The notes: a model not told the origin generated them from the letters alone. A stretch of DNA of 64,000 nucleotides from Calditrichia bacterium (GCA_028284905.1 JANQQU010000043.1:310001-374000); one strand, 5' to 3'; shown: positions 1-64,000, numbered from the stretch's first letter. Numbers and translations: made by a program.

Positions 1-1
1 T

Positions 2-40
2 ATTAATGCCGCAATTGAGATGATGAAGTCGGGAATTTAA
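2..40 (+). CDS. C-terminal end of a truncated upstream gene
   Basis: Only the last twelve codons and the stop are inside the window; they read INAAIEMMKSGI. This vaguely resembles the tail of zinc-dependent alcohol dehydrogenases (a 'NxAxxxMxxG' stretch), but that is far too little to assign a family. The stop lies 17 bases before the GTG start of the SDR gene, so the two are probably cotranscribed. It could also be a chance open frame. Confidence 0.4.
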   Translation: MNAAIEMMKSGI

Positions 41-57
41 GCACATCGGGGAAAGTA

Positions 58-810
58 GTGGATTTTAACGGAAAAACAGTTGTGGTCACTGGTGCTGCTT
101 CCGGTATCGGTCTTGCTGCTGCGCAGGCATTTGCTGCAGGCGGCGCCAACGTGGTGATTTCGGATGTAAATACGGAAGCCGGTAAAAACGCTGCCGAAGA
201 AATCGGAAAGAAAGGGGGAGAGGCGACATTCCTGTTTGCCAATGTTGCTGCCCGTAACGACGTCCGGGATCTGGTAAGTCAAACGGTTGAAAAATATGGC
301 GCTCTTGATATTATCGTTAATAATGCCGGCATTGCCGGGGAATTTCAGCCTTTTACCAGTTACAGTTTGGAAGGATGGGAGAAGGTTGTTGGCATAAATC
401 AGACCGGGGTCTTCTTTTGCATGCAGGAAGCATTGAAGGTCATGGAGAAACAAGGCAGTGGAGCAATTGTAAATGTCGCGTCTATTGCCGGTTTAAAAGC
501 AATGAATCGTGCCAGCGCCTACGTTGCCAGCAAGCATGCCGTTCTCGGATTGACGAAAGTTGCTGCGATGGAATATGCCCGTCAGAATATTCGGGTGAAT
601 GCAGTTTGTCCGGTTTTCACCCGCACCCCTTTATTTGAGTCTATGTTTGAAATCAACCCTGCGTTTGAAGAAAAACTGAAGCGGAATATCCCAATGGGGC
701 GCTATGGCCGGCCGGAGGATATTGCTAATGCAATTTTATGGTTGTCGCATGATGATGCCGAGTTTATTACCGGAGTTTGTTTGCCGATAGACGGTGGAAT
801 GATGGCCTGA
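58..810 (+). CDS. SDR family NAD(P)-dependent oxidoreductase
   Basis: A 250-residue classical short-chain dehydrogenase/reductase, the standard length for the family. The cofactor-binding TGAASGIG is at residues 11-18, the structural NNAGIAG near 87-93, the catalytic Ser in NVASIAG and the YxxxK pair in YVASKHAV. The C terminus, with GVCLPIDGG, is typical of the glucose-1-dehydrogenase/FabG-like branch. An Asp after the second strand (VVISDVN) favours NAD over NADP by family precedent. The start is GTG at 58; no ATG lies in a usable position. The substrate cannot be read from the sequence. It follows another gene by 17 bases. The antisense frame over its 5' half is a shadow. Confidence 0.93.
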   Translation: MDFNGKTVVVTGAASGIGLAAAQAFAAGGANVVISDVNTEAGKNAAEEIGKKGGEATFLFANVAARNDVRDLVSQTVEKYGALDIIVNNAGIAGEFQPFTSYSLEGWEKVVGINQTGVFFCMQEALKVMEKQGSGAIVNVASIAGLKAMNRASAYVASKHAVLGLTKVAAMEYARQNIRVNAVCPVFTRTPLFESMFEINPAFEEKLKRNIPMGRYGRPEDIANAILWLSHDDAEFITGVCLPIDGGMMA

Positions 811-827
811 ATGAAAGTTCGAATGCA

Positions 828-846
828 GAATTTGGAATTGGGAATT
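828..846. repeat. Short AATTCC/GGAATT-type degenerate repeat
   Basis: Three imperfect copies of a GAATTTGG/GAATTGG-like unit lie just after the SDR stop. The reverse complement resembles the GAATTCC tandem unit at 31984. It may be a decayed intergenic low-complexity repeat; the copy number is small and no function is apparent. Confidence 0.3.
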
Positions 847-946
847 AAAATGCCTTTTTAAATTAGTATTATTCAGGGAAGCGCAACATACGAATTAGCC
901 AGCCCTGTTGGTTCTAGAACATTTTAGAAAGTAGGAGTCGGAGAGA

Positions 947-1558
947 ATGCTTTATTCAGTTATTGAAAAATATCTCGGTGAGCGAATTAATGAATTCGAC
1001 CAAATCCCCGAAGAAAGAAAAGCGCAATTGGCGGAGCTCGCTGAATTTATTCGCCAGAATTCGCAAGAGGGAAATCCTGCAGAGTTAAATTTCATCTGCA
1101 CTCATAATTCCCGGCGCAGTCACCTTTCGCAAATTTGGGCACAAGTGTCCGCTTATCACTTTCGGGTGAATGTCAAAACGTATTCCGGTGGCACGGAAGC
1201 AACGGCATTTAACCCCCGCGCGGTTCGCGCAATCGAGAAATGTGGCTTTCGGGTAACAAAAACCGGCGATGAAAATAATCCCCTTTATTTACTGGATTTT
1301 GCTGAAGATCAGTCGCCTCTAAAATGTTTCTCAAAAGTCTATAGTCACCCTGCCAATCCCCAGAAAAACTATTGCGCAATTATGACCTGTTCGTCTGCCG
1401 ATGAAGCTTGCCCGGTAGTCTTCGGCGCATCAGAACGATTGCCGATTCGCTATGAAGATCCAAAAGCTTTCGACGATACGCCGCGCGAAGCGGAGATGTA
1501 TGACGAACGCTGTCGCCAGATTGCCCGGGAAATGGCTTTTGCCTTTTCTTTAGTGTGA
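947..1558 (+). CDS. Low-molecular-weight protein-tyrosine phosphatase / arsenate reductase-like protein
   Basis: A 203-residue protein with the phosphate-binding loop CTHNSRRS at residues 51-58, matching C-x5-R-S of low-molecular-weight PTPases and thioredoxin-coupled arsenate reductases. The later YEDPK has the Asp-Pro that supplies the general acid in LMW-PTPases. It is longer than the usual 140-160 residues because of a ~45-residue helical N-terminal extension, as in FCB-group proteins annotated 'protein-tyrosine-phosphatase'. Additional cysteines in the C-terminal half (CAIMTCSSADEACP) could support an arsenate-reductase redox relay, but no ars gene is nearby. Likely cytosolic. It stands alone: 136 bases after the SDR gene and 147 before tetR. 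Confidence 0.85.
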   Translation: MLYSVIEKYLGERINEFDQIPEERKAQLAELAEFIRQNSQEGNPAELNFICTHNSRRSHLSQIWAQVSAYHFRVNVKTYSGGTEATAFNPRAVRAIEKCGFRVTKTGDENNPLYLLDFAEDQSPLKCFSKVYSHPANPQKNYCAIMTCSSADEACPVVFGASERLPIRYEDPKAFDDTPREAEMYDERCRQIAREMAFAFSLV

Positions 1559-1656
1559 TATCCCCTCTTAACCAACTAAATTTTTTGCCTGAAGAATAAA
1601 AAATCTGAAAAAAAATTGCAGATCTGCAACCTTTGATTTATATTCGCGTTGAGAAG

Positions 1657-1671
1657 ATGACTGGCGGTCAT
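1657..1671. promoter_or_regulatory. Probable TetR operator upstream of tetR
   Basis: ATGACTGGCGGTCAT is a 7-1-7 inverted repeat with one mismatch, 35 bases before the tetR start. It matches the site at 2416-2430 in 14 of 15 positions. Paired sites flanking a TetR gene are the usual sign of autoregulation plus control of the adjacent efflux operon. Confidence 0.78.
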
Positions 1672-1705
1672 TTTATTTAAAAGGATTTAATGTAAAGGAA
1701 AGATT

Positions 1706-2344
1706 ATGGGAATTGCCGAACGCCGAGAAAGAGAAAAAGAGCAGCGGAGAAACATGATATTGGATGCCGCAGAAAAATTGTATTTTAGCAAAGGAGTGGA
1801 GGTGACGACCATGGACGATGTCGCTGCCGAAGCCGAGTTGAGTAAAGGCACGCTCTATCTTTACTTCAAAAATAAAGATGATATTAACTTTGGCATTAAT
1901 TTCCGCGGACTGGAAATCTTGAAATCACTTTTTGTCGAGGCGGTTAATTCGAAGGAATTTGGTGTCGAGAAGGTAAGAGCTATCGGGGAAGCATATTTTC
2001 GCTTTGCCTTGGAGCACAGTAACTATTTCCGCATGATGATGTTGATGAATCCTAAAAACATAAATTTTGAAGAGCCGGAATCCCACGGCGTTAAGTGTCA
2101 TGAATGTGCGGAAGAAGTGATGGCAGTGGTCTCCGGCGCGGTACAAGCCGGTATTGATGACAAGTCGATCCGCCCGGATCTTGATCCAATGAAAACTGCA
2201 TATACCCTCTGGGGACAATCCACCGGCATTATTCAAATTATTACGATGCAGGGAGAACATCTCGCTGAACATCACAACATCGATTCCCAGGAGTTCCTTG
2301 CTTACGGATTTGAGATGATTCATCATTCGTTGTTGCCGAAGTAG
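1706..2344 (+). CDS. TetR/AcrR family transcriptional regulator
   Basis: A 212-residue regulator with a canonical N-terminal TetR helix-turn-helix: ILDAAEKLYFSKG, then TMDDVAAEAELSKGTLYLYFKNK at residues 34-56. The C-terminal ligand-binding domain is helical and carries a CHEC motif (HGVKCHEC, about 127-134), which could bind metal or be redox-active. A good ribosome-binding site (AAAGGA) precedes the ATG. It directly precedes the TolC/adaptor/RND pump genes, and near-identical palindromes lie before it and before tolC. It is therefore very probably an autoregulated repressor of this pump. The inducer is unknown. Confidence 0.93.
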   Translation: MGIAERREREKEQRRNMILDAAEKLYFSKGVEVTTMDDVAAEAELSKGTLYLYFKNKDDINFGINFRGLEILKSLFVEAVNSKEFGVEKVRAIGEAYFRFALEHSNYFRMMMLMNPKNINFEEPESHGVKCHECAEEVMAVVSGAVQAGIDDKSIRPDLDPMKTAYTLWGQSTGIIQIITMQGEHLAEHHNIDSQEFLAYGFEMIHHSLLPK

Positions 2345-2415
2345 AAAAGAAACAGACGTTTAACAAATTTGTCTTAATGAATATTGGCTTTATGCCATAA
2401 TTTTTTGCCAATTAA

Positions 2416-2430
2416 ATGACTGGCAGTCAT
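2416..2430. promoter_or_regulatory. Probable TetR operator upstream of the efflux operon
   Basis: ATGACTGGCAGTCAT is a perfect 7-1-7 palindrome ending 29 bases before the tolC-type start, with the Shine-Dalgarno AAAGGAG between. It is one base different from the palindrome before tetR. Confidence 0.82.
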
Positions 2431-2459
2431 AAAATAAAAAAGAGTAAAGGAGATGTAGG

Positions 2460-3830
2460 ATGGTTCATAGAATTCTAATATTCGTTCTCTGGTGCTTTAG
2501 TGGGCACTTGCTGGCGGATCATCCTGTACTGGAAAAATATATCGCAGAAGGATTGCAGGCAAATCTGGCGCTTCAGGAAAGAGAGTTCTCTTACCAGCAA
2601 AGCACTGCCGCGCTGAAAGAAGCGCGGGGGATGTTTCTGCCTTCTGCAACAATTGAAGCACGCTACAGCAGGGCAGGGGGAGGGCGAAATATCGATTTTC
2701 CGATTGGGGATATTATCAATCCTATTCATCAATCCCTGAATGCGTTGCTACAGCAGTCGGCGTTTCCTGCCAATCTGGAGAATGAATCCATTCCTTTCCT
2801 GCGGGAAGAAGAACATGACACTAAGCTCCGCGTTGTCCAGCCCATCTTTCAACCGGCGATCTATCATAATTACCAGGCAAAAAAACATCAGAAGGAAATA
2901 GAGCTTGCCGCCCGGGAAGCTTATAAACGACTGCTGATCGCCGATATCAAACGCGCTTATTACAACTATTTAAAAACGGTGCAACTAACAAAGCTTTTGC
3001 AGGAAACAGAAAAACTGCTGCAGGAAAATCTTCGCGTCAGTGAAAAATTGTTCATTGCAGAGAAAGTTACCGAAGATGTCGTTTTTCGGGCCCGGGTAGA
3101 ATTGAGTCGCCTGATTCAATCCCAGGCAGCTGCCGAGCGGGATCTGCAGCTGGCAAAAACATATTTCAATTTTTTACTGAATCGTTCCCTGGATGAAGCT
3201 GTGGAGGAGGCCACTGTGGCAACCAATGAGGTTGCATTACCGGCAGATCTGGTAAAAGCGGAAGCTGCTGCAGTTAAACAGCGGGAGGAGTTCAAACAGC
3301 TAAATGCTGCAATTGCTGCTGCCGGTAGCGGAGTCGGGGCAGCGAAAAGTGGTTTTTTACCCGGTGTCTCCCTTGTCTTCGACTATGGCTTCCAGGGAGA
3401 AACATACAGTTTCGGCAAGAATGATGATTACTGGATGGCATCTGCCGTCATGCAATGGAATCTCTTTAACGGTTTTCAGGATAAAGCAAAAGTGCAGCAA
3501 GCAGCGATCGTGCAGAAGAAAATCGAATCGCGCATTAAAGAGCTGGATGGGCAAATTCGACTACAGGTGCGCGAGGCTTTTTATAACTTTCAAGTGGCCG
3601 GCAAGAATCTGCTGACAGCCAAAGAACAAGTAAATAGCGCCCGAAAATCATTTCGCATCGTTGAGCGAAAATATCGGGAAGGCATTGCTGCCCAAATCGA
3701 ATTTCTCGATGCACGAAATACACTAACCAATGCGGAAACAAACCGGATTATTTCTGAATACGATTATTTCATTCTCGCCGGTGAATTTGAACAAGTCACA
3801 GCCGCATATCCGCTATCAAAAGACAACTAA
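2460..3830 (+). CDS. TolC family outer-membrane efflux protein
   Basis: A 456-residue outer-membrane factor with a signal peptide (hydrophobic stretch ending near Ala-Asp at residue 20). It has the two-fold repeated outer-membrane-efflux-protein architecture: long Ala/Glu/Gln-rich coiled-coil helices around 130-240 and 350-430, and beta-strand segments such as VSLVFDYGF and ASAVMQWNLF. The length fits the family. It would form the trimeric channel through the outer membrane for the adaptor and RND permease encoded next. Its start is preceded by AAAGGAG and by a TetR-type operator. The stop lies 25 bases before the preferred start of the adaptor gene. Confidence 0.93.
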   Translation: MVHRILIFVLWCFSGHLLADHPVLEKYIAEGLQANLALQEREFSYQQSTAALKEARGMFLPSATIEARYSRAGGGRNIDFPIGDIINPIHQSLNALLQQSAFPANLENESIPFLREEEHDTKLRVVQPIFQPAIYHNYQAKKHQKEIELAAREAYKRLLIADIKRAYYNYLKTVQLTKLLQETEKLLQENLRVSEKLFIAEKVTEDVVFRARVELSRLIQSQAAAERDLQLAKTYFNFLLNRSLDEAVEEATVATNEVALPADLVKAEAAAVKQREEFKQLNAAIAAAGSGVGAAKSGFLPGVSLVFDYGFQGETYSFGKNDDYWMASAVMQWNLFNGFQDKAKVQQAAIVQKKIESRIKELDGQIRLQVREAFYNFQVAGKNLLTAKEQVNSARKSFRIVERKYREGIAAQIEFLDARNTLTNAETNRIISEYDYFILAGEFEQVTAAYPLSKDN

Positions 3831-3855
3831 ACAAAATATATACTGGAGACTTCTC

Positions 3856-4941
3856 ATGCGTTGCGAACAATGTTTTTTTCATAGATTTAAAGATGAAATT
3901 ATTCACTGGAGCCTGATGATTGCAATGATGCTGCTTGTTGTTTATTTAAGCGGCTGTGATTCCCAGGCGAAAGAGAACAATACGATTAATAGAATTCCGG
4001 TAAAAGTTGCTGATGTAAGCAGCACGGAAATGACATTTCCGATATATACCAGCGGTCAGCTGGCTTCTACCGCGGAAGTAAAGCTGGCCTTTAAGATCGG
4101 TGGTATCGTCGAAAAAATTTACGTTGATGAAGGTGCTTCAGTTAAGAAAGGGCAACTATTAGCAGCGTTAGACCTCTCCGAAATTCAGGCGCAGGTCAAC
4201 CAGGCAAAAAGTGCGTATAAGAAGGCGCGCAGGGATTTAGATCGTCTGGAAAAACTCTATGCAGACAGCGTCGTAACGCTGGAACAAAAACAAGATGCGA
4301 CTACCGGCTTGGAAGTCGCCCGAGCCAACTTTGAAATCGCAGAATTCAATCTCAGGCATGCGAAAATTTATGCCCCTTCAACCGGAAAGATCATGCGACG
4401 TATGGTTGAAAAAGGGGAGTTGGTGAATCCCGGTTTCCCCGCTTTTATGTTTGGTAGTGCTGGTAGTGGATGGATTGTCCGTGCTGGCGTTGCCGACAAG
4501 GATGTTGTGCGAATTAACCTTGGTGATTCCGCAAAAATTGTCTTCGATGTTTATCCCGACCGTCAATTTTCTGCCGCCGTTAGCGAGCTGGCGGAAGCGC
4601 TGGACCCAATGAGCGGGACGTTTGAAGTGGAACTCTCTCTTCGCGAACAAGGAGTTAAAATGATATCCGGGTTTGTTGCAAGAATCGAAATTTATCCCGG
4701 AGACAAAGAAACATTGACCCTGGTGCCGGTCGAATCAATTATAGAGGGAGACGGTAGCGATGGTTTTGTCTTCACACCGGAAAGTGCGCAGCAAACAGTG
4801 AAAAAAATCCCGGTGAAAATCGGAAGGATCCTCGATGATGGTGTCGGCATTAGCGCCGGTCTGGAAGGTGTTAAAGTCGTCGTCACTGATGGTGCACCAT
4901 ATTTGCTGGATGGAAGCGCGATCGAAATTATTTCAGATTGA
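3856..4941 (+). CDS. Efflux RND transporter periplasmic adaptor (membrane fusion protein)
   Basis: A 361-residue HlyD/AcrA-type adaptor. The N terminus is hydrophobic and ends in a lipobox (YLSGC), so it is probably an inner-membrane lipoprotein facing the periplasm. A barrel-sandwich/lipoyl segment (KIGGIVEKIYVDEGASVKKG) is followed by an alpha-hairpin and the second half-motif (APSTGKIMRRMVEKGELV), then beta-barrel and membrane-proximal domains. The ATG at 3856 has a GGAG site; a longer in-frame start at 3730 would overlap tolC by about 100 bases and add non-signal residues, so it is rejected. The gene is the second in a tolC-adaptor-permease operon. Confidence 0.92.
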   Translation: MRCEQCFFHRFKDEIIHWSLMIAMMLLVVYLSGCDSQAKENNTINRIPVKVADVSSTEMTFPIYTSGQLASTAEVKLAFKIGGIVEKIYVDEGASVKKGQLLAALDLSEIQAQVNQAKSAYKKARRDLDRLEKLYADSVVTLEQKQDATTGLEVARANFEIAEFNLRHAKIYAPSTGKIMRRMVEKGELVNPGFPAFMFGSAGSGWIVRAGVADKDVVRINLGDSAKIVFDVYPDRQFSAAVSELAEALDPMSGTFEVELSLREQGVKMISGFVARIEIYPGDKETLTLVPVESIIEGDGSDGFVFTPESAQQTVKKIPVKIGRILDDGVGISAGLEGVKVVVTDGAPYLLDGSAIEIISD

Positions 4942-4985
4942 ATAGCGCAACAACCGTAAACTTCTGATTAAAGAGGCTTTAAATA

Positions 4986-7900
4986 ATGAATTTACCTAAA
5001 CTTGCTATAAATAACTTTCAGTTCACACTGGTTATGGTGTTGCTGCTAACACTGATGGGACTGACGTCATTCTTTACGATGCCCCGTTCGGAAGACCCAC
5101 AAGTGACTTCCCCGGGCTCTAATGTGGTGGTGATTTTTCCTGGTGCAAATCCGGAGGATATTGAGGAGCTAGTACTGGATCCGATCGAAGCGGCTTTAAA
5201 TGAACTGGAAGATATCAAACGGATAAATGCTGTCGCGGAAGATGGCCTGATGGTGCTTTCCATCGAATTTGAGGCTGGCAGTGATGCTGATGATAAATAT
5301 TCCGATGTGCTTCAAAAGGTCAGCGGTGTCCGTGATGATTTGCCGGATGCTGTCCTTAGCGTGGATATCAACCAGTTTAATGTCAGCGACGTTAGTATTA
5401 TTCAGCTAGCATTGGTGTCTAATGATGCGGAATATCGGCTAATGGAGAAAACTGCCGAACGGATGAAAAAAGAGCTGGAACGGGTGAAGGGCGTAAACAA
5501 GGTGAAAACCTGGGCCTTTCCCGAACAGGAAATCAGGGTGTCATTAAACTGGCAAAAAATGGCCCAAATGCAAATCCCTTTGGGGTTGGTTGTTCAGGCA
5601 ATTCAAAGCACCGGCAGCAATATTCCCGGTGGCGCCATTGATGTCGGCAGCCGGAAATTCACTATTCAAACCAGCGGTTCATATGAAGCTATTTCCGATA
5701 TTCAGAATACGGTTATAATGGCACGGGATGGGAAAGTTGTCTATCTCCGGGATATTGCCACCGTGGCCCGGGATTATGAAGATCTCAATTATATTGCCCG
5801 CTACAATAGTAAACGAGCGGTGTATGTTACTGTCAGTCAACAGGATGGCACAAACATCTACGACGTTATGGATGCCCTGAAATTGAAAATTGATCAATTT
5901 CAGGATCGAATTCCCGCCGGGATTCAAATGGAGACAGTTTTTGATCAATCGATCAGCGTATCCAGCAGGGTAAATGGTTTCTTTAAAAATTTATTACAAG
6001 GAGTGTTTCTGGTCGGGCTGGTTGTTCTGCTGGCGATGAGCCTCCGGGCAGCATTGATCGTGATGCTGGTAATTCCAATGTCGATTATGATTGGACTTGG
6101 TTTTGTCGATCTCAGTGGCTTTGGCTTACAGCAGATGTCGATTGCCGGCCTGGTAATTGCTCTGGGATTATTGGTTGATAATGCCATTGTGGTAACAGAA
6201 AACGTCTCGCGCTTTTTAGGGATGGGGCTCAAGCGCAAAGAAGCAGCGGTTCGTGGAACATCACAAATCGGCTGGGCGGTGGTTAGCTCCACGGCAACAA
6301 CAGTATTGGCTTTTCTGCCGATCATTATGATGCAGGATGTTAGCGGCGATTTTATTCGCAGCATGCCGGTGACGGTTGTTTTTACTCTTCTCGCTTCATT
6401 GCTGTTATCCTTAACCCTTACTGCTTTTCTAAGCAGCCGTTTCCTCCGTCAAAATGGAAAGCAGAAGAATGGACAAAATGGTTTCCAGCGGTTTGTCGAT
6501 ACCGTTTATCGCGGTCGCTTGCAGGAAGCGCTGGATCGCCCGCGGAGAACCCTCCTGGTTGCTTTTTCTATATTCCTCGGCAGCCTGATGCTTTTTCCCA
6601 TCGTCGGGGTGAGCTTTTTCCCTAAAGCGGAGAAAAATCAATTTATCATCAATATTGACACACCAAAAGGTAGTAGCCTGGCAAAAACGAATGCAGTTAC
6701 TGAATATGTCGAAAACATTCTGGAGAATCATCCCGAGGTTAAATCTTTCGCAGCTAATATTGGGCGTGGTAACCCGCGCATTTATTACAACATCATTCCG
6801 AAAAATCAGCAAAATACCCATGCGCAGTTGTTTGTTGAATTGAAGTCGAAAGATCTGGACATCTTTAATGTAGTGGTTCGGGAATTGCGTGAGGATTTCC
6901 GGATGTTTCCCGGCGCGAAAATCGAAGTGAAAGTATTTCAGCAGGGGCCGCCGGTAGAAGCACCGATTGCTATCAAGTTACTCGGTGAGGACCTTGATGA
7001 GTTGAAGCGCATATCCCGCGATGTCGAAGCGATGATCAGTGAAACAGAAGGCACAATTAATATTGACAACCCGGCTGCGCTCAGCAAAACCGATTTGCAT
7101 GTTGATATCAATCGGCCCAAAGCAGGAATGATGGGCTTGCCATTGCTGGAAATTGACCGCACCGTTCGGGCAAGCATAAGCGGACTGCCGGTTTCCAATT
7201 ACCGGGACAATGATGGCAGTGATTATAATATTGTTGTTCGTCTGCCATTTGATGAAAATCATTTGGGTGAACGTAAACCTGCGATGTCAGATTTTAGTAA
7301 TATCTACTTTGCAGCACATAACGGTGCGCAGGTGCCCTTGCAACAAGTTGCAGATATCAGATTCAAATCCAGCCCGATGACGGTGAGTCATTTCAATCAG
7401 GAAAGAAATGTTACCATCACCGCTGATGTGGATACGGATTATTCTGTAAACAATGCGACAAACATCATCACCGAAAAACTGGAAGCTTATGACTGGCCAG
7501 CTGGATATCGCTACTACGTTGCCGGGGAAAAGGAAAGTCAGGATGAGTCATTCAGCGGTATGGCCAAAGCTGTCTTGATTGCATTAATCGCTATCTTTGG
7601 TGTACTGGTATTACAATTCCGTTCTTTCCGCCAGCCATTGATTGTTTTTGCCGCGATTCCGCTTGCCTTGATCGGCTCAGTCCTCGCCTTGCTGATTACC
7701 GGATATAGCTTTTCCTTTACAGCATTTGTCGGAATTACCAGTTTGGTCGGGATTGTTGTTAATAATTCGATCATTTTGGTCGATTATACCAATCAGCTCC
7801 GTGAATCCGGGAAAGATATGCTGGAAGCGCTTCAGGAAGCTTGTGCGACGCGCTTTAAGCCAATTATTCTTACCACTGCAACGACTGTCGGCGGATTACT

Positions 7901-8048
7901 ACCCCTGACACTGGGAGGCGGTAGTATGTGGGCGCCGATGGGCTGGTCGATTATTGGTGGGTTGATTGTTTCGACCCTGCTAACCTTGATCGTGGTGCCG
8001 GTGCTCTATAAAATATTTACCAGAAAAGATGCAGTTGCGGCAACCTAA
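4986..8048 (+). CDS. RND multidrug efflux permease (AcrB/HAE-type)
   Basis: A 1020-residue inner-membrane proton/drug antiporter of normal family length, with the internal duplication of RND pumps: TM1 near residues 12-32, two large periplasmic loops, and transmembrane blocks around 335-480 and 855-1010. The TM4 signature reads LGLLVDNAIVVTENV; AcrB has two Asp here, and this protein keeps the first and has Asn for the second. In TM10 the AcrB lysine position is Asn (GIVVNNSIILVDY). This pattern is seen in HAE-type pumps outside the classical AcrB group, so proton coupling probably persists with a different relay. It is third in the TetR-controlled operon, 44 bases after the adaptor gene. Substrates are unknown. 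Confidence 0.93.
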   Translation: MNLPKLAINNFQFTLVMVLLLTLMGLTSFFTMPRSEDPQVTSPGSNVVVIFPGANPEDIEELVLDPIEAALNELEDIKRINAVAEDGLMVLSIEFEAGSDADDKYSDVLQKVSGVRDDLPDAVLSVDINQFNVSDVSIIQLALVSNDAEYRLMEKTAERMKKELERVKGVNKVKTWAFPEQEIRVSLNWQKMAQMQIPLGLVVQAIQSTGSNIPGGAIDVGSRKFTIQTSGSYEAISDIQNTVIMARDGKVVYLRDIATVARDYEDLNYIARYNSKRAVYVTVSQQDGTNIYDVMDALKLKIDQFQDRIPAGIQMETVFDQSISVSSRVNGFFKNLLQGVFLVGLVVLLAMSLRAALIVMLVIPMSIMIGLGFVDLSGFGLQQMSIAGLVIALGLLVDNAIVVTENVSRFLGMGLKRKEAAVRGTSQIGWAVVSSTATTVLAFLPIIMMQDVSGDFIRSMPVTVVFTLLASLLLSLTLTAFLSSRFLRQNGKQKNGQNGFQRFVDTVYRGRLQEALDRPRRTLLVAFSIFLGSLMLFPIVGVSFFPKAEKNQFIINIDTPKGSSLAKTNAVTEYVENILENHPEVKSFAANIGRGNPRIYYNIIPKNQQNTHAQLFVELKSKDLDIFNVVVRELREDFRMFPGAKIEVKVFQQGPPVEAPIAIKLLGEDLDELKRISRDVEAMISETEGTINIDNPAALSKTDLHVDINRPKAGMMGLPLLEIDRTVRASISGLPVSNYRDNDGSDYNIVVRLPFDENHLGERKPAMSDFSNIYFAAHNGAQVPLQQVADIRFKSSPMTVSHFNQERNVTITADVDTDYSVNNATNIITEKLEAYDWPAGYRYYVAGEKESQDESFSGMAKAVLIALIAIFGVLVLQFRSFRQPLIVFAAIPLALIGSVLALLITGYSFSFTAFVGITSLVGIVVNNSIILVDYTNQLRESGKDMLEALQEACATRFKPIILTTATTVGGLLPLTLGGGSMWAPMGWSIIGGLIVSTLLTLIVVPVLYKIFTRKDAVAAT

Positions 8049-8076
8049 ACAGTTTTGAAAAACTCCACAAACAAAG

Positions 8077-8116
8077 GAAGCGCTTCCGGAAATACGCCGG
8101 GAGCGCTTCTGTTTTA
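8077..8116. terminator. Bidirectional intrinsic terminator
   Basis: A 13-bp stem (8077-8089 with 8097-8109, one G-T wobble) is followed by TGTTTTATT on the plus strand. It sits between the convergent RND permease and DoxX genes and probably serves the efflux operon. Confidence 0.7.
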
Positions 8117-8536
8117 TTAAGCCGAAGTGTTTTTGCGATAATCATCGATTGAGGGTTTACCAGCTCCGTTAAAAAGGAAAAACAGTGCAGCACAGAACAT
8201 CATTAGCGCCGGAAACGTATTCGGGTAGGTGTCGCCTAAATGCACAGCGAGAATAGCTACTAAAAAATTGAAAATCATTACTGCTGCGGCAAAGCGCATA
8301 TAGGCACCGAGAATGATCAGAATTCCGCAGAAGAATTGGGCATATACAGATACGATTGCAGAAACGAGCGGGAGGGGAAATCCAAATGCCTGAAGAAATT
8401 CCTGAAACTCCAGCATTCGGCTCCAACTGAAAATGTTATCCTGCGTGCCATAGATTAAATGAAATCCAATAATCAGCCGAATAAAAAAGGCGCCGTAAGC
8501 GCTGTGCTTCTCCAGAAATTCAGTAAAATTCTTCAT
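8117..8536 (-). CDS. DoxX family membrane protein
   Basis: A 139-residue integral membrane protein with four hydrophobic segments, including the opening FFIRLIIGFHLIYGTQDN, typical of the DoxX family. Such proteins sit in the cytoplasmic membrane; in some bacteria they link to thiosulfate oxidation or oxidative-stress complexes, but the biochemical role is usually unknown. The ATG at 8536 has a GGGGA site about eight bases upstream. An extension of six codons to a TTG at 8554 is less likely. It lies 66 bases downstream of xylulokinase on the same strand, so cotranscription is possible. Confidence 0.85.
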   Translation of the reverse strand: MKNFTEFLEKHSAYGAFFIRLIIGFHLIYGTQDNIFSWSRMLEFQEFLQAFGFPLPLVSAIVSVYAQFFCGILIILGAYMRFAAAVMIFNFLVAILAVHLGDTYPNTFPALMMFCAALFFLFNGAGKPSIDDYRKNTSA

Positions 8537-8602
8537 GAGATCATCCCCGTTCAATGAAACGAATAATTAGCACTGCCAGTGATGTCGCATGAGCCATCCG
8601 TG

Positions 8603-10180
8603 TTATTCGTTTTCCCGGAAAAGATGAGAATTACGAAATGGATCGAATGCGCTATTTGCACTGCGAAGGCGCTGACTGACGTCCTGGAAGATGCTTTTAA
8701 CTGTATCATATACCCGCGCATTCTCAGGATGTTTCCGGCGATTTTCCTGAATTGTCACAAATTTATCGCTGAGCGCCTCCAGACTTAGCGGATTGTCCGT
8801 ATCCCTGGTATGGACCCATGCAGCGTGGATCGCCGCACCAAGGGCAGCCCCTTCACCTTTTACTGGTACGGTTTCGCAATCAAATACATCGGCAATTGTC
8901 TGGCACCAGGCATCGGATTGACTGAGTCCTCCGGTTAGCCGGATCTCCCTGGCCTGCACCGGCATTTTACGGTATCCATCATGTAGATTGAAGATGTGAC
9001 CTTCCAGGACCGCCCGGCAGAGATTCTCCCGGGTAAACTCATTCGGTTGAAATCCCCAGTAAACGGGTGTCGCAAAAGGAAGATCCGGGGTGCGTTCGCC
9101 CATAAACCAGGGAAACAGTAATCGCCCTTCATTGCCGGGACTGGTCTGAGTAATAATCTTACTAAACGCCTGGTGGGTCAGTTCGTATTGCTGGATGATC
9201 TGGTTATAGCCATTGGCCAGATTCGAGACACAAAGCAATGGCAGATATTTACCGGTGCTGTCGCAGAAAGCAGCGATTTCACCATCCGGATCAACATAGG
9301 GCTCTTCAAAAACAGTGTATGCCGTGCCGCTGGTGCCAAGACTGATTGTTACAATGCCGGGAGCAATATTCCCGGTGCCGATGGCACCATACATATTGTC
9401 GCCACAGCCGGCATCAATCAAACAGTCTGGCGAGAATCCAAATGCGTCAACAAGTTCAGGGGAAATTTTGCCGATTGCCTGATCTGCAGGATATACCGGG
9501 GGAAGTTTGGAAAGAAGGGAAGGGGAAATAGCGTTACAAATTTTTTCGGACCATTCATCACTACCGGGATGCCGTAAAGCCATACCGGAGACATCGCCCG
9601 GCTCCATTACCCGCACGCCGCCATTTTTTCCGCCGGTCAAATACCAGTTAATGAAGTTGTGGACAAGGAAAAAGGTGCTGGTCTTTTCTGCCGCTTCCGG
9701 CTCGTGACGAAACATGTGGAAGATTTTCCCGGCAGTATATCCGGGACGTTGAGAATTACCGACTTCCCGGATCATTGTTTCAACATCCCCAGCTTTTTCC
9801 GTAAGGAGGTCACATTCTTCTGCAGTGGAAAAATCATTCCAAAGTTTGCTAAGCGGACGGGTTAGATTTCCGTTGGCATCGAGTGTCACCAGGCCATGTT
9901 GTTGTCCTGATACAGAAATTGCCGCAATTTCCTGCATCGGAAAGCCTGCTTGTTTCATCCGCTGAAAAAGGATTTGCAAGGCTTCCAACCACATCATGGG
10001 ATCAGATTCCGATAAAGCAGCGTTACTGTTCCGGGCAGCGCCATTCAGAGTATTGTAAGCGGGTAAATCTGTGTCATAGTTAAGGCCATCCAGGTAGGTG
10101 GTTTTGCCAAGCGCCGGATCAATACACAACACTTTACATCCCTGCGTCGAAACATCAATGCCAAGATAAGTTTTACTCAT
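8603..10180 (-). CDS. xylB: Xylulokinase (FGGY-family carbohydrate kinase)
   Basis: A 525-residue two-domain sugar kinase. The N-terminal phosphate-binding GIDVSTQGCK is at residues 7-16, the xylulokinase-typical SGQQHG near 91-96, a second nucleotide motif GTGNIAPGIVTISLGTSGTA, and the FGGY C-terminal signature with LTGGLSQSDAW and GEGAALGAA. It would phosphorylate D-xylulose to xylulose 5-phosphate for the pentose-phosphate pathway. The SGQQHG motif separates xylulokinase from glycerol or gluconate kinases by family knowledge, but the exact sugar is inferred. No xylose isomerase or sugar transporter is nearby. A LacI-type palindrome lies 24 bases upstream of its start, suggesting sugar-responsive repression. 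Confidence 0.88.
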   Translation of the reverse strand: MSKTYLGIDVSTQGCKVLCIDPALGKTTYLDGLNYDTDLPAYNTLNGAARNSNAALSESDPMMWLEALQILFQRMKQAGFPMQEIAAISVSGQQHGLVTLDANGNLTRPLSKLWNDFSTAEECDLLTEKAGDVETMIREVGNSQRPGYTAGKIFHMFRHEPEAAEKTSTFFLVHNFINWYLTGGKNGGVRVMEPGDVSGMALRHPGSDEWSEKICNAISPSLLSKLPPVYPADQAIGKISPELVDAFGFSPDCLIDAGCGDNMYGAIGTGNIAPGIVTISLGTSGTAYTVFEEPYVDPDGEIAAFCDSTGKYLPLLCVSNLANGYNQIIQQYELTHQAFSKIITQTSPGNEGRLLFPWFMGERTPDLPFATPVYWGFQPNEFTRENLCRAVLEGHIFNLHDGYRKMPVQAREIRLTGGLSQSDAWCQTIADVFDCETVPVKGEGAALGAAIHAAWVHTRDTDNPLSLEALSDKFVTIQENRRKHPENARVYDTVKSIFQDVSQRLRSANSAFDPFRNSHLFRENE

Positions 10181-10203
10181 TTACTATGCCTTTTTCAATA
10201 AAA

Positions 10204-10219
10204 TTTGAACCGATTCAAA
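10204..10219. promoter_or_regulatory. LacI/GalR-type operator candidate before xylulokinase
   Basis: TTTGAACCGATTCAAA is a 16-bp inverted repeat with a central CG and one mismatched pair. That form is characteristic of LacI-family operators. It lies just upstream of the minus-strand xylB start; no LacI gene is visible in this window. Confidence 0.55.
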
Positions 10220-10486
10220 AAATAATTGGAGATATTTAGCGATCATTCTTTTGAGATACAAGAAAAAATTGTCAGGGAATCAGAAAACATTGCTGAATTC
10301 CCGACATTATAACCGGACAACTGCGCATTTCCTGCCAGTATGGCAATTGTCTTAGTTGAATAATAAAAGTCTCTATAGTTAGAATAAACAAGATGTTGGA
10401 TGGCTTTCTTCTGATATGGCATACTGTTTGAATATAAGTGAATCAGAACTGATAGAATCAATAAAAAATGAATTAGGGAGTAAAAA
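10220..10486. other. Intergenic region between divergent xylB and hsp20
   Basis: No credible gene. It must hold the promoters for both divergent genes. A small perfect inverted repeat, TGCCA-GTA-TGGCA, lies at 10333-10345. The hsp20 leader just before 10487 is A-rich with a GGGAG ribosome-binding site. No CIRCE-type heat-shock element is recognisable. A 141-codon minus-strand frame overlapping the hsp20 gene is not supported. Confidence 0.5.
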
Positions 10487-10855
10487 ATGGTTATCAGTCC
10501 CGGAAAGGATTTTTGGGGAGTCATGCAGTATGATCGGATTGTAAATCCGGACATTTTCATTAAGGTTGAGCCGGTAGAAAAAGTCTGGCAGCCACAAATA
10601 AAAGTAACTGAGAATGACAAAGAATATATTCTTAAAACAGAATTACCAGGATTCACAAGGAAGAACATTGAAGTGAAGCTGGAAAACGATTTTTTAATAA
10701 TTCGTGGTAATCTCCCGGTAAAAGATCCGAAAAAACCGCAGTTGCAATTTGAAAAAACGTTCCGTCTGGCAAACTTTCCGGAGGACGCTTTAGATGTTCA
10801 CTTCGAAAATGAGATCTTGTGTATTCTGGTAACCAAGCCAAAGCGTGCAATGTAA
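10487..10855 (+). CDS. Hsp20/alpha-crystallin family small heat-shock protein
   Basis: A 122-residue protein with an alpha-crystallin domain from about residue 32 to 118: a WQPQIKVTENDKEYILKTEL opening, the conserved LPGF (about 52-55), then NIEVKLENDFLIIRG. It is an ATP-independent holdase that binds unfolding proteins in the cytosol. It is shorter than the 140-150 residues usual for bacterial Hsp20: the terminal I-x-I extension is missing and replaced by a short basic tail (KPKRAM), so higher oligomer assembly may differ. The start has GGGAG upstream. It is monocistronic, ending before a strong terminator at 10921. Confidence 0.88.
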   Translation: MVISPGKDFWGVMQYDRIVNPDIFIKVEPVEKVWQPQIKVTENDKEYILKTELPGFTRKNIEVKLENDFLIIRGNLPVKDPKKPQLQFEKTFRLANFPEDALDVHFENEILCILVTKPKRAM

Positions 10856-10920
10856 AATTTAACTAAAATAATGCCGTTGCTGGAGAAAAAACCGGCAGTA
10901 AAAGCGGATTTTAATAGATG

Positions 10921-10950
10921 AAAAAGGCAGGTCAATGATCTGCCTTTTTT
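10921..10950. terminator. Intrinsic terminator after hsp20
   Basis: A perfect 10-bp stem (AAAAAGGCAG with CTGCCTTTTT, loop of nine bases) ends in a T run on the plus strand. The A run on the other arm makes it potentially bidirectional. Confidence 0.85.
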
Positions 10951-11023
10951 GTTGTACTTTATAGCCTCGGAAACTACCATTTAGCGCCTAAATTTGTGCC
11001 GATCATATTGTTTTTAAGTCTAT

Positions 11024-11168
11024 GTTTAAAATAGGTTTGGTGCTCAATTGGTTTTGTTTAAAATTTTAAACAGGAATTTTAATAAAAAATTTTCATTTGT
11101 CTTGGATGAACCCCTCTGCCAAATTATATTTGTTCGCTATTTTAAAAAAACGGTTTAATATTTTTAAC
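11024..11168. promoter_or_regulatory. GTTTAAA palindrome cluster upstream of the XRE-cupin regulator
   Basis: A perfect 16-bp palindrome GTTTAAAATTTTAAAC occupies 11056-11071. A second site, GTTTAATATTTTTAAC at 11153-11168, matches it in 14 of 16 positions and ends only 14 bases before the regulator start. A partial copy, GTTTAAAATA, lies at 11024-11033. The spacing and position suggest autoregulatory operators for the XRE-cupin protein controlling itself and speD. Confidence 0.6.
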
Positions 11169-11182
11169 AAATAAGTAGAGAT

Positions 11183-11707
11183 ATGAAAATTGGTGCCAGA
11201 GTAAGACGGCTAAGGAAGCTGCGAGGATTGACTATCGAAGAACTTGCTAATAATGCTGATCTTACCAAAGGTTTTATTTCCCAGCTTGAAAGAGATATAA
11301 CAGTGCCGTCAGTCTTAAATTTAAAACAGGTTGTCGAAGTGCTGGGATTGGATTTAGGAACATTCTTCAGTGAGATTGATGAAAATGAGAAAAATATATA
11401 TCAGGCGAAAGACAGAATCATTGATATTGATCTAGAAGATTACAAAGTTGCCAATTTGATTCCAAAACTCCGCTACCTGGAGATGAATCCGCAATTGTTA
11501 ACCTTGATGCCATTGGCAATCTATGAAAGTGATTATGAAGAGAATGAAGGGTTTGGTTTCGTCGTAAAAGGGAAAATAGAGTTAACAATTGAAGCAGAAA
11601 CACGAACCATCAACCGGGGTGGTTGTTTTTATGTTTTTTTCGACAATCATATTCGAGTTAAAAATTTATCAAAAAAGGCAGCTGAGATACTCTGGGTCCA
11701 CTACTAG
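11183..11707 (+). CDS. XRE family transcriptional regulator with C-terminal cupin domain
   Basis: A 174-residue regulator. Residues 4-62 form an XRE helix-turn-helix (IGARVRRLRKLRGLTIEELA, then LTKGFISQLER). Residues about 95-174 form a small-molecule-binding cupin barrel (GFGFVVKGKIELTIE, ending in EILWVHY). The PuuR/SutR-type family often senses polyamines, amino acids or related metabolites. It is followed after 15 bases by speD, so a role in controlling S-adenosylmethionine decarboxylation and spermidine synthesis is a reasonable inference. Two similar 16-bp palindromic sites lie upstream. The metal-binding histidines of enzymatic cupins are not evident, consistent with a sensor role. Confidence 0.92.
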   Translation: MKIGARVRRLRKLRGLTIEELANNADLTKGFISQLERDITVPSVLNLKQVVEVLGLDLGTFFSEIDENEKNIYQAKDRIIDIDLEDYKVANLIPKLRYLEMNPQLLTLMPLAIYESDYEENEGFGFVVKGKIELTIEAETRTINRGGCFYVFFDNHIRVKNLSKKAAEILWVHY

Positions 11708-11722
11708 AGAAAGGAGCGAAAA

Positions 11723-12127
11723 ATGAATGCATTAGGAAGACATATACTTGCCGAGTTTTATGAATGTGATAATGAAATTTTAAATGATGTACAGCGAATT
11801 GAGAACTATATGAAACGAGCAGCGCTGGAATGTGGCGCAACTATTGTCAGTTCAACCTTTCAAACTTTTAATCCCCATGGCGTTAGCGGGGTAGTGGTGA
11901 TTGCCGAGTCTCATCTGGCAATACATACCTGGCCGGAGTATGGCTATGCAGCAGTAGATGTATTTACCTGCGGGGAAACAATCAACCCTAATATTGCCAG
12001 TGATGCTTTGAAGGAGTATTTGAAGGCGAAAAGCAGCAAAATCGTGCAGGTGAATCGCGGAGAGTTAAATCTTCAAAATCAAGTTTTGCATCATAAGCCG
12101 ATGCTCGCCGATGCAACCGCAGAGTAA
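11723..12127 (+). CDS. speD: S-adenosylmethionine decarboxylase proenzyme
   Basis: A 134-residue class 1b bacterial AdoMet decarboxylase. The self-cleavage site is in [12 protein letters not shown]: cleavage between Glu62 and Ser63 makes the alpha chain's pyruvoyl group. The catalytic His68 and Cys83 (VFTCGE) are also present. It makes decarboxylated AdoMet, the aminopropyl donor for spermidine. The start has a strong AAAGGAG site. It shares an operon with the XRE-cupin regulator 15 bases upstream and ends at a terminator. No spermidine synthase (speE) is in the window. Confidence 0.96.
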
Positions 12128-12136
12128 TCCAACTTT

Positions 12137-12168
12137 AAGGCATCTGTATAATTGCAGATGCCTTTTTT
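12137..12168. terminator. Bidirectional intrinsic terminator between speD and sir2
   Basis: A 10-bp perfect stem (AAGGCATCTG with CAGATGCCTT, 8-base loop) is followed by TTTTTT. It lies between convergent genes. Confidence 0.85.
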
Positions 12169-12171
12169 AAA

Positions 12172-12942
12172 TCATCCCTGCCTAATATGATCCCAAATTT
12201 TTGATAATGCCTCAATAGCACCGGTCGGTATCTTAATCATAACGCTATCAGTTACTTCAGTGTCGCTGGGGTTTATTTCCACGGTAATTGCTTTGCGCAT
12301 GTTTGCTTCGTAAATCGGCCGGGAAATATATGGAAACACACTGGTTGTGCCGATCGAGAAGACAGCATCAAATCCTTCCCGCATTTCCATTTCAAACTTT
12401 TCGAGCTTTTTCGAATCGAGATATTCGCCGAACAAGATCACATCCGGACGCATCGTTGAACTGCAGTTTGAGCAGACTGGAGGAATTTGCAGCTTGCTAT
12501 AATCTGAATGAATCTCTTTATAGCCGCAACTAGGGCAGAATAAATTGTGAATATCGCCATGAATATCTATGACGTTTTCTGATCCTGCATCGCGATGAAA
12601 CCCATCTATATTTTGGGTTAAAACACATACCCCGTGAAAGTAATTCTCCATCTCCGCAATAATGCTATGGGCGCGATTGAATTTGGCACCACGGCATGCT
12701 TTCTCGATCTCGGATATGTAGGACCAGGTAAGTTCCGGTCTCGTTTGCATCATATAGCCGGAAAGCGCTTCTTCGATGGGGATATTGTCTTTAGTCAGTT
12801 TGTCATTATATAAACCGCCAATACCCCGATAGGTCGGCAAACCCGATTCGGCTGAGATCCCTGCGCCGGTAATAAATAAGATACGTCTGGCAGTGCGAAG
12901 TTGCTCTCCCAGCCAGGCTGTTTTTTCATCAATGGTTTTCAC
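12172..12942 (-). CDS. Sir2 family NAD-dependent protein deacylase
   Basis: A sirtuin with the NAD-binding GAGISAESGLPTYRG, TQNIDGFH, the catalytic His in DIHGDIHNL and a zinc ribbon of two Cys pairs (CPSCG and CSNC). RPDVILFGE and SIGTTSVFPY complete the family signature. It removes acyl groups from lysines using NAD. A longer frame opens at a GTG at 13002, but those first codons lie inside an 11-bp hairpin and have no ribosome-binding site; the GTG at 12942, with AGG upstream and just before the sirtuin fold, is preferred (256 residues). It follows aconitase on the same strand, so it may be cotranscribed. Confidence 0.9.
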   Translation of the reverse strand: MKTIDEKTAWLGEQLRTARRILFITGAGISAESGLPTYRGIGGLYNDKLTKDNIPIEEALSGYMMQTRPELTWSYISEIEKACRGAKFNRAHSIIAEMENYFHGVCVLTQNIDGFHRDAGSENVIDIHGDIHNLFCPSCGYKEIHSDYSKLQIPPVCSNCSSTMRPDVILFGEYLDSKKLEKFEMEMREGFDAVFSIGTTSVFPYISRPIYEANMRKAITVEINPSDTEVTDSVMIKIPTGAIEALSKIWDHIRQG

Positions 12943-12972
12943 GGTAAGACCTGGGTTTGGAGTGAGATAAAT

Positions 12973-13004
12973 ACGTGTCGGCACCTTGGCAGATGCCGAC
13001 ACGT
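12973..13004 (-). terminator. Hairpin between aconitase and sir2
   Basis: A perfect 11-bp stem (12973-12983 with 12994-13004, ten-base loop) begins 12 bases after the aconitase stop. On the minus strand it is followed by ATTTATCT rather than a clean T run, so it may be a weak terminator or an mRNA-stabilising hairpin. Confidence 0.5.
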
Positions 13005-13015
13005 GGGTAAAAATA

Positions 13016-15706
13016 TTAGTCGTTCAGCATTTGACGAAGTACTGTTTGCAAAATACCGCCGTTGAGATAGTAATCCACCTCAACATCCGTATCCAAACGA
13101 GCAACAACGGTAAAGGTTGTTTCAACGCCATCGCCGTTAGTGGCACGAACAGTTAACTCCTTCGCAGGTTGGATGTCATCAATGCCATCGATGTCGAAAG
13201 TCTCTGTTCCATCCAGTCCAAGTTTCTTCCAGGAATCACCGGACTGGAATTGTAGCGGTAGAACACCCATGCCAATCAGGTTACTGCGGTGAATTCGCTC
13301 GTAGCTTTCAACGATAACCGCTTTTACGCCCAGTAAAAAGGTACCTTTTGCAGCCCAGTCACGGCTACTGCCGGTGCCATATTCCTTACCGGCGAGAACA
13401 ACCAACGGAGTATTGTCTGCCTGGTATTTCATGGAAGCATCATAGATATACATTTGTTCGCCGGTTGGCAGATATTTGGTAAAACCACCTTCAACGCCCG
13501 GCACCAGCTGGTTCTTGATACGGATGTTACCAAAAGTGCCACGCATCATCACTTCGTGATTGCCACGACGAGATCCGTATGAGTTGAAGTCCTTCCAGGC
13601 GACGCCATTCTCTTTCAGGTAGCGAGCAGCCGGACTGTCAGCGGGAATGGCGCCTGCAGGAGAAATGTGGTCCGTTGTTACAGAATCGCCTAACAAGGCC
13701 AATACGCGGGCTTGCTTAATGTTTTGGCCTTCACCAGCAGTTTTATCCATGCCGTCAAAGAACGGTGGTTTCTTGATGTAGGTCGAGGAAGCTTCCCAGT
13801 GATAGATTTCGCTTTTGCCATTTTTCAGAGACTGCCAGTCGGCATCACCATCGTAAACCTGGCCATACTTTTCCTTGAATAATTCCGGAGAAAGAGTGGT
13901 TTCTACAGCATGCTTAACCTCTGCCTGGCTTGGCCAGATATCTTTCAAATAAACCGGATTACCGTCCTGGTCATTTCCTAAAGGCGTGGTTTGAAAATCG
14001 AAATCAACCTTTCCGGCCAGAGCGTAGGCAACTACCAGTGGGGGAGAGGCAAGATAATTTGCCCGCACTGCGGCATGCACCCGGCCTTCGAAGTTTCGGT
14101 TTCCACTTAATACTGCAGCAGCGACCAGGTCACCATCTTTTACTGCAGAATCGATTTCAGTCGGCAATGGCCCACTGTTTCCGATGCAAGTGGTGCAACC
14201 AAAACCAACGAGATTGAAACGCTGTTTGGCCAACGGATCTAACAGCCCGGCTCTTCTTAAATATTCCGGCACAACCTGAGAGCCCGGCGCCAGACTGGTT
14301 TTTACCCAGGGCTTGGTTTTTAATCCCTTATCCAGCGCTTTTTTCGCTACCAGACCTGCAGCAATCATTACCGAGGGATTTGAAGTGTTGGTACAACTGG
14401 TAATTGCAGCAATAACGACTGAACCATGCTTTAGATCGAAGGTCTCACCATTATAAGTTGTTTCGACGGCGGCATCCCGGGCGGAATTAATATTGAATGT
14501 GCCTGCCATATCTTTTTCGAATTGTGTCGGCATGTTGTCCAGCAAAATACGATCCTGCGGGCGTTTCGGACCAGCAAGGCTGGGGCGGACGGTGCTCATG
14601 TCCAGTTCAAGTGTATCGGTGTAATGAGGATCGGGAGTATCGTCTCTGCGGAAAATTCCCTGCGCCTTTGCATAAGCTTCCACTAATGCGACCTGTTCCT
14701 CATCGCGGCCGGTTAAACGCATGTAGTCGATTGTCATCTCGTCAATCGGGAAAAAGCCCATCGTTGCGCCATATTCCGGGGACATGTTCGCAATCGTGGC
14801 ACGATCCGCCAGGTTCAGCTGCTTGAGACCTTTCCCGTAGTATTCGACAAATTTTCCAACAACGCCTTTTTCGCGAAGCATTTCGGTGACGGTTAATACC
14901 AGATCTGTTGCTGTTGCACCTTCCGGTAATTGACCGGTGAGCTTGAAACCGATAACTTCCGGGAGCAGCATATAGTAAGGCTGACCAAGCATGACAGCTT
15001 CCGCTTCAATACCGCCAACGCCCCAACCGAGCACGCTCAGCCCGTTGATCATGGTTGTATGGGAGTCGGTGCCGACCAATGTGTCCGGATAAACAACCGT
15101 TTCGCCGTCTACTTCTTTGTTCATAATTACCGATGCTAAATATTCCAGGTTGACCTGGTGAACGATGCCTGTGCCGGGAGGAACTACACTGAAATTCTCG
15201 AAGCTGCCCTGTGCCCAGCGCATTACCGAGTAACGCTCTTTATTTCGCTCAAATTCCTTTTTTGTGTTGAAAAGTAAGGCGGTTTCGGTGCCATATTCAT
15301 CAACCTGAACGGAATGGTCGATGACCAGGTCCGCCCGAACAATCGGATTGATGCGGGATGGCGCGCCTTTAAAATCTGCAATTGCATCTCGCATCACCGC
15401 TAAATCAACGACAGCCGGAACACCGGTAAAATCCTGCAATACAACCCGTGCAGGCATGTAGGGGATCTCTTTCGCCGGTACATCGCTGGCTTTATAAGCG
15501 GCGATCGTGCGGATATCTTCCTCGTTAACTAACCGGCCATCTTCGTTGCGGAGAGCATTCTCCAGCAAAACGCGAATAGAAACCGGTAACGAATCCAGGT
15601 CTATGTCAACTTGTTCTTGGAATTTCTTCAGGTTGAAAAAACGGTAGGTCTTACTGCCTACCTGGAGGGTGTCTAAAGTGGCAAAACTGTTTTTGAATGA
15701 GGACAT
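13016..15706 (-). CDS. acnA: Aconitate hydratase
   Basis: An 896-residue aconitase of the AcnA/IRP1 type, normal in length. The three [4Fe-4S] cysteines are visible in [12 protein letters not shown] and [32 protein letters not shown] segment and the C-terminal swivel domain ([36 protein letters not shown]) are intact. It isomerises citrate and isocitrate in the TCA cycle. The ATG is preceded by GGAG. It is divergent from the PQQ-propeller gene, and a 17-bp inverted repeat lies between them. It can be told from AcnB by domain order. Confidence 0.97.
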
Positions 15707-15859
15707 CTCAGCGCTCCTTTCGGTTTGAAATTCGTGGCTAAGATAATAAACTTTAAAAGGAAATGGAACCGATTTAGAGAAATGTTGATTAGAATGATTT
15801 GAGAGAAAAATATTCTTAATTTTCTCATTGAAAAAAAGGTGACGAAAATAACAATACCA

Positions 15860-15876
15860 TAACGTGCGGAACGTTA
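15860..15876. promoter_or_regulatory. Inverted repeat between divergent acnA and propeller genes
   Basis: TAACGT-GCGGA-ACGTTA is a perfect 6-5-6 inverted repeat in the 234-base divergent intergenic region, a plausible operator for either gene. No cognate regulator is identifiable. Confidence 0.4.
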
Positions 15877-15940
15877 ACTGTCAATCTTGGCACATTGGAA
15901 AATGTTATTTCACTGATCATTAAAACGAAGGATAAAAACG

Positions 15941-17041
15941 ATGACACTGCTCCGATTATTAAGGTGTGGATTCGCATGGACGGGAATCGTTTTTTTAGCA
16001 GGATGTGCTGGTTCTTCCCAGGATGGAACAATTTTACGGGGAGACCTCAAAAATACCGGCGTCTACAAAACCAATGCAGTATATAACCCCAAAGCTGTAA
16101 AATGGCGTTTCAAAACCAATGGTTGGGTGCGTTCAACACCGACGTTACAGGATGATGCTTTATATTTTGGCAGCCTGAGCGGCGCTTTTTATTCAGTCGA
16201 TATTCATACCGCCGAAATCGTCTGGGAACAGAAAACCGGAAAAGTTGGCTCTTCTGCGGCAATCGCCGGAAATACGATTTATTTCGGTAGTGTAGATAAT
16301 AATCTCTACGCCCTAGACAGAGTTACCGGTGAAGAAAAATGGCGCTTTGAAACCGGTGGGAGAATTTCTTCTACCCCGGCTGTAAAAGGCGGCAAAGTTT
16401 ATTTTGGCAGCACTGACGGTAAATTCTATGAAGTAGATGGCGCCAGCGGTGTGCAAAACTGGGTCTTTAGAACTGATAATGGTATCAGTGCTTCGCCGGC
16501 GATTGCTAACGGCACTGTTTATATCGGCAGTTGGGACGGTTACGTTTATGCGATAGACCGGAAAACCGGTGAAGAAAAATGGCGTTACCAAACCGACAAT
16601 CTCGTTTCTGCCTCTCCGGCAATATTCAAGAATATGGTTTTCCTCGGTAGTCTGGATGGCTCATTGTATGCGTTAGATGCAAAAAGCGGAGAGCAAATCT
16701 GGCAATATAACACGAAAGACCAAATAGTTGCCTCTCCGGCAGTTTACAATAAAGTTGTCTACTTCGGTAGCAAAGACGGTATCTTCTATGCACTTGATGC
16801 TTTTAGTGGTGAAGAGATTTGGCTATTCCGCACCCATTATCCGGTTGAAGCATCACCGGTTGTTGCGCAGGGCATTATTTATTTCACCAGTAGTGATGGG
16901 ATGATGTATGCACTGGATGCGGAATACGGTAATGAACTTTGGCGATATGATACAGATGATCGTATTTACGCCGAACCGCTGATCAGCGACGGCGTCATCT
17001 ATTATACCAGTAAAGATGGATATATTTATGGGCTGCAATAA
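15941..17041 (+). CDS. PQQ-binding-like beta-propeller repeat lipoprotein
   Basis: A 366-residue protein with a lipobox near residue 22 (VFLAGC) and then eight regular repeats of about 40 residues. Each contains a variant of 'VYFGSxDGxxYALDxxxGEExW' followed by 'SASPAI'. This is the PQQ-like/BamB propeller repeat; the repeat count fits an eight-bladed propeller. It is probably outer-membrane or periplasmic and could be a scaffold like BamB or a quinone-dependent enzyme relative, but catalytic Ca/PQQ residues cannot be assigned and no cytochrome or BAM gene adjoins it. The repeats are strikingly uniform at the DNA level. A GAAGG site precedes the ATG. Confidence 0.85.
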   Translation: MTLLRLLRCGFAWTGIVFLAGCAGSSQDGTILRGDLKNTGVYKTNAVYNPKAVKWRFKTNGWVRSTPTLQDDALYFGSLSGAFYSVDIHTAEIVWEQKTGKVGSSAAIAGNTIYFGSVDNNLYALDRVTGEEKWRFETGGRISSTPAVKGGKVYFGSTDGKFYEVDGASGVQNWVFRTDNGISASPAIANGTVYIGSWDGYVYAIDRKTGEEKWRYQTDNLVSASPAIFKNMVFLGSLDGSLYALDAKSGEQIWQYNTKDQIVASPAVYNKVVYFGSKDGIFYALDAFSGEEIWLFRTHYPVEASPVVAQGIIYFTSSDGMMYALDAEYGNELWRYDTDDRIYAEPLISDGVIYYTSKDGYIYGLQ

Positions 17042-17071
17042 TTAAAAGGGTGCGAACATTTTACTTTTTCG

Positions 17072-17101
17072 TTGTTAAACCACCTCGTCATTCCCTATAT
17101 T
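17072..17101 (+). promoter_or_regulatory. Candidate sigma-70-type promoter for ahcY
   Basis: TTGTTA (17072-17077) and TATATT (17096-17101) are separated by 18 bases and lie about 50 bases before the ahcY start. Assigned by eye; FCB promoters can deviate from this form. Confidence 0.35.
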
Positions 17102-17151
17102 GCGGCGCTAAATATGATAAGAGTTAAATGTTCAATAGGGAAGGACTTAAC

Positions 17152-18471
17152 ATGGCTGCAACACCAACCGAAGTCTTTGTAAAATATAAAGTAAAAGACA
17201 TCTCCCTCGCTGAATGGGGCAGAAAAGAAATTAAACTTGCCGAAGCAGAAATGCCCGGCTTGATGTCAATTCGTGAAGAATACCGTGGTCAGCAACCGCT
17301 GAAAGGTGCAAGAATCGCCGGTTGCCTGCACATGACGATTCAAACAGCAGTACTCATCGAAACCCTTGTAGAGCTGGGTGCGGAAGTTACCTGGTCTTCC
17401 TGTAATATCTTTTCCACACAGGATCATGCTGCCGCTGCAATTGCTGCCGCCGGCATCTCCGTGTATGCATGGAAAGGTATGACTGAAGAAGAGTTTGACT
17501 GGTGCATTGAGCAAACACTTTTCTTTGGCGAAGATCGCCAGCCGCTGAATATGATTCTGGATGATGGTGGTGACCTCACCAATATGGTGCTGGATCAATT
17601 TCCTGAACTGGTTGCCAATATCCGTGGACTCTCCGAAGAAACTACTACCGGTGTTCATCGCCTGTATGAGCGCCAGAAGAACGGCACTCTGCCCATGCCG
17701 GCAATCAATGTAAATGATTCTGTAACCAAATCTAAATTTGACAACAAATACGGCTGCCGGGAATCTCTGGTAGACGGTATTCGTCGTGCCACAGACGTTA
17801 TGATGGCTGGTAAAGTTGCCGTGGTTGCTGGTTATGGCGACGTTGGCAAAGGTTCCGCTGAATCTCTGCGTGGCGCCGGTGCACGGGTAATGGTTACCGA
17901 AATCGACCCGATCTGTGCATTGCAGGCAGCAATGGACGGCTACGAAGTGAAAAAAATGGATGATGCAGTAAAGAAGGCTGACATTATTGTCACTGCTACC
18001 GGTAATAAAGATATCGTTGTTGGTCGCCATTTTGAAGCAATGAAGCACAATGCAGTGCTCTGTAACATTGGTCACTTTGACAATGAAATTGATATGGCCT
18101 GGTTAAACGATAATCACGGTCACACGAAAGAAGTTATTAAACCGCAGGTGGATAAATATACAGTTAACGATCATGATGTCATCGTATTGGCAGAAGGTCG
18201 TTTGGTAAACCTCGGTTGTGCAACGGGACATCCTTCATTCGTTATGTCGAACTCCTTCACCAACCAGGTGTTGGCGCAAATGGAATTATGGCATAATTCT
18301 GAATCATACGACAACGAAGTTTATACTTTACCGAAACACCTGGATGAAAAAGTTGCAATGCTGCACCTGAAGAAGCTCGGTGTAGAGCTGGAAGAGTTAA
18401 CGGATTCTCAGGCCGAATATATTGGTGTTGAGAAAAACGGTCCTTATAAGCCGGAATATTACCGTTACTAA
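17152..18471 (+). CDS. ahcY: Adenosylhomocysteinase
   Basis: A 439-residue S-adenosylhomocysteine hydrolase. Visible are the substrate-domain motif [27 protein letters not shown], the NAD-binding [15 protein letters not shown] and the C-terminal KPEYYRY, whose Lys and Tyr close over the cofactor. It splits SAH into adenosine and homocysteine, relieving inhibition of methyltransferases. The ATG at 17152 has GGAAGG upstream; the in-frame ATG eight codons earlier lacks one. It ends at a strong terminator. No canonical SAH riboswitch was recognised in the short leader. Confidence 0.97.
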
Positions 18472-18493
18472 TTTTATTCATTGAAGTAACTGA

Positions 18494-18526
18494 AAAGGGC
18501 TTCCATTCCGGAAGCCCTTTCTTTTT
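18494..18526 (+). terminator. Intrinsic terminator after ahcY
   Basis: A perfect 11-bp stem (AAAGGGCTTCC with GGAAGCCCTTT, five-base loop) is followed by CTTTTT. Confidence 0.88.
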
Positions 18527-18963
18527 ATAAAGCAGATTGTTGATAATCTACTGAAATTGAGAAAAGTAAATCGAAATTGTGACGTAGAATGTCGAATTCT
18601 TATCTGGAAATTTGTAAATTTTGGGCCGGAACGTGCGTTAGAGTTTCAGTAGCCAATTGCCGTATAAATATGCATTTGTGCTAGAATATCTTTAGAATTT
18701 TGCGATTTTTGTGTTTATATTTTACTGCTCATTAAAATTCGGGTATCTGTTTGTTGCATACAATAACCAATAGAACACCGTTCAATATTAATAACGATTG
18801 CTGTTCTGAAGATTTTTTAAGTATTAATTTGTATGTCTGTGTAGGGTAACTTTGACGGTAAAGTTAATATTTAATGAACCGATTATAGAACTTAGCAAAA
18901 GATAAAAAGTAAAAGATGAACAGTATGCAGTTTAATTCAAAACACTATGCTTTGGGAAAAGTA
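18527..18963. other. AT-rich intergenic region upstream of the TPR/FlgO-like gene
   Basis: About 440 bases with no credible gene in either strand. It is AT-rich and should carry the promoter of the gene at 18964. I see no clear palindrome or tandem repeat. An ATG at 18916 would extend the downstream protein by 16 residues but weakens its signal peptide. Confidence 0.5.
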
Positions 18964-20859
18964 ATGAAACAAGCAAAACATTGGTTTGTGGTGCCACTTT
19001 TGGCGGTCATCCTTTGGTCGACTGCAGGGTATGCGCAATCGAACCGGGTTGTCGGCGTGCTTGCTTTCCAAAACAAAGGTGATATCGTTCATAATTGGGT
19101 CGGTCGGGGGATCGAAGCACTTTTGACAGACAAGCTTGCCACAGTTAGTGGTGTGCATGTCTATGAGAAAGAAACTTTTCTGCGCAAGCTGAAAGAAGTT
19201 AAAATCTCTCCGCGGGACAGAATGACTGCGAAGACTGCTTTTTCCATTGGGAAAGCTACCGGCGTGCAAGTTCTGTTTGGGGGCGATTATCAGGTTACCG
19301 GTGGTCAACTGACCGTCAATTTTAAGATGATGAGCACCTACACCGGGTCAGCAATTTACGAAGAAACTTTTACCGGCACTCTGGAAGATATTTTCTCCTT
19401 CTTTAGCAAAGGGGTAAAGAAGGGGCTGGACATAATGGTTGTCGTCCGTACGCCGGAAGAGGATGATTATCTCGATAGTCAACCGACGAATTCGATGAAA
19501 GCGTTCGAATCTTATTGCAAGGCTTTTGTTGAAATTGACCGGGAATCGCCAATGGAGGTTGTCGCCGGCTATCTGGAGCGTGCATTAAGAGAAGATCCCG
19601 GTTTTGAAGAGGCCCGCTACATTCTCGGTGTTGTTTATTACAACGGCAAATTATATTCCAAATCGCTCCAGCAATTCAATGCTGTTATTACCCGTAATCC
19701 GGATTATTTCCGGGCTTATTATGGGCGGGGTGTTATTTATTATCTGGAAAAAGAATATTATAAAGCACTTGGCGAATTCCGCCATAGCTTGCGTTTAAAT
19801 CCCGAGCATGACCGCAGTTACTATTATCTCGGAATTACTTATACCAAGATTGATTCATTGAAAAAGGGTATCCAGCATCTGGAGCGTTCGATTGAGATAA
19901 ACCCGAACTATTCACCCGCTTATTATCAATTGGGTATTGCCGATATGAAGCGTGGTTGGTATAAAAAGGCGATAACGTCGTTAATCGAAGCGAACAAGCT
20001 GAATGATGAGTATTCGCAATCTCATAATGCCCTGGGAGAGGCTTATTACGCATTGAATCAATTCGAAGAAGCGATTATCGAATTCAAAAAAGCGATACAG
20101 CTGAAACCCAAGTATGCTACGGCACATTTTAATCTTGCCAATTCAATTTATCGCCGTGGTGCATTGGCGGAAATTGTTGATGCTTTTTGGTCTCTGTTGG
20201 AGGTGCAGTATCCGGCCGATGCGATTAGCGGGACGAACGGTTCTGCAGACTCAACCTATGGCACTAACGGGAGTTATCCTTCGCCTTTACAAGGCCTTGA
20301 ATCGCTTCGGGAAAAATCGCGGATTCAGGATGCCTCGAAGCTATACAAGGAAATGATTCACTCCTATCGGGTAGCACTGAAATATGATAACCGATTCTAT
20401 GAAGCCAGTTACAATATTGCTCTGACTTATGAGAACCTCGGTGTCGTTGATAGTGCTGAATATTTCTATAAGAAGGCCATCGGTCAAAATTTCAACCTGC
20501 CTCAGGCACATATGCGTCTCGGTAAAATTTACGAGAACAAGCAACTCTATCGGGATGCATTGAAGTCTTTCAAGAATGTGGTGAAAATTGAGCCGTTTTA
20601 CTTTGCTTCAAACCCGGTGCTTGGCGAGGAATATCGTTACATCAATATCATGGAAGTTGTGCTCAAAGAGCAGGTGGAGATATTGGAGAGTGATCCTCAA
20701 AATCAGGAAGTGTTGAAAACGATTGGCAAAATTTACCACAGTCTGGGACGCTTAAGCCAGGCCGAAGAGTATTTCCAAAAGCTGCTCGCTTTGCGCCCAA
20801 ACGATACTTATGCGCAGCAATCATTGCGTGAAGTAAGACGGAAACTACGCAAATTGTAA
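18964..20859 (+). CDS. Secreted FlgO/CsgG-like and tetratricopeptide repeat protein
   Basis: About 631 residues. A signal peptide (MKQAKHW then a hydrophobic run ending AGYAQS) leads into an N-terminal alpha/beta domain (VVGVLAFQNKG, GRGIEALLTDKLATV, VQVLFGGDYQV). This resembles the FlgO/CsgG/TolB-N family fold that recurs in FCB TPR proteins. From about residue 190 to the end come at least eight TPRs (AYYQLGIADMKRGWYKKAI and similar), interrupted near 400-440 by a short Ser/Gly/Asn-rich insertion. It is probably periplasmic or outer-membrane scaffold protein. The ATG at 18964 has GGGA upstream. It ends at a GC-rich terminator. The exact role is unknown; a related domain pair occurs at 56586. 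Confidence 0.85.
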   Translation: MKQAKHWFVVPLLAVILWSTAGYAQSNRVVGVLAFQNKGDIVHNWVGRGIEALLTDKLATVSGVHVYEKETFLRKLKEVKISPRDRMTAKTAFSIGKATGVQVLFGGDYQVTGGQLTVNFKMMSTYTGSAIYEETFTGTLEDIFSFFSKGVKKGLDIMVVVRTPEEDDYLDSQPTNSMKAFESYCKAFVEIDRESPMEVVAGYLERALREDPGFEEARYILGVVYYNGKLYSKSLQQFNAVITRNPDYFRAYYGRGVIYYLEKEYYKALGEFRHSLRLNPEHDRSYYYLGITYTKIDSLKKGIQHLERSIEINPNYSPAYYQLGIADMKRGWYKKAITSLIEANKLNDEYSQSHNALGEAYYALNQFEEAIIEFKKAIQLKPKYATAHFNLANSIYRRGALAEIVDAFWSLLEVQYPADAISGTNGSADSTYGTNGSYPSPLQGLESLREKSRIQDASKLYKEMIHSYRVALKYDNRFYEASYNIALTYENLGVVDSAEYFYKKAIGQNFNLPQAHMRLGKIYENKQLYRDALKSFKNVVKIEPFYFASNPVLGEEYRYINIMEVVLKEQVEILESDPQNQEVLKTIGKIYHSLGRLSQAEEYFQKLLALRPNDTYAQQSLREVRRKLRKL

Positions 20860-20879
20860 TAGTTTTTCTTCCCTGAAAT

Positions 20880-20951
20880 CCCGTTCTCTTTGTCCTGCAA
20901 AGTGAACGGGCGCACAACCCCGCTTTTCGTGTGACCGCCCGCAACTTTTTT
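20880..20951 (+). terminator. Two successive hairpins with T run after the TPR gene
   Basis: A 13-position imperfect stem (20880-20892 with 20898-20910) is followed by a GC-rich hairpin (GGGCGCACA at 20908-20916 with TGTG-AC-CGCCC at 20930-20940). That hairpin is followed by TTTTTT at 20946-20951. The second hairpin is the likely intrinsic terminator; the two are mutually exclusive at their shared GGG. Confidence 0.6.
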
Positions 20952-20970
20952 CCCCGAAAATTACATATAA

Positions 20971-21067
20971 TGATGCAGTTATATTTACTGCATCACCTGA
21001 TCTTCGGCAAAAATCACACAGAAAATCCAGCTATATCCTTTATTCCGCAAATAGGATGCATGCCGAA
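20971..21067 (+). ncRNA. Candidate structured 5' leader (no known family)
   Basis: A perfect 8-bp hairpin (TGATGCAG with CTGCATCA, 20971-20995) is followed by an outer stem TTCGGCA/TGCCGAA (21003-21009 with 21061-21067). The outer stem encloses a 5-bp stem ATCCT/AGGAT (21035-21039 with 21053-21057). It lies 60-150 bases before a small unknown gene. I cannot match it to a known riboswitch; it may be a chance arrangement. Confidence 0.3.
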
Positions 21068-21125
21068 ATTGTTCCTTTAAAATTTCTTTTGATTGAAAAA
21101 TTTATCCATAAATGGAGCGTGGATA

Positions 21126-21506
21126 ATGTATGAAATATTGTATGTCCGCCAAGAGGAACCGGACGTTTTAATGCGTTGGTTTACCTCGGAAAACAACAAC
21201 ATTGAATTGTATACCTGGCAAGATAAAGGCACTCGTCATTTTGTGCGCTTTCGCTTGTTCTATGATCGCATGCAGGACGAAAAAATGCTCGAATGGAAAG
21301 GCAGCCATTCTTTATGGTTTGCAAAAGTAAATGAAGGGTATAGCAGTACTCGTAAGGCTTCACCAATGTTGGAAAGGATGGATACATCCATAGATTTGGA
21401 TTACGCCGTCCGTTTATTTGAGGCATATTCTGACGAGCTGGATGCGGCAGTGCAACATTTTGTATTGGAGAAAATACGGGAAAGACTGATCAAAAATGCT
21501 TCATGA
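21126..21506 (+). CDS. Hypothetical protein
   Basis: A 126-residue soluble protein with no recognisable domain, signal peptide or membrane segment. It is rich in charged and aromatic residues (YVRQEEPDVLMRWF, then LFEAYSDELDAAVQHFVLEKI as a likely C-terminal helix). The ATG at 21126 has GGAG eight bases upstream; a TTG eleven codons earlier is less likely. It is convergent with the minus-strand operon, separated by only 12 bases. A hairpin-rich stretch precedes it. Confidence 0.65.
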   Translation: MYEILYVRQEEPDVLMRWFTSENNNIELYTWQDKGTRHFVRFRLFYDRMQDEKMLEWKGSHSLWFAKVNEGYSSTRKASPMLERMDTSIDLDYAVRLFEAYSDELDAAVQHFVLEKIRERLIKNAS

Positions 21507-21518
21507 TTTATAATTGCC

Positions 21519-22538
21519 TCATTTGATTTCGGAAAATAACGCTCTCGCCTCATCAAAATAAGTATACTTCTCCATAGTGCTCACCACCATCTCCATTGTG
21601 CGGGGGATAAAACGTAAATACTTTTTGTCATTAAAACGCCGGTAGTTATAGGCAAATGCGCCAGCATCATGAAGTTTACGTTGAATGATACTGTAATCAA
21701 TCATCTGTTGATAATAGTCCCTGCTCCAGTCAATTTTCTGTTCCTTCAGATAATCATAATACCGATCTACAAGCGCCTTTTGTAAACTGGCAGGCACATC
21801 GATATATGAATCCCATAAACAGGAAACCAGATCGTATACCGGGGTGCCATGACGGGCATCCTGAAAATCGATAATGCTAAATGTCGGTGGAGAAGTGGTG
21901 GATGCATCGGCAAAGATGTTACTGCTCTGGAAATCACGATGGACAAAAAGAGGATTGCTGATATTTAAAACCGAACAAATTTCGTGCGCCAGTTTGCTCA
22001 GGGTTTTAAAATTAAAATCCTGCTTAAAATAAAATGTTAATAACTGCTCCTTGACGTGAAAATTGAATTCAAACATATACTTTTCATAATCGAAACGGCG
22101 TTGAAAAGCCGGGGTCTGTTTCTCCCATTTGCACTTTTGTTGAATGGAAAAGAGAAAATCGATCAGGGCAGTCATGGTCGATTCCATGGTGTTGGGATTG
22201 ACTTTCAGATACATCTCAAGGGTGGGTGCTGTGACGTATTCCAGGAAAATCCAGCCTTCTAAACGATTGATCTCATAGAGGCGGGGCGTGTTCACTTTCA
22301 TTCTTCGTAGATAATAATCTATGTGTGCATATTCCACCAGCATGCGGACATCTTCCCGGGGAGCAACCATGACAATTATGGTGTCTTCCGGGAAATATGA
22401 CTTCTCGGTAAATTCAATTTTGTAATATGACCTGGAGGATGCACCGCCTTCAACCGGGGTGAGGTTAAACGTCGAAGTTTGAAAAAAAGCACTTAATCTT
22501 TGATGTAGCTCAGTTGCAGCATTCAATACAGTTGCCAA
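21519..22538 (-). CDS. Phosphotransferase, AmgK-like sugar kinase family
   Basis: A 339-residue kinase of the aminoglycoside phosphotransferase fold. The catalytic loop HRDFQSSNI and metal-binding IIDFQDARHGTPVYDLVS are the form seen in AmgK (N-acetylmuramate/N-acetylglucosamine 1-kinase, COG3178) rather than in resistance enzymes, which have HxDxxxxN and D-W/F-E. AmgK feeds cell-wall sugar recycling to UDP-MurNAc together with MurU, which is not visible here. It opens with TTG at 22538, with GAGGCGG upstream; no ATG is suitably placed. It is the last gene of the minus-strand TRAP/CotH run, 25 bases after the GNAT gene. The substrate is inferred. Confidence 0.8.
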   Translation of the reverse strand: MATVLNAATELHQRLSAFFQTSTFNLTPVEGGASSRSYYKIEFTEKSYFPEDTIIVMVAPREDVRMLVEYAHIDYYLRRMKVNTPRLYEINRLEGWIFLEYVTAPTLEMYLKVNPNTMESTMTALIDFLFSIQQKCKWEKQTPAFQRRFDYEKYMFEFNFHVKEQLLTFYFKQDFNFKTLSKLAHEICSVLNISNPLFVHRDFQSSNIFADASTTSPPTFSIIDFQDARHGTPVYDLVSCLWDSYIDVPASLQKALVDRYYDYLKEQKIDWSRDYYQQMIDYSIIQRKLHDAGAFAYNYRRFNDKKYLRFIPRTMEMVVSTMEKYTYFDEARALFSEIK

Positions 22539-22563
22539 ATTTTTGTTCCGCCTCTTCCGTGTA

Positions 22564-23040
22564 TTAAGTAAGCAATTTAAACTGATCTGGCATTAGTCGG
22601 AAAATTCGCCAGTCTGTCAATAATTCAGCCCCCAAAGCGCGATAAAATCGGATGGCCGGTTCATTCCAATCCAGAACGGACCACTCCATCCTGCCACAAT
22701 CATTTCCGCTGGCAATAACAGCCAGCCTGGCAAGTAAGCTTTTGCCGATGCCGTTTCCACGACTGTCCGGTAAAACAAATAAGTCTTCCAGGTAAAGCGT
22801 TGGCTTTCCGGTAAAGGTTGAGAATGTAAAAAAATAAAGTGCAAATCCCACTGCTTTTCTTTTTTCATTCTCGGCAAGTAACGTAAAAAATTGTGGTTTC
22901 TCACCAAAACCGTGTAATTCTAACAATTCGGCAGTCACCTGCACCTGATGACGCAAATTCTCATAATCAGCTAAAGCCTCAACCAGCGACAATATGCTGG
23001 GAATATCCTTCCTTGAAGCTTCCCGGATGTTAATCCCCAT
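22564..23040 (-). CDS. GNAT N-acetyltransferase, SSAT-like
   Basis: A 158-residue GNAT enzyme of the diamine/spermidine-spermine acetyltransferase type. Landmarks are IREASRKDIPSILSLVEALADYE at the start, ALYFFTFSTFTGKPTLYLED, the acetyl-CoA pyrophosphate loop RGNGIGKSLL, and MEWSVLDWNEPAIRFYRALG. These closely follow the eukaryotic SSAT and bacterial diamine-acetyltransferase pattern. Polyamine or another small amine is therefore the likely acceptor, though related proteins use thialysine and other amines. The gene sits between cotH (19-base gap) and the AmgK-like kinase. speD elsewhere in the window shows the organism makes decarboxylated AdoMet. Confidence 0.85.
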   Translation of the reverse strand: MGINIREASRKDIPSILSLVEALADYENLRHQVQVTAELLELHGFGEKPQFFTLLAENEKRKAVGFALYFFTFSTFTGKPTLYLEDLFVLPDSRGNGIGKSLLARLAVIASGNDCGRMEWSVLDWNEPAIRFYRALGAELLTDWRIFRLMPDQFKLLT

Positions 23041-23059
23041 GATGATTCCCTGATGGAGT

Positions 23060-25441
23060 TTATTTTATCAACAATATCTTTAGCGGTTTTGCCTGAAGCG
23101 ATTCACCTGTAGCGGAGGCACCAGTCATTTGAAGAAAATAGATGCCGGAGACAATTTCCTTGTCGTTGTTATCGATCTGCCACTTCACCTGATGGGCGCC
23201 AGCCGGGTAATGTGAATCTGCAAGTATTGCTATTTTTTGCCCGAGAATATTGAATATCTCCAGCTTAATCCTGGCCGATTGAGATAATCGGAAAGGAATA
23301 ATTGTCTCGCCGTTAAAAGGATTTGGGTAGTTATTACCTAAATGAAAGACATTGCTTAATGTTGGTAAATTATCTTCACCAATGCCAAGTGGATTGTTGC
23401 TCATTCCCGGTGTTGGTGAATTAAATAATTGCCATTCAGGTTCACCATCAGCAACTCTGCCAAAAGAGACATCCGTAACTTGAAAACCGAAGCTAACGGA
23501 ATCGATCACCCGGGAGTTTGCATTAAATAAACCAATTTCTTCTCCATCCCGGGAAAGGCGGAAAGGTGCATGAAGCGGCCCCTGGTCCGGGGTGCCATCT
23601 AACCAAAGCAGTAGATGGCTGCGAGGAGCAATGCTCGTGTCCGGCAAAGACCATTTGGTGGGATTGTTCATGTTGTCACTCAGATATTTATCGCCCAGCC
23701 AGATAGTGCTGTCTTCACCATTGTAGATCTCTACCCAGTCATCAAATTCGCCGAAGGGATCGCTAATGGTCAGATCGTTACTCGCCATAAGCTCATTGAT
23801 GAATAGCGCCGCCTGTGGCGATCCTGTTAAAATCTGTAATGAATTTGCCGGCGCTCCGGAGGGATTGTTCGACGAGGCGTTGTTGTTATCGGTCGCTCTG
23901 ATGTAGTAAGAAATTGTCTGGTCGGCCCCGAACGCATCGAGAATGACACCATATGTGCCGTCATTGGCGGCACCATCGTTGTGCTGTCCATCGTCAAGCA
24001 TTGCCAGATTTTGCCAGCCACTGCCGTCATTAAAATAAAAATTAACATCCAGCGTCGTTGGTGATTCATCTTCCAGAAATGCGAGAACCGTTACCGGATC
24101 ATCCGGGCCGGGCAGCACAGGGGTATGGCGAACATAGGAAATTATCGGCGGAATCGGTCCGATCTCTAATTGGTCAATCGCGCTGCTGTTGCGGGTTTGG
24201 ATGAAGGGCTTTAAGCCATAGGTGACATGCGAACCCAGTGCCTGTGTGTATGAATTATGGAAATCGTCGATTGTATATCCATAGTCCAGTGTGCGGAAGA
24301 TATCTGCCTCCGCTGAAGGTGTAATCATGTCATGAATAAGGTCGATTTTGGAATCCATGTAACCGGGATTAAACGTCTGCGAGAGTAGCTGTTGCATGTA
24401 AAAAGTGAAGCGATCTTTATACAAATCGATCGAAAGTATGCGATCTGCCATTGGCCGGTTTTCGCTGGGATGTCCCCAATCATAGATCGAACGGTCTCCC
24501 CAATCTATTCCCGGAGAAATGCCTTCCCACCAAATACCAAAAGTATTGTCCATGTCGAAGGGAATATATTCAAATTTACCGGTGGTGGTGTTTTTGTAGA
24601 GATAAAAGTTGTTCTTGTTGAACCAGAGATTATCCCAATGGCCGGTGACGACCTCAACCGCGATTGCCCGCAGGTAGTCGTTTACATTAAAGACCTTTTC
24701 CAGCTCATTGACTAATTGATTGTCTGGCGTCAGGTTAAGCACAGAGATGAGATTGGCCAGGTCGCTGTAATCATCCTGTTGAACGTTCGTCTTTAAATCA
24801 TACGCCCGGCGATCGCCCTGAAAGAATTTGTATGAATTTGGATTGTCGTTGATATAGTTCATGTCCGCCGGCCAGAGACATTTATAAAGGTTGCCATCGT
24901 TGGCGCCGAAACGGGACCTTACAAAATTTTCATCGATATGTTCGACGTTGATATAGAGACCATAATATTGATTGTTGATGTAAAGTTCAGCATAGCTGCT
25001 GCGCGGGGCAGGGACATTGTTCCGGCGCATGATATCCCAGCTCAGTTTGGAGCGGATAATGGACGGATCGTTATGCTCGCCATTCAGATTCAACTTTTCC
25101 AGTCCGTAAAATTTTCTGCCGGGGAAAAAAGTGTTGAAGGAAACTTTGAAGGATTTTTTAGCCGAATACCGTGAGGTGTTCCCACGGAGCCGAAAACCGA
25201 TAGTATCGACAGATTCGGTAATGAAACCATTATCGAAGACAAAATTGGCCGGGAATTCATGATCACTTTTAATGTCATCAAAGATCATTTGAAGTGAGTC
25301 CGGATCGATTGTTATGTAGATTTTTGCAACAACATCGCTGTTGTAAACCGGTAACTCATCTGGGAACTGCGGTTGTGCATAATGCGGGATTGTAAAAAGC
25401 AAAAAGAAACCAAGAATCATTGCGGAGAGAATTGCTTTCAT
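23060..25441 (-). CDS. CotH kinase family protein with lamin-tail and C-terminal sorting domain
   Basis: A 793-residue secreted protein. A signal peptide (ending HYAQ) is followed by a CotH domain (about residues 35-390) with RLRGNTSRYSAKKSFKVSF, LNLNGEHNDPSIIRSKL and the active-site-like DMDNTFG. CotH proteins are atypical secreted kinases. Next come a beta-sandwich segment with a 'DDGQHNDGAANDGTYG' calcium-type loop, a lamin-tail domain (LFINELMASND to GEEIGLF), and a terminal sorting domain with NNYPNPFNGETIIPF and GIYFLQM. That end is the T9SS type A-like signal, implying export across the outer membrane or surface attachment. It is in the run with the TRAP transporter genes. Confidence 0.9.
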   Translation of the reverse strand: MKAILSAMILGFFLLFTIPHYAQPQFPDELPVYNSDVVAKIYITIDPDSLQMIFDDIKSDHEFPANFVFDNGFITESVDTIGFRLRGNTSRYSAKKSFKVSFNTFFPGRKFYGLEKLNLNGEHNDPSIIRSKLSWDIMRRNNVPAPRSSYAELYINNQYYGLYINVEHIDENFVRSRFGANDGNLYKCLWPADMNYINDNPNSYKFFQGDRRAYDLKTNVQQDDYSDLANLISVLNLTPDNQLVNELEKVFNVNDYLRAIAVEVVTGHWDNLWFNKNNFYLYKNTTTGKFEYIPFDMDNTFGIWWEGISPGIDWGDRSIYDWGHPSENRPMADRILSIDLYKDRFTFYMQQLLSQTFNPGYMDSKIDLIHDMITPSAEADIFRTLDYGYTIDDFHNSYTQALGSHVTYGLKPFIQTRNSSAIDQLEIGPIPPIISYVRHTPVLPGPDDPVTVLAFLEDESPTTLDVNFYFNDGSGWQNLAMLDDGQHNDGAANDGTYGVILDAFGADQTISYYIRATDNNNASSNNPSGAPANSLQILTGSPQAALFINELMASNDLTISDPFGEFDDWVEIYNGEDSTIWLGDKYLSDNMNNPTKWSLPDTSIAPRSHLLLWLDGTPDQGPLHAPFRLSRDGEEIGLFNANSRVIDSVSFGFQVTDVSFGRVADGEPEWQLFNSPTPGMSNNPLGIGEDNLPTLSNVFHLGNNYPNPFNGETIIPFRLSQSARIKLEIFNILGQKIAILADSHYPAGAHQVKWQIDNNDKEIVSGIYFLQMTGASATGESLQAKPLKILLIK

Positions 25442-25459
25442 ACAAGAAAAAGACCTTCC

Positions 25460-26740
25460 TTAGTTTGGGGCAAAAATATCAACTAGCCAAAGGCTGAGCT
25501 CCGGCACGTAGGTGATAATGATTAACGCGATCAAGAGAATCGCCAGAAAAGGCAGGGATGCGGCATATAATTTGACGATCGGTTTTTCGAAGCGGATACT
25601 GGCAATAAAGAGGTTCATCCCTACCGGAGGCGTTGTATATCCAATGCCCAGGTTCGCCAGAAATATAATGCCTAAATGAACCGGATCAACGCCAAAATTT
25701 TGTGCAATAGGAATAATTAATGGGGCGATTACCAGTATGGCAGAAAATATATCCATAACAGCGCCAACAACGAGGAGGAAAATGTTCAAAGTGGCGAGAA
25801 AGACAAGCTTACTATCGATGAATGTTTTCATAAATTCGAGAATCACCATGGGGATCTCTTCATCGATCATGTAGTTTGCCATGCCCAGCGCAGCGCCAAG
25901 AATCAAAAGTATGGCGCCAACCAGCACCATGCTTTCCCGGGTGACTCGCGGAAGGTCTGTTTTTATGTTGATATCTTTATAAATGAAAACCTCAACGAAT
26001 AATACATAAAAGGCCGTTACTGCCGCTGCTTCTGTCGGTGTAAATATTCCACCGTAAATACCAACCAGGATGATTAGCGGCAAGGGTAATTCCCAGGCTG
26101 CCTTTGCAGTTGCCTTTAAAGCATTCTTGGCATTGAACGGTGTGGTTGGCAGGTTGAGATCTTTCACTTTGTAGATGCCATAAACCGACAACATCAGGAT
26201 CATCAATAATCCAGGGAGCAGGCCAGCGATAAACAGTTTGTCGATGCTGACTTCACTGATCAATCCATATACAATAATCGGCAGACTCGGTGGGAACAAC
26301 ATTCCCAGGTTGCCTGATGATGTTAACAACCCCAGGGTAAAATTATCCGGGTAATTTTCCTTGATTAAAATCGGATAAAGCAGTCCGCCCAGTGCAATTA
26401 TTGTAACGCCGGAAGCGCCGGTTAATGCGGTAAAGACCGCACAGGCAACCAGGGTAACGATTGATAATCCGCCGGGAATCCAGCCAAAAAGGGCCCGGGA
26501 GAAGTTGATCAAGCGAATCGGGGCATTACTTTCGGCAAGTAAATAACCGGCAAAGGTAAACAGGGGTATCGCCAGCAATACCGGTTGACTGGCCATACGG
26601 TACAGCTCGATAATAACGACTGACAACTCAACGCCGGCAAAGTAGAAGGCGATAAGCGCAATGGCACTAATAATGGCAAATAATGGCGTGCCATACAATG
26701 CGAGTAAAAGCAGAACGAGGCCGATCACTAAAGTTGTCAT
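25460..26740 (-). CDS. dctM: TRAP transporter large permease (DctM)
   Basis: A 426-residue protein with about twelve hydrophobic helices and the DctM signatures: ALTGASGVTIIALGGLLYPIL, LGLLTSSGNLGMLFPPSLPI, FTPTEAAAVTAFYVLFVE and NLGIGYTTPPVGMNLFIAS. It is the sodium-coupled translocation subunit of a tripartite ATP-independent periplasmic transporter, working with the DctQ and DctP proteins encoded upstream. The length is typical. The cargo is unknown: TRAP systems carry dicarboxylates, sialic acid, ectoine and other organic acids. It precedes cotH by 18 bases. Confidence 0.95.
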   Translation of the reverse strand: MTTLVIGLVLLLLALYGTPLFAIISAIALIAFYFAGVELSVVIIELYRMASQPVLLAIPLFTFAGYLLAESNAPIRLINFSRALFGWIPGGLSIVTLVACAVFTALTGASGVTIIALGGLLYPILIKENYPDNFTLGLLTSSGNLGMLFPPSLPIIVYGLISEVSIDKLFIAGLLPGLLMILMLSVYGIYKVKDLNLPTTPFNAKNALKATAKAAWELPLPLIILVGIYGGIFTPTEAAAVTAFYVLFVEVFIYKDINIKTDLPRVTRESMVLVGAILLILGAALGMANYMIDEEIPMVILEFMKTFIDSKLVFLATLNIFLLVVGAVMDIFSAILVIAPLIIPIAQNFGVDPVHLGIIFLANLGIGYTTPPVGMNLFIASIRFEKPIVKLYAASLPFLAILLIALIIITYVPELSLWLVDIFAPN

Positions 26741-26791
26741 ATCAAGTAGAGTTCCTTTGGTTTCATCGCGAAAAACTGTTTGAATATGTGC

Positions 26792-27304
26792 TTAGGAAGC
26801 ATTCTCACCGGCTTCTACTGGTGGAGAGATGCGGTCTGTCAAGCGGCCAAGAAATTTCAAGAAAAAACGAAAAGCTATTAAAGCAAAACCGATCGGTATA
26901 ATGATCTGAAATGGCCAGGCTGGCGTTTCGCCGAAAATAGTGGTTTCTGCTTCCATTTCGTATTGAAGAAACTGGTAGCCGGCATCTGCCAGAACAAGAC
27001 AGACAACCATTGTAACCAGGTCTACTGCCATACGAATGTAAGGTAAAACGTTTTCTGAGGCGAGGCGGCTGAGCGCATCAATGCTAATGTGCTTTTCGTC
27101 CCGGGTTGCCAGAGACGCACCAATGAAACCAACCCATAATACCAGATGCCGAAGAAAGATGTCTGCCCAGAGCAGGCCGGCATCCATATTGCGGAGGATT
27201 ACCTGTAGAAAAGCCATTGTCACCATAACGGCGACAATGGCAATAATGAGAGTTGTTTCGACTGCGGCCAGAGATTTATCAATGATACGCAGGATTTTTC
27301 GCAT
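26792..27304 (-). CDS. dctQ: TRAP transporter small permease (DctQ)
   Basis: A 170-residue membrane protein with four predicted helices. It has the DctQ-family pattern: an amphipathic N terminus (ILRIIDKSLAAVETTLII), the conserved WADIFLRHLVLWVGFIGASL, then DEKHISIDAL. It pairs with DctM to form the membrane unit of the transporter. The start codon lies 30 bases after the dctP stop; 51 bases separate it from dctM. Confidence 0.93.
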   Translation of the reverse strand: MRKILRIIDKSLAAVETTLIIAIVAVMVTMAFLQVILRNMDAGLLWADIFLRHLVLWVGFIGASLATRDEKHISIDALSRLASENVLPYIRMAVDLVTMVVCLVLADAGYQFLQYEMEAETTIFGETPAWPFQIIIPIGFALIAFRFFLKFLGRLTDRISPPVEAGENAS

Positions 27305-27334
27305 AGCGCTACTCTGGTTGAATGTTAGACATAC

Positions 27335-28330
27335 TTAATTTTGCGCTTTTCCGGAGCGATATTCCGTCAACAGGGATGTTACTCTGTCCAACAGTGCCTG
27401 GTCATACAGTTTGCCGACCAATCCGGTATGGGCAGACTGCGCTGCCTGGAAGAACTGGTCAAGGTTTTCCTTGGGGACGGAGACAACATCTACGCCATTT
27501 TCTTTCATTAGAGCAATGGATTTATCGTTGTCTTCACGGCCTTGCTTAACCAGTTTGCGCATATGTTCACGGCCCTTGTCCAACAGAATCTGCTGATGTT
27601 CCGGGGATAATTTATTAAATTGTTTCTTAGAAATCAAAACTGCACCGGAAACATTGGCTAACGGCACGTCCATCATGGTTTTAATTTGGGTATGCCACTG
27701 CAGCGTAACGCAGGGAAGTGGCGGTACGTAAACAGTCTCTACCAGATTCGTTTGCAGAGAAGTGCGAACGTCCGTCAAGGCCAGCGGTGTTGCGCTAACA
27801 TTGAGTGCTTTGAAAGTTGCTTCCGCCAACGGATCTCCTTCCCACATCCACATCTTGGTGCCTTGTAAATCAGCCAGCGTGAGGATCGGTTTTTGACCAT
27901 AGACGTAGGCAAAACCGACATCGGCCCAACCGAGGATGATAAAGCCGGCGTCTTCAAATTTTTTCGCGAATTCGTCGTATAGCTGGGAAGATACATAGTC
28001 GACTTCATCATAGTCGCGATAAAGCATTGGGAGTTCTAATATGCGAATTTCCGACATGATTTCACCCAAACCAACACCGGTAAATCCGGCACTGTGAATC
28101 TGGCCAATGCGCATTTTCCGTAATACGTCTTTTTCATCTCCCTGAATGCCGCCGGGGTAGATTTTGAAACGAACCTTGCCGTCAGTCAACTCCTCCACTT
28201 CACTGGCATAGGCTCTTAGTACATTGAGATAGGTCGACCCTTCCGGCGCGAGTGTCGCAAACTTGATCCGTTGGGAAAAAGCACTGCCGGAGAGTAATAA
28301 GATCAACAGTAATAGATTAATGTAACGCAT
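27335..28330 (-). CDS. dctP: TRAP transporter substrate-binding protein (DctP)
   Basis: A 331-residue periplasmic solute-binding protein. A signal peptide ends near SAFSQ and is followed by RIKFATLAPEGSTYLNVL, the standard DctP opening. The long connecting helix and the GTKMWMWEGDPLAEATFKAL region, where the family's carboxylate-binding arginine normally lies, are present; that Arg position appears as Trp/Glu here, so the ligand may not be a simple carboxylate. It delivers ligand to DctQ/DctM. It is 118 bases downstream of the tatT gene, an arrangement known for TatT-dependent TRAP systems. Confidence 0.92.
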   Translation of the reverse strand: MRYINLLLLILLLSGSAFSQRIKFATLAPEGSTYLNVLRAYASEVEELTDGKVRFKIYPGGIQGDEKDVLRKMRIGQIHSAGFTGVGLGEIMSEIRILELPMLYRDYDEVDYVSSQLYDEFAKKFEDAGFIILGWADVGFAYVYGQKPILTLADLQGTKMWMWEGDPLAEATFKALNVSATPLALTDVRTSLQTNLVETVYVPPLPCVTLQWHTQIKTMMDVPLANVSGAVLISKKQFNKLSPEHQQILLDKGREHMRKLVKQGREDNDKSIALMKENGVDVVSVPKENLDQFFQAAQSAHTGLVGKLYDQALLDRVTSLLTEYRSGKAQN

Positions 28331-28448
28331 TCTATAGTCTCCTGTTTATAATTCCATTCCTTATAAAAGCTTGCAGAGATATTTATCCTCTACACTTGTT
28401 TGGTCCGCAGAAACTGTTGAAAAGTCACATTGCGGCCAATAATCGATC

Positions 28449-29309
28449 TTACAAAATGTCATCTTTTTTGGCTATTAGAGATTTTGCACGATGTTTTGCC
28501 AGCGAAGTGAGCAGCTCAAAACCTGGGGATATATCGTCAGGCGCTTCAAGAACCTGGTTCAGGAGTTGATCGAACAGCTCTTCATCGAGGGTTGTTACCG
28601 CATAATATTGCGCATAGTAGACATTGGCAAGAATGAACTTCCCATCGGTTAATTCCAAGACCTTCTCAAAACTTGCCTTCGCTTTTTCAGGATCTCCGCC
28701 GAGTAACCGGGGGATAGATCCGTGAATACTGCCCCAGAACATATGGGCGCCGGCGAAAAAGTAGCCTTCGTCAATTTCGATCACCCGATCCATCATCGCT
28801 TTTACTTTACTTAAATCGAAAATTGCTTGTGGATCGTTTCGGTTTAGGTTTACCCAGCCAGCCCAGGCAAATGCCGTCCAGAAAAGTGCATTGACTTCAT
28901 CTTTTTTGATTTTGGCAAGACGAGCAACAAATTCATCCTCCTTGGAGGGAACGCCCTTTTTGTAAGCACTGGTTAACTCTAGGCGTTTTAAGCCAAAATC
29001 ACGAGCGCGTCGGTATAGTTTACTGGCGCGTTCCGGCTCGTCCTGCTCCAAAAAAGCCAGGCTAAAACTGGCATATCCCTGCGTTAAGAGCTCCAGCAGG
29101 GATTTATTCTTCGGATCAGCCAGATGGAAGCCTTCCAGCAGTTTAATGTTAGAGGCAATCGCAATTTCCGCGATTTCCAAATCCGGTTCGGCATACAAAG
29201 CCTCAATCCCATAAGCGAACAATCCGCTGGTGGTTTTCAGGGCAATCTTTTGAATGCTACAGCTGGTGAGAATTAATAAACTGGCGAGCAGTATGAAAAT
29301 CTTTTTCAT
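28449..29309 (-). CDS. tatT: TRAP transporter-associated TPR lipoprotein (TatT)
   Basis: A 286-residue lipoprotein (lipobox ILTSC near residue 17) consisting almost entirely of TPR-like helical hairpins, with QGYASFSLAFLEQDEPERASKLYRRARD among them. It matches the TatT family described from Treponema pallidum, which forms trimers that bind the DctP-type protein and may shuttle hydrophobic ligand between outer and inner membranes. It is the first gene of the minus-strand TRAP run. It likely sits in the outer-membrane periplasmic leaflet. The family match is by pattern. Confidence 0.85.
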   Translation of the reverse strand: MKKIFILLASLLILTSCSIQKIALKTTSGLFAYGIEALYAEPDLEIAEIAIASNIKLLEGFHLADPKNKSLLELLTQGYASFSLAFLEQDEPERASKLYRRARDFGLKRLELTSAYKKGVPSKEDEFVARLAKIKKDEVNALFWTAFAWAGWVNLNRNDPQAIFDLSKVKAMMDRVIEIDEGYFFAGAHMFWGSIHGSIPRLLGGDPEKAKASFEKVLELTDGKFILANVYYAQYYAVTTLDEELFDQLLNQVLEAPDDISPGFELLTSLAKHRAKSLIAKKDDIL

Positions 29310-29701
29310 TTGGGCCTCTGCGCTTGGGTGTCAGTCGGGCACAATATCCGAAAATCCCGTAGGCTAATCAAGTGGAAATACAGTTTATAAGTCGTTCCGG
29401 ATGCCTGTTGTCGTTATTCATTTCAGCTTTCCACATCAAGACAAATCATAATTGCCAACAGCGTGCCATTTTAGCGTATATGTTGCGGGGCAGGAAAAAA
29501 CGCGGCAGAATAGGCTTTCTGTCGACAAACACTTGTTAAATAGTATGATAAACACCGCTTAAATCGACAAATCTGTCGAGCGCTCGACAGATTTGTTGCC
29601 GGATATCGATAAAAATGAACTTTCTTTGCCCTTGTTTTGTCTATAACTTTGGCGCGTGTATCGAAAACAACCTTAACAAGGAATCTTCCCGGGATTAACG
29701 A
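29310..29701. other. Divergent intergenic region between tatT and pcrA
   Basis: About 390 bases with no credible gene. It holds promoters for both directions and a cluster of TGTCGA/TCGACA motifs, including a 30-bp perfect palindrome listed separately. Confidence 0.6.
29567..29596. promoter_or_regulatory. 30-bp perfect palindrome upstream of pcrA
   Basis: The half-site ACAAATCTGTCGAGC meets its exact complement with no spacer. A shorter related site with core TGTCGACA lies at 29520-29527, and TCGACAAA half-sites occur at 29523 and 29564. It is 105 bases before the helicase start. It could be an operator, possibly for damage regulation of pcrA, or an element able to form a cruciform. Confidence 0.6.
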
Positions 29702-31951
29702 ATGACATCAAAACTGCTCTCCGAATTGAATGAAGCACAGTTAAATGCGGTGAAATATACGGAGGGTCCATTATTGGTGCTGGCTGGCGCCGGTAGTGGG
29801 AAAACCCGGGTGCTGACAAACAAGATTGGCTATATTCTTGAACAGAATATGGCGCGTCCTTACGAGATTCTTGCCGTAACCTTTACCAATAAAGCTGCCC
29901 GGGAAATGAAGAACCGGGTCGAGAATTTAATCGGCATGCCTGCCGATGGAATGTGGATTGGCACTTTCCATAGCATCTGTGCGCGAATATTGCGTATCGA
30001 AGCGGAACATCTCGGTTACGATTCAAATTTTACCATTTACGATGTTGATGATCAAACCCGCCTTATTCAACAATTGCAAAATGGCCTGCAAATCGATACC
30101 GGCAAATTGAAGCCCCGCCAAATTCAGTATATGATCAGCGATAGTAAAAACAAGATGATCACGCCCAAAAAGTTTGAGGATCTGGCGGTAGATTTTAAAC
30201 AGCGGAAAGTCGCCAAAATCTATGCTGAGTATGAAAAAGCTCTGAAACGGAACAATGCCTTCGACTTTGATGATCTCCTGATTAAGCCGCTCGATTTATT
30301 TACCAAGAAAAAAGAGATACTGGAAAAATATCAGAACCGTTTTCGTTATGTGCTGGTTGATGAATACCAGGATACAAATAAGGCGCAATATTATTTGATT
30401 CGCCAGCTCTCCAAGAGCCATCGGCGAATCTGTGTTGTTGGCGACGAAGATCAAAGTATCTATCGCTGGCGGGGCGCGGATATTGAGAATATCCTCAGTT
30501 TCGAAAAAGATTATCCGGACTGCGAAGTTGTTCGCCTGGAACAGAATTATCGGTCGACCCAAAACATTCTCGATGCAGCCAATGCGGTTGTTGCCAATAA
30601 CGAGAAACGCCTGGGGAAAAATCTCTGGAGCCAGAAAGAGAGTGGCAGCAAAATCAGTGTTGTTGGCAGTGTTGATGAATCCGCAGAAGCCGCCCAGGTG
30701 GTGGAAGTGATCAATCAGGAGATGTATGATAACAAGCTGAGCTACAAAGATTTTGCCGTTTTGTATCGCACGAATGCACAATCCCGCGCGTTGGAAGAAA
30801 AATTGCGGCGGGCGCAAATTCCCTATCACATCGTTGGCGGCACAAAATTCTTCGATCGGAAAGAAGTAAAGGATGCCCTCGCATACCTGCGGGTGTTGAT
30901 AAACCCGAAAGATACGGTGGCATTACGCAGAATTATCAACTATCCGACCCGGGGGATTGGAAACGTCACTCAGCAAAAGCTGGAAGGGTTTGCGTTTCAG
31001 AATAATATCACCTATTACCAGGCAATGCTGGTCGCCGAAGAGGTGCCCGGCGTTGGCGATGCTGCGCGGAAAAAAATTGATGCGTTCGCTGCATCCCTGG
31101 AAACATTAAAAATTAAAGCGGATGACGTTAATGCGTTTGAACTGGCAACGGAAGTCATCAATCAATTTGGATTAAAACGGGAATACTCACTAAGCAACTT
31201 GCCGGACGATGAAGCCCGCCTGGAAAACTTGAATGAATTACTGAACAGTATTGCATATTTCGTTGAGAACCGGGATGCCGAAGATGCAACGCTGGCGAAA
31301 TATCTGGAAGAGGTGGCTTTGTTGACAGATATCGATCGCTGGGATGATAACTATTCTGCGGTAACGTTGATGACCTTGCATAGCGCCAAGGGACTGGAAT
31401 TTCCGGTTGTTGTCGTATGTGGCCTGGAAGATGGTTTGTTTCCACTATCCCGCAGTCTTGATAATCCTGAAGACCTTGAGGAAGAACGCAGGCTGTTTTA
31501 TGTGGGGATGACTCGCGCAGAAGACAGTCTCTATCTGTTGTGGGCCCGGCAGCGCCGTCGTTTTACCGGTAAGGAATCCGGAATGTCTTTCCGGAGCAAT
31601 GTTTCCCGCTTTTTGCTGGAAATTCCGCTGCAATATAAAAATGAAGAAGATAACTCCAGCTATAGCAGTGGGTCCGGTTATGGTGGGTCTTATAATAGCA
31701 ATTATGGGGGATATCAACGGAAATCCCGGCAACAGAAATTTAAACGTCCCGAATCCAGCTATGTACCGGATTTTTCCGGTGATTCCGGATATAATATCGG
31801 CGATTGGGTGATCCATGAGCAGTTTGGAAAAGGACAGATCCTTGGTATTGAAAAAAGCAGCACCGGGACAAAGCTGACGGTCATTTTTGCCGGAAAGGCA
31901 TTAAAAAAACTCATTGCGGAATATGCCAACTTACAATTGGTGAATTCCTAA
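29702..31951 (+). CDS. pcrA: ATP-dependent DNA helicase PcrA/UvrD
   Basis: A 749-residue superfamily 1A helicase. Walker A AGAGSGKTRVL is near residues 28-38, motif Ia TFTNKAAREM, Walker B with VLVDEYQDTNKAQ, motif III GDEDQSIYRWRGAD, motif IV LEQNYRST, and motifs V/VI (VTLMTLHSAKGLEF, EERRLFYVGMTRA). A flexible Ser/Gly/Tyr-rich linker (about residues 650-690) leads to a C-terminal Tudor-like domain (GDWVIHEQFGKGQILGIE), which in PcrA/UvrD contacts RNA polymerase. It unwinds DNA 3'-5' in nucleotide-excision and mismatch repair and clears stalled transcription. A large palindrome lies in its promoter region. Confidence 0.96.
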   Translation: MTSKLLSELNEAQLNAVKYTEGPLLVLAGAGSGKTRVLTNKIGYILEQNMARPYEILAVTFTNKAAREMKNRVENLIGMPADGMWIGTFHSICARILRIEAEHLGYDSNFTIYDVDDQTRLIQQLQNGLQIDTGKLKPRQIQYMISDSKNKMITPKKFEDLAVDFKQRKVAKIYAEYEKALKRNNAFDFDDLLIKPLDLFTKKKEILEKYQNRFRYVLVDEYQDTNKAQYYLIRQLSKSHRRICVVGDEDQSIYRWRGADIENILSFEKDYPDCEVVRLEQNYRSTQNILDAANAVVANNEKRLGKNLWSQKESGSKISVVGSVDESAEAAQVVEVINQEMYDNKLSYKDFAVLYRTNAQSRALEEKLRRAQIPYHIVGGTKFFDRKEVKDALAYLRVLINPKDTVALRRIINYPTRGIGNVTQQKLEGFAFQNNITYYQAMLVAEEVPGVGDAARKKIDAFAASLETLKIKADDVNAFELATEVINQFGLKREYSLSNLPDDEARLENLNELLNSIAYFVENRDAEDATLAKYLEEVALLTDIDRWDDNYSAVTLMTLHSAKGLEFPVVVVCGLEDGLFPLSRSLDNPEDLEEERRLFYVGMTRAEDSLYLLWARQRRRFTGKESGMSFRSNVSRFLLEIPLQYKNEEDNSSYSSGSGYGGSYNSNYGGYQRKSRQQKFKRPESSYVPDFSGDSGYNIGDWVIHEQFGKGQILGIEKSSTGTKLTVIFAGKALKKLIAEYANLQLVNS

Positions 31952-31983
31952 ACAGAAAAAAGCAATGGGCAGATAAAAGTTTT

Positions 31984-32016
31984 GAATTCCGAATTCCGAA
32001 TTCAAAAATCCGAAAT
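31984..32016. repeat. GAATTCC tandem low-complexity repeat
   Basis: Nearly three copies of a 7-base GAATTCC unit (31984-32003) run into AAAATCCGAAATCCC. It lies in the gap after pcrA. A degenerate inverted relative is at 828-846. Confidence 0.6.
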
Positions 32017-32075
32017 CCCAAGGGGTAGGGAAGCGCGATAAAATTTTATGTTCAACCTGAATCAGGTAGTAAAAA

Positions 32076-35000
32076 ATGGCTTTATTGAAAAAGGTGCAAT
32101 TAATAACGTTTCTGCTGATACTGGCAGGGGGGATTCTCTCTGCGCAAACATATAGCGAGAGCGACGATTTTTCTTACGCGTTGAAACTGTATAATGAAGG
32201 ATTTTATGATCCTGCGGCACAGCAGTTTTCAAAATTTATTAACCGTTATCCCGCCAGTGAACGCATGGCCGATGCCCGCTTCTATTATGGTGAATCCCTG
32301 ATAAAAATAAACGCATATGAAGATGCGCGGATTGAATTCCAGGATCTGGCGGTTAGCTTTCCCAATCACAATCGTGCCCCGCAAGGCTGGATGAAAGTCG
32401 GTGAATGCTACGAATTATTGGGGAAAAAAGAAGAAGCCGCGAAAGCCTATGAAACGGTGAAGCTGCTCTATGCCCAGAATGCCTTTGCGCCAAAGGGGCT
32501 ATTGCGTTCTGCCGATTTGCGGATGAATATCGATCAGGTCGATCGTGCCGAACAACTACTGCGGGAATTTCTCGATCGCTATCTGGAATCAGCCGATTAC
32601 CCCCGGGGACGTGTGCTTTACGGAAAATTGCTAATCAAGAAACTGGAATACGAGCGTGCCGGTGAAGAATTTCGCAGCGTCGCCGGATTGACCGAGGATC
32701 GGGAAATACTCGCAGAAGCCCGCCTGGGAGAAGCTGAAGTGCTGCAGCAATTGGGACTTTCCAGTCGCGCAGTAACGACGTTAAACGATATTATCACTAA
32801 AAATCCCGGTAGCAGTGCCGGGTTTAGTGCGGTGCTCGCGCTGGCTGGCGTGCATCAGGATAACCGGGAATGGGAAAAAGCGATTGCAGCACTTCGCCAG
32901 GCATCTGCTGCCTACACAAATGCGGAGCAGCGAGCGGCAATCGATCTTGCCCTGGCGCAGTCTTTCTTTCTGCAGGGAGATTACAGTAGTGCCCGTTCCC
33001 TTCTAAATCAATTGGTGAACAATGCAGATGTGAATATTGCTTTTCGTGCCGGGTTTTATCTGGCTTGCTGCGATTTTCAGGAAAAACGGTTTGACAATGC
33101 CGAAACAGCTTTTCAGGGACTCCTAAAGCAGGCGGAAGATACTTACGTTGAGCCGGAATATACCGCTGCGATCAATATTAACCTGACCAGAACTTATCTG
33201 GAAAAAGGAAACTTTGTTCAGGCGCGAAGTAGCCTCAACCGCTTTCGGGAGATAAACCCTGATGATCCTTTACTGGAATCATTACACAAGGACCTGGTGT
33301 TGCTGGCTTTCCGGAAAAATGCACTTTCCGGAGGTTTGGACGAACTGCAGCAATTCCGGGGAAAATTCCCCTCATCAATTCATCGCGACGATCTCACTTT
33401 TGCCGCGGGAAAAGCGTTTTTTAAAGATCGTCAATATCAGCGGAGTCTGCTTTTCTTCGAGCAGGTTGCCGATGAATATATTTGCTCCGATCAATGGGAT
33501 TCCTGCCGAACCTATATTGATTTCGTGAATACTTATCATCAATCCGCCGGGCAAACCGGGGTGAATGAATTGGCCAAGCTGATGGGGAAAATGCTCACCG
33601 GCGAATCCCGGGACAAGCTGCTCTTCGAACTGGGGCGAATCTATTTGCAAGATTTAAAAGACTACGAAGCGGCCGCCGGAATTTTTGAAAAATACGCGGC
33701 AGACGCGGCAGATTCCAGCGCCAGTGGAGAAGGACTGTATTTTCTCGCGGAAAGTTATTTAAGATCAGCAGAGTATAAAGCTTTTCACAATGAAGATAAT
33801 AGTGCCGACCGGCAAAAAGCGACCTCGACACTAAAGCAGGCAATGGTTTATGTAAATCATGCCCCGAATCCCGATACGCTGACGTATCGCTTTCTGACTT
33901 ATACTGTGCCGGGATCTGCCGAGCAGGATAAGGAAGTTCAATTTTGGCAGCACTTTGAACAAAAGTATCCGCGTTCCCGCCTGCAGCCGGCAGTGCAGTA
34001 TCGCCTGGCAGAAACATTTCAGACTGCCGGAGATACTGCCAATGCAATTCTTTATCTGGATCGGGTTATTGCCAACGGCTCGGATAAACTGATTGCCGGG
34101 AAAGCATATTGGGTGAAAGCGGAGATCCTTCAGGATCAGGGGCAGCGGGATGCAGCTATTCAGGTATTGAAAGATTTCCTCCTCGCTTTTAATCCTCATC
34201 CGTATCAAGCGAAGGCTTACTGGCAGCTGGCACTGATGCATGCTGAAACCGGCGAATATAACCTGGCTGCGCAATTTATGGAGCGTCTGTTAGATCAATT
34301 TAACTATACGACATATGCCGGAGAAGCGCCTGGAATGATCACTGATTTTTATATCCGCAATAGTGAATATGGAAAAGCGCTGGCTTATGTAGAACCGCGT
34401 ATTGCCCAGTTTCAGGTTGCAAATGACCGGGTTGCCCGGCATTTCCTCGCTTTACCTCCATCGGAATTTTATTTTTACACCGGCAAAGCTTATTACTTGC
34501 AGGATGATTTTCATCGTGCCCGGCAAAGCCTTCTAAGATACCTCACATTGTCCCAGAATGCAGATTATCAGGCGGAAAGCTTGCTGCTGATGGGCAGAAT
34601 GGCCGCGGAAGAAGAAGATTATGAATCAGCATTATTACACTTCGCCCTGGTAAAAGAGGATGCTGCAGATAGCTATTTTCAGGCCACCGAAGTGGCTGCG
34701 GACATTCACTTTTTACAAGGGGAATATGCCGACGCCCAGAAGAAATATGACATCCTCCTTGGATTGGAGACGTCTGATGATAAAAAGGTCGTTTTTGCCG
34801 GACAGCGAGCCCGGTGTATGGTGCAGCAAGGGTTAACGACCGCGGCACAGAACGAAGCCGCGGCATTGAAAGCGAATTATAAGAACCATCCGCAGCTGGA
34901 CAACCAGCTGGCAGCGATTGAGTATGAAAAAGCTTCCGTCGCGTTCTCCCGGAAGCGCTTCGACTCGGCAATCAATACATGCAAAACAATACTGAAAAAA

Positions 35001-35738
35001 TACAAAAACACCGATTTCGCCGATGATGCTCAATACCTTACCGGACGGGCCTATACGCTGCTTAATAAAGCCGAAGATGCACTGAAAGAATTTGATAAAT
35101 TATTAAAAAATTATCCAGAAAGTGATCTGATCACCAATGTTTATCTAACGATTTCCCAAATTTATTTCCGCACGGACCAAAGCCAGGAAGCACTGAGTGC
35201 ATTGCAATTGGCGGTAAACTCTGCTAGAACACCACAGGCATCGAAAGTGGCAATGAGTGAGCTGATTTCCGGACAGAAGAAAATGGGGATTTGGGATGGC
35301 GTGCTTAAAAATGCCCGGGAGTATGCGCAGAAATATCCCAACGCTAATGACGTGCTCGATAAAAAAGTGACCATCGGCAACGCTTTGGTGCGCTTAAATC
35401 GGTTTAATGATGCCATTGAGTATTTGAAAAAATTAAAACTCTCGGTGAATAGCGAGATGGAGCCGGAAATCCAATTTTACATTGGTGAAGCATTTTTTAA
35501 TTCCGGTCAATATGATGATGCCATCAATGAGTTTCTAAAGATTCCGCTTTTGTCGCCGAAGACGAAACTGCCCTGGGAGGCAACCGCTTTTTACTGGGCG
35601 GGACAATCTTATGAAAAACTGGGCAGAACAGTTGATGCCCGGCGGATGTATCAGGAAATTGTCGATCGTCCCGGTATCGAGCGAGAGCTGAAACTGGAAG
35701 CAAGACGTTTAATTGATAAATTGAATAACATGAACTAA
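32076..35738 (+). CDS. Large secreted tetratricopeptide repeat protein
   Basis: A 1220-residue protein. The signal peptide ends at LSAQ, and nearly all the rest is TPR/SEL1-like helical pairs; BamD/YbgF-type 'outer-membrane assembly TPR' modules stand out at the N terminus (YALKLYNEGFYDPAAQQFSKF) and C terminus (NTDFADDAQYLTGRAYTLLN). The repeats have the 'YYxGExLxxxxxYxxAxxxFxxLxxxYPxS' consensus. This architecture is common in FCB bacteria as a periplasmic scaffold, for example in gliding or envelope assembly. It is transcribed with a TPR/TolB-like lipoprotein 16 bases downstream. No catalytic domain is visible and the precise role is unknown. Confidence 0.88.
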   Translation: MALLKKVQLITFLLILAGGILSAQTYSESDDFSYALKLYNEGFYDPAAQQFSKFINRYPASERMADARFYYGESLIKINAYEDARIEFQDLAVSFPNHNRAPQGWMKVGECYELLGKKEEAAKAYETVKLLYAQNAFAPKGLLRSADLRMNIDQVDRAEQLLREFLDRYLESADYPRGRVLYGKLLIKKLEYERAGEEFRSVAGLTEDREILAEARLGEAEVLQQLGLSSRAVTTLNDIITKNPGSSAGFSAVLALAGVHQDNREWEKAIAALRQASAAYTNAEQRAAIDLALAQSFFLQGDYSSARSLLNQLVNNADVNIAFRAGFYLACCDFQEKRFDNAETAFQGLLKQAEDTYVEPEYTAAININLTRTYLEKGNFVQARSSLNRFREINPDDPLLESLHKDLVLLAFRKNALSGGLDELQQFRGKFPSSIHRDDLTFAAGKAFFKDRQYQRSLLFFEQVADEYICSDQWDSCRTYIDFVNTYHQSAGQTGVNELAKLMGKMLTGESRDKLLFELGRIYLQDLKDYEAAAGIFEKYAADAADSSASGEGLYFLAESYLRSAEYKAFHNEDNSADRQKATSTLKQAMVYVNHAPNPDTLTYRFLTYTVPGSAEQDKEVQFWQHFEQKYPRSRLQPAVQYRLAETFQTAGDTANAILYLDRVIANGSDKLIAGKAYWVKAEILQDQGQRDAAIQVLKDFLLAFNPHPYQAKAYWQLALMHAETGEYNLAAQFMERLLDQFNYTTYAGEAPGMITDFYIRNSEYGKALAYVEPRIAQFQVANDRVARHFLALPPSEFYFYTGKAYYLQDDFHRARQSLLRYLTLSQNADYQAESLLLMGRMAAEEEDYESALLHFALVKEDAADSYFQATEVAADIHFLQGEYADAQKKYDILLGLETSDDKKVVFAGQRARCMVQQGLTTAAQNEAAALKANYKNHPQLDNQLAAIEYEKASVAFSRKRFDSAINTCKTILKKYKNTDFADDAQYLTGRAYTLLNKAEDALKEFDKLLKNYPESDLITNVYLTISQIYFRTDQSQEALSALQLAVNSARTPQASKVAMSELISGQKKMGIWDGVLKNAREYAQKYPNANDVLDKKVTIGNALVRLNRFNDAIEYLKKLKLSVNSEMEPEIQFYIGEAFFNSGQYDDAINEFLKIPLLSPKTKLPWEATAFYWAGQSYEKLGRTVDARRMYQEIVDRPGIERELKLEARRLIDKLNNMN

Positions 35739-35754
35739 ACACAAGGTGAGTTGG

Positions 35755-37092
35755 ATGAAATTGTTCAACTATGCGAACTTGAAAACACTTCTTCGTTATA
35801 TGTTGCTGCTGCCGGCAGGAATGATGTTGATGTACTGTGGAGGCGGAGGCACATTGTCTCAGGCCGATGTTGCTCAAATGTCTCCTCAGGAAAAAATTCT
35901 TCGCCTGGAAAAGCAAGCCCAGAAAAAACCAACGGACATTAGTATCAAGCGTATGCTCTATCAGGAATATCTCGCAGCGGATATGAACCCGCGTGCGTTG
36001 AGCGTGATGGAAGATATTCTGGTGATTGATCCGAATCAGATTGATGTGCAATTCCAGTATGGCGAATTGCAGTATAAATCCGGCAATGCCCAGCGGGCAT
36101 ACGAGGCCTTTCTGCGGGTGATGGAAAGTACCCAGGGAGATATTTATCGCTCTTCCGTTTCTGCCTACATCGCTGGCGGATACAAAGTTATTCAACTAAC
36201 GAACAATCCTGCCGCGGAAGGTTTTCCGGTGTTTTCTCCCGATGGGAAAAAAATAATGTATCAGAAAAAAGTTGGTAACAACTGGGATATCTTTGAATAC
36301 GATTTGGCAACCCGTGGAGAGTCAACTGTGATTACATCTCCGGCGGATGAAGAATTACCCGATTATTCTCCCGATGGCAGTGCGGTGATTTACGCCAGCA
36401 ATGCCGATGATCGCCGCCCGGTCGACGCCAAATTCAAAGTGCGCGAGATCAGCCTGTTAAACAAAGCTGACAATTTCGTTCAGACGCTTACCCAGTCCGC
36501 TGCCGACGATTGGCTGCCCCGCTATAGTAATGATGGGGAAAAAGTCTTGTTTGTCTCCGAGAGAGGTGATTTGCGGGATGTCTCCTATGTGGAGAAACAA
36601 AGCGATCTTTACCTGATGGAAAAGGACGGCGACTTCCAGTTGCAGTTGACCAAAACTGCTGCAAACGAAGGTGGTCCCTGCTTTAGTGCGGATGACAAGC
36701 GTGTTTTTTATCATTCCGACCAAAATGGTCAGTTCGACATTTTTACCATTCGCCCGGACGGTTCACAAATGATGACTGTCGTGGACGAAAAAAGCGGCAA
36801 CGATGTAAATCCCGACGCTTCCAAGGATGGCGAGTGGATTACCTTTATGTCCGATCGTGACGGTAATTATGAAATCTACCGCGCCCGCATCAATGGTGCA
36901 GACCAGGAACGCCTTAGCTTTAGTCCCGGTGTTGATGGAAATCCTGCCTTTTCACCTGATGGCCGTTCGATCGTATTTCATTCCAATCGATATGGTAATT
37001 ATGATATCTTCCTGGTTGATCTCAATCAGAAGACCCAAACAATGTCAACTGCTCAGTTGATCAACCGGCTCACTGAAATGACCGGCAATTGA
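35755..37092 (+). CDS. Lipoprotein with TPR and TolB-like (PD40) beta-propeller
   Basis: About 445 residues. A hydrophobic leader ends in LMYCGGGG, a plausible lipobox. Residues 45-140 are TPR-like (RALSVMEDILVIDPNQID, GNAQRAYEAFLRVM). From about 150 the protein has at least six WD40-like PD40 strands, each with a 'FSPDGKKIMY', 'YSPDGSAVIYAS' or 'FMSDRDGNYEIYR' motif, as in TolB. TolB works in the periplasm with Pal and the Tol proteins; this one may play a comparable envelope role, but the Tol-Pal neighbours are absent. The ATG at 35755 with AAGGTGAG is preferred over a GTG three codons earlier. It ends at a terminator. Confidence 0.87.
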   Translation: MKLFNYANLKTLLRYMLLLPAGMMLMYCGGGGTLSQADVAQMSPQEKILRLEKQAQKKPTDISIKRMLYQEYLAADMNPRALSVMEDILVIDPNQIDVQFQYGELQYKSGNAQRAYEAFLRVMESTQGDIYRSSVSAYIAGGYKVIQLTNNPAAEGFPVFSPDGKKIMYQKKVGNNWDIFEYDLATRGESTVITSPADEELPDYSPDGSAVIYASNADDRRPVDAKFKVREISLLNKADNFVQTLTQSAADDWLPRYSNDGEKVLFVSERGDLRDVSYVEKQSDLYLMEKDGDFQLQLTKTAANEGGPCFSADDKRVFYHSDQNGQFDIFTIRPDGSQMMTVVDEKSGNDVNPDASKDGEWITFMSDRDGNYEIYRARINGADQERLSFSPGVDGNPAFSPDGRSIVFHSNRYGNYDIFLVDLNQKTQTMSTAQLINRLTEMTGN

Positions 37093-37115
37093 TCCGACTA
37101 TTTTTAACTTTTTAC

Positions 37116-37151
37116 AAAAAAGGCATCTTCATAAATGGGGATGCCTTTTTT
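37116..37151 (+). terminator. Intrinsic terminator after the TPR/PD40 gene
   Basis: A perfect 12-bp stem (AAAAAAGGCATC with GATGCCTTTTTT) surrounds a 12-base loop. It closes the two-gene operon starting at 32076. Confidence 0.88.
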
Positions 37152-37321
37152 GTATCTCGCCAGCCCCCAGTCGTTGCTGTGCTGATTTTCCTTTGATCCC
37201 TCCCCGGTAAAAAGTATCTTATTCAGGCAATAATGCTTCCGAAAATGTGAGTATATAGAGAGATTAAAGCGCAGAGAACTGACGCTCATAAATGATTTCA
37301 ACCCAATCCTTCGGAGATTGT

Positions 37322-39049
37322 ATGAAAACAAAATTTCTGGTGATCTTACTTTTTTTCTGCACCGTGTTATCTGCGCAGCGAATTGAAGTTTCCGGCGAAC
37401 AAAAATCGAGCATTGCCTTTCAGTTGGAACAGGAGATTTCCAATTTTGTCGGTTTGAAAGAAATTAACCTGAGCCTGGTGGTTCCGGTTGATTTTAACTC
37501 GCTCACTTATGCCCAGTCGATTTCCGAGTTGAATATTGATGTGCAGCCGAAAGCAGATGAACAATCCCAAACCACCGACCTGCGAGGTAACACTATTGTT
37601 CATCATCGCTGGATGACGATACCGGCTCGACCGATTAAAGCCCGGATTACATTCCAGGCCGATACTCGTACTGCGTTATCGGTTTTCCCGGAAAACGACG
37701 TCCCATTTCCTATGAATAATCTCCCCGCTGATGTGCTCCCATACTTGTTGTCAACCGAGCAGGTGCAATCGAATGATCCGGCGATTGCAGCAAAAGCAAG
37801 AGCATTAACAGTCGATGATTCGACGGTATTTCAGGCTTGTCGCAGCATTTTGAATTTTGTCGTTAACAATCTTCAGTATGTGCTGGTGCCGGAAGCGTAT
37901 GATGCCAAATATGCCTTTGACAGCGGGAAGGGAAACTGTCAAAATTACAGCCATTTGGCGGCAGCGATGTTGCGGGTATTGGGAATTCCGGTTCGTATCG
38001 CCAATGGTATTACCCTGGAAAGAGCCTATGATTTGGCACTTGGCAACCGCGCATATGAAATGAATATGGCGCAGGGACGCCATTCCTGGGTAGAAGTATA
38101 TTTGCCGCAGCATGGCTGGGTGCCATTCGATCCACAGCAAACAGAGTTTTTCATCAGCAATCGATATCTACGCATTGAGGTCGGCGTTGATAATAATGAA
38201 AGTGTCAATGATGGTTTGATCCGTTGGCGCGTTCTCGAAAATGTTGCCTCGCAACAACCGAAATTCCAGGAGGCTATTCAGGCAGAATTTAATCGGGATG
38301 TTTCCAGTATGGCTGGCCGGCTGGTTTCCCGGGAAATAGACAATATCCTTTTGACCGTGCCTTTTCGCCGGCCACAGGGAATATTAGCGCAATTACTGTT
38401 GCCGCCGGATACGACGACAACTGCAGCAGCTGATAATGATGAACCTGTCGACTTTCCAAGCTTGGCATATACCAATGCTTTCGAAGCTGGCAACCTGGAC
38501 TTTCCGGAAGGTTTTAATTTTGCATTTCCCCGACAGGTGCAAGGGGGCAGCGCTGCCAATGAATATCAATTACAGCGAAATTTCCTGGTAGAAACTGCTG
38601 AATATGCGACCGGCCGCTATCAATATGCGCAGATGTTTGTTTTGGAAGAGCCAATCCTGCTGGAAAAAGTAGCGCTCGCTTTACACGTTTTTGGTGGCAG
38701 TGGAGATATCTGGCTGGAGCTAAGCGAGGATGACAATGACACGCCCGGCAGAACCGAGGTGCTCAGCCGGCGCATTAACACCAATCAAATACGAATGCCG
38801 CAGGGATACCATTGGCTGGATTTTGATTTTACCGAAGAAAAGATTGTGCTTTCTCCGGGGAAATACTGGGTGTTCCTGAATTTCTCCGGTGGCCCGATTG
38901 TCAATTGGTTCTACTCTTATGGGAAACCGGTTGGCCCGATATTCAGCACGCAGAGCCGGGCTGTTGGTCAGGAAAACTGGCCGCGAATCCTTACGAATGA
39001 GTTTAATTATCGCATTCGTGGAAAATCATCACCGGATTGGCAGGAATAA
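37322..39049 (+). CDS. Secreted transglutaminase-like protein
   Basis: About 575 residues with a signal peptide ending at LSAQ. The transglutaminase core is central: the nucleophilic Cys in GKGNCQNYSHLAAAMLR (about residue 206), His in GRHSWVEVYLP, and Asp in WVPFDPQQTEF make the Cys-His-Asp triad. Bacterial members with this core act as proteases, amidases or crosslinkers in the envelope. An N-terminal beta domain resembles the extensions typical of the family. The last ~150 residues form a beta-sandwich-like domain (VFGGSGDIWLELSEDDNDTPG), plausibly a carbohydrate- or cell-surface-binding module. GGAG precedes the ATG at 37322. No neighbour clarifies the substrate. Confidence 0.85.
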   Translation: MKTKFLVILLFFCTVLSAQRIEVSGEQKSSIAFQLEQEISNFVGLKEINLSLVVPVDFNSLTYAQSISELNIDVQPKADEQSQTTDLRGNTIVHHRWMTIPARPIKARITFQADTRTALSVFPENDVPFPMNNLPADVLPYLLSTEQVQSNDPAIAAKARALTVDDSTVFQACRSILNFVVNNLQYVLVPEAYDAKYAFDSGKGNCQNYSHLAAAMLRVLGIPVRIANGITLERAYDLALGNRAYEMNMAQGRHSWVEVYLPQHGWVPFDPQQTEFFISNRYLRIEVGVDNNESVNDGLIRWRVLENVASQQPKFQEAIQAEFNRDVSSMAGRLVSREIDNILLTVPFRRPQGILAQLLLPPDTTTTAAADNDEPVDFPSLAYTNAFEAGNLDFPEGFNFAFPRQVQGGSAANEYQLQRNFLVETAEYATGRYQYAQMFVLEEPILLEKVALALHVFGGSGDIWLELSEDDNDTPGRTEVLSRRINTNQIRMPQGYHWLDFDFTEEKIVLSPGKYWVFLNFSGGPIVNWFYSYGKPVGPIFSTQSRAVGQENWPRILTNEFNYRIRGKSSPDWQE

Positions 39050-39185
39050 ACAGCTTAACGGCTTATTATTCAAATACATCGGGCTGTATTTATGGCCGAT
39101 ACTTTTCGTTAAGTTGCTGATTTTCGAAAAGAAGTGTATTACATTGATAATTGACTTGATGAATTATGACTGTTAGAAGATAGAT

Positions 39186-40250
39186 ATGAATACCATGCCA
39201 AATACAACCGCGCGCCCCTTGCTGGTTTTTGCCCATCGGGGCGAAGCCCAGGTGTTCCTGAAAAAATTACACCTGAAGAGTATGCCATTCCATTTTGATG
39301 GTTTATATCAATCTAATGATGCCTATTTGCTCATTACCGGAGAGGGACTGCAAAATGCGTCCGAACGCTTGTCTGCTGTCTTAGCTGCGTTGCGGGAAAG
39401 TGTTCAGCGAGTGGTAAACCTGGGGATTGCCGGCGGGTTAGATAGCGACACGGATTTGGAAAAAATCTGCAGCATCCGCACCGTTTATCGCAGTGATAAT
39501 GCGGAGATGCAGTTTAAAACGTTTACCACGTCCGATGCCGCTGCTTCTTTGGATATTATTTCCGCATCGCAACGAATTCTTCGCCGGGAATCCGCAGAAA
39601 AACTGAAGCCTTTTGCAAGCATCGTCGATCGCGAAGCCTGGGCATGTGCGTCAACGACTGATCTTTTTAAAGTGCCTTTTTATTGTTACAAGCTATTGAG
39701 TGATTTGCCCGAGGAAGGGACGGTTTGTCTGGATATCCGTGCGCAGGCAGAAAGATACAGCACGCTGCTGTTTGAATTTTACCAAAATGTTCATTTAAAC
39801 ACACCGCATGCTGAAGCCAGCCTTTCTAACGGTCTGCTGCCAGCTGGATTTTATGCATCCACTTCACAATTACGCCAATTGAAAACATTGTTAAAGCACT
39901 TATGCATCAAATTGCAGATATCAGAAGCGGAAGTCATCCGCAGGGCTAATCCTGAAAAAATAATTGAGCGGGAAAGCAAGGAAAAACAACGTACATCTTT
40001 ATTGTTACAGGAACTGACCGATCTCCTCAATCCCTTTAATGCCCGTTTACGAGAGCGCTTGGATGATTTAACAGCCCCCCTCGCCTCTGCCGGGTGCCGG
40101 GTGAAATTTTCCCGGGATTATGAAGATGATGAAGTGACGATTACTGCCCGGATTCGCCACCCACAACATTTGAAGAAGCTGCAAAATGCCTTGGTCGCCT
40201 TCGACTATGATGCCGTTTTAAAAGTGCTACAAGGCGAGGACAAACTGTAA
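39186..40250 (+). CDS. Nucleoside phosphorylase/MTAN-like protein with extra C-terminal domain
   Basis: A 354-residue protein. The first ~180 residues follow the nucleoside phosphorylase/MTA-SAH nucleosidase fold: VNLGIAGGLDSDTDLEKICS matches the phosphate/substrate loop, SIVDREAWACAS matches the family's 'DMEGAA' purine/ribose-binding segment with its Glu, and KLLSD supplies the Asp corresponding to the catalytic Asp of 'ISD'. A Glu in the first loop (AHRGEAQVF) is also present. The remaining ~170 residues (SEAEVIRRANPEKIIERESK, then LNPFNARLRERL) form a helical domain of unknown type. Its stop codon overlaps the next gene's ATG (TAATG), so it is tightly coupled to the radical-SAM protein. 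It may remove 5'-deoxyadenosine or related nucleosides. Confidence 0.72.
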   Translation: MNTMPNTTARPLLVFAHRGEAQVFLKKLHLKSMPFHFDGLYQSNDAYLLITGEGLQNASERLSAVLAALRESVQRVVNLGIAGGLDSDTDLEKICSIRTVYRSDNAEMQFKTFTTSDAAASLDIISASQRILRRESAEKLKPFASIVDREAWACASTTDLFKVPFYCYKLLSDLPEEGTVCLDIRAQAERYSTLLFEFYQNVHLNTPHAEASLSNGLLPAGFYASTSQLRQLKTLLKHLCIKLQISEAEVIRRANPEKIIERESKEKQRTSLLLQELTDLLNPFNARLRERLDDLTAPLASAGCRVKFSRDYEDDEVTITARIRHPQHLKKLQNALVAFDYDAVLKVLQGEDKL

Positions 40251-41260
40251 TGCTGTTTGAAAGAATCTTTGTCGAAAAACAGGTGCAGCAGCATCCGCAA
40301 ACATTGCGAGTTCAGGAAGCCTTGCCGAAAATTCCCGTAACCTATATCGATAAAATCTCCGACGTTTTTGAAAAAGCCCGTAAGCCGTATTTGCAAAAAC
40401 GTGATTCTCTCAACCTTTTCCTGGGACGAAAAGAAGGGCAGCTTGTTAAAGAAGCCCCGGATGCATACGGGTTATCCGGTGATCCGCACTATTACTTTAT
40501 CCACGCTTACAACTGTATTTATGAATGCGAATATTGTTACCTGCAGGGGTATTTTCACTCTCCGGATCTGGTAATGTTTGTTAATCACGATGAAATATTG
40601 GCGGAGATGAAACAGATCTGTCGACAGCATTCCCCTGAGGAAACTGTCTGGTTTCATGCCGGGGAGTTCAGCGACTCCCTTGCGTTGGCTCATCTATCCG
40701 GCGAGTTGCCGGAATACTGGGATTTCTTCCGCGAAATGCCGAATGCGCGGATGGAGTTGCGTACTAAATCCGTCAATATCAAGCCGTTGTTAACATTGGG
40801 CCCACTGGAAAACATTATTATTACCTTTTCCCTTTCACCAAGCGCCGCTGCCCGCCAATATGATCGTAAAACCCCTTCAACCCAGGCGCGCTTAAATGCG
40901 ATGAAGCGCCTCGCCGATGCCGGTTTCCAGATGGGTATCCACCTCGATCCTATCGTTTATGATGAACGGTTTGAAAGTGATTATCAGCAGCTGGTCACGG
41001 AGATGCTGCAAGCGGTTCCAGTTGAACAAGTCAACTATATCTCTCTCGGCGTTGTGAGATTTACCCGGGATGTATTTCATGAGTTTTCTAAGAATTATCC
41101 AAAGTCTGGATTGCTTGCCGGAGAATTTGTGAAAAGCTTCGATAATAAGGTGCGCTACAATCGTCCGCAGCGCCTTTATCTTCTAAAGACCGTACAGAGA
41201 ATGTGTGTTGAGGGGGGAGTGGCGCCGGAAAAGGTATATCTTTGTATGGAAGCGGAATAA
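40250..41260 (+). CDS. Radical SAM protein of the spore photoproduct lyase family
   Basis: A 336-residue protein with the [4Fe-4S] motif C89-x3-C93-x2-C96 in NCIYECEYCYLQGYF. Both Tyr residues of the EYCYLQ segment, which in characterised lyases help the hydrogen relay, are kept. The family continues with FSLSPSAAARQYDRKTPS and GVVRFTRDVFHEFSKNYPKS. The hydrogen-donor Cys of the Bacillus enzyme (in SCTSD) is replaced: the aligned segment reads HAGEFSD (136-142). The organism is not expected to form spores, and the gene overlaps a nucleosidase-like gene. It may repair DNA or modify another substrate by 5'-deoxyadenosyl radical chemistry. Related proteins exist in non-sporulating bacteria. Confidence 0.85.
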   Translation: MLFERIFVEKQVQQHPQTLRVQEALPKIPVTYIDKISDVFEKARKPYLQKRDSLNLFLGRKEGQLVKEAPDAYGLSGDPHYYFIHAYNCIYECEYCYLQGYFHSPDLVMFVNHDEILAEMKQICRQHSPEETVWFHAGEFSDSLALAHLSGELPEYWDFFREMPNARMELRTKSVNIKPLLTLGPLENIIITFSLSPSAAARQYDRKTPSTQARLNAMKRLADAGFQMGIHLDPIVYDERFESDYQQLVTEMLQAVPVEQVNYISLGVVRFTRDVFHEFSKNYPKSGLLAGEFVKSFDNKVRYNRPQRLYLLKTVQRMCVEGGVAPEKVYLCMEAE

Positions 41261-41371
41261 TTTTACCCGAGATAAAAGTGTTGTTTGAATATTTTTTTTG
41301 CATTATTTAAATAAATATGATATAACCGGGTATAAACTACTGACAATATTGACAATCAAAGCCTGTTCTTG

Positions 41372-42967
41372 ATGAAAAAAACCGACGGTCAAAAAATAAA
41401 TTCCTTTGATACTTCGACCACATCCCGCCTGGTCATCAAGATTGCTTTGTTCTTTACGGTGCTGATCTTCATTGCGACAATTGGATCCGGCTTTTTCCAT
41501 TACAATAAGAACGTTTCCCTGATTCTGAAAAACCTCCAGAACCAATTGACCCTGGCGGCAAACACTATTGCTGTTACCATCGATGGCGACGCCTATCAAA
41601 AGCTGGAAGGCAAGGCTTCGGTCGGCACGCCGGAATATCGCAAAATAAGATTGGTGCTGGAGCAATTTATTCAGTTCAACAAAGATTTGGGTTTTGAGGA
41701 AGATTGCGTTTATACCTTTCGGCAGATTTCGGATGACTCCCTGGAATTTACGGTGATGTTACACGATCGCTATGTCGGAAACCGCTATGCGATTCGCCCG
41801 GAAATGCGGCCGACGCTGACGGAAGGCAAACCGGGGCGCACCGATATGTATCATGATGAAAACGGTACCTGGGTTTCCGCATATGCCCCGATTCTCAATC
41901 GGCAGTTTGAAATCGTTGGCATTGTAGAAGTCGATTTCAAAGACAATGTATACCTGATGGCTTTGACTGACGAGAAGTATACCATCATTCTTTTTTCGCT
42001 GGTGAGTGCATTGGCGGCAATGTTGGCTGCAGTGCTGCTCAGTCGGCTTATTTCGCGGCCGATCAATAAAATTTCCAACGCCGTTATTCAATTCTCTGCC
42101 GGCGACCTGAACACCCAGGTGGAGGTGAAAGGCCGGGATGAGATCGGCATGCTGGCACGTGCCTTTAACTATATGGTGCAGGAAATCAAAGAGAAGGAAT
42201 TCATTCGCAGTCAAAATCAGGAATTGCGAGAGGCTTATCGCAAATTAGATACCCTTAACAAGACGCTGCAGGAAGCGAACACCTTGAAGACGGAATTCCT
42301 CAACATCGCCGCCCACGATCTTAAAAATCCACTGCAGGCTATTCTTGGATTTGCGGAAATGATAATGAACAAGGAAGATCAGCATCCGCATGTTTACCGG
42401 AATGCCGAAAAAATCCATCGCGCCACGCAAAGGATGTTCGGCATTATCAGTCATTTGCTGGACAAAACTGCCCTGGAACAAGGGGCTATTATGCTGAACA
42501 AAGAATTGGCTGATGTCGGGAACATTGCCCGCCAGGTAATCAACCAGAATCAAACTATCGCAGCGCAAAAAAATCAGCGGATCGAATTGACTTGCGAAAA
42601 AGGCTGCGAAGCGATGGTTGATGTCATCCGTATACACGAAGTGCTCGATAATCTCTTGAGCAATGCTATTAAATATTCTGAACCGGGAAAAGCTGTGCGG
42701 GTGCGAGTGCGCTGCACTGCCCCGGGCGGTGTAAAAAATGGCGTACGATTTTCCGTGCAGGATCGTGGTGCCGGCCTTAGTAAATCCGATATGCTGCAGC
42801 TTTTTCAAAAATATTCCAAACTTTCTTCGAAGCCTACCGCCGGAGAATCTTCAACGGGGATTGGCCTTTCTGTTGTGAAACAGTTGGTGGAATTACATGG
42901 TGGCAAAGTATGGGCTGAAAGCGATGGGAAAGGCAAGGGGACGACATTCTTTGTCGAACTGCCCTGA
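41372..42967 (+). CDS. Membrane sensor histidine kinase
   Basis: A 531-residue kinase. The first transmembrane helix is about residues 21-43, a periplasmic sensor domain about 45-190, the second helix 195-225 (IILFSLVSALAAMLAAVLLS), HAMP 226-275, and a coiled coil. The HisKA domain has the phosphorylated His in NIAAHDLKNPLQAILG; the HATPase domain has N box DNLLSNAIKYS, G1 QDRGAGLS and G2 GIGLSVVKQLVELHGG. No response regulator is adjacent, so its partner is elsewhere. The ATG at 41372 has no clear ribosome-binding site. The DUF3667 gene follows after six bases, suggesting cotranscription. Confidence 0.93.
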   Translation: MKKTDGQKINSFDTSTTSRLVIKIALFFTVLIFIATIGSGFFHYNKNVSLILKNLQNQLTLAANTIAVTIDGDAYQKLEGKASVGTPEYRKIRLVLEQFIQFNKDLGFEEDCVYTFRQISDDSLEFTVMLHDRYVGNRYAIRPEMRPTLTEGKPGRTDMYHDENGTWVSAYAPILNRQFEIVGIVEVDFKDNVYLMALTDEKYTIILFSLVSALAAMLAAVLLSRLISRPINKISNAVIQFSAGDLNTQVEVKGRDEIGMLARAFNYMVQEIKEKEFIRSQNQELREAYRKLDTLNKTLQEANTLKTEFLNIAAHDLKNPLQAILGFAEMIMNKEDQHPHVYRNAEKIHRATQRMFGIISHLLDKTALEQGAIMLNKELADVGNIARQVINQNQTIAAQKNQRIELTCEKGCEAMVDVIRIHEVLDNLLSNAIKYSEPGKAVRVRVRCTAPGGVKNGVRFSVQDRGAGLSKSDMLQLFQKYSKLSSKPTAGESSTGIGLSVVKQLVELHGGKVWAESDGKGKGTTFFVELP

Positions 42968-42973
42968 TATGTC

Positions 42974-43867
42974 ATGAAAAATTGCCCAAATTGTCAATCG
43001 CCGCTAAGCGGAAATTTCTGTGCCCAATGCGGCCAGAAGAATCGAACATTTGTTCGTCCCTTCCGAAAATTGGTGGAAGAATTTCTTGGCGATTATTTCA
43101 CTTTTGATACCCGCCTGTTTCATAGTTTAAAACCATTGATATTTAAACCGGGGTTTCTGACGGTTGAATACCTTCAAGGGCGAAGAATTCGCTATATCCC
43201 TCCTTTGCGCATGTACCTCTTCAGCAGTGTTTTGTTCTTCTTTCTGGTCTCATTAGGTGGTTACCAACCGCAATTTGCCCGGAATGTTGAAGTGAAACCT
43301 GCCCCTGCAGATAGCCTGTCGGCAGACAGTTCGGTTGTTGACACTTTAAAAGAAGAAACAGATGTCTTTTTGCCGGATTCAAGCGAAATGTCGAAAAACG
43401 ACGATTTTAGCGATGAATTTCGCCGCTGGTTATTTGGGCGGTTGCAAAAACTGGATGGGAATTTGGCCCCGATAAATGCCGCTGCCTTGCATAATATACC
43501 CAATATGATGTTTCTGTTGCTACCGGTGTTTGCACTACTGCTTAGGTTGATATACTACAGATCCGGTCAATATTATATTGAGCATTTGATATTTTCCGTT
43601 CATATTCATGTTTTTGCTTTCTTACTGCTCAGTGCTGTTTTATTTAGCGCTTACCTGCTTCTTATTGAAGATGTGGAGTTTATTCGCCAGATGCTGCAAG
43701 TAACTGCTTTACCCATCATGGTATATAGTTTCCTGGCAATGCGGCGTTTTTATGGCCAATCCTATACTAAAACTTTTCTGAAATTCCTGTTATTATATCT
43801 GGGGTATGTCCTGATTTTTCTATCGCTAATGATTGGGAATCTTCTCTGGGTACTTTGGCGGCTATAA
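42974..43867 (+). CDS. DUF3667-type membrane protein with N-terminal zinc ribbon
   Basis: A 297-residue protein. The N terminus is a zinc ribbon (NCPNCQSPLSGNFCAQCGQ: two Cys pairs), followed by RPFRKLVEEFLGDYFTFDTR and SLKPLIFKPGFLTVEYLQGR, the DUF3667 signature. Five or so hydrophobic helices follow, with a charged Asp/Ser-rich loop around residues 105-165. The family is widespread in Bacteroidota and relatives, and its function is unknown. It lies directly after an orphan histidine kinase, which may point to a signalling or envelope-sensing connection. Confidence 0.8.
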   Translation: MKNCPNCQSPLSGNFCAQCGQKNRTFVRPFRKLVEEFLGDYFTFDTRLFHSLKPLIFKPGFLTVEYLQGRRIRYIPPLRMYLFSSVLFFFLVSLGGYQPQFARNVEVKPAPADSLSADSSVVDTLKEETDVFLPDSSEMSKNDDFSDEFRRWLFGRLQKLDGNLAPINAAALHNIPNMMFLLLPVFALLLRLIYYRSGQYYIEHLIFSVHIHVFAFLLLSAVLFSAYLLLIEDVEFIRQMLQVTALPIMVYSFLAMRRFYGQSYTKTFLKFLLLYLGYVLIFLSLMIGNLLWVLWRL

Positions 43868-43915
43868 AATATTTTGTGGAAAAGCTTACTGTAAAATTAA
43901 TAGAAATTCGTGATT

Positions 43916-44602
43916 ATGGAGATAACAGCCTCTTTGGCCGATTTAGAAGCCTGGGCAAATGCAAATTACAAAGTTAATAAGCAGTGCTTGATGATCGCCG
44001 GCCAGCAGTATCAATTTTATACAATTGCAGATATCGATGCTGTAATTGATGAAGTCCTAACCTCCGATGAAAATCCTGATGAGAATGCGCCATATTGGGC
44101 AGAGCTTTGGCCGTCGGCATTGGCATTGGCAAATTTCGTCTCTCGTCTTGATGACGTGGCGAATAAAAACGCCATTGAGTTGGGATGCGGATTGGGGCTC
44201 TCTGGCATCGTTCTGAATTCTTGCGGGGGAAATGCCGTATTGACAGACTTTGATGAGAATGCGCTTCGCTTCGCAGCATTGAACGGGATGTTGAATTTGA
44301 AGCGGCCCCCGGATGTCAAACGATTGGATTGGCGATACCCGCCGGAAAATGAAGGGTATGATATTATTCTGGCTGCGGATGTTGCATATGAAAAACGTCT
44401 TTTCAAACCATTTATTGGCACCATCGAGGCATTGCTGAACCCTGATGGCATATTATATCTAAGCGAACCGAATAGAAGTATCGCCAAAACATTTTTTCAA
44501 TTGTTGGAAAGCCATTCGTTCCAATGGGAAAATTTTAGCGAGAATATTACACTTAATGAGATAACATCTGTTGTATCCGTTTACAAGATAACCAGGGAGT
44601 GA
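43916..44602 (+). CDS. Class I SAM-dependent methyltransferase
   Basis: A 228-residue methyltransferase. The AdoMet-binding motif I is AIELGCGLGLSGIVL (about residues 92-106), followed by an acidic strand end VLTDFDENAL and motif IV-like IILAADVAYEK. The preceding ENAPYWAELWPSALALA (conserved 'xYWxxLWPSA') and the D-V-x-Y segment are typical of the METTL21/METTL23-like lysine methyltransferase family. The acceptor could be a protein lysine or a small molecule; this is inference. The stop is two bases from the next ATG, so the pair with the aldo/keto reductase is coupled. An upstream GTG two codons earlier is the alternative start. Confidence 0.85.
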   Translation: MEITASLADLEAWANANYKVNKQCLMIAGQQYQFYTIADIDAVIDEVLTSDENPDENAPYWAELWPSALALANFVSRLDDVANKNAIELGCGLGLSGIVLNSCGGNAVLTDFDENALRFAALNGMLNLKRPPDVKRLDWRYPPENEGYDIILAADVAYEKRLFKPFIGTIEALLNPDGILYLSEPNRSIAKTFFQLLESHSFQWENFSENITLNEITSVVSVYKITRE

Positions 44603-44604
44603 TT

Positions 44605-45597
44605 ATGGAATACCGGTTTTTGGGAAATACAGGGGTAAAGGTCTCGGCGCTGTGCTTTGGCACAATGTCCTTTGGGGGAAAAGCTGATGAGGATATGTCC
44701 GGAAAAATGTTTCACCGCTGCCGGGAGGTTGGCATCAACTTTTTTGATTGCGCCAATATCTATGAAGGGGGGCGCTCCGAACAGATTCTTGGCAAGCTGA
44801 TTGCCGATTGCCGGGATGAAATCGTGTTAACCAGTAAAGCCTATTTCCCCACCGGAGAAGATGTCAATGCGCGCGGAGCGAGTCGTCGGCACATTCGACA
44901 GGCGCTAGAAGAAAGTTTACGCCGCCTCGGGACGGATTACATCGACCTTTATTTCATTCACCGATTTGATGACAAGACGCCACTGGAAGAAACCCTGAAG
45001 GCGCTGGATGATGCCACGCGTCAAGGGAAGATTTTATACATCGGTGCCAGCAATTTTGCTGCCTGGCAAGTTGCCAAAGCGTTGGGTATTTCGGCAAGGG
45101 AAGGTTGGCAGCGATTCGAATGTATTCAGCCAATGTATAACCTGGTAAAGCGGCAGGCAGAAGTAGAAATATTACCGATGGCACAGTCCGAGAATGTCGC
45201 TGTTATTCCCTATAGTCCTTTGGGCGGCGGCCTCCTGACAGGGAAGTATGGCGTCGGAAAACGACCGGCGGAAGGACGATTGGTAGACAACAAAATGTAT
45301 GGTGTCCGCTACAGCGACGATTGGATGTATAAAACTGCCCAGGATTTTGATGCGTTGGCAAAGGAGTTGAATTGCGCCCCGGCAGCGCTGGCAGTCGCCT
45401 GGGTGGGCAGCCATCCGGCAGTGACAGCGCCGATTATTGGCGCCAGCAATGTGACCCAACTGGAGGATTCTCTCGCTTCCCTCGATGTTGAAATGACCCC
45501 GGCACTCCGTGAGAAGGTTTCGGCACTGTCTCCGGAACCGGCGCCAGCTACAGATCGTAACGAAGAACGATCGTCAGTTTCATTGAATAAACGATAA
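44605..45597 (+). CDS. Aldo/keto reductase
   Basis: A 330-residue NADPH-dependent aldo/keto reductase of the AKR7/AKR11-like group. The tetrad is visible: Asp and Tyr in FFDCANIYEGGRSEQILGK, Lys in VLTSKAYFP, and His in YFIHRFDD. The family's GASNFAAWQVAKA, PYSPLGGGLLTGKY and PIIGASNVTQLEDSL mark the substrate and cofactor regions. It reduces aldehydes or ketones; the physiological substrate is unknown. A GGGAG site overlaps the end of the preceding methyltransferase gene. Confidence 0.93.
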   Translation: MEYRFLGNTGVKVSALCFGTMSFGGKADEDMSGKMFHRCREVGINFFDCANIYEGGRSEQILGKLIADCRDEIVLTSKAYFPTGEDVNARGASRRHIRQALEESLRRLGTDYIDLYFIHRFDDKTPLEETLKALDDATRQGKILYIGASNFAAWQVAKALGISAREGWQRFECIQPMYNLVKRQAEVEILPMAQSENVAVIPYSPLGGGLLTGKYGVGKRPAEGRLVDNKMYGVRYSDDWMYKTAQDFDALAKELNCAPAALAVAWVGSHPAVTAPIIGASNVTQLEDSLASLDVEMTPALREKVSALSPEPAPATDRNEERSSVSLNKR

Positions 45598-45618
45598 TTG
45601 ACTTTAACGGATAATGCC

Positions 45619-46206
45619 ATGCTGTTAGATGCTCTGAAAAAAATCCCATTTAAAAGGCTACTGCTGGAAATCGCTTCTGTTGTATTTGCCGTGCTACTGG
45701 CACTCGGCGTAAATGAGTGGCGAAAAAATCTGGAAAATGAACATTTGTCTCAACAGGCGCTGAAAAATATTGTCCAGGAAATAGAAGCGAATAAATCGGA
45801 TATAGTAAATGGACTGGCCGAACATAAGCGGTTGAGTAGCTACCTGGATTCAACCTTAAAGGCATACAACAATATGCCGAAAGAAAATGTAAAAACTGTG
45901 AAGAAATCTTTCCGTTTTAGCTACGAACATAGCGTTCTGAATAACACTGCCTGGAATAGCGCACAAATTACCCAGGCAGTGAAATTCATGGATTATGAAA
46001 CTATTTCAACCTTGTCGACGATTTATGAACTGCAGGCGATTTATAAAGACCATGGCAAAGAAGTGATCGCCGCAATGGGGAAAGTTGCCTTTCATGAAGC
46101 CGAATTCAAGCCATTTCTAAAGGCAAATATTTTTAACGTAAGAATCTCGATCAATATTGAGGAAAGCTTAATTGAAGCCTATGATGCTTTTCTGGCAGAG
46201 AAGTAA
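45619..46206 (+). CDS. Hypothetical membrane-anchored protein
   Basis: A 195-residue protein with one N-terminal transmembrane helix (LLLEIASVVFAVLLALGVNEW) and a mostly helical, charged remainder. The pattern of a short basic N terminus, a single helix ending in NEW and then a coiled region recalls DUF6090-like FCB proteins. The ATG at 45619 is preferred over an earlier in-frame ACT/TTG-type start. It follows the aldo/keto reductase by 21 bases. No function can be assigned. Confidence 0.7.
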   Translation: MLLDALKKIPFKRLLLEIASVVFAVLLALGVNEWRKNLENEHLSQQALKNIVQEIEANKSDIVNGLAEHKRLSSYLDSTLKAYNNMPKENVKTVKKSFRFSYEHSVLNNTAWNSAQITQAVKFMDYETISTLSTIYELQAIYKDHGKEVIAAMGKVAFHEAEFKPFLKANIFNVRISINIEESLIEAYDAFLAEK

Positions 46207-46258
46207 GAGGCTGAACCATCCTTGATATTAATATCATCCTGAAAAAGTGGGGAGAAAG

Positions 46259-46915
46259 ATGAAAACTGTTTTATTCAGATTTGCTGTTATCTTATTAATC
46301 TTTTCTGGTTGTGCGCAACATAGCGGTTACAATACAGCCCGCTTTCGGGAAAGAGCATACGATACTGGACAGATTGCATTGACTTCGAATGGATTAAGTG
46401 CCGCAGAAGTTGCTGCTATTACCCGAACTAAGCCACCGCAAAGTTTCCCCATAGATGTCTCCGTTATTTTGATAAAAGACGGATTTGTTTCCAATGAAAT
46501 GGAGCAGTTGCTGTTGTCTGCGGTGATTGATTCTTTAAAGGTAAGCGAAAAGATTGACCGGGTTGTCCCCATACCTAAATTTTTATTGCCTCAGCAAGTC
46601 AACTTTGCAGCGATTCAGGAATTAGGTATTCGTACCTTGACGGAATATGTCGCTGTTTTAGTGCTCGATGCTGATGCACTTTTTAAATCTACCAAAATTG
46701 TTGACTCTAAATTCAGGGTTTCCTCGACAATTGATTTTATTTTAGTGGATGCGCAAACGACAGCGATTATGGCTTCGGATCGTTTACTTTCGACAAAGGA
46801 GTATTCTGAAAGTCTTTTCAAAACCGGTGAGGGGGAATTGGCACAAAAGGAAGTGTTCTCTGAACAGGGAGGCTTACTTGGGGAAAAAATAGCCGGCTTG
46901 TTTTCCGGGCAGTAA
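46259..46915 (+). CDS. Putative lipoprotein of unknown function
   Basis: A 218-residue protein with a lipobox (IFSGC at about residue 21) and no recognised domain. The mature part is mixed alpha/beta, with paired segments VSVILIKDGFVSNEMEQLL and EYVAVLVLDADALF that resemble the two-strand core of GNA1162/CsgG-like lipoproteins. It may belong to a distant class of outer-membrane lipoproteins that sense or transport. GGGGAG precedes the ATG at 46259. It precedes the copper-cluster genes by about 80 bases. Confidence 0.7.
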   Translation: MKTVLFRFAVILLIFSGCAQHSGYNTARFRERAYDTGQIALTSNGLSAAEVAAITRTKPPQSFPIDVSVILIKDGFVSNEMEQLLLSAVIDSLKVSEKIDRVVPIPKFLLPQQVNFAAIQELGIRTLTEYVAVLVLDADALFKSTKIVDSKFRVSSTIDFILVDAQTTAIMASDRLLSTKEYSESLFKTGEGELAQKEVFSEQGGLLGEKIAGLFSGQ

Positions 46916-46993
46916 ACTAAAATCAGCTATCTGAAAAGGAACATTTGTAATATTGCCGCGGTTATAAAACAACGACGATAAATTTTAAAAAAA

Positions 46994-47476
46994 ATGGCGA
47001 CCTGCACAATGAATCTTCTGAAGAAAATATTTTGCCTGCTACTGCTTTGCCAGTTTTTAGTGCTGGAAAATGCTGCGATGGCATTATGGTTCTGTGCTTG
47101 TAATAAACCGCAAGAAGAAATGATGGAAATGTCTGGTGAATGCTGCAAAGCTAGTACCGATGGAAGCAAGGAAGAAACGAACTTCCCAAAAGAACAGACG
47201 CCGGTTTATGGCGAGCCATTTACTGCCTCAGCGTATACTTCTTCTGCTGAATTTTGTGCGCCAGGTTGTGATCCTTTTAAATTCCAACGGTTTATTTATT
47301 TGGCAGCAGAAGGGAAGGTGCCGTATAAGTTTTTCCCCGCCGAAAGCATTTATTCTCAAACGCCAACATCTGATACGGTTCATTGGAAAATATCTAATTA
47401 CAAAAATAGTACTAACGCTCAAAAAGCGGCAAATCCCCCTCCCTTATACCTTAGGAATCAGGCTTTCCTGATTTGA
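46994..47476 (+). CDS. HYC_CC_PP-like small secreted cysteine-rich protein
   Basis: A 160-residue protein with an N-terminal signal/transmembrane helix. The order WFCAC, then ECC, then CAPGC, then NPPPLYLRNQAFLI at the C terminus fits the pattern (His/aromatic-Cys, CysCys, ProPro end) of the HYC_CC_PP family seen in Bacteroidota beside copper-related genes. The match is by motif order only. Cys pairs suggest periplasmic metal binding or disulfides. A later start at 47009 is possible. It precedes the DUF3347 lipoprotein by 150 bases. Confidence 0.6.
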   Translation: MATCTMNLLKKIFCLLLLCQFLVLENAAMALWFCACNKPQEEMMEMSGECCKASTDGSKEETNFPKEQTPVYGEPFTASAYTSSAEFCAPGCDPFKFQRFIYLAAEGKVPYKFFPAESIYSQTPTSDTVHWKISNYKNSTNAQKAANPPPLYLRNQAFLI

Positions 47477-47626
47477 GATTAAATCACTATTGCTTATAGT
47501 TTGTAATAATTCGATCTGGATCGGGAACGAATTGTACATTATTATTACCTGCCTGCAGAAAAGCTGTATGCTTATGCTGTCATGTAAATTTTGATAAATA
47601 TTTTGATTAATCATAAAGGAATGGCA

Positions 47627-48178
47627 ATGAAAAAAATAATGCTGAGTTTAATAATAATTGCCGGTCTTTTCCTGCTGGCTTGTGGTGGTGCGGATGGTGA
47701 AAACAATCGTGGAAATACCATCGTTTCACCTTTTCAGAAAACGTACTCTGGTTTGTTAAATGCATATATTGAATTAAAAGATGCGTTGGTCGCTGCCGAT
47801 AAGGTGTTGGCTGATAAAAAGATAGAAGACCTTCGATCTGCACTGAGCAGCCTGGAAAATATATCCGGCAGTGATGTGGTAAATGCCTGGAAGGGAAATT
47901 TAGATACGCTGAAAATGGCCCTGACAGAAGCTACATCAGCGGGAGATGTTGAAGCGCAGCGGAAAGCATTTTCTCCCATGTCCGAATCCTTGATATCCAT
48001 GACGCAAAAAGTTGCACCTCCAGGTGAAGAATTGTACGTTCAGAATTGCCCAATGGCTTTTGACTTCGAAGGCGCTAACTGGCTGAGTAATTCCAAAGAA
48101 GTTGTTAACCCCTACTTTGGCGACAAGATGCTCAATTGTGGTAGCGTTACCGCTACGATCGAAAAAGCGAAGGAGTAA
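47627..48178 (+). CDS. DUF3347 domain lipoprotein
   Basis: A 183-residue lipoprotein (lipobox FLLACGG near residue 20). A helical stretch (LLNAYIELKDALVAADKVLA) is followed by a C-terminal segment YVQNCPMAFDFEGANWLSN, then NPYFGDKMLNCG. The Cys-Pro-Met and 'PYxGxKMxxCG' pattern marks DUF3347, found in CusB-type copper efflux adaptors and stand-alone FCB proteins. The Met and Cys residues may bind Cu(I). AAAGGA precedes the start at 47627. It is coupled to the Spy-like gene (3-base gap). Confidence 0.8.
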   Translation: MKKIMLSLIIIAGLFLLACGGADGENNRGNTIVSPFQKTYSGLLNAYIELKDALVAADKVLADKKIEDLRSALSSLENISGSDVVNAWKGNLDTLKMALTEATSAGDVEAQRKAFSPMSESLISMTQKVAPPGEELYVQNCPMAFDFEGANWLSNSKEVVNPYFGDKMLNCGSVTATIEKAKE

Positions 48179-48181
48179 GCG

Positions 48182-48733
48182 ATGAAGAACATACGCTGGA
48201 TTCATCTGTCGCTGCTCCTTCTATTCGCTGGCTCGTCAATATTGGCGCAGACCCACACATCGCCTTATGCCGGGGAAGAAGCGCGGTCAATTAAATCCCT
48301 TTCCGATGCCCGGGTGAAAGGCTACCTGAGCGGCGCGGGAATGGGCTTTGCAAAGGCTGCGGAGCTCAATCATTACCCGGGACCAAAGCATGTGCTGGAG
48401 TTGCAAGGCGCCCTTGAATTAACGCCAAAACAGATCGAGGCAACCAAGGCAAGTATGACAAGAATGAAATCTGTTGCTGTTAAACTGGGTGCAAATATTG
48501 TCGAAAGAGAAAGACTACTGAATGAAATGTTTGCCGAAGGTGGGAAGTCTCCTTCAGAAATTAAAATGATTGTTGATGAAATAGCAGCCCTGGAAGGGGA
48601 GTTGCGTTTTGCTCATCTGAATGCGCATATGGAAATGGTTGATATTCTAAGCGAGGCGCAAATCAGGCACTACGATCAACTGCGTGGATATAGCAATGCC
48701 GATCATTCGAAGTCGAAGCAGATGAAACATTAG
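48182..48733 (+). CDS. Spy/CpxP-like periplasmic protein
   Basis: A 183-residue protein with a signal peptide ending SILAQ and a helical body. It has two LTxxQ-like motifs, LELTPKQIEATKASM near residue 80 and ILSEAQIRHYDQLRGY near 157, the hallmark of the Spy/CpxP chaperone and the related heavy-metal-resistance family. Such proteins bind unfolded protein or metal in the periplasm and are induced by envelope or copper/zinc stress. The C terminus is His/Lys-rich (HSKSKQMKH). It lies between the DUF3347 lipoprotein and YqaA, supporting a metal-stress operon. Confidence 0.75.
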   Translation: MKNIRWIHLSLLLLFAGSSILAQTHTSPYAGEEARSIKSLSDARVKGYLSGAGMGFAKAAELNHYPGPKHVLELQGALELTPKQIEATKASMTRMKSVAVKLGANIVERERLLNEMFAEGGKSPSEIKMIVDEIAALEGELRFAHLNAHMEMVDILSEAQIRHYDQLRGYSNADHSKSKQMKH

Positions 48734-48741
48734 ACTCGGCA

Positions 48742-49188
48742 ATGGAACTTCTCGCAGATTTTGGTTATTGGGGACTCTTTCTCTCCGGATTCCTGGCCGG
48801 TTCAATATTACCGGCCAGTTCCGAAGCGGTTTTGTTAATTCTGGCAAGTTATGGATATCAACCACTGGGATTGCTTGCTTTTGCTACAGCAGGCAATGTC
48901 CTCGGCGCAGTTTTTAATTTCTGGATTGGCTGGCAGAGCAAAACCTTTTTGCTGGAAAAAGTCCTCCGTATGCCGAAATCAGCAATTGATGCAGCACTGG
49001 CACGGTCCCAAAAATATGGTGTTTGGGCAATGCTTTTTGCCTGGATGCCCGTTATTGGAGATCCATTGACGATTGTCGCCGGCGTCATCCGGATGAATTT
49101 CTGGATCTTTCTGGTTCTGGTGACGATTGGTAAGTTTGCCCGCTACTATGTCCTGCTAAATGGATACGAATTGATTTTCGGACAATAA
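48742..49188 (+). CDS. YqaA family (DedA-like) membrane protein
   Basis: A 148-residue membrane protein of the SNARE-associated/DedA superfamily, YqaA branch. It opens with GYWGLFLSGFLAGSILPASSEAVLL and ends with IGDPLTIVAGVIRMNFW and GKFARYYVL; about four helices. DedA-family proteins handle phospholipid flipping, but YqaA function is unknown. It follows the Spy-like gene by eight bases and ends at a terminator. Confidence 0.88.
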   Translation: MELLADFGYWGLFLSGFLAGSILPASSEAVLLILASYGYQPLGLLAFATAGNVLGAVFNFWIGWQSKTFLLEKVLRMPKSAIDAALARSQKYGVWAMLFAWMPVIGDPLTIVAGVIRMNFWIFLVLVTIGKFARYYVLLNGYELIFGQ

Positions 49189-49220
49189 AAAAGGCGCTGT
49201 TTCAATTAACAGCGCCTTTT
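49189..49220. terminator. Bidirectional intrinsic terminator
   Basis: A perfect 13-bp stem (49189-49201 with 49208-49220, six-base loop) has an A run on one arm and a T run on the other. It separates the convergent yqaA-type and cytochrome genes. Confidence 0.9.
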
Positions 49221-49249
49221 CTTTGTACTTAAGAAGAAGCGATAATCGG

Positions 49250-51190
49250 TTACTTCAAAAAGACCAATTTACTGGAAGTTTGCCGTAATAATCCGCTGGT
49301 GAGTTCTCTGTTCGTTGCAACGACAATGTAGATCCCGCTACTCACCGAAACCTGCTGTGCATTGCTGCCATCCCAACGAAAATAATGGTTGCCCGAAGGC
49401 AGAAGCTCATTGGATAGGGTGGTAACATGTTCTCCCAGTAAATTATAAACATCCAGGGAGAAGTTACCGGGTGTTGCAAGATTCACCGCAATGGTTGTTG
49501 CCGGGTTAAATGGATTTGGATAGGCGCTCATTAATAGTGGCGATTCAGGTAGATTCTCCGGGGTAGGGGAGAATGTTAAACCTACCGGCAGAATATCAAA
49601 TGAGAGAGAATCTAGGGTGACCGGTCTTTTGTCCGCTTGTTGATAATAGCTCAAAAATGAATCGATTTCCGTACTGCTGTATTGTGACATATGCTGGATA
49701 TCCGCAGGATCTACGGATTGATAATAAAACTTCACATCTACATCATAAACTTCACTTTGTGTCAGGTTGGAAATTTGATAGCTGATCGTATCAGTCGCGG
49801 TTCCCTGGAATTCTCCGCTACGATTAAAGTTCCCATCCTGTAGCGCATCTCCGTAAACCGCAATAGAATCATAGTGTAAGCCTTCGCTGGAGAATCCTTC
49901 CGGGGGCAAGCGATTGTCTTTCAGATAGCCAGCCATTCGGAGCAAAGTAAAAGTAGGTTTATCATTAACATCTTTCATTATCGCCTGATATATCTGCACT
50001 TGATCATCACTGCTTAGAACGCTATGGTGTGGTTCATATGGAGCGCCTTCATCCAGAATCTCCCCGCTGTTCGCATCCCACTCGCCGCTCTCAAATAATG
50101 TCGTCCCGGCATTATCAGAAAGCTTGAAATAGGCCCACATGCGTCTGCTGGGATAGCCGGTAGGTAGCTTGTGCCCGCTTTTATTTTTCACGGCAACATC
50201 GACTTGTAAAGTGGTGCTGTTTAGCCAGCGATAACTGTTCGATATCTCAATTGTTTCTCTTTGCAGTAATTTCATCGTGCGGGCGATAGTGCTGTCGAAA
50301 TGAACCGGCTCAGCAGTTACTCCTAAGCTGGAAGCGTGAGACTTTAGCATCTTTAGCATAAAAACATTGCCCCCGACAAAGTAGTGCTTGTAGAAGGGCT
50401 GTCTTGCGGAGATATAATCAGGCTCATTGGAAATCGTTACCGGAAAATCTATCGCCGGTACATGGCAGTTTTGACATTGAACATCCATTGCCGGATATAT
50501 ACTGTTTTTCCATTCCAGGTAGGGGGTTTGCTCCGGCGCTTCGCCGACAATTTGGCCGTTGTAATCTATTGTCGGTGTAAATAAAGTGTGGCAAGTTGCG
50601 CAATGCTCGGATTGAAGCATATGCGGACCATACGTCGGCACATACGAAACATTGGTAACCATGCTTTGCGGGGATTGCGGATCCGGATAGGGCCCATAGA
50701 TTTGCCGCCAATTTTCGATAACATAGCCGCCACTGAAACTGCTGCCGTCACCAAAATTAACATCCTGGATTTGATGGCAGACCGTACAGGTGACGCCATC
50801 CATTGCCAGGGTGTCCTGCTTAAGCGCTTCAAGGCTGATCATTTGTCCCAGCTCTTCTGCTTCCCGATGACCAACCGGTGCATGGCAGGTTGCGCATTCA
50901 TCTTCAATGAATTCCTGAAACTGGGGATTCTCAGCAACTTCTGCAGTCACTTTTGCCTGCCAATAAGGGTCCTTGGCGGAATTTGCCATCATGGTAGAAC
51001 GCCACAGCGTTACCGGGGATATATCGCTGCTGTCTGGCCCTAAAAGGGCGCTGGTGTTCGGAGGGCCTGGTGCATGGCAACTTTCGCAATTACCGGAGCC
51101 ACTAAAAATCGTTGATGTTTGTGTCGGTAAATCCTGGGCTGAAATAGTAAAACTAAAAGCAATTAAAAAAAACAGGTAACGAAGTCTCAT
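49250..51190 (-). CDS. Secreted pentaheme cytochrome c with C-terminal sorting domain
   Basis: A 646-residue protein. A signal peptide (ending ISAQ) is followed by five CxxCH heme sites at Cys35, 99, 135, 197 and 239 (CESCH, CATCH, CTVCH, CATCH, CQNCH), all in the N-terminal 250 residues. This cytochrome c554/hydroxylamine-like arrangement implies five covalent hemes. A central beta-rich domain (NKSGHKLPTGYPSRRMWAYF) may have electron-transfer or binding roles. It ends with YPNPFNPATTI and SGIYIVVA, the sorting domain of type IX-like export. It is therefore probably a surface-exposed electron carrier. The start is ATG at 51190. Confidence 0.93.
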   Translation of the reverse strand: MRLRYLFFLIAFSFTISAQDLPTQTSTIFSGSGNCESCHAPGPPNTSALLGPDSSDISPVTLWRSTMMANSAKDPYWQAKVTAEVAENPQFQEFIEDECATCHAPVGHREAEELGQMISLEALKQDTLAMDGVTCTVCHQIQDVNFGDGSSFSGGYVIENWRQIYGPYPDPQSPQSMVTNVSYVPTYGPHMLQSEHCATCHTLFTPTIDYNGQIVGEAPEQTPYLEWKNSIYPAMDVQCQNCHVPAIDFPVTISNEPDYISARQPFYKHYFVGGNVFMLKMLKSHASSLGVTAEPVHFDSTIARTMKLLQRETIEISNSYRWLNSTTLQVDVAVKNKSGHKLPTGYPSRRMWAYFKLSDNAGTTLFESGEWDANSGEILDEGAPYEPHHSVLSSDDQVQIYQAIMKDVNDKPTFTLLRMAGYLKDNRLPPEGFSSEGLHYDSIAVYGDALQDGNFNRSGEFQGTATDTISYQISNLTQSEVYDVDVKFYYQSVDPADIQHMSQYSSTEIDSFLSYYQQADKRPVTLDSLSFDILPVGLTFSPTPENLPESPLLMSAYPNPFNPATTIAVNLATPGNFSLDVYNLLGEHVTTLSNELLPSGNHYFRWDGSNAQQVSVSSGIYIVVATNRELTSGLLRQTSSKLVFLK

Positions 51191-51265
51191 AAAATTTTCT
51201 CCCTAACAATTGAATCATTCGATAGGCGCTATAGGTGTAAAAGTATTGGTGTGCGGGAAAACAGA

Positions 51266-52465
51266 CTACTTGTCTATGGCAATATCCGCCACCAATGGCA
51301 GATGATCTGAAATTCGCATCTTGTTCCATTTCGGAAGCGAGCGGACATGCGGTGCGGTGTAAGGCGGTTTGCCTGCCTGAATTACGTTCATCCGCCGTCC
51401 GGCGAGCCAATCCAGTCGCATATCAAGTTTCCCTTCCCAGGGAGCGAGAATGCGAGTCACTATCTTGAATAAAATTCCCGGCAAATATTTCTTGGTTTTT
51501 ATGTTTAATGTTCGTTCAAAAATGTCGTAACTCAGCGTTGGTGAAGAATCATTGTAGCGGTTATAATTAAATCCATACTGGCGTAAAGTATGGAATAATG
51601 GCTTCTCAAAAAAGCGATCCGGCGTCATATAATGCGCAATACTCTTTCTCGTTCCCAGGAAAAACAATTTGTAGAGAAAGCTGAAGAACAGTCGCCATTT
51701 GTTACTTAAATTGTATGTATGTGTATTAAAATCGCCGCCGATAATTTGCCCTTTTGCAGTTGATTCATTTAAAGCGATTAGAATTTCCTCCAGTTGGGCA
51801 GCTCGATTCTTTGCGGAGGTTTTCAGATCCAGATGGCAGGTCGCGAAGTCATATTCCTGTTTGCCGATCTTGATCTTGCAAATAATTCCCCGGCGATTTC
51901 CTAATTGTTTTTCCAGGGAATTAAAACAGTCGTTTGGTGTCGGCAGATCCACTGTTTTACAGGAAATAAGTTTGTGCCGGGTCAGTATTGCGCTGCCATG
52001 CAAAGAAAGGGTGTTTTTAACATCATGCATCTGTTCCCCTTCATCGCCTTTTGCCAAAACTAAAAAGGAGTTAGCAAAACAATAGTTCATTACAAGGGCG
52101 TCGGCAATTTCCCGGGCAATGTTGTAATTACCGCTTCTCCCCATGCCAATATCAACTTCCGTTAATAGTAATACATCTGCATCTGCCAATACCCTGTCAT
52201 TTTTTAGGATATGAATAATTCCCTCAAGATTAATACCGCGCTCTATATTCCAGGCGACGACGCGAATGGTTGGTTTCTCGGGAGGCGCCGGACGATGATT
52301 TTGCCACTCAATGCCACTCTGGATGGCATCAAGCTCCGCTGCATTTTTCCGGTAAAGTTCGGAGCTTTTTAGCTGCCGGCAGGTACGATAAGATATCATT
52401 TCCGGGAAAAGTGGATTGAGATCGTGCCGGATATATTTTTCGTCGCAGTCAATCTGGTAAAGCAT
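51266..52465 (-). CDS. Endonuclease/exonuclease/phosphatase family protein
   Basis: A 399-residue EEP-superfamily protein. The metal-binding VVAWNIERGIN (about residue 78), LLTEVDIG, GGDFNTH and the terminal RISDHLPLV give the Asn, Glu, Asp-x-Asn and Ser-Asp-His elements of the DNase I/nSMase fold. The N-terminal ~75 residues (Tyr/Arg-rich, beginning LYQIDCDEKYIRHDLNPLF) are additional and unassigned. The substrate could be nucleic acid, phospholipid or phosphoinositide. No signal peptide is evident. It lies upstream of the cytochrome gene on the same strand with a 75-base gap. Confidence 0.85.
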   Translation of the reverse strand: MLYQIDCDEKYIRHDLNPLFPEMISYRTCRQLKSSELYRKNAAELDAIQSGIEWQNHRPAPPEKPTIRVVAWNIERGINLEGIIHILKNDRVLADADVLLLTEVDIGMGRSGNYNIAREIADALVMNYCFANSFLVLAKGDEGEQMHDVKNTLSLHGSAILTRHKLISCKTVDLPTPNDCFNSLEKQLGNRRGIICKIKIGKQEYDFATCHLDLKTSAKNRAAQLEEILIALNESTAKGQIIGGDFNTHTYNLSNKWRLFFSFLYKLFFLGTRKSIAHYMTPDRFFEKPLFHTLRQYGFNYNRYNDSSPTLSYDIFERTLNIKTKKYLPGILFKIVTRILAPWEGKLDMRLDWLAGRRMNVIQAGKPPYTAPHVRSLPKWNKMRISDHLPLVADIAIDK

Positions 52466-52665
52466 ATCTTAAGTTTTGCAGGATCTGTTTTTAAGATTTG
52501 ACATTGAAGATATAAAAGAGTTTATTTTGGTCTGAATTTTATAATCATAATTGATCATAAAAACAACAAGTTTCCACAGTAAAAGTAAAAGAATTCCATA
52601 ACGTTCCCCGTTTTTATATAAGTGCTGTCGATGATCTGCCAATTCAATCACAAGAAGGATTTAAG

Positions 52666-53244
52666 ATGCTTTCTATCTTTCGGATATTTGATACAAGCGA
52701 GAAAAAATATCTAAAATTAACACCGGCAACATTGCGCGATCGTTTTATTGCACAGTTAATTGATGGTATATTTCTTGGTGTCGTCTGTAGCAGTATTCTT
52801 TATATCATGAGTGATGGTAAGGTCTTTAGCATATGGGCAGCGCCTATTTTTCCCGTCTACATCTTAGAAGTCGACAGCGCCTTTATTTCAACTTGGAGCG
52901 ATTTTTGGTGGGGCGGTTACTATGCATCTTTTCGGTTGTTTTATGGAAAAATAATTTATGTTAACTACCCGGCGCCGCTATTGATTGCTATTTATATCGG
53001 TTATTACGTGTTTTTTACATCGATTTACGGACAGACATTAGGGAAGATGTTGAAGCATTTGGTCGTTCTTGATAAAGATAAAGAAGTAGTGTCATTGCGA
53101 ATTACAATGTTGCGCTGGCTGGGTTATTTCGTTACCCTGCTGCCATTCGGAATGGGATTAAAAAAAGCTTTGAGAGAAGATGGTGCACCACTCTGGCATG
53201 ATACACTTAGCAAATCGCAAGTATTGCGGTTTGAGAGGATTTAA
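52666..53244 (+). CDS. RDD family membrane protein
   Basis: A 192-residue membrane protein. The RDD-family landmarks are the Arg-Asp start of the first helix (LRDRFIAQLIDGIFLGVV), GQTLGKMLKHLVVLD, and the closing DGAPLWHDTLSKSQVL. It has about four hydrophobic segments; the middle loop around residues 60-105 is unusually long and aromatic. Some RDD proteins act as Na+(Li+,K+)/H+ antiporters, but most have no known role. An AAGGA site precedes the ATG. Confidence 0.85.
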   Translation: MLSIFRIFDTSEKKYLKLTPATLRDRFIAQLIDGIFLGVVCSSILYIMSDGKVFSIWAAPIFPVYILEVDSAFISTWSDFWWGGYYASFRLFYGKIIYVNYPAPLLIAIYIGYYVFFTSIYGQTLGKMLKHLVVLDKDKEVVSLRITMLRWLGYFVTLLPFGMGLKKALREDGAPLWHDTLSKSQVLRFERI

Positions 53245-53328
53245 GAGCAGATAAATATTTGTTTTTAGCAATATTAGTTGCATTCTTATTTGAAATATAA
53301 CATTTTTGGGAAAAAAGAAAGAGACGGT

Positions 53329-53721
53329 ATGCTGTCAAAACGCGTCAAACAAAAGCTGGGTGTAGTTAAGAAAACTGAATTACTGCTTAAGTTGCTGGAC
53401 GATCCGGGAAGCCTTTCGGAAGAATACAAACGGCTTTCCGCACCGCAGATGCAGGAGTTACGTAGTTTTCTGGAGAAGCAAGTGATGCATTTTTCAGCTT
53501 TGAAAGATGCAGAACCCCTGACGCTTGAAGCGATTAAAAATCGTCTGGAGCCTATCCCGAATTATTATCACAATCAAGATTGCCGGGAGCCGTTAGAAGC
53601 TTGTTTTAATGAAACCTGTCTGGCCTCTAACCCAACCTGTTTCAAGAATAAAATGAACGGGCAATTAACAGTGATATTGGGGCTGCTGGAAAATTATCTT
53701 CACCCTGCCGAACAGCAATAA
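53329..53721 (+). CDS. Hypothetical protein with four spaced cysteines
   Basis: A 130-residue soluble protein: a basic, helical N terminus (VKQKLGVVKKTELLLKLL) and four Cys at residues 85, 92, 97 and 104, spaced symmetrically C-x6-C-x4-C-x6-C. These could bind an Fe-S cluster or zinc, but no known motif fits. The ATG at 53329 is preferred; the frame extends to a TTG at 53278. It follows the RDD gene and precedes the HisI-like gene by about 210 bases. Confidence 0.6.
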   Translation: MLSKRVKQKLGVVKKTELLLKLLDDPGSLSEEYKRLSAPQMQELRSFLEKQVMHFSALKDAEPLTLEAIKNRLEPIPNYYHNQDCREPLEACFNETCLASNPTCFKNKMNGQLTVILGLLENYLHPAEQQ

Positions 53722-53837
53722 GGCTATATTCACTGGCGCTATACACTTATATTGGCTCTTTTTTTTTCCTGATCCCTTCAATCCTTGGCATTGTTCTTTA
53801 AAAAAATATTCTGTTTGATGTTTGTGAAATCACGAAC

Positions 53838-53879
53838 AAAGTGCTTGGCTTGATTATTATTAAGCATACCAACCACTTT
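53838..53879 (+). promoter_or_regulatory. Imperfect hairpin in the leader of the HisI-like gene
   Basis: AAAGTG/CACTTT and TTGG/CCAA pair around a C-C mismatch and an AT-rich loop (53838-53851 with 53862-53879), about 55 bases before the start. It has no T run and so is not an intrinsic terminator. It could be an operator or leader structure. Confidence 0.35.
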
Positions 53880-53933
53880 GCAGATCATTTACACAAGTTC
53901 TTATTCTACTAGGGGATAGTTAGAGGTATAATT

Positions 53934-54326
53934 ATGTCTTTATTGCGAAAGATTAAAAAAAACAATGGTCAACAACGGGCCAGTGGCTCTAAGGAGTTTG
54001 TTATTGACAGCGACCATCGGGTGATGTTGAACTCCAAGGGATTAATACCAGTTGTTATTCAGGATGCGAATAGTCAGGAGGTATTACACCTCGGCTATAT
54101 GGATCGCTGGGCGCTGGATACAACCCTGGAGAAAAAAAAGATCCATTTATTCCGCCGTTCCAGTGGACGGATAGAAAAATATGGAGAAAAGAAAGGGGTT
54201 GACTATAAGATCAAAAGCTTTAAATTAGACCGTTCAAAGCGATCTCTTTTGATGAAAGTTGTAGCAAAAGATGACGAAAGTGGCATGCGCTCTTCATATA
54301 TCGAAGAGGTAGACTTTACAAATTAG
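53934..54326 (+). CDS. HisI-fold protein lacking catalytic metal ligands
   Basis: A 130-residue homologue of phosphoribosyl-AMP cyclohydrolase. KGLIPVVIQDANSQEVLHLG (35-54) and RRSSGRIEKYGEKKG (74-88) align with the family's opening and 'SRSRxxLWxKGETSG' motifs. Yet the metal-binding 'D-C-D-x-D' stretch reads LDRSKRS (98-104), and there is not a single Cys, so the zinc ligands are absent. The usual reaction, opening the purine ring of PR-AMP in histidine synthesis, should not be possible. A nucleotide-binding or regulatory role is more plausible. It sits 24 bases before the biotin carboxylase gene. Homology is by motif pattern. Confidence 0.75.
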   Translation: MSLLRKIKKNNGQQRASGSKEFVIDSDHRVMLNSKGLIPVVIQDANSQEVLHLGYMDRWALDTTLEKKKIHLFRRSSGRIEKYGEKKGVDYKIKSFKLDRSKRSLLMKVVAKDDESGMRSSYIEEVDFTN

Positions 54327-54350
54327 CCTCATCAAAACACAACGGTTCTT

Positions 54351-55877
54351 ATGAAAAAAATCCATAAGATTCTAATTGCCAACCGCGGAGAAATTACTGT
54401 TCGCATTATTCGTACCTGCCGCGAAATGGGCATAAAAACCGTTGCGGTGTTTTCCGAAGTAGATAGAAATGCCCCCCATGTACTGCTGGCCGATGAAGCA
54501 TATTGCATTGGTGCAGCTGCCCCTGCCGAAAGTTATTTAAATATCAATAAAATTATTGAAGTTGCCCAAAAATCCGGTGCGGAGGCGATTCATCCGGGCT
54601 ATGGATTTTTAGCTGAGAATGCCGGATTTGCTACTGCTGTCAGTGAAGCCGGGCTGATTTTTATTGGCCCCAATCCAGATACGATTGCCTTAATGGGGAG
54701 TAAGACGGAATCCCGCAAAGCAATGATTGCAGCCAATGTGCCGGTAGTTCCGGGAACAAAGGATGCCCTGGCCAGCCCGGAAGATGCCCGGAAAGCGGTT
54801 GATGCCATCAATGGTTATCCTGTGTTAATTAAAGCAGCTGCCGGCGGTGGGGGAAAAGGGATGCGCATCGTAAAAAATGCCGGGGAGCTGGAAAGAGCTT
54901 TCCTTGCCGCGAAAAACGAAGCATTGAAATCCTTTGGGGATGATACCGTCTACATAGAAAAATATATTGAGGCGCCCAAGCACATTGAAATTCAAATCAT
55001 TGCCGATCAACACGGAAATGCCTGCCATTTGCTGGAAAGGGAATGCTCAATCCAGCGTCGCCATCAAAAAATTATTGAGGAATGCCCTTCCAGTGTTATT
55101 AGTCCGGAAACCCGGGAAAAGATGGGGGCGGTTGCAGTGCAGGCTGCGCATGCCTGTGGTTACGTAAATGCCGGAACAGTCGAGTTCCTTTACGATACAG
55201 ATGGCAGTTTTTATTTCCTCGAGATGAACACGCGTCTGCAGGTAGAACATCCGGTGACTGAGGAAGTGCTGGGGCTGGATCTTGTCCGGTTACAGATCAT
55301 GATTGCAAAAGGTCAGGCGTTGCCTTTTACTCAGGCAGAGATACAACCGGAAGGTGTTTCGATTGAATGTCGGATTAACGCTGAAGATGTTTTCAATAAT
55401 TTTGTGCCTTCAACCGGTAAAATAGCGCATATGCGCTTGCCGGCCGGCCCGGGTATTCGGGTAGATAGCGGGGTGCGTTCACACTCGGAAATTTCTCCGT
55501 TTTATGATTCCATGGTAGCGAAGCTGGTTGTCTGGGCGCCGAACCGGGAAACAGCCCTCGCCCGCATGAAGCGCGCACTCCTCGAATACGAAATCATAGG
55601 AATCGATACAACGATTCCATTTTGCCTCGCTGCACTGGATCATCCCGCCTTTCACGATGGCAGTTTTACTACGCAGTTCGTTGATTTATACTGGGCCAAA
55701 TTGCTGGATGAAATGCCGGATGAAACGACTTTGGCTGAAATTGCAGCGATTTCCATCGTGCTCCATGAAGAAGAACTTTCTGAAAAACTGCCGGATGATG
55801 GTTCCCAAAACGGAAAGCCGGCCGAAGTCCTATCTCCCTGGAAGCTGCAACAATATCGTGCATTGAGGTCCCGATGA
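54351..55877 (+). CDS. accC: Acetyl/propionyl-CoA carboxylase biotin carboxylase subunit
   Basis: A 508-residue biotin carboxylase: KILIANRGEITVRIIRTCRE at the N terminus, the ATP-grasp glycine loop KAAAGGGGKGMRIV, EKYIEAPKHIEIQI, ECSIQRRHQK and FLEMNTRLQVEHPVTE. It carboxylates biotin on BCCP with ATP and bicarbonate. It is about 60 residues longer than E. coli AccC because of a C-terminal extension. Its stop overlaps the BCCP start by four bases (ATGA). The separate BC/BCCP pair with a longer BC subunit is also typical of acyl-CoA and pyruvate carboxylases; no carboxyltransferase gene is in the window. Confidence 0.93.
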   Translation: MKKIHKILIANRGEITVRIIRTCREMGIKTVAVFSEVDRNAPHVLLADEAYCIGAAAPAESYLNINKIIEVAQKSGAEAIHPGYGFLAENAGFATAVSEAGLIFIGPNPDTIALMGSKTESRKAMIAANVPVVPGTKDALASPEDARKAVDAINGYPVLIKAAAGGGGKGMRIVKNAGELERAFLAAKNEALKSFGDDTVYIEKYIEAPKHIEIQIIADQHGNACHLLERECSIQRRHQKIIEECPSSVISPETREKMGAVAVQAAHACGYVNAGTVEFLYDTDGSFYFLEMNTRLQVEHPVTEEVLGLDLVRLQIMIAKGQALPFTQAEIQPEGVSIECRINAEDVFNNFVPSTGKIAHMRLPAGPGIRVDSGVRSHSEISPFYDSMVAKLVVWAPNRETALARMKRALLEYEIIGIDTTIPFCLAALDHPAFHDGSFTTQFVDLYWAKLLDEMPDETTLAEIAAISIVLHEEELSEKLPDDGSQNGKPAEVLSPWKLQQYRALRSR

Positions 55878-56377
55878 AATATTACATTAAAGATGACAGC
55901 GAATTTTCCGCGATCGATTACAGTGTATCCGAAGACGGTATCTTTCTGAAACGGGATGGCGAAGAATATCTTGTGGATGTCCGGAAAATATCTCCCGGCC
56001 GCTATACATTGTTGGTGAATAATCAGCCAATCCGGGTAAATGCGGAAATTAAACGAACGCTTGTCGACCTGGTGTTGAATCGGAAAAGTTATCGTCTGCA
56101 GGTGTTTAACGAGCGGCAAAAAATTGAAGATGAAATATATGGTGACGATGACCATCACGGTGGTAAAGGAAATATTGTTGCACCTATGCCCGGGATGGTT
56201 TTAAGAGTCGAAGTTGAAGTTGGCCAGGTTGTAGAATTAGGACAGCCATTACTGGTGTTAGAGGCGATGAAGATGGAGAATGAAATTCGCTCCAATATTG
56301 CCGGCACCATTCAGGAAATAGCGGTTGTCGCCCAACAGGCCGTTGAGAAGGATGATTTGTTGATCCACATTGAATAA
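55874..56377 (+). CDS. Biotin carboxyl carrier protein subunit
   Basis: A 167-residue protein. The C-terminal biotinyl domain has VLEAMKMENEIRSN, the Lys being biotinylated, with MPGMVLRVEVEVGQVVELGQ before it. The N-terminal ~90 residues (a beta-rich segment beginning KYYIKDDSEFSAIDYS) match the BT-like linker domain of acyl-CoA carboxylase small subunits, rather than the AccB 'thumb' type. It carries carboxybiotin between BC and a carboxyltransferase. It is translationally coupled to accC. Confidence 0.92.
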   Translation: MKYYIKDDSEFSAIDYSVSEDGIFLKRDGEEYLVDVRKISPGRYTLLVNNQPIRVNAEIKRTLVDLVLNRKSYRLQVFNERQKIEDEIYGDDDHHGGKGNIVAPMPGMVLRVEVEVGQVVELGQPLLVLEAMKMENEIRSNIAGTIQEIAVVAQQAVEKDDLLIHIE

Positions 56378-56585
56378 CAGGATTCCTCATTTGTTAGTAT
56401 TATCACTTCCTGCCTTTTCATTTATCCTACCTTATTAAGCAATCCTGATACAGCACTATCGGTAGCTCTGTAGTATTTTTCCCGTTCTCTGAGATTTTTC
56501 TGATTAATAATCCCTCTACAGTTTTAAAAGGGACGCATGCTACGCGTTTGCAGATGTGTAAATTATTTGTAGGACCTGGTAGTCA

Positions 56586-57737
56586 ATGAAAATTGCAGAC
56601 TTTAAAATAAACTATATCTTTTTAGGATTCTTTTGCCTTTTGATGGCTTGTGCCGGCACCCGTCAGTATACACCGGAGCAGTCGGAGGAAGTATTGAAAG
56701 CTTTGCACAAGGCAAAAGCGGAAGTACGTGAAAACCCGGAAAATTTTCATGCCATTCGGGAATTAGGCATTTTATATCATAAATCCCGCCAGTTTGGTAA
56801 AGCCGTAAATGTCCTCGAAAAAGCCCATCGATTGGAAATCAAAGATGCTCGCACAGCCTGTTACCTGGGACTGAGTTATGAGTTTCAAAATGAGTTTTTT
56901 CTCGCCCAGCGAGTTTACAGCAGTTTTGCAGACGATACTTCAGCCTCTCCTTATGTGAACTGGATTAAAGGCCGCCGCACGTTACTTTCCCGCCGGCAAA
57001 TCCGAAACGATATTGTTCTGCTCCTGAAGCAGGATACCGGTACAGCCGCTCAAATAGATCCGGAACTAACCAAAATAGTCGTCTTACCAGTCAATTATCA
57101 TGGCAACGAAACGCGCTATGCGATGTTACGGCGGGGATTGACCGAACAGTTGATTATAGACTTGAGTCGCATCCAGTCGGCAAGGGTGGTCGATCGCTAT
57201 GAAATTGTAACGCTCGTTAATGAAATTGATCGGCGAGAGAGTATTAATAAAGCACAAAATACTTCTTCCGGAATCGGTAAGTTGCTGAATGCAGACGTTG
57301 TTGTCCGTGGTGATTTTAATGTCGTTGATGATCAGCTGTTTGTTTGGGAAGCAGCAATCTGGACACCCGCTGAAAATGCTTTACCGGAAACGATAACGCT
57401 TGCAGATACTATCAGCAATATCCTCAGTTTGCAAAAGCAGATAGTTTATAATGTTGCGAATAAGTATGACCTGAAAATAGGCACTGCCGCCCGAAAATTA
57501 ATTGAGAAAATGCCCACAGAAAACCCGCAGGCGTTTCTTGCTTATTGCGCCGGACTGGGTAAAGAAGACGACGAAGACTATGAAGAGGCGTTGGTTTACT
57601 ACCAAAAAGCGATTGAACTGGATCCGAACTTCGATTTGTGCCTGGAAAAAATTCGCAATAACACTTTCTTGTCATTGGCAGTGAAAGACCCAGATAAAAT
57701 TGGCTCATTCGATAAGATCGCTGATCAAAGTTTGTAG
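56586..57737 (+). CDS. TPR lipoprotein with FlgO/CsgG-like domain
   Basis: A 383-residue lipoprotein (lipobox LMACAG near residue 21). TPR-like repeats occupy residues 35-130 (AIRELGILYHKSRQFGKAVNVLEKA), then comes a FlgO/CsgG-like alpha/beta domain (KIVVLPVNYHG, RGLTEQLIIDLSRIQSARVVDRYEI, GKLLNADVVVRGDFN), and a final TPR (DYEEALVYYQKAIELDPN). The same two modules occur in reverse order in the 18964 protein. It is probably anchored in the periplasm or outer membrane and may recognise or assemble an envelope machine. It is not obviously linked to its neighbours. Confidence 0.82.
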   Translation: MKIADFKINYIFLGFFCLLMACAGTRQYTPEQSEEVLKALHKAKAEVRENPENFHAIRELGILYHKSRQFGKAVNVLEKAHRLEIKDARTACYLGLSYEFQNEFFLAQRVYSSFADDTSASPYVNWIKGRRTLLSRRQIRNDIVLLLKQDTGTAAQIDPELTKIVVLPVNYHGNETRYAMLRRGLTEQLIIDLSRIQSARVVDRYEIVTLVNEIDRRESINKAQNTSSGIGKLLNADVVVRGDFNVVDDQLFVWEAAIWTPAENALPETITLADTISNILSLQKQIVYNVANKYDLKIGTAARKLIEKMPTENPQAFLAYCAGLGKEDDEDYEEALVYYQKAIELDPNFDLCLEKIRNNTFLSLAVKDPDKIGSFDKIADQSL

Positions 57738-57841
57738 TCAGTGTCTTCATCTTTCTTTCACCAAAATTTTTTATTGTTAGAGAAAGTCTTTCGTGTGTGG
57801 GTATAATTCGATAAATGCATATTACATAGTTTACAGAGATT

Positions 57842-58825
57842 ATGCCTGCAAAAAAAGATTCTTCCGCCTCTCCGGCCATGTCGGTAATTCTTACCACCCC
57901 GGATAATTATCAAACTATCAAAAAGACCCTGTCGCATCTAAAGAAACAATCCGTCCGGGAAACACTCGAAATAGTAATAGTTGCTCCATCCAGAGCAGCC
58001 TTAGGTTTGGATACAGATAGTCTGTCTGTATTCTATGGATATCAAATTGTAGAATATGGGACTATCGCTTCCATTGGTCGAGCAAATGCTGCTGGTATCC
58101 GGGCGGCATCAGCAGAAGTTGTAGTGCTGGCAGAAGATCATTGCTTCCCAGAAAATGATTGGGCTGAAAGGCTAATCACTGCTCATCAGGGAGACTGGGT
58201 TGCAGTAGGTCCTGCAGTTAAGAATGCAAATCCCCGATCGGTTGTTAGCTGGGCAGATCTTTTTATTGGCTATGGTCCCTGGCTGCTGCCGATGGAATCC
58301 CGGGAAATGGACTTCCTTCCCGGCCATAACAGCAGCTACAAAAGGGAAACCCTCCTCGCGTATGGAAATGAGCTGGAACCGATGATGGAATCGGAGACAG
58401 TGCTTCATTGGGATCTTCGTGGAAAAGGGGAGAAGTTGTTTCTGGACGCATCAGCGATAGTGTCACATACCAACTTTTCACTGTGGTCATCCTGGTTGTC
58501 CGTGCAATTTTATAATGGTCGCGTTTTTGCCGGTGCCCGGGTGCGGGAAATGTCCTTCCTGAAAAAGATGGTGTTTACTTTTGGCTCCCCGTTGATACCC
58601 TTAGTGCGACTAGCAAGAATCGCCGCGCCAATCCGCTCTGCATCGCTGATCTTCCGTTTTTTACAAAGCTTGCCTACCATCTTCCTGGGGTTATCACTGG
58701 ACGCGCTGGGGCAAATGATCGGATATGCGTTTGGCAGCGGAAATTCCGTTGAAAAAACCGCAAAATATGAATTCCATCGAATAATGCATATAACACTGGA
58801 AGACCGAAAAGAAGTTTTCGGTTAA
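57842..58825 (+). CDS. Family 2-type glycosyltransferase
   Basis: A 327-residue protein with a GT-A fold. It has the N-terminal strand MSVILTTPDNYQTIKKTL, acceptor-side loop GRANAAGIRAASAEVVVLAE followed by DHCFPENDW (in the position of the DxD motif), and DFLPGHNSSYKRETL and MMESETVLHWDLRGKG in the acceptor domain. A C-terminal hydrophobic stretch (about residues 265-290) suggests membrane association. It transfers a sugar from an NDP donor, likely to a surface glycan or glycolipid. A Gfo/Idh/MocA dehydrogenase that may act on sugar follows by 28 bases. Confidence 0.85.
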   Translation: MPAKKDSSASPAMSVILTTPDNYQTIKKTLSHLKKQSVRETLEIVIVAPSRAALGLDTDSLSVFYGYQIVEYGTIASIGRANAAGIRAASAEVVVLAEDHCFPENDWAERLITAHQGDWVAVGPAVKNANPRSVVSWADLFIGYGPWLLPMESREMDFLPGHNSSYKRETLLAYGNELEPMMESETVLHWDLRGKGEKLFLDASAIVSHTNFSLWSSWLSVQFYNGRVFAGARVREMSFLKKMVFTFGSPLIPLVRLARIAAPIRSASLIFRFLQSLPTIFLGLSLDALGQMIGYAFGSGNSVEKTAKYEFHRIMHITLEDRKEVFG

Positions 58826-58853
58826 AACAGATTTTATTAGAAAGAGTATCTGA

Positions 58854-59915
58854 ATGAAATTTAAAGTTGCCTTTATTGGATGTGGTAGAGCTACTGAAAA
58901 TCTTCACCTGCCCGCTTTGCAAAAAATAGATAATGTTGAAGTTGTCGCACTTGCAGATACTAACAGCAAACAAATGAATGCCGTTGCTGGCAAATTTAAT
59001 ATTAAAAATTGTTACGAAGATTATCGGGCGATATTGACAGACCCTTCTGTCGATATTGTGGCAGTATGTGTTCCGGTGCGGCATCACTTTTCCATCGCTA
59101 TGGCGGTCATTGAATCTGGCAAACATTTATTGGTTGAAAAACCCCTGACCCTGACCCTGGATGAAGCGGATACACTTGTTCGGGCTGCAGAATCTACCGA
59201 CAAGAAAATTATGGTGGGATTCAATTTGCGCCATCATCGTCTGATTCAGGAAGCGAAAAAGATGTTAGACAATGGCGATCTGGGTGAAATTGAAAGTATT
59301 CGCAGTCAATGGACCAGTGCGATTCGTTACAAACAGCAATTGCCGGACTGGCGGAATAGCCGGGAGCAGGGAGGGGGTGCCTTGTTTGAAATCGGTGTTC
59401 ATCACTTCGACCTTTGGCGGTATCTGCTGAAAAGTGATATTGCGGAAATCTCTGCGCATAGCAAGTCGCAAAACTATCCTGATGAGACGGTTACAGTCAC
59501 TGCAAAGATGGAAAATGGGGTAGTAGCCTCAGCGATGTTCTCGGAAATAGCCAGCGATCATAATGAGTTGGAAATATGCGGTAGTAAGGGGCGCTTACGA
59601 ATTTCATTGTTTCAATTCGATGGTCTGGAATTCTTTCCGATTATGGATGCACCAGGAGGCATCGACAAAAAGGTCAAAGAATTAATCAACTTTGCAAAAC
59701 AATTACCAACTGGCATTGCTATCGCCCGGCAAGGTGGTGACTTCCTCAATACTTATTATCATGAATGGCAATACTTTCTGCAATGTATCGAGAATAATGA
59801 AGCCGTTGAGAGTTCTTTAACAGCTGGACGTCAGGCACTGGAAGCAGTGCTGTCGGCAATCGCATCTGCTGACTCCCCTAAAGCTGTAAATTCTACCGAG
59901 GTAACATCTGTATAG
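58854..59915 (+). CDS. Gfo/Idh/MocA family oxidoreductase
   Basis: A 353-residue NAD(P)-dependent dehydrogenase. The Rossmann domain opens with VAFIGCGRATENLHLPAL, and the family's EKP is in LLVEKPLTLTLDEA. The C-terminal domain has GGGALFEIGVHHFDLWRYL, the substrate-binding His/Asp region. It oxidises or reduces sugars or nucleotide sugars. The upstream glycosyltransferase suggests a role in making an unusual sugar. The gene ends 26 bases before a convergent gene. Confidence 0.92.
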   Translation: MKFKVAFIGCGRATENLHLPALQKIDNVEVVALADTNSKQMNAVAGKFNIKNCYEDYRAILTDPSVDIVAVCVPVRHHFSIAMAVIESGKHLLVEKPLTLTLDEADTLVRAAESTDKKIMVGFNLRHHRLIQEAKKMLDNGDLGEIESIRSQWTSAIRYKQQLPDWRNSREQGGGALFEIGVHHFDLWRYLLKSDIAEISAHSKSQNYPDETVTVTAKMENGVVASAMFSEIASDHNELEICGSKGRLRISLFQFDGLEFFPIMDAPGGIDKKVKELINFAKQLPTGIAIARQGGDFLNTYYHEWQYFLQCIENNEAVESSLTAGRQALEAVLSAIASADSPKAVNSTEVTSV

Positions 59916-59941
59916 CTTCTCAGTTGTTGCCGCTTAATATC

Positions 59942-60997
59942 TTAATGGACGAGTAACATTTTAATCGTTTCATGACTGTGGCTGTTTGAAAGGGTCGCAA
60001 AATAAACGCCTGCAGCTGCTATCTCCCCGCTATTATCCCGACCATCCCAACGGTATTCATGCTGTCCCGCCGGCAGTGCATGCCAATACTTCGAATGGAT
60101 GAGCTGCCCCAGAGAGTTGACAATCTTTAGTTGAACAGCAGAATTAAAGCGTCCTTCAAACAATGTAAATCGAAGCGTCGTCTCCGGATTAAAAGGATTC
60201 GGATAATTCTGAGATAATTTAAAGCTTTTAGCGAGTGGCAGGTTTTCCGGATTTTCCCGAATCGCTACTAAAGGTCCTTCCCACTGCTGTGAAATACGAA
60301 TGCCATCGACCCAAACGGTTACATCGGGGGTTGCCGTATTTTGCCTGAGGGCAATCCTGCTCAGGTCTACCGGATCAACACCCCTAATTAGTGCGGTAAC
60401 AGTCGGCTCCGGAGGTTCTGTCGCACTTAGTGTACTGTCGAAAACAAAGAGGCTGACGCAGTCATTTTCTGTGCTGTCTATAAAAACATATTTAACAACT
60501 AAAAGATATGTTTTGTTGAATTGGTAATTGTTGTCGGTCGAAACACCGCCAGCACCTTGCTTGTTTATCGAAAACTCCACATCAGTAGAGTCGTCGGTTT
60601 TGATCGATACGCGGGCAAAGAATTCGTCTAAAGTCGACTCGGCGAGGTGCAGGAAAAACCGTGGTGAGCCTGTCGGGGCAGATTGAACATTAACCATAAA
60701 GGAAACATACAGGCTGTCTGTATTTACTGCCGGAAAAGTGCGATTCGCATCATCCCCACCTCCATTGAGGAAAACCGCATTGCCTATCGCAGAAGATTTG
60801 TAACCCGGAAAGGTTAGGCCGGGTGCATAAGCACGAATGGGATTTCCCCCGCTGCCGCTATGTAAATCCCAGCCATTTTCTGTGATAATGCTACTATCGG
60901 GGTAATCAAAATTCTCCTCAAAAAGCAATTGTGCCCGGCTCGGTGCGGCAAAGAATAAACTGGAAACGATTATACAAGTAAATACTGTCCTCAACAT
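59942..60997 (-). CDS. Secreted protein with C-terminal sorting domain
   Basis: A 351-residue protein. A signal peptide ends at SRAQ; residues 20-230 form a beta-sandwich-like domain (LLFEENFDYPDSSIITENGW, typical of laminin-G/concanavalin-like modules of FCB secreted proteins). The end is a type A-like sorting domain (LSQNYPNPFNPETTLRF and AGVYFATL). The substrate or role is unknown; the domain may bind glycans. It probably reaches the cell surface through a type IX-like route. Confidence 0.85.
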   Translation of the reverse strand: MLRTVFTCIIVSSLFFAAPSRAQLLFEENFDYPDSSIITENGWDLHSGSGGNPIRAYAPGLTFPGYKSSAIGNAVFLNGGGDDANRTFPAVNTDSLYVSFMVNVQSAPTGSPRFFLHLAESTLDEFFARVSIKTDDSTDVEFSINKQGAGGVSTDNNYQFNKTYLLVVKYVFIDSTENDCVSLFVFDSTLSATEPPEPTVTALIRGVDPVDLSRIALRQNTATPDVTVWVDGIRISQQWEGPLVAIRENPENLPLAKSFKLSQNYPNPFNPETTLRFTLFEGRFNSAVQLKIVNSLGQLIHSKYWHALPAGQHEYRWDGRDNSGEIAAAGVYFATLSNSHSHETIKMLLVH

Positions 60998-61159
60998 TTA
61001 CAGCTCCCTGAATAAGTAAACAGTCATTCAGTTTGAACACTTCCGGTGTACGAACTGAAACTGATATGTGTTTTTCAAAATAAGTTTCATGTATAAAAAT
61101 GCATTTATTTGAAATTAATTCTTGGCGGATGGAAATTCAAGGAATTGTTCAATAAGCAA

Positions 61160-61192
61160 AAAAATACCGGCAATGTTTTCACATTGCCGGTA
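61160..61192 (-). terminator. Intrinsic terminator of the VIT-VWA gene
   Basis: A perfect 12-bp stem (61165-61176 with 61181-61192, loop TTTC) is followed on the minus strand by seven-base T run derived from AAAAAAA. It lies 39 bases after the stop of the minus-strand gene. Confidence 0.85.
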
Positions 61193-61230
61193 ATAAGAGG
61201 AGGAGGCGTCGTTATTTAGTTTAGCGTTAT

Positions 61231-63471
61231 TTATTCAATGATTTCATGGATCATATTGTTCCAGAAAAAAGTAACATTTTTTCCCAGGGCATAGATGTCA
61301 GCAATTTCCGGATGATCTTTAACCAGGGTGAAATATTCGTTGCTGGCAAATTTCATCTGCCGAACATTTGTAGTTTCATTTTTGTATATTGCTGAATCAA
61401 CCCAGTTTTTCCCGGAGCGGTAAAAAGCCCTGCCATTAATAAAACGGTGCTGGGTCGCAAGGTTTTCGGTTTCTCCTGCCTTATTACGATAATCCATGCG
61501 GGATTTTCCCTGGTGAGTGTCGGCAATGTTCGCTGCGCCTCGGAGCGATTGCACTTCTTTGCTGCTGCGCACACTGCCGCCGCCGCTTTTACTTTTCATC
61601 TCTTCATACTCACCGCGCGATTCTTCCATTTCTGCATAGCTATCTTCCAGATTGGGAGATAATAGCTGGAAGCGTTCGTCCAGTCGGTTTTCCCGGGAAA
61701 GGCGGGTTTCATCTTCGATAATCAAATAACTGGTGTATGGGGTTACAATGCCGTATTGCCGGGCCAATGAGATAATCTCTTCCTTTAGTTCCGGTGTCTC
61801 ACCTTTCAGGCGAATTTGATCCAGCAAATAACCAACAACCCGGGAAGCCCACAACGGCGCAATAAAAGCCGGCCCCGCTCCGTCATTCTTGAAATTTACC
61901 GCCTGTTCATATTTAACCTGCCGCCCATTTATTTTTCCGGAAATAGTAAGAGATGTTTTTCCGCTGCCGCGATATCGGCCTAAAAGTGTTACTGTTCTAC
62001 CGCGAAACAGATCGGGGATTTCCCTGGGATACATCCGGTTAAGGCGAAGGTTATTTCCAACTGACACCTCGATATCCGTTAGCACCGGCGCAGAAACCTT
62101 GCGATAAAAATTGGATATTTTAACCTCGATATCTTCATCGGGCGTTATGTAAGATCTTACGGCGTTGGTTTGTTCCGTTATTTTGTCCAGCAAGTGCGTG
62201 TTAATGTCTTCCCCGATGCCAAAGGTGAAAATGCGGACATTTTGATGGTTGCGCTGGCTAATTTTTTTTAGGAGTTCTTGTTCATCGTAGGCGCCCACCG
62301 TCGGTTTACCATCGGTAATAAATATGATGAAGTAAGGGCGATTCTCTTCTTGCGGTCGGTCAAGGGCTAGTGTGAGCGCTTCATCGATGTTTGTGCCGCC
62401 AATCGCCTTCAGGTTTTCGATAAATGCCAAAGCATCTGATTTACTGCGTTTATTATATGGTGACAGTTGGTCGAAAAAAGCTTCCGCCTGTGTAGAGAAA
62501 CGAATGATTTGAAAACGATCCTGCTTGTTGAGGTTCTCAATGCAGAAGCTAAGAGCAGATTTCGCTTTAGCCAGTTTCTCGCCGGCCATACTGCCGGAAA
62601 CATCCAGCACGAATGTGATATCTTTGGCAGCAATCTCCTGGTTTAATTCGGGAAATCCCGGACTTAGCGTTAGCATAAAATAGCCTTCTTCACCCTTCTG
62701 CTGCATGGAAAGCAAAGAAGCGCCAACTTGATCTTCCTGAGTTAGAAAATATAAATGGAAATCCCGATTAGGCTTGACATTTTTTTCCTCAAAACCGACT
62801 ATTGAATGAAAGGCATTCTTACTATTGATGTCCGTTTGATGAGATGGACAATATACCGCCTTGATCTTTTGAGAAGATTTGATCTCTACAGAAATACTCA
62901 CTTCCTCCAGCGGCTTTGAAGAGAATTTTTCGGTGTTTAGCGGATAAGTGTAGGCCGTTGTGCCAAAATCCTTTTCTAAAACTTCCGAATAGGTAATGCG
63001 GATATTTTTCTCTGCATTTGGCTCAATAGGAAAGATGCGCACTTTTAGCAAGCCCTGTCCGGTATATTCCAACAGGGCGGGATCAACCATGCGGCGGACA
63101 ATATCCTCATACATTTCCCGGGCTTTCTCCGCATCCAACAATTCGGCTGCAGTTTCCTTGCCGTCGATGAACATTGTAAATTTATCGATGGTAGCATTCT
63201 TCGGAATAGGAAAAATATAGTATCCCTGAAGCTGCCGGGAGGTCGGGTTTAGAAACGTTTGATCGATATTGGTTACGGCGGCCTGGTCTTCAATCGTTAC
63301 ATTGACAATATGATTCTTTACTGCCAGGGGAAATGGCTGGAAGGAAACCGCAGGCGGCCTGGGACGCGGTGGTTCGATAATGATAAAGCCATCTGCGAAC
63401 AAAGGCAGCGCGCTTGTCAGTAGCAACAGCCAAATCCAGCGTAACGGAGACTTTGATTTTCCGGTATACAT
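61231..63471 (-). CDS. VIT and von Willebrand factor A domain protein
   Basis: A 746-residue secreted or membrane-associated protein. A signal peptide is followed by a VIT domain (about residues 45-170: LAVKNHIVNVTIEDQAAVTN, YIFPIPKNATIDKF), then a VWA domain with the metal-ion site DVSGSMAGEK (about residue 290) and GGTNIDEAL, then a beta-rich region. The C-terminal third is charged and flexible. This inter-alpha-trypsin-inhibitor-like layout mediates protein interactions. AAAGGAGAC precedes the ATG at 63471, which is preferred to an ATG 23 codons upstream. It is 10 bases from the next upstream gene, so an operon with it is likely. Confidence 0.92.
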   Translation of the reverse strand: MYTGKSKSPLRWIWLLLLTSALPLFADGFIIIEPPRPRPPAVSFQPFPLAVKNHIVNVTIEDQAAVTNIDQTFLNPTSRQLQGYYIFPIPKNATIDKFTMFIDGKETAAELLDAEKAREMYEDIVRRMVDPALLEYTGQGLLKVRIFPIEPNAEKNIRITYSEVLEKDFGTTAYTYPLNTEKFSSKPLEEVSISVEIKSSQKIKAVYCPSHQTDINSKNAFHSIVGFEEKNVKPNRDFHLYFLTQEDQVGASLLSMQQKGEEGYFMLTLSPGFPELNQEIAAKDITFVLDVSGSMAGEKLAKAKSALSFCIENLNKQDRFQIIRFSTQAEAFFDQLSPYNKRSKSDALAFIENLKAIGGTNIDEALTLALDRPQEENRPYFIIFITDGKPTVGAYDEQELLKKISQRNHQNVRIFTFGIGEDINTHLLDKITEQTNAVRSYITPDEDIEVKISNFYRKVSAPVLTDIEVSVGNNLRLNRMYPREIPDLFRGRTVTLLGRYRGSGKTSLTISGKINGRQVKYEQAVNFKNDGAGPAFIAPLWASRVVGYLLDQIRLKGETPELKEEIISLARQYGIVTPYTSYLIIEDETRLSRENRLDERFQLLSPNLEDSYAEMEESRGEYEEMKSKSGGGSVRSSKEVQSLRGAANIADTHQGKSRMDYRNKAGETENLATQHRFINGRAFYRSGKNWVDSAIYKNETTNVRQMKFASNEYFTLVKDHPEIADIYALGKNVTFFWNNMIHEIIE

Positions 63472-63481
63472 TTTGTCTCCT

Positions 63482-64000
63482 TTACTCGAATTGATAAGAC
63501 TTACTAATTGCCTGTTGACGGACGGTTTGAATAATCGCATCCTCCAAGGTCTGCTCTTCGCTTAATTCTTTTCGCTTTTTCGCGATATATGCCCGGCGGG
63601 AATTACTCAATTCCTGAATGCGTTGCTTGATCTCCTTGCGCTTTGCAGCTTGCTTTTTAATTAATGCTTCCCGCTCTTCTTTCGATAGTTGTTTCATCTC
63701 TTCCGGCAGTTCATCTTCAGCGACTTCTTCTAGAGAGACTTCACCATCTTCGACCGCATCAACAAGGTCCCAACCACTATTCTTGTAATTGCCGGAAGAC
63801 TTCGAGATCGCTCGTTGAGCGGCGTTCGCTGCACCAAATGAAGAGGCATTTTTGTCCTGGGTACGTTGGCGCTCAGCATAATAACTACGTTTTTTCCCAT
63901 AGAAGAGATAAGTGTCATTTAATTGATTGTTCAGGCGATTAATGATGCTATCCTGGGGAGCGTCTACATGGACAATCGTTTTATCCTGATCGATATTCAT
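63482..64000 (-). CDS. C-terminal part of a VWA-type protein, truncated by window edge
   Basis: The frame is open to the window edge, so the 172 residues seen are a C-terminal fragment. The segment YLFYGKKRSYYAERQRTQD, then ASSFGAANAAQRAISKSSG, then WDLVDAVEDGEVSLEEV, LPEEMKQLSKEEREALI and a Lys/Glu-rich helical end match the C-terminal region that follows a VWA domain in widespread bacterial proteins. The VWA domain itself should lie beyond 64000. An ATG at the very edge is likely internal. It is cotranscribed with the VIT-VWA gene. Confidence 0.75.
   Translation of the reverse strand: MNIDQDKTIVHVDAPQDSIINRLNNQLNDTYLFYGKKRSYYAERQRTQDKNASSFGAANAAQRAISKSSGNYKNSGWDLVDAVEDGEVSLEEVAEDELPEEMKQLSKEEREALIKKQAAKRKEIKQRIQELSNSRRAYIAKKRKELSEEQTLEDAIIQTVRQQAISKSYQFE

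Follow-up and report, generated by a model that had tools for sequence, protein, structure and literature searches.

A C-terminal partner domain of spore-photoproduct-lyase-like radical SAM proteins, joined to an MTAN-type nucleosidase in a Calditrichota-like bacterium

The closest described relatives of the radical SAM protein analysed here, P0002, are the spore photoproduct lyases (SPLs) of Bacillus and Geobacillus (SplB; PF20903, TIGR04070), which have in common with it the radical SAM core, the CxxxCxxC cluster, the Tyr relay positions and ~25-30% identity in the core. The two differ in the hydrogen-donor residue (Cys141 in SplB, Glu139 in P0002), in the YxCME motif, which occurs only in P0002, and in the upstream gene, which encodes a SplA-domain protein in the case of SplB, whereas P0002 is preceded by a partner bearing a distinct C-terminal domain (CTD) in a host without spore genes. 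The TIGR03886 spore photoproduct lyase family proteins, like P0002, represent the SPL superfamily in non-sporulating bacteria, but the donor Cys was kept in three of the four examined, and they belong to a separate branch of the tree. SplB-like photolyases have also been described in vegetative repair neighbourhoods, with ImuB-C, DUF4130 and other SOS-type neighbours, and the sections of that paper drawn on here describe no CTD, ParB or nucleosidase partner for them, unlike for P0002 (PMC3765255). The upstream protein of the pair, P0001, shares its fold and catalytic residues with MTAN (Pfs) and the H. pylori futalosine hydrolase, but it has an extra CTD, scores far under the MTAN equivalog cut-offs and adjoins an SPL. 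The N-terminal and HTH domains of ParB/Spo0J/Noc are common to the CTD partners of other bacteria, which differ from the ParB proteins themselves in carrying the SPL-partner CTD and in that their next gene is often an SPL. Pairs of a radical SAM enzyme and a PNP-fold nucleosidase are known from the hopanoid (HpnH/HpnG) and menaquinone (MqnE/MqnB) pathways; in contrast to P0001/P0002, the nucleosidase acts there on an adenosylated pathway product, and the radical SAM enzymes belong to different families. A literature search, mostly outside subscription journals, found no paper on an SPL partnership with a nucleosidase or ParB, or on the Fusobacterium fusion described below. SPL, MTAN and ParB are already known; what is new according to the literature searched is a CTD dedicated to SPLs, with heads that can be interchanged, and the pairing or fusion of nucleosidase and SPL.

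The gene pair lies in a 64,000-nucleotide stretch of DNA, the whole of which was analysed (the window; Calditrichia bacterium, GCA_028284905.1 JANQQU010000043.1:310001-374000), from a Calditrichota-like genome of 8.55 Mb, whose nearest named relative in the P0002 genome search was a Calditrichaeota MAG (62% identity over P0002). Both ORFs are intact and have a single base in common at TAATG, in agreement with the overlap noticed in the original prediction (Table 1). A role in anti-phage defence was considered and rejected, since PADLOC matched neither P0001 nor P0002.

Table 1. Position of the gene pair, its functional residues and its syntenic markers in the window
Feature	Position	Strand	Basis
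P0001, MTAN-type nucleosidase domain + SPL-partner C-terminal domain (CTD), 354 aa	39186..40250	+	
P0001 N-terminal nucleosidase domain, residues 1-205, MTAN fold	39186..39800	+	Foldseek; sub-threshold NCBIfam nucleosidase models
P0001 Glu20 codon, AHRGEA loop, presumed water-activating Glu	39243..39245	+	invariant in 36/36 pair proteins
P0001 Glu150 codon, DREAW, equivalent of the MTAN ribose-binding Glu	39633..39635	+	phmmer alignment to 4l0m; at least 90% conserved
P0001 Asp173 codon, LLSD, equivalent of the MTAN purine-N7 Asp	39702..39704	+	phmmer alignment to 4l0m; at least 90% conserved
P0001 CTD, residues 216-354	39831..40247	+	CTD profile; AlphaFold2 pLDDT 95.8
TAATG stop/start overlap, P0001/P0002	40248..40252	+	likely translational coupling
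P0002, Glu-type SPL-superfamily radical SAM protein, 336 aa	40250..41260	+	Pfam SPL, TIGR04070, PDB 4fhg
P0002 CxxxCxxC, C89/C93/C96, with Y95 and Y97 (Bs Y97/Y99 equivalents)	40514..40540	+	
P0002 Glu139 codon, position of the Bacillus hydrogen-donor Cys141 (Gt Cys140)	40664..40666	+	
P0002 Cys332 codon, C-terminal Y-x-C-M-E motif; hypothetical alternative donor	41243..41245	+	
Transglutaminase-like gene, upstream syntenic marker, outside the module	37292..39049	+	
Sensor histidine kinase gene, downstream syntenic marker, outside the module	41369..42967	+	

The N-terminus of P0001 gave weak matches to the PNP_UDP_1, NF004168 nucleosidase, futalosine hydrolase and MTAN models, all below the curated cut-offs (for the MTAN models, 20 bits versus 169 with NF004079 and 15.8 versus 73.8 with TIGR01704), and a ParB_N domain was absent from the protein in the Pfam profile search. 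Foldseek comparison of the AlphaFold2 model (pLDDT 92.6) found the nucleosidase domain similar to H. pylori MTAN and futalosine hydrolase (E ~1e-12, TMt ~0.7); residues 1-205 are an MTAN-fold nucleosidase according to the predicted structure and, weakly, the sequence. The MTAN landmarks E20, D148-R-E150 and S172-D173 were located, the latter two corresponding to the DREAWA Glu and LLSD Asp of the original prediction, and E20, placed by inspection from its position in the first loop, is presumably the equivalent of E. coli MTAN Glu12. The active-site Glu/Glu/Asp set is kept in 34 of the 36 pair proteins. The partner at locus L030 has a degraded nucleosidase with the active site gone, and that at L033 is devoid of the SD motif, both with the architecture retained.

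P0002 scored above the cut-off of the Pfam SPL model PF20903 (99.1 versus 27 bits), and under those of TIGR04070, the canonical spore photoproduct lyase (116.9 versus 400 bits), and TIGR03886 (80 versus 437 bits). The cluster and the two relay tyrosines that the original prediction had attributed to it are in place: C89, C93 and C96 are invariant across 47 SPLs, and the relay tyrosines of the canonical enzyme (Bs Y97/Y99) are represented by Y95 and Y97, for the second of which many Glu/Gln-type relatives have Phe, Ile, Val or Thr. Comparison with the Geobacillus SPL structure (PDB 4fhg, E 6e-18) aligned E139 with C140, thus the predicted loss of the donor Cys holds; however, it is no peculiarity of P0002 but the rule in CTD-linked SPLs, Glu being present at this position in 58 of the 59 SPLs that adjoin a CTD gene and Asp in the remaining one. 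The same position is Gln in 12 longer SPL-type proteins of the Calditrichota class and Tyr, Ser, Thr or Asp in the nucleosidase-SPL fusions, and among the SPLs compared the donor Cys was confined to canonical SplB and three TIGR03886-type proteins. SPL-type proteins of ~420-470 aa from the class of the window (L084-L095), with Gln in a GTGQSSDS context, also have an N-terminal extension. Another Cys, Cys332 of the C-terminal YxCME motif, is kept in all 38 proteins of the nucleosidase clade and in most Glu/Gln-type ones, is Ser or Asn in other relatives, and has no counterpart in canonical SplB, which ends in IEYFT. From this distribution, Cys332 is a possible, hypothetical alternative hydrogen donor.

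Behind the nucleosidase, the original prediction had placed a domain of ~170 residues which it could not assign. The domain itself was confirmed, with a length corrected to about 140 residues (216-354): it folds confidently as a separate unit (AlphaFold2 pLDDT 95.8), and consists of helices followed by a beta-beta-alpha-alpha arrangement with invariant Pro and Glu residues. Pfam and NCBIfam profile searches with the CTD gave no match. Its assignment to a known fold was rejected, as the PDB structure search yielded no structural match (best E 1.8) and the profile search returned only helical matches, e.g. apolipoprotein.

When P0002 was searched against 84,980 species genomes, 37 loci were obtained, the majority from Bdellovibrionota MAGs, plus Spirochaetota and one Aminicenantes. 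A P0001 homolog was detected immediately upstream in 33 of them by tblastn, and direct reading revealed an upstream CTD-bearing ORF in the remaining four (L030, L031, L032 and L036), so the genes are kept together in nearly all loci; the CTD assignment is weaker in L006 and L035, both with a divergent extreme tail. In 33 of 38 loci, counting that of the window, the start of the SPL gene overlaps the stop of its partner, which is the arrangement expected for translational coupling and makes such coupling likely. The pair arrangement is far beyond chance. A third conserved gene of the module was also considered and rejected, since the neighbouring aldo/keto reductase and glycosyltransferase genes are mostly those of Bdellovibrionota loci and no gene common to the phyla was seen. 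A divergently transcribed aldo/keto reductase gene (e.g. L010:2946-3968, minus strand), then a glycosyltransferase gene, are found next to the pair (upstream flank, L003-L038), the former in 29 and the latter in 25 loci, which is probably ordinary lineage synteny. A search of the IMG/VR viral contigs gave only distant SPL relatives (L144-L149).

The association is equally apparent at the level of genomes. The CTD profile had matches in 73 of 385 genomes, 138 of which were positive for SPL at an E value of at most 1e-15. SPL and CTD occurred together in 70 of the 73 CTD genomes, while SPL was present in 68 of the 312 genomes without CTD (OR 84; Fisher p 7e-34, which ignores kinship and reads only as a strong association), and two of the three genomes having CTD without SPL are MAGs of 81% and 62% completeness. 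The CTD gene is followed directly by a same-strand SPL gene in 43 of the 73 CTD genomes.

The original prediction did not recognise that the constant partner of these SPLs is the CTD, usually with a ParB-like head and sometimes headless. The spirochaete partners at L031 and L032 consist of the CTD only, the head in genome G063 (L069) is made up of ParB_N and HTH_ParB, and ParB_N was found by profile search in several other CTD partners as well. Profile-profile alignment (hhalign) of the nucleosidase-type CTD with the ParB-type one gave 97.4% probability (E 1e-11) and with the stand-alone one 98.4% (E 9e-15), and by these scores the CTDs of nucleosidase-headed, ParB-headed and headless partners constitute one family. 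Here the head is a nucleosidase, many other bacteria have a ParB-like protein in its place, and some partners have no head. Considering this constancy of the domain and its adjacency to SPL, P0001 and P0002 very probably form a complex through the CTD, which would serve for docking. A Roseomonas haemaphysalidis plasmid (L141:7-4420) carries repA, repB (a ParB relative) and two consecutive spore photoproduct lyase family genes, and no CTD was detected in this region.

The nucleosidase and the SPL are also found in a single chain. Fusobacterium vincentii encodes a 623-residue fusion in which an SPL domain comes after an MTAN-type domain (L097:4107-5978), and similar fusions of 540-586 residues occur in four other genomes (G137, G156, G274 and G292; L132-L135). 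The nucleosidase Glu, Glu and Ser-Asp residues are kept in all five. The four latter fusions have a short interdomain segment, the start of which resembles by eye the first CTD helix, without a match to the CTD profile. Such short linkers would fit a docking domain that is no longer needed when both enzymes are part of one chain. The F. vincentii protein has Tyr at the donor position, and its gene is on a 2.1 Mb record labelled as a plasmid, which is probably the chromosome. In the SPL tree, the nucleosidase-paired and nucleosidase-fused SPLs, together with the two spirochaete SPLs having a CTD-only partner, made up one side of a branch with 99/93 support, and since it is a single branch, the SPL-nucleosidase association may have arisen once. 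A further arrangement was seen in L138 (minus-strand ORF, 695 aa), where an SPL domain stands behind a domain resembling, by eye, the three-Cys-motif partner protein (TcmP).

Relatives of the same family offered a comparison at the locus itself. The gene order of the window is transglutaminase-like gene, nucleosidase-CTD, SPL and histidine kinase, while G004, G005 and G006 have the transglutaminase-like gene, a stand-alone nucleosidase of ~206 aa and the histidine kinase, and in G001 the nucleosidase is followed by the histidine kinase. In these four genomes the CTD and this SPL are both missing and the nucleosidase is kept. The transglutaminase-like ortholog was identified upstream of the stand-alone nucleosidase in L042, L043 and L045, and the histidine kinase ortholog follows both the pair (L002, L040) and the loci without CTD and SPL (L042, L043, L045, L046). 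The stand-alone nucleosidase is separated from the next gene by ~70 bases or less; a CTD remnant in this position, hinted at by the read-through homology that tblastn found in L043, was discarded, as translation and a CTD-only search were negative. G005 carries a different SPL-type protein elsewhere (L095). The joint presence or absence of CTD and SPL links the domain to this enzyme; the persistence of the nucleosidase without them indicates that this SPL is not the sole source of its substrate, which argues against the earlier suggestion that P0001 binds an SPL-specific modified nucleoside. The nucleosidase tree is poorly supported, and the change may have been either a loss or a gain of CTD and SPL.

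As expected in the original prediction, signs of sporulation were lacking: SASP and Spo0A gave no match in 13 carrier genomes including that of the window, and the Bacillus subtilis control was positive. The classical spore photoproduct in SASP-coated DNA is therefore an unlikely lesion, and we lean toward the view that P0002 acts on damaged or modified DNA. According to our favoured account, both genes would encode one complex, in which P0002 probably targets damaged or modified pyrimidines in the DNA of vegetative cells, and P0001 would be its dedicated partner, the CTD docking onto the SPL and bearing an accessory head, here a catalytically competent MTAN-type adenine nucleosidase. The nucleosidase-headed clade spans Calditrichota, Bdellovibrionota and Spirochaetota, with direct fusion in Fusobacterium and others, and elsewhere a ParB-like head on the same CTD may bring the SPL to DNA.

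In Bacillus SPL, the C141A or Y99F mutation abolished SAM regeneration, and 5'-dA was formed in a 1:1 ratio to the SP repaired (PMC3742179). Because of these results, a Cys-less SPL is expected to release one 5'-deoxyadenosine per turnover; P0002, having no donor Cys, would consume SAM stoichiometrically, although the natural Glu enzyme may behave unlike an Ala mutant. As 5'-deoxyadenosine inhibits radical SAM enzymes (PMC8102628), a tethered MTAN-type nucleosidase would be a plausible remedy, hydrolysing 5'-deoxyadenosine, and probably also MTA, where it is produced, and the self-clearing module raised in the original prediction fits the release predicted from the C141A data. The P0001 nucleosidase is likely to hydrolyse 5'-deoxyadenosine and probably MTA, but whether the tethering serves clearance of the SPL by-product is evenly poised, and we hold the account as a whole, with CTD docking and a tethered nucleosidase clearing the 5'-deoxyadenosine of a Glu-type SPL, to be an even call as well. 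By-product clearance is not essential, since the nucleosidase is degraded in L030, without the SD motif in L033 and missing from the two spirochaete partners; the many Glu-type SPLs with ParB-like or no adjacent partners also speak against this account, as does the donor position of the fusions, where Glu is replaced by other residues. The nucleosidase, which persists in relatives without SPL, has another substrate, possibly MTA/5'-dAdo/SAH in general.

The main alternative is a housekeeping MTA/5'-deoxyadenosine nucleosidase that became joined to the CTD incidentally, with an effect on its expression or location and no metabolic part in SPL turnover, the CTD alone serving the SPL. The stand-alone orthologs at the same locus and the two CTD-only spirochaete partners are in line with it, as is the genome of the window, where no second MTAN-like protein was found besides P0001, the two other PNP-family proteins being read from sequence as PNP-I and DeoD type. 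Nevertheless, nucleosidase and SPL are linked in two ways, as the overlapping pair with CTD and as the single-chain fusion, and the maintenance of both across several phyla suggests a benefit from proximity, thus we regard an incidental junction as unlikely. It is quite unlikely that the SPL adenosylates its substrate with 5'-deoxyadenosyl for subsequent removal of adenine by the nucleosidase, following the established logic of HpnH/HpnG and MqnE/MqnB. The nucleosidase domain does match the futalosine hydrolase and HpnG models weakly, but hydrogen abstraction is the chemistry of the characterised SPLs, relatives without SPL also have the nucleosidase, and CTD-linked SPLs with a ParB-like head or none have no nucleosidase step. 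A non-catalytic domain that senses or binds a modified nucleoside made or recognised by the SPL would explain why L030 and L033 retain the architecture without catalytic residues; the conservation of the active-site Glu, Glu and Asp in nearly all pair proteins and every fusion, and the stand-alone orthologs without SPL, make such a sensor very improbable. Finally, conventional repair of 5-thyminyl-5,6-dihydrothymine, with Cys332 replacing Cys141 as donor, could draw on the SPL family match, both relay tyrosines and the Cys332 of the nucleosidase clade, which canonical SplB lacks, but we consider it to have very little chance given the lack of SASP and Spo0A in the carrier genomes, the substitutions of the second relay Tyr in many Glu/Gln-type relatives and the Ser or Asn at the Cys332 position in others.

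Beyond the favoured clearance account of this locus, a broader reading can be offered only tentatively, namely that Cys-less SPLs with a docking domain may form a widespread vegetative nucleic-acid repair or editing system, present in ~1/5 of the sampled genomes, with interchangeable heads (a ParB-like one, possibly a DNA clamp loading the enzyme, or a 5'-deoxyadenosine-clearing nucleosidase) and with Cys332 or another group as donor. A predicted role can now be given to the CTD, a domain outside the curated libraries searched. SPL relatives are common in bacteria that never sporulate, and a dedicated partner domain provides a handle on their function, linking these non-spore enzymes to ParB-like proteins or to a by-product nucleosidase. 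The stoichiometric use of SAM by Cys-less SPLs and the need for by-product removal at the active site have thereby become testable questions.
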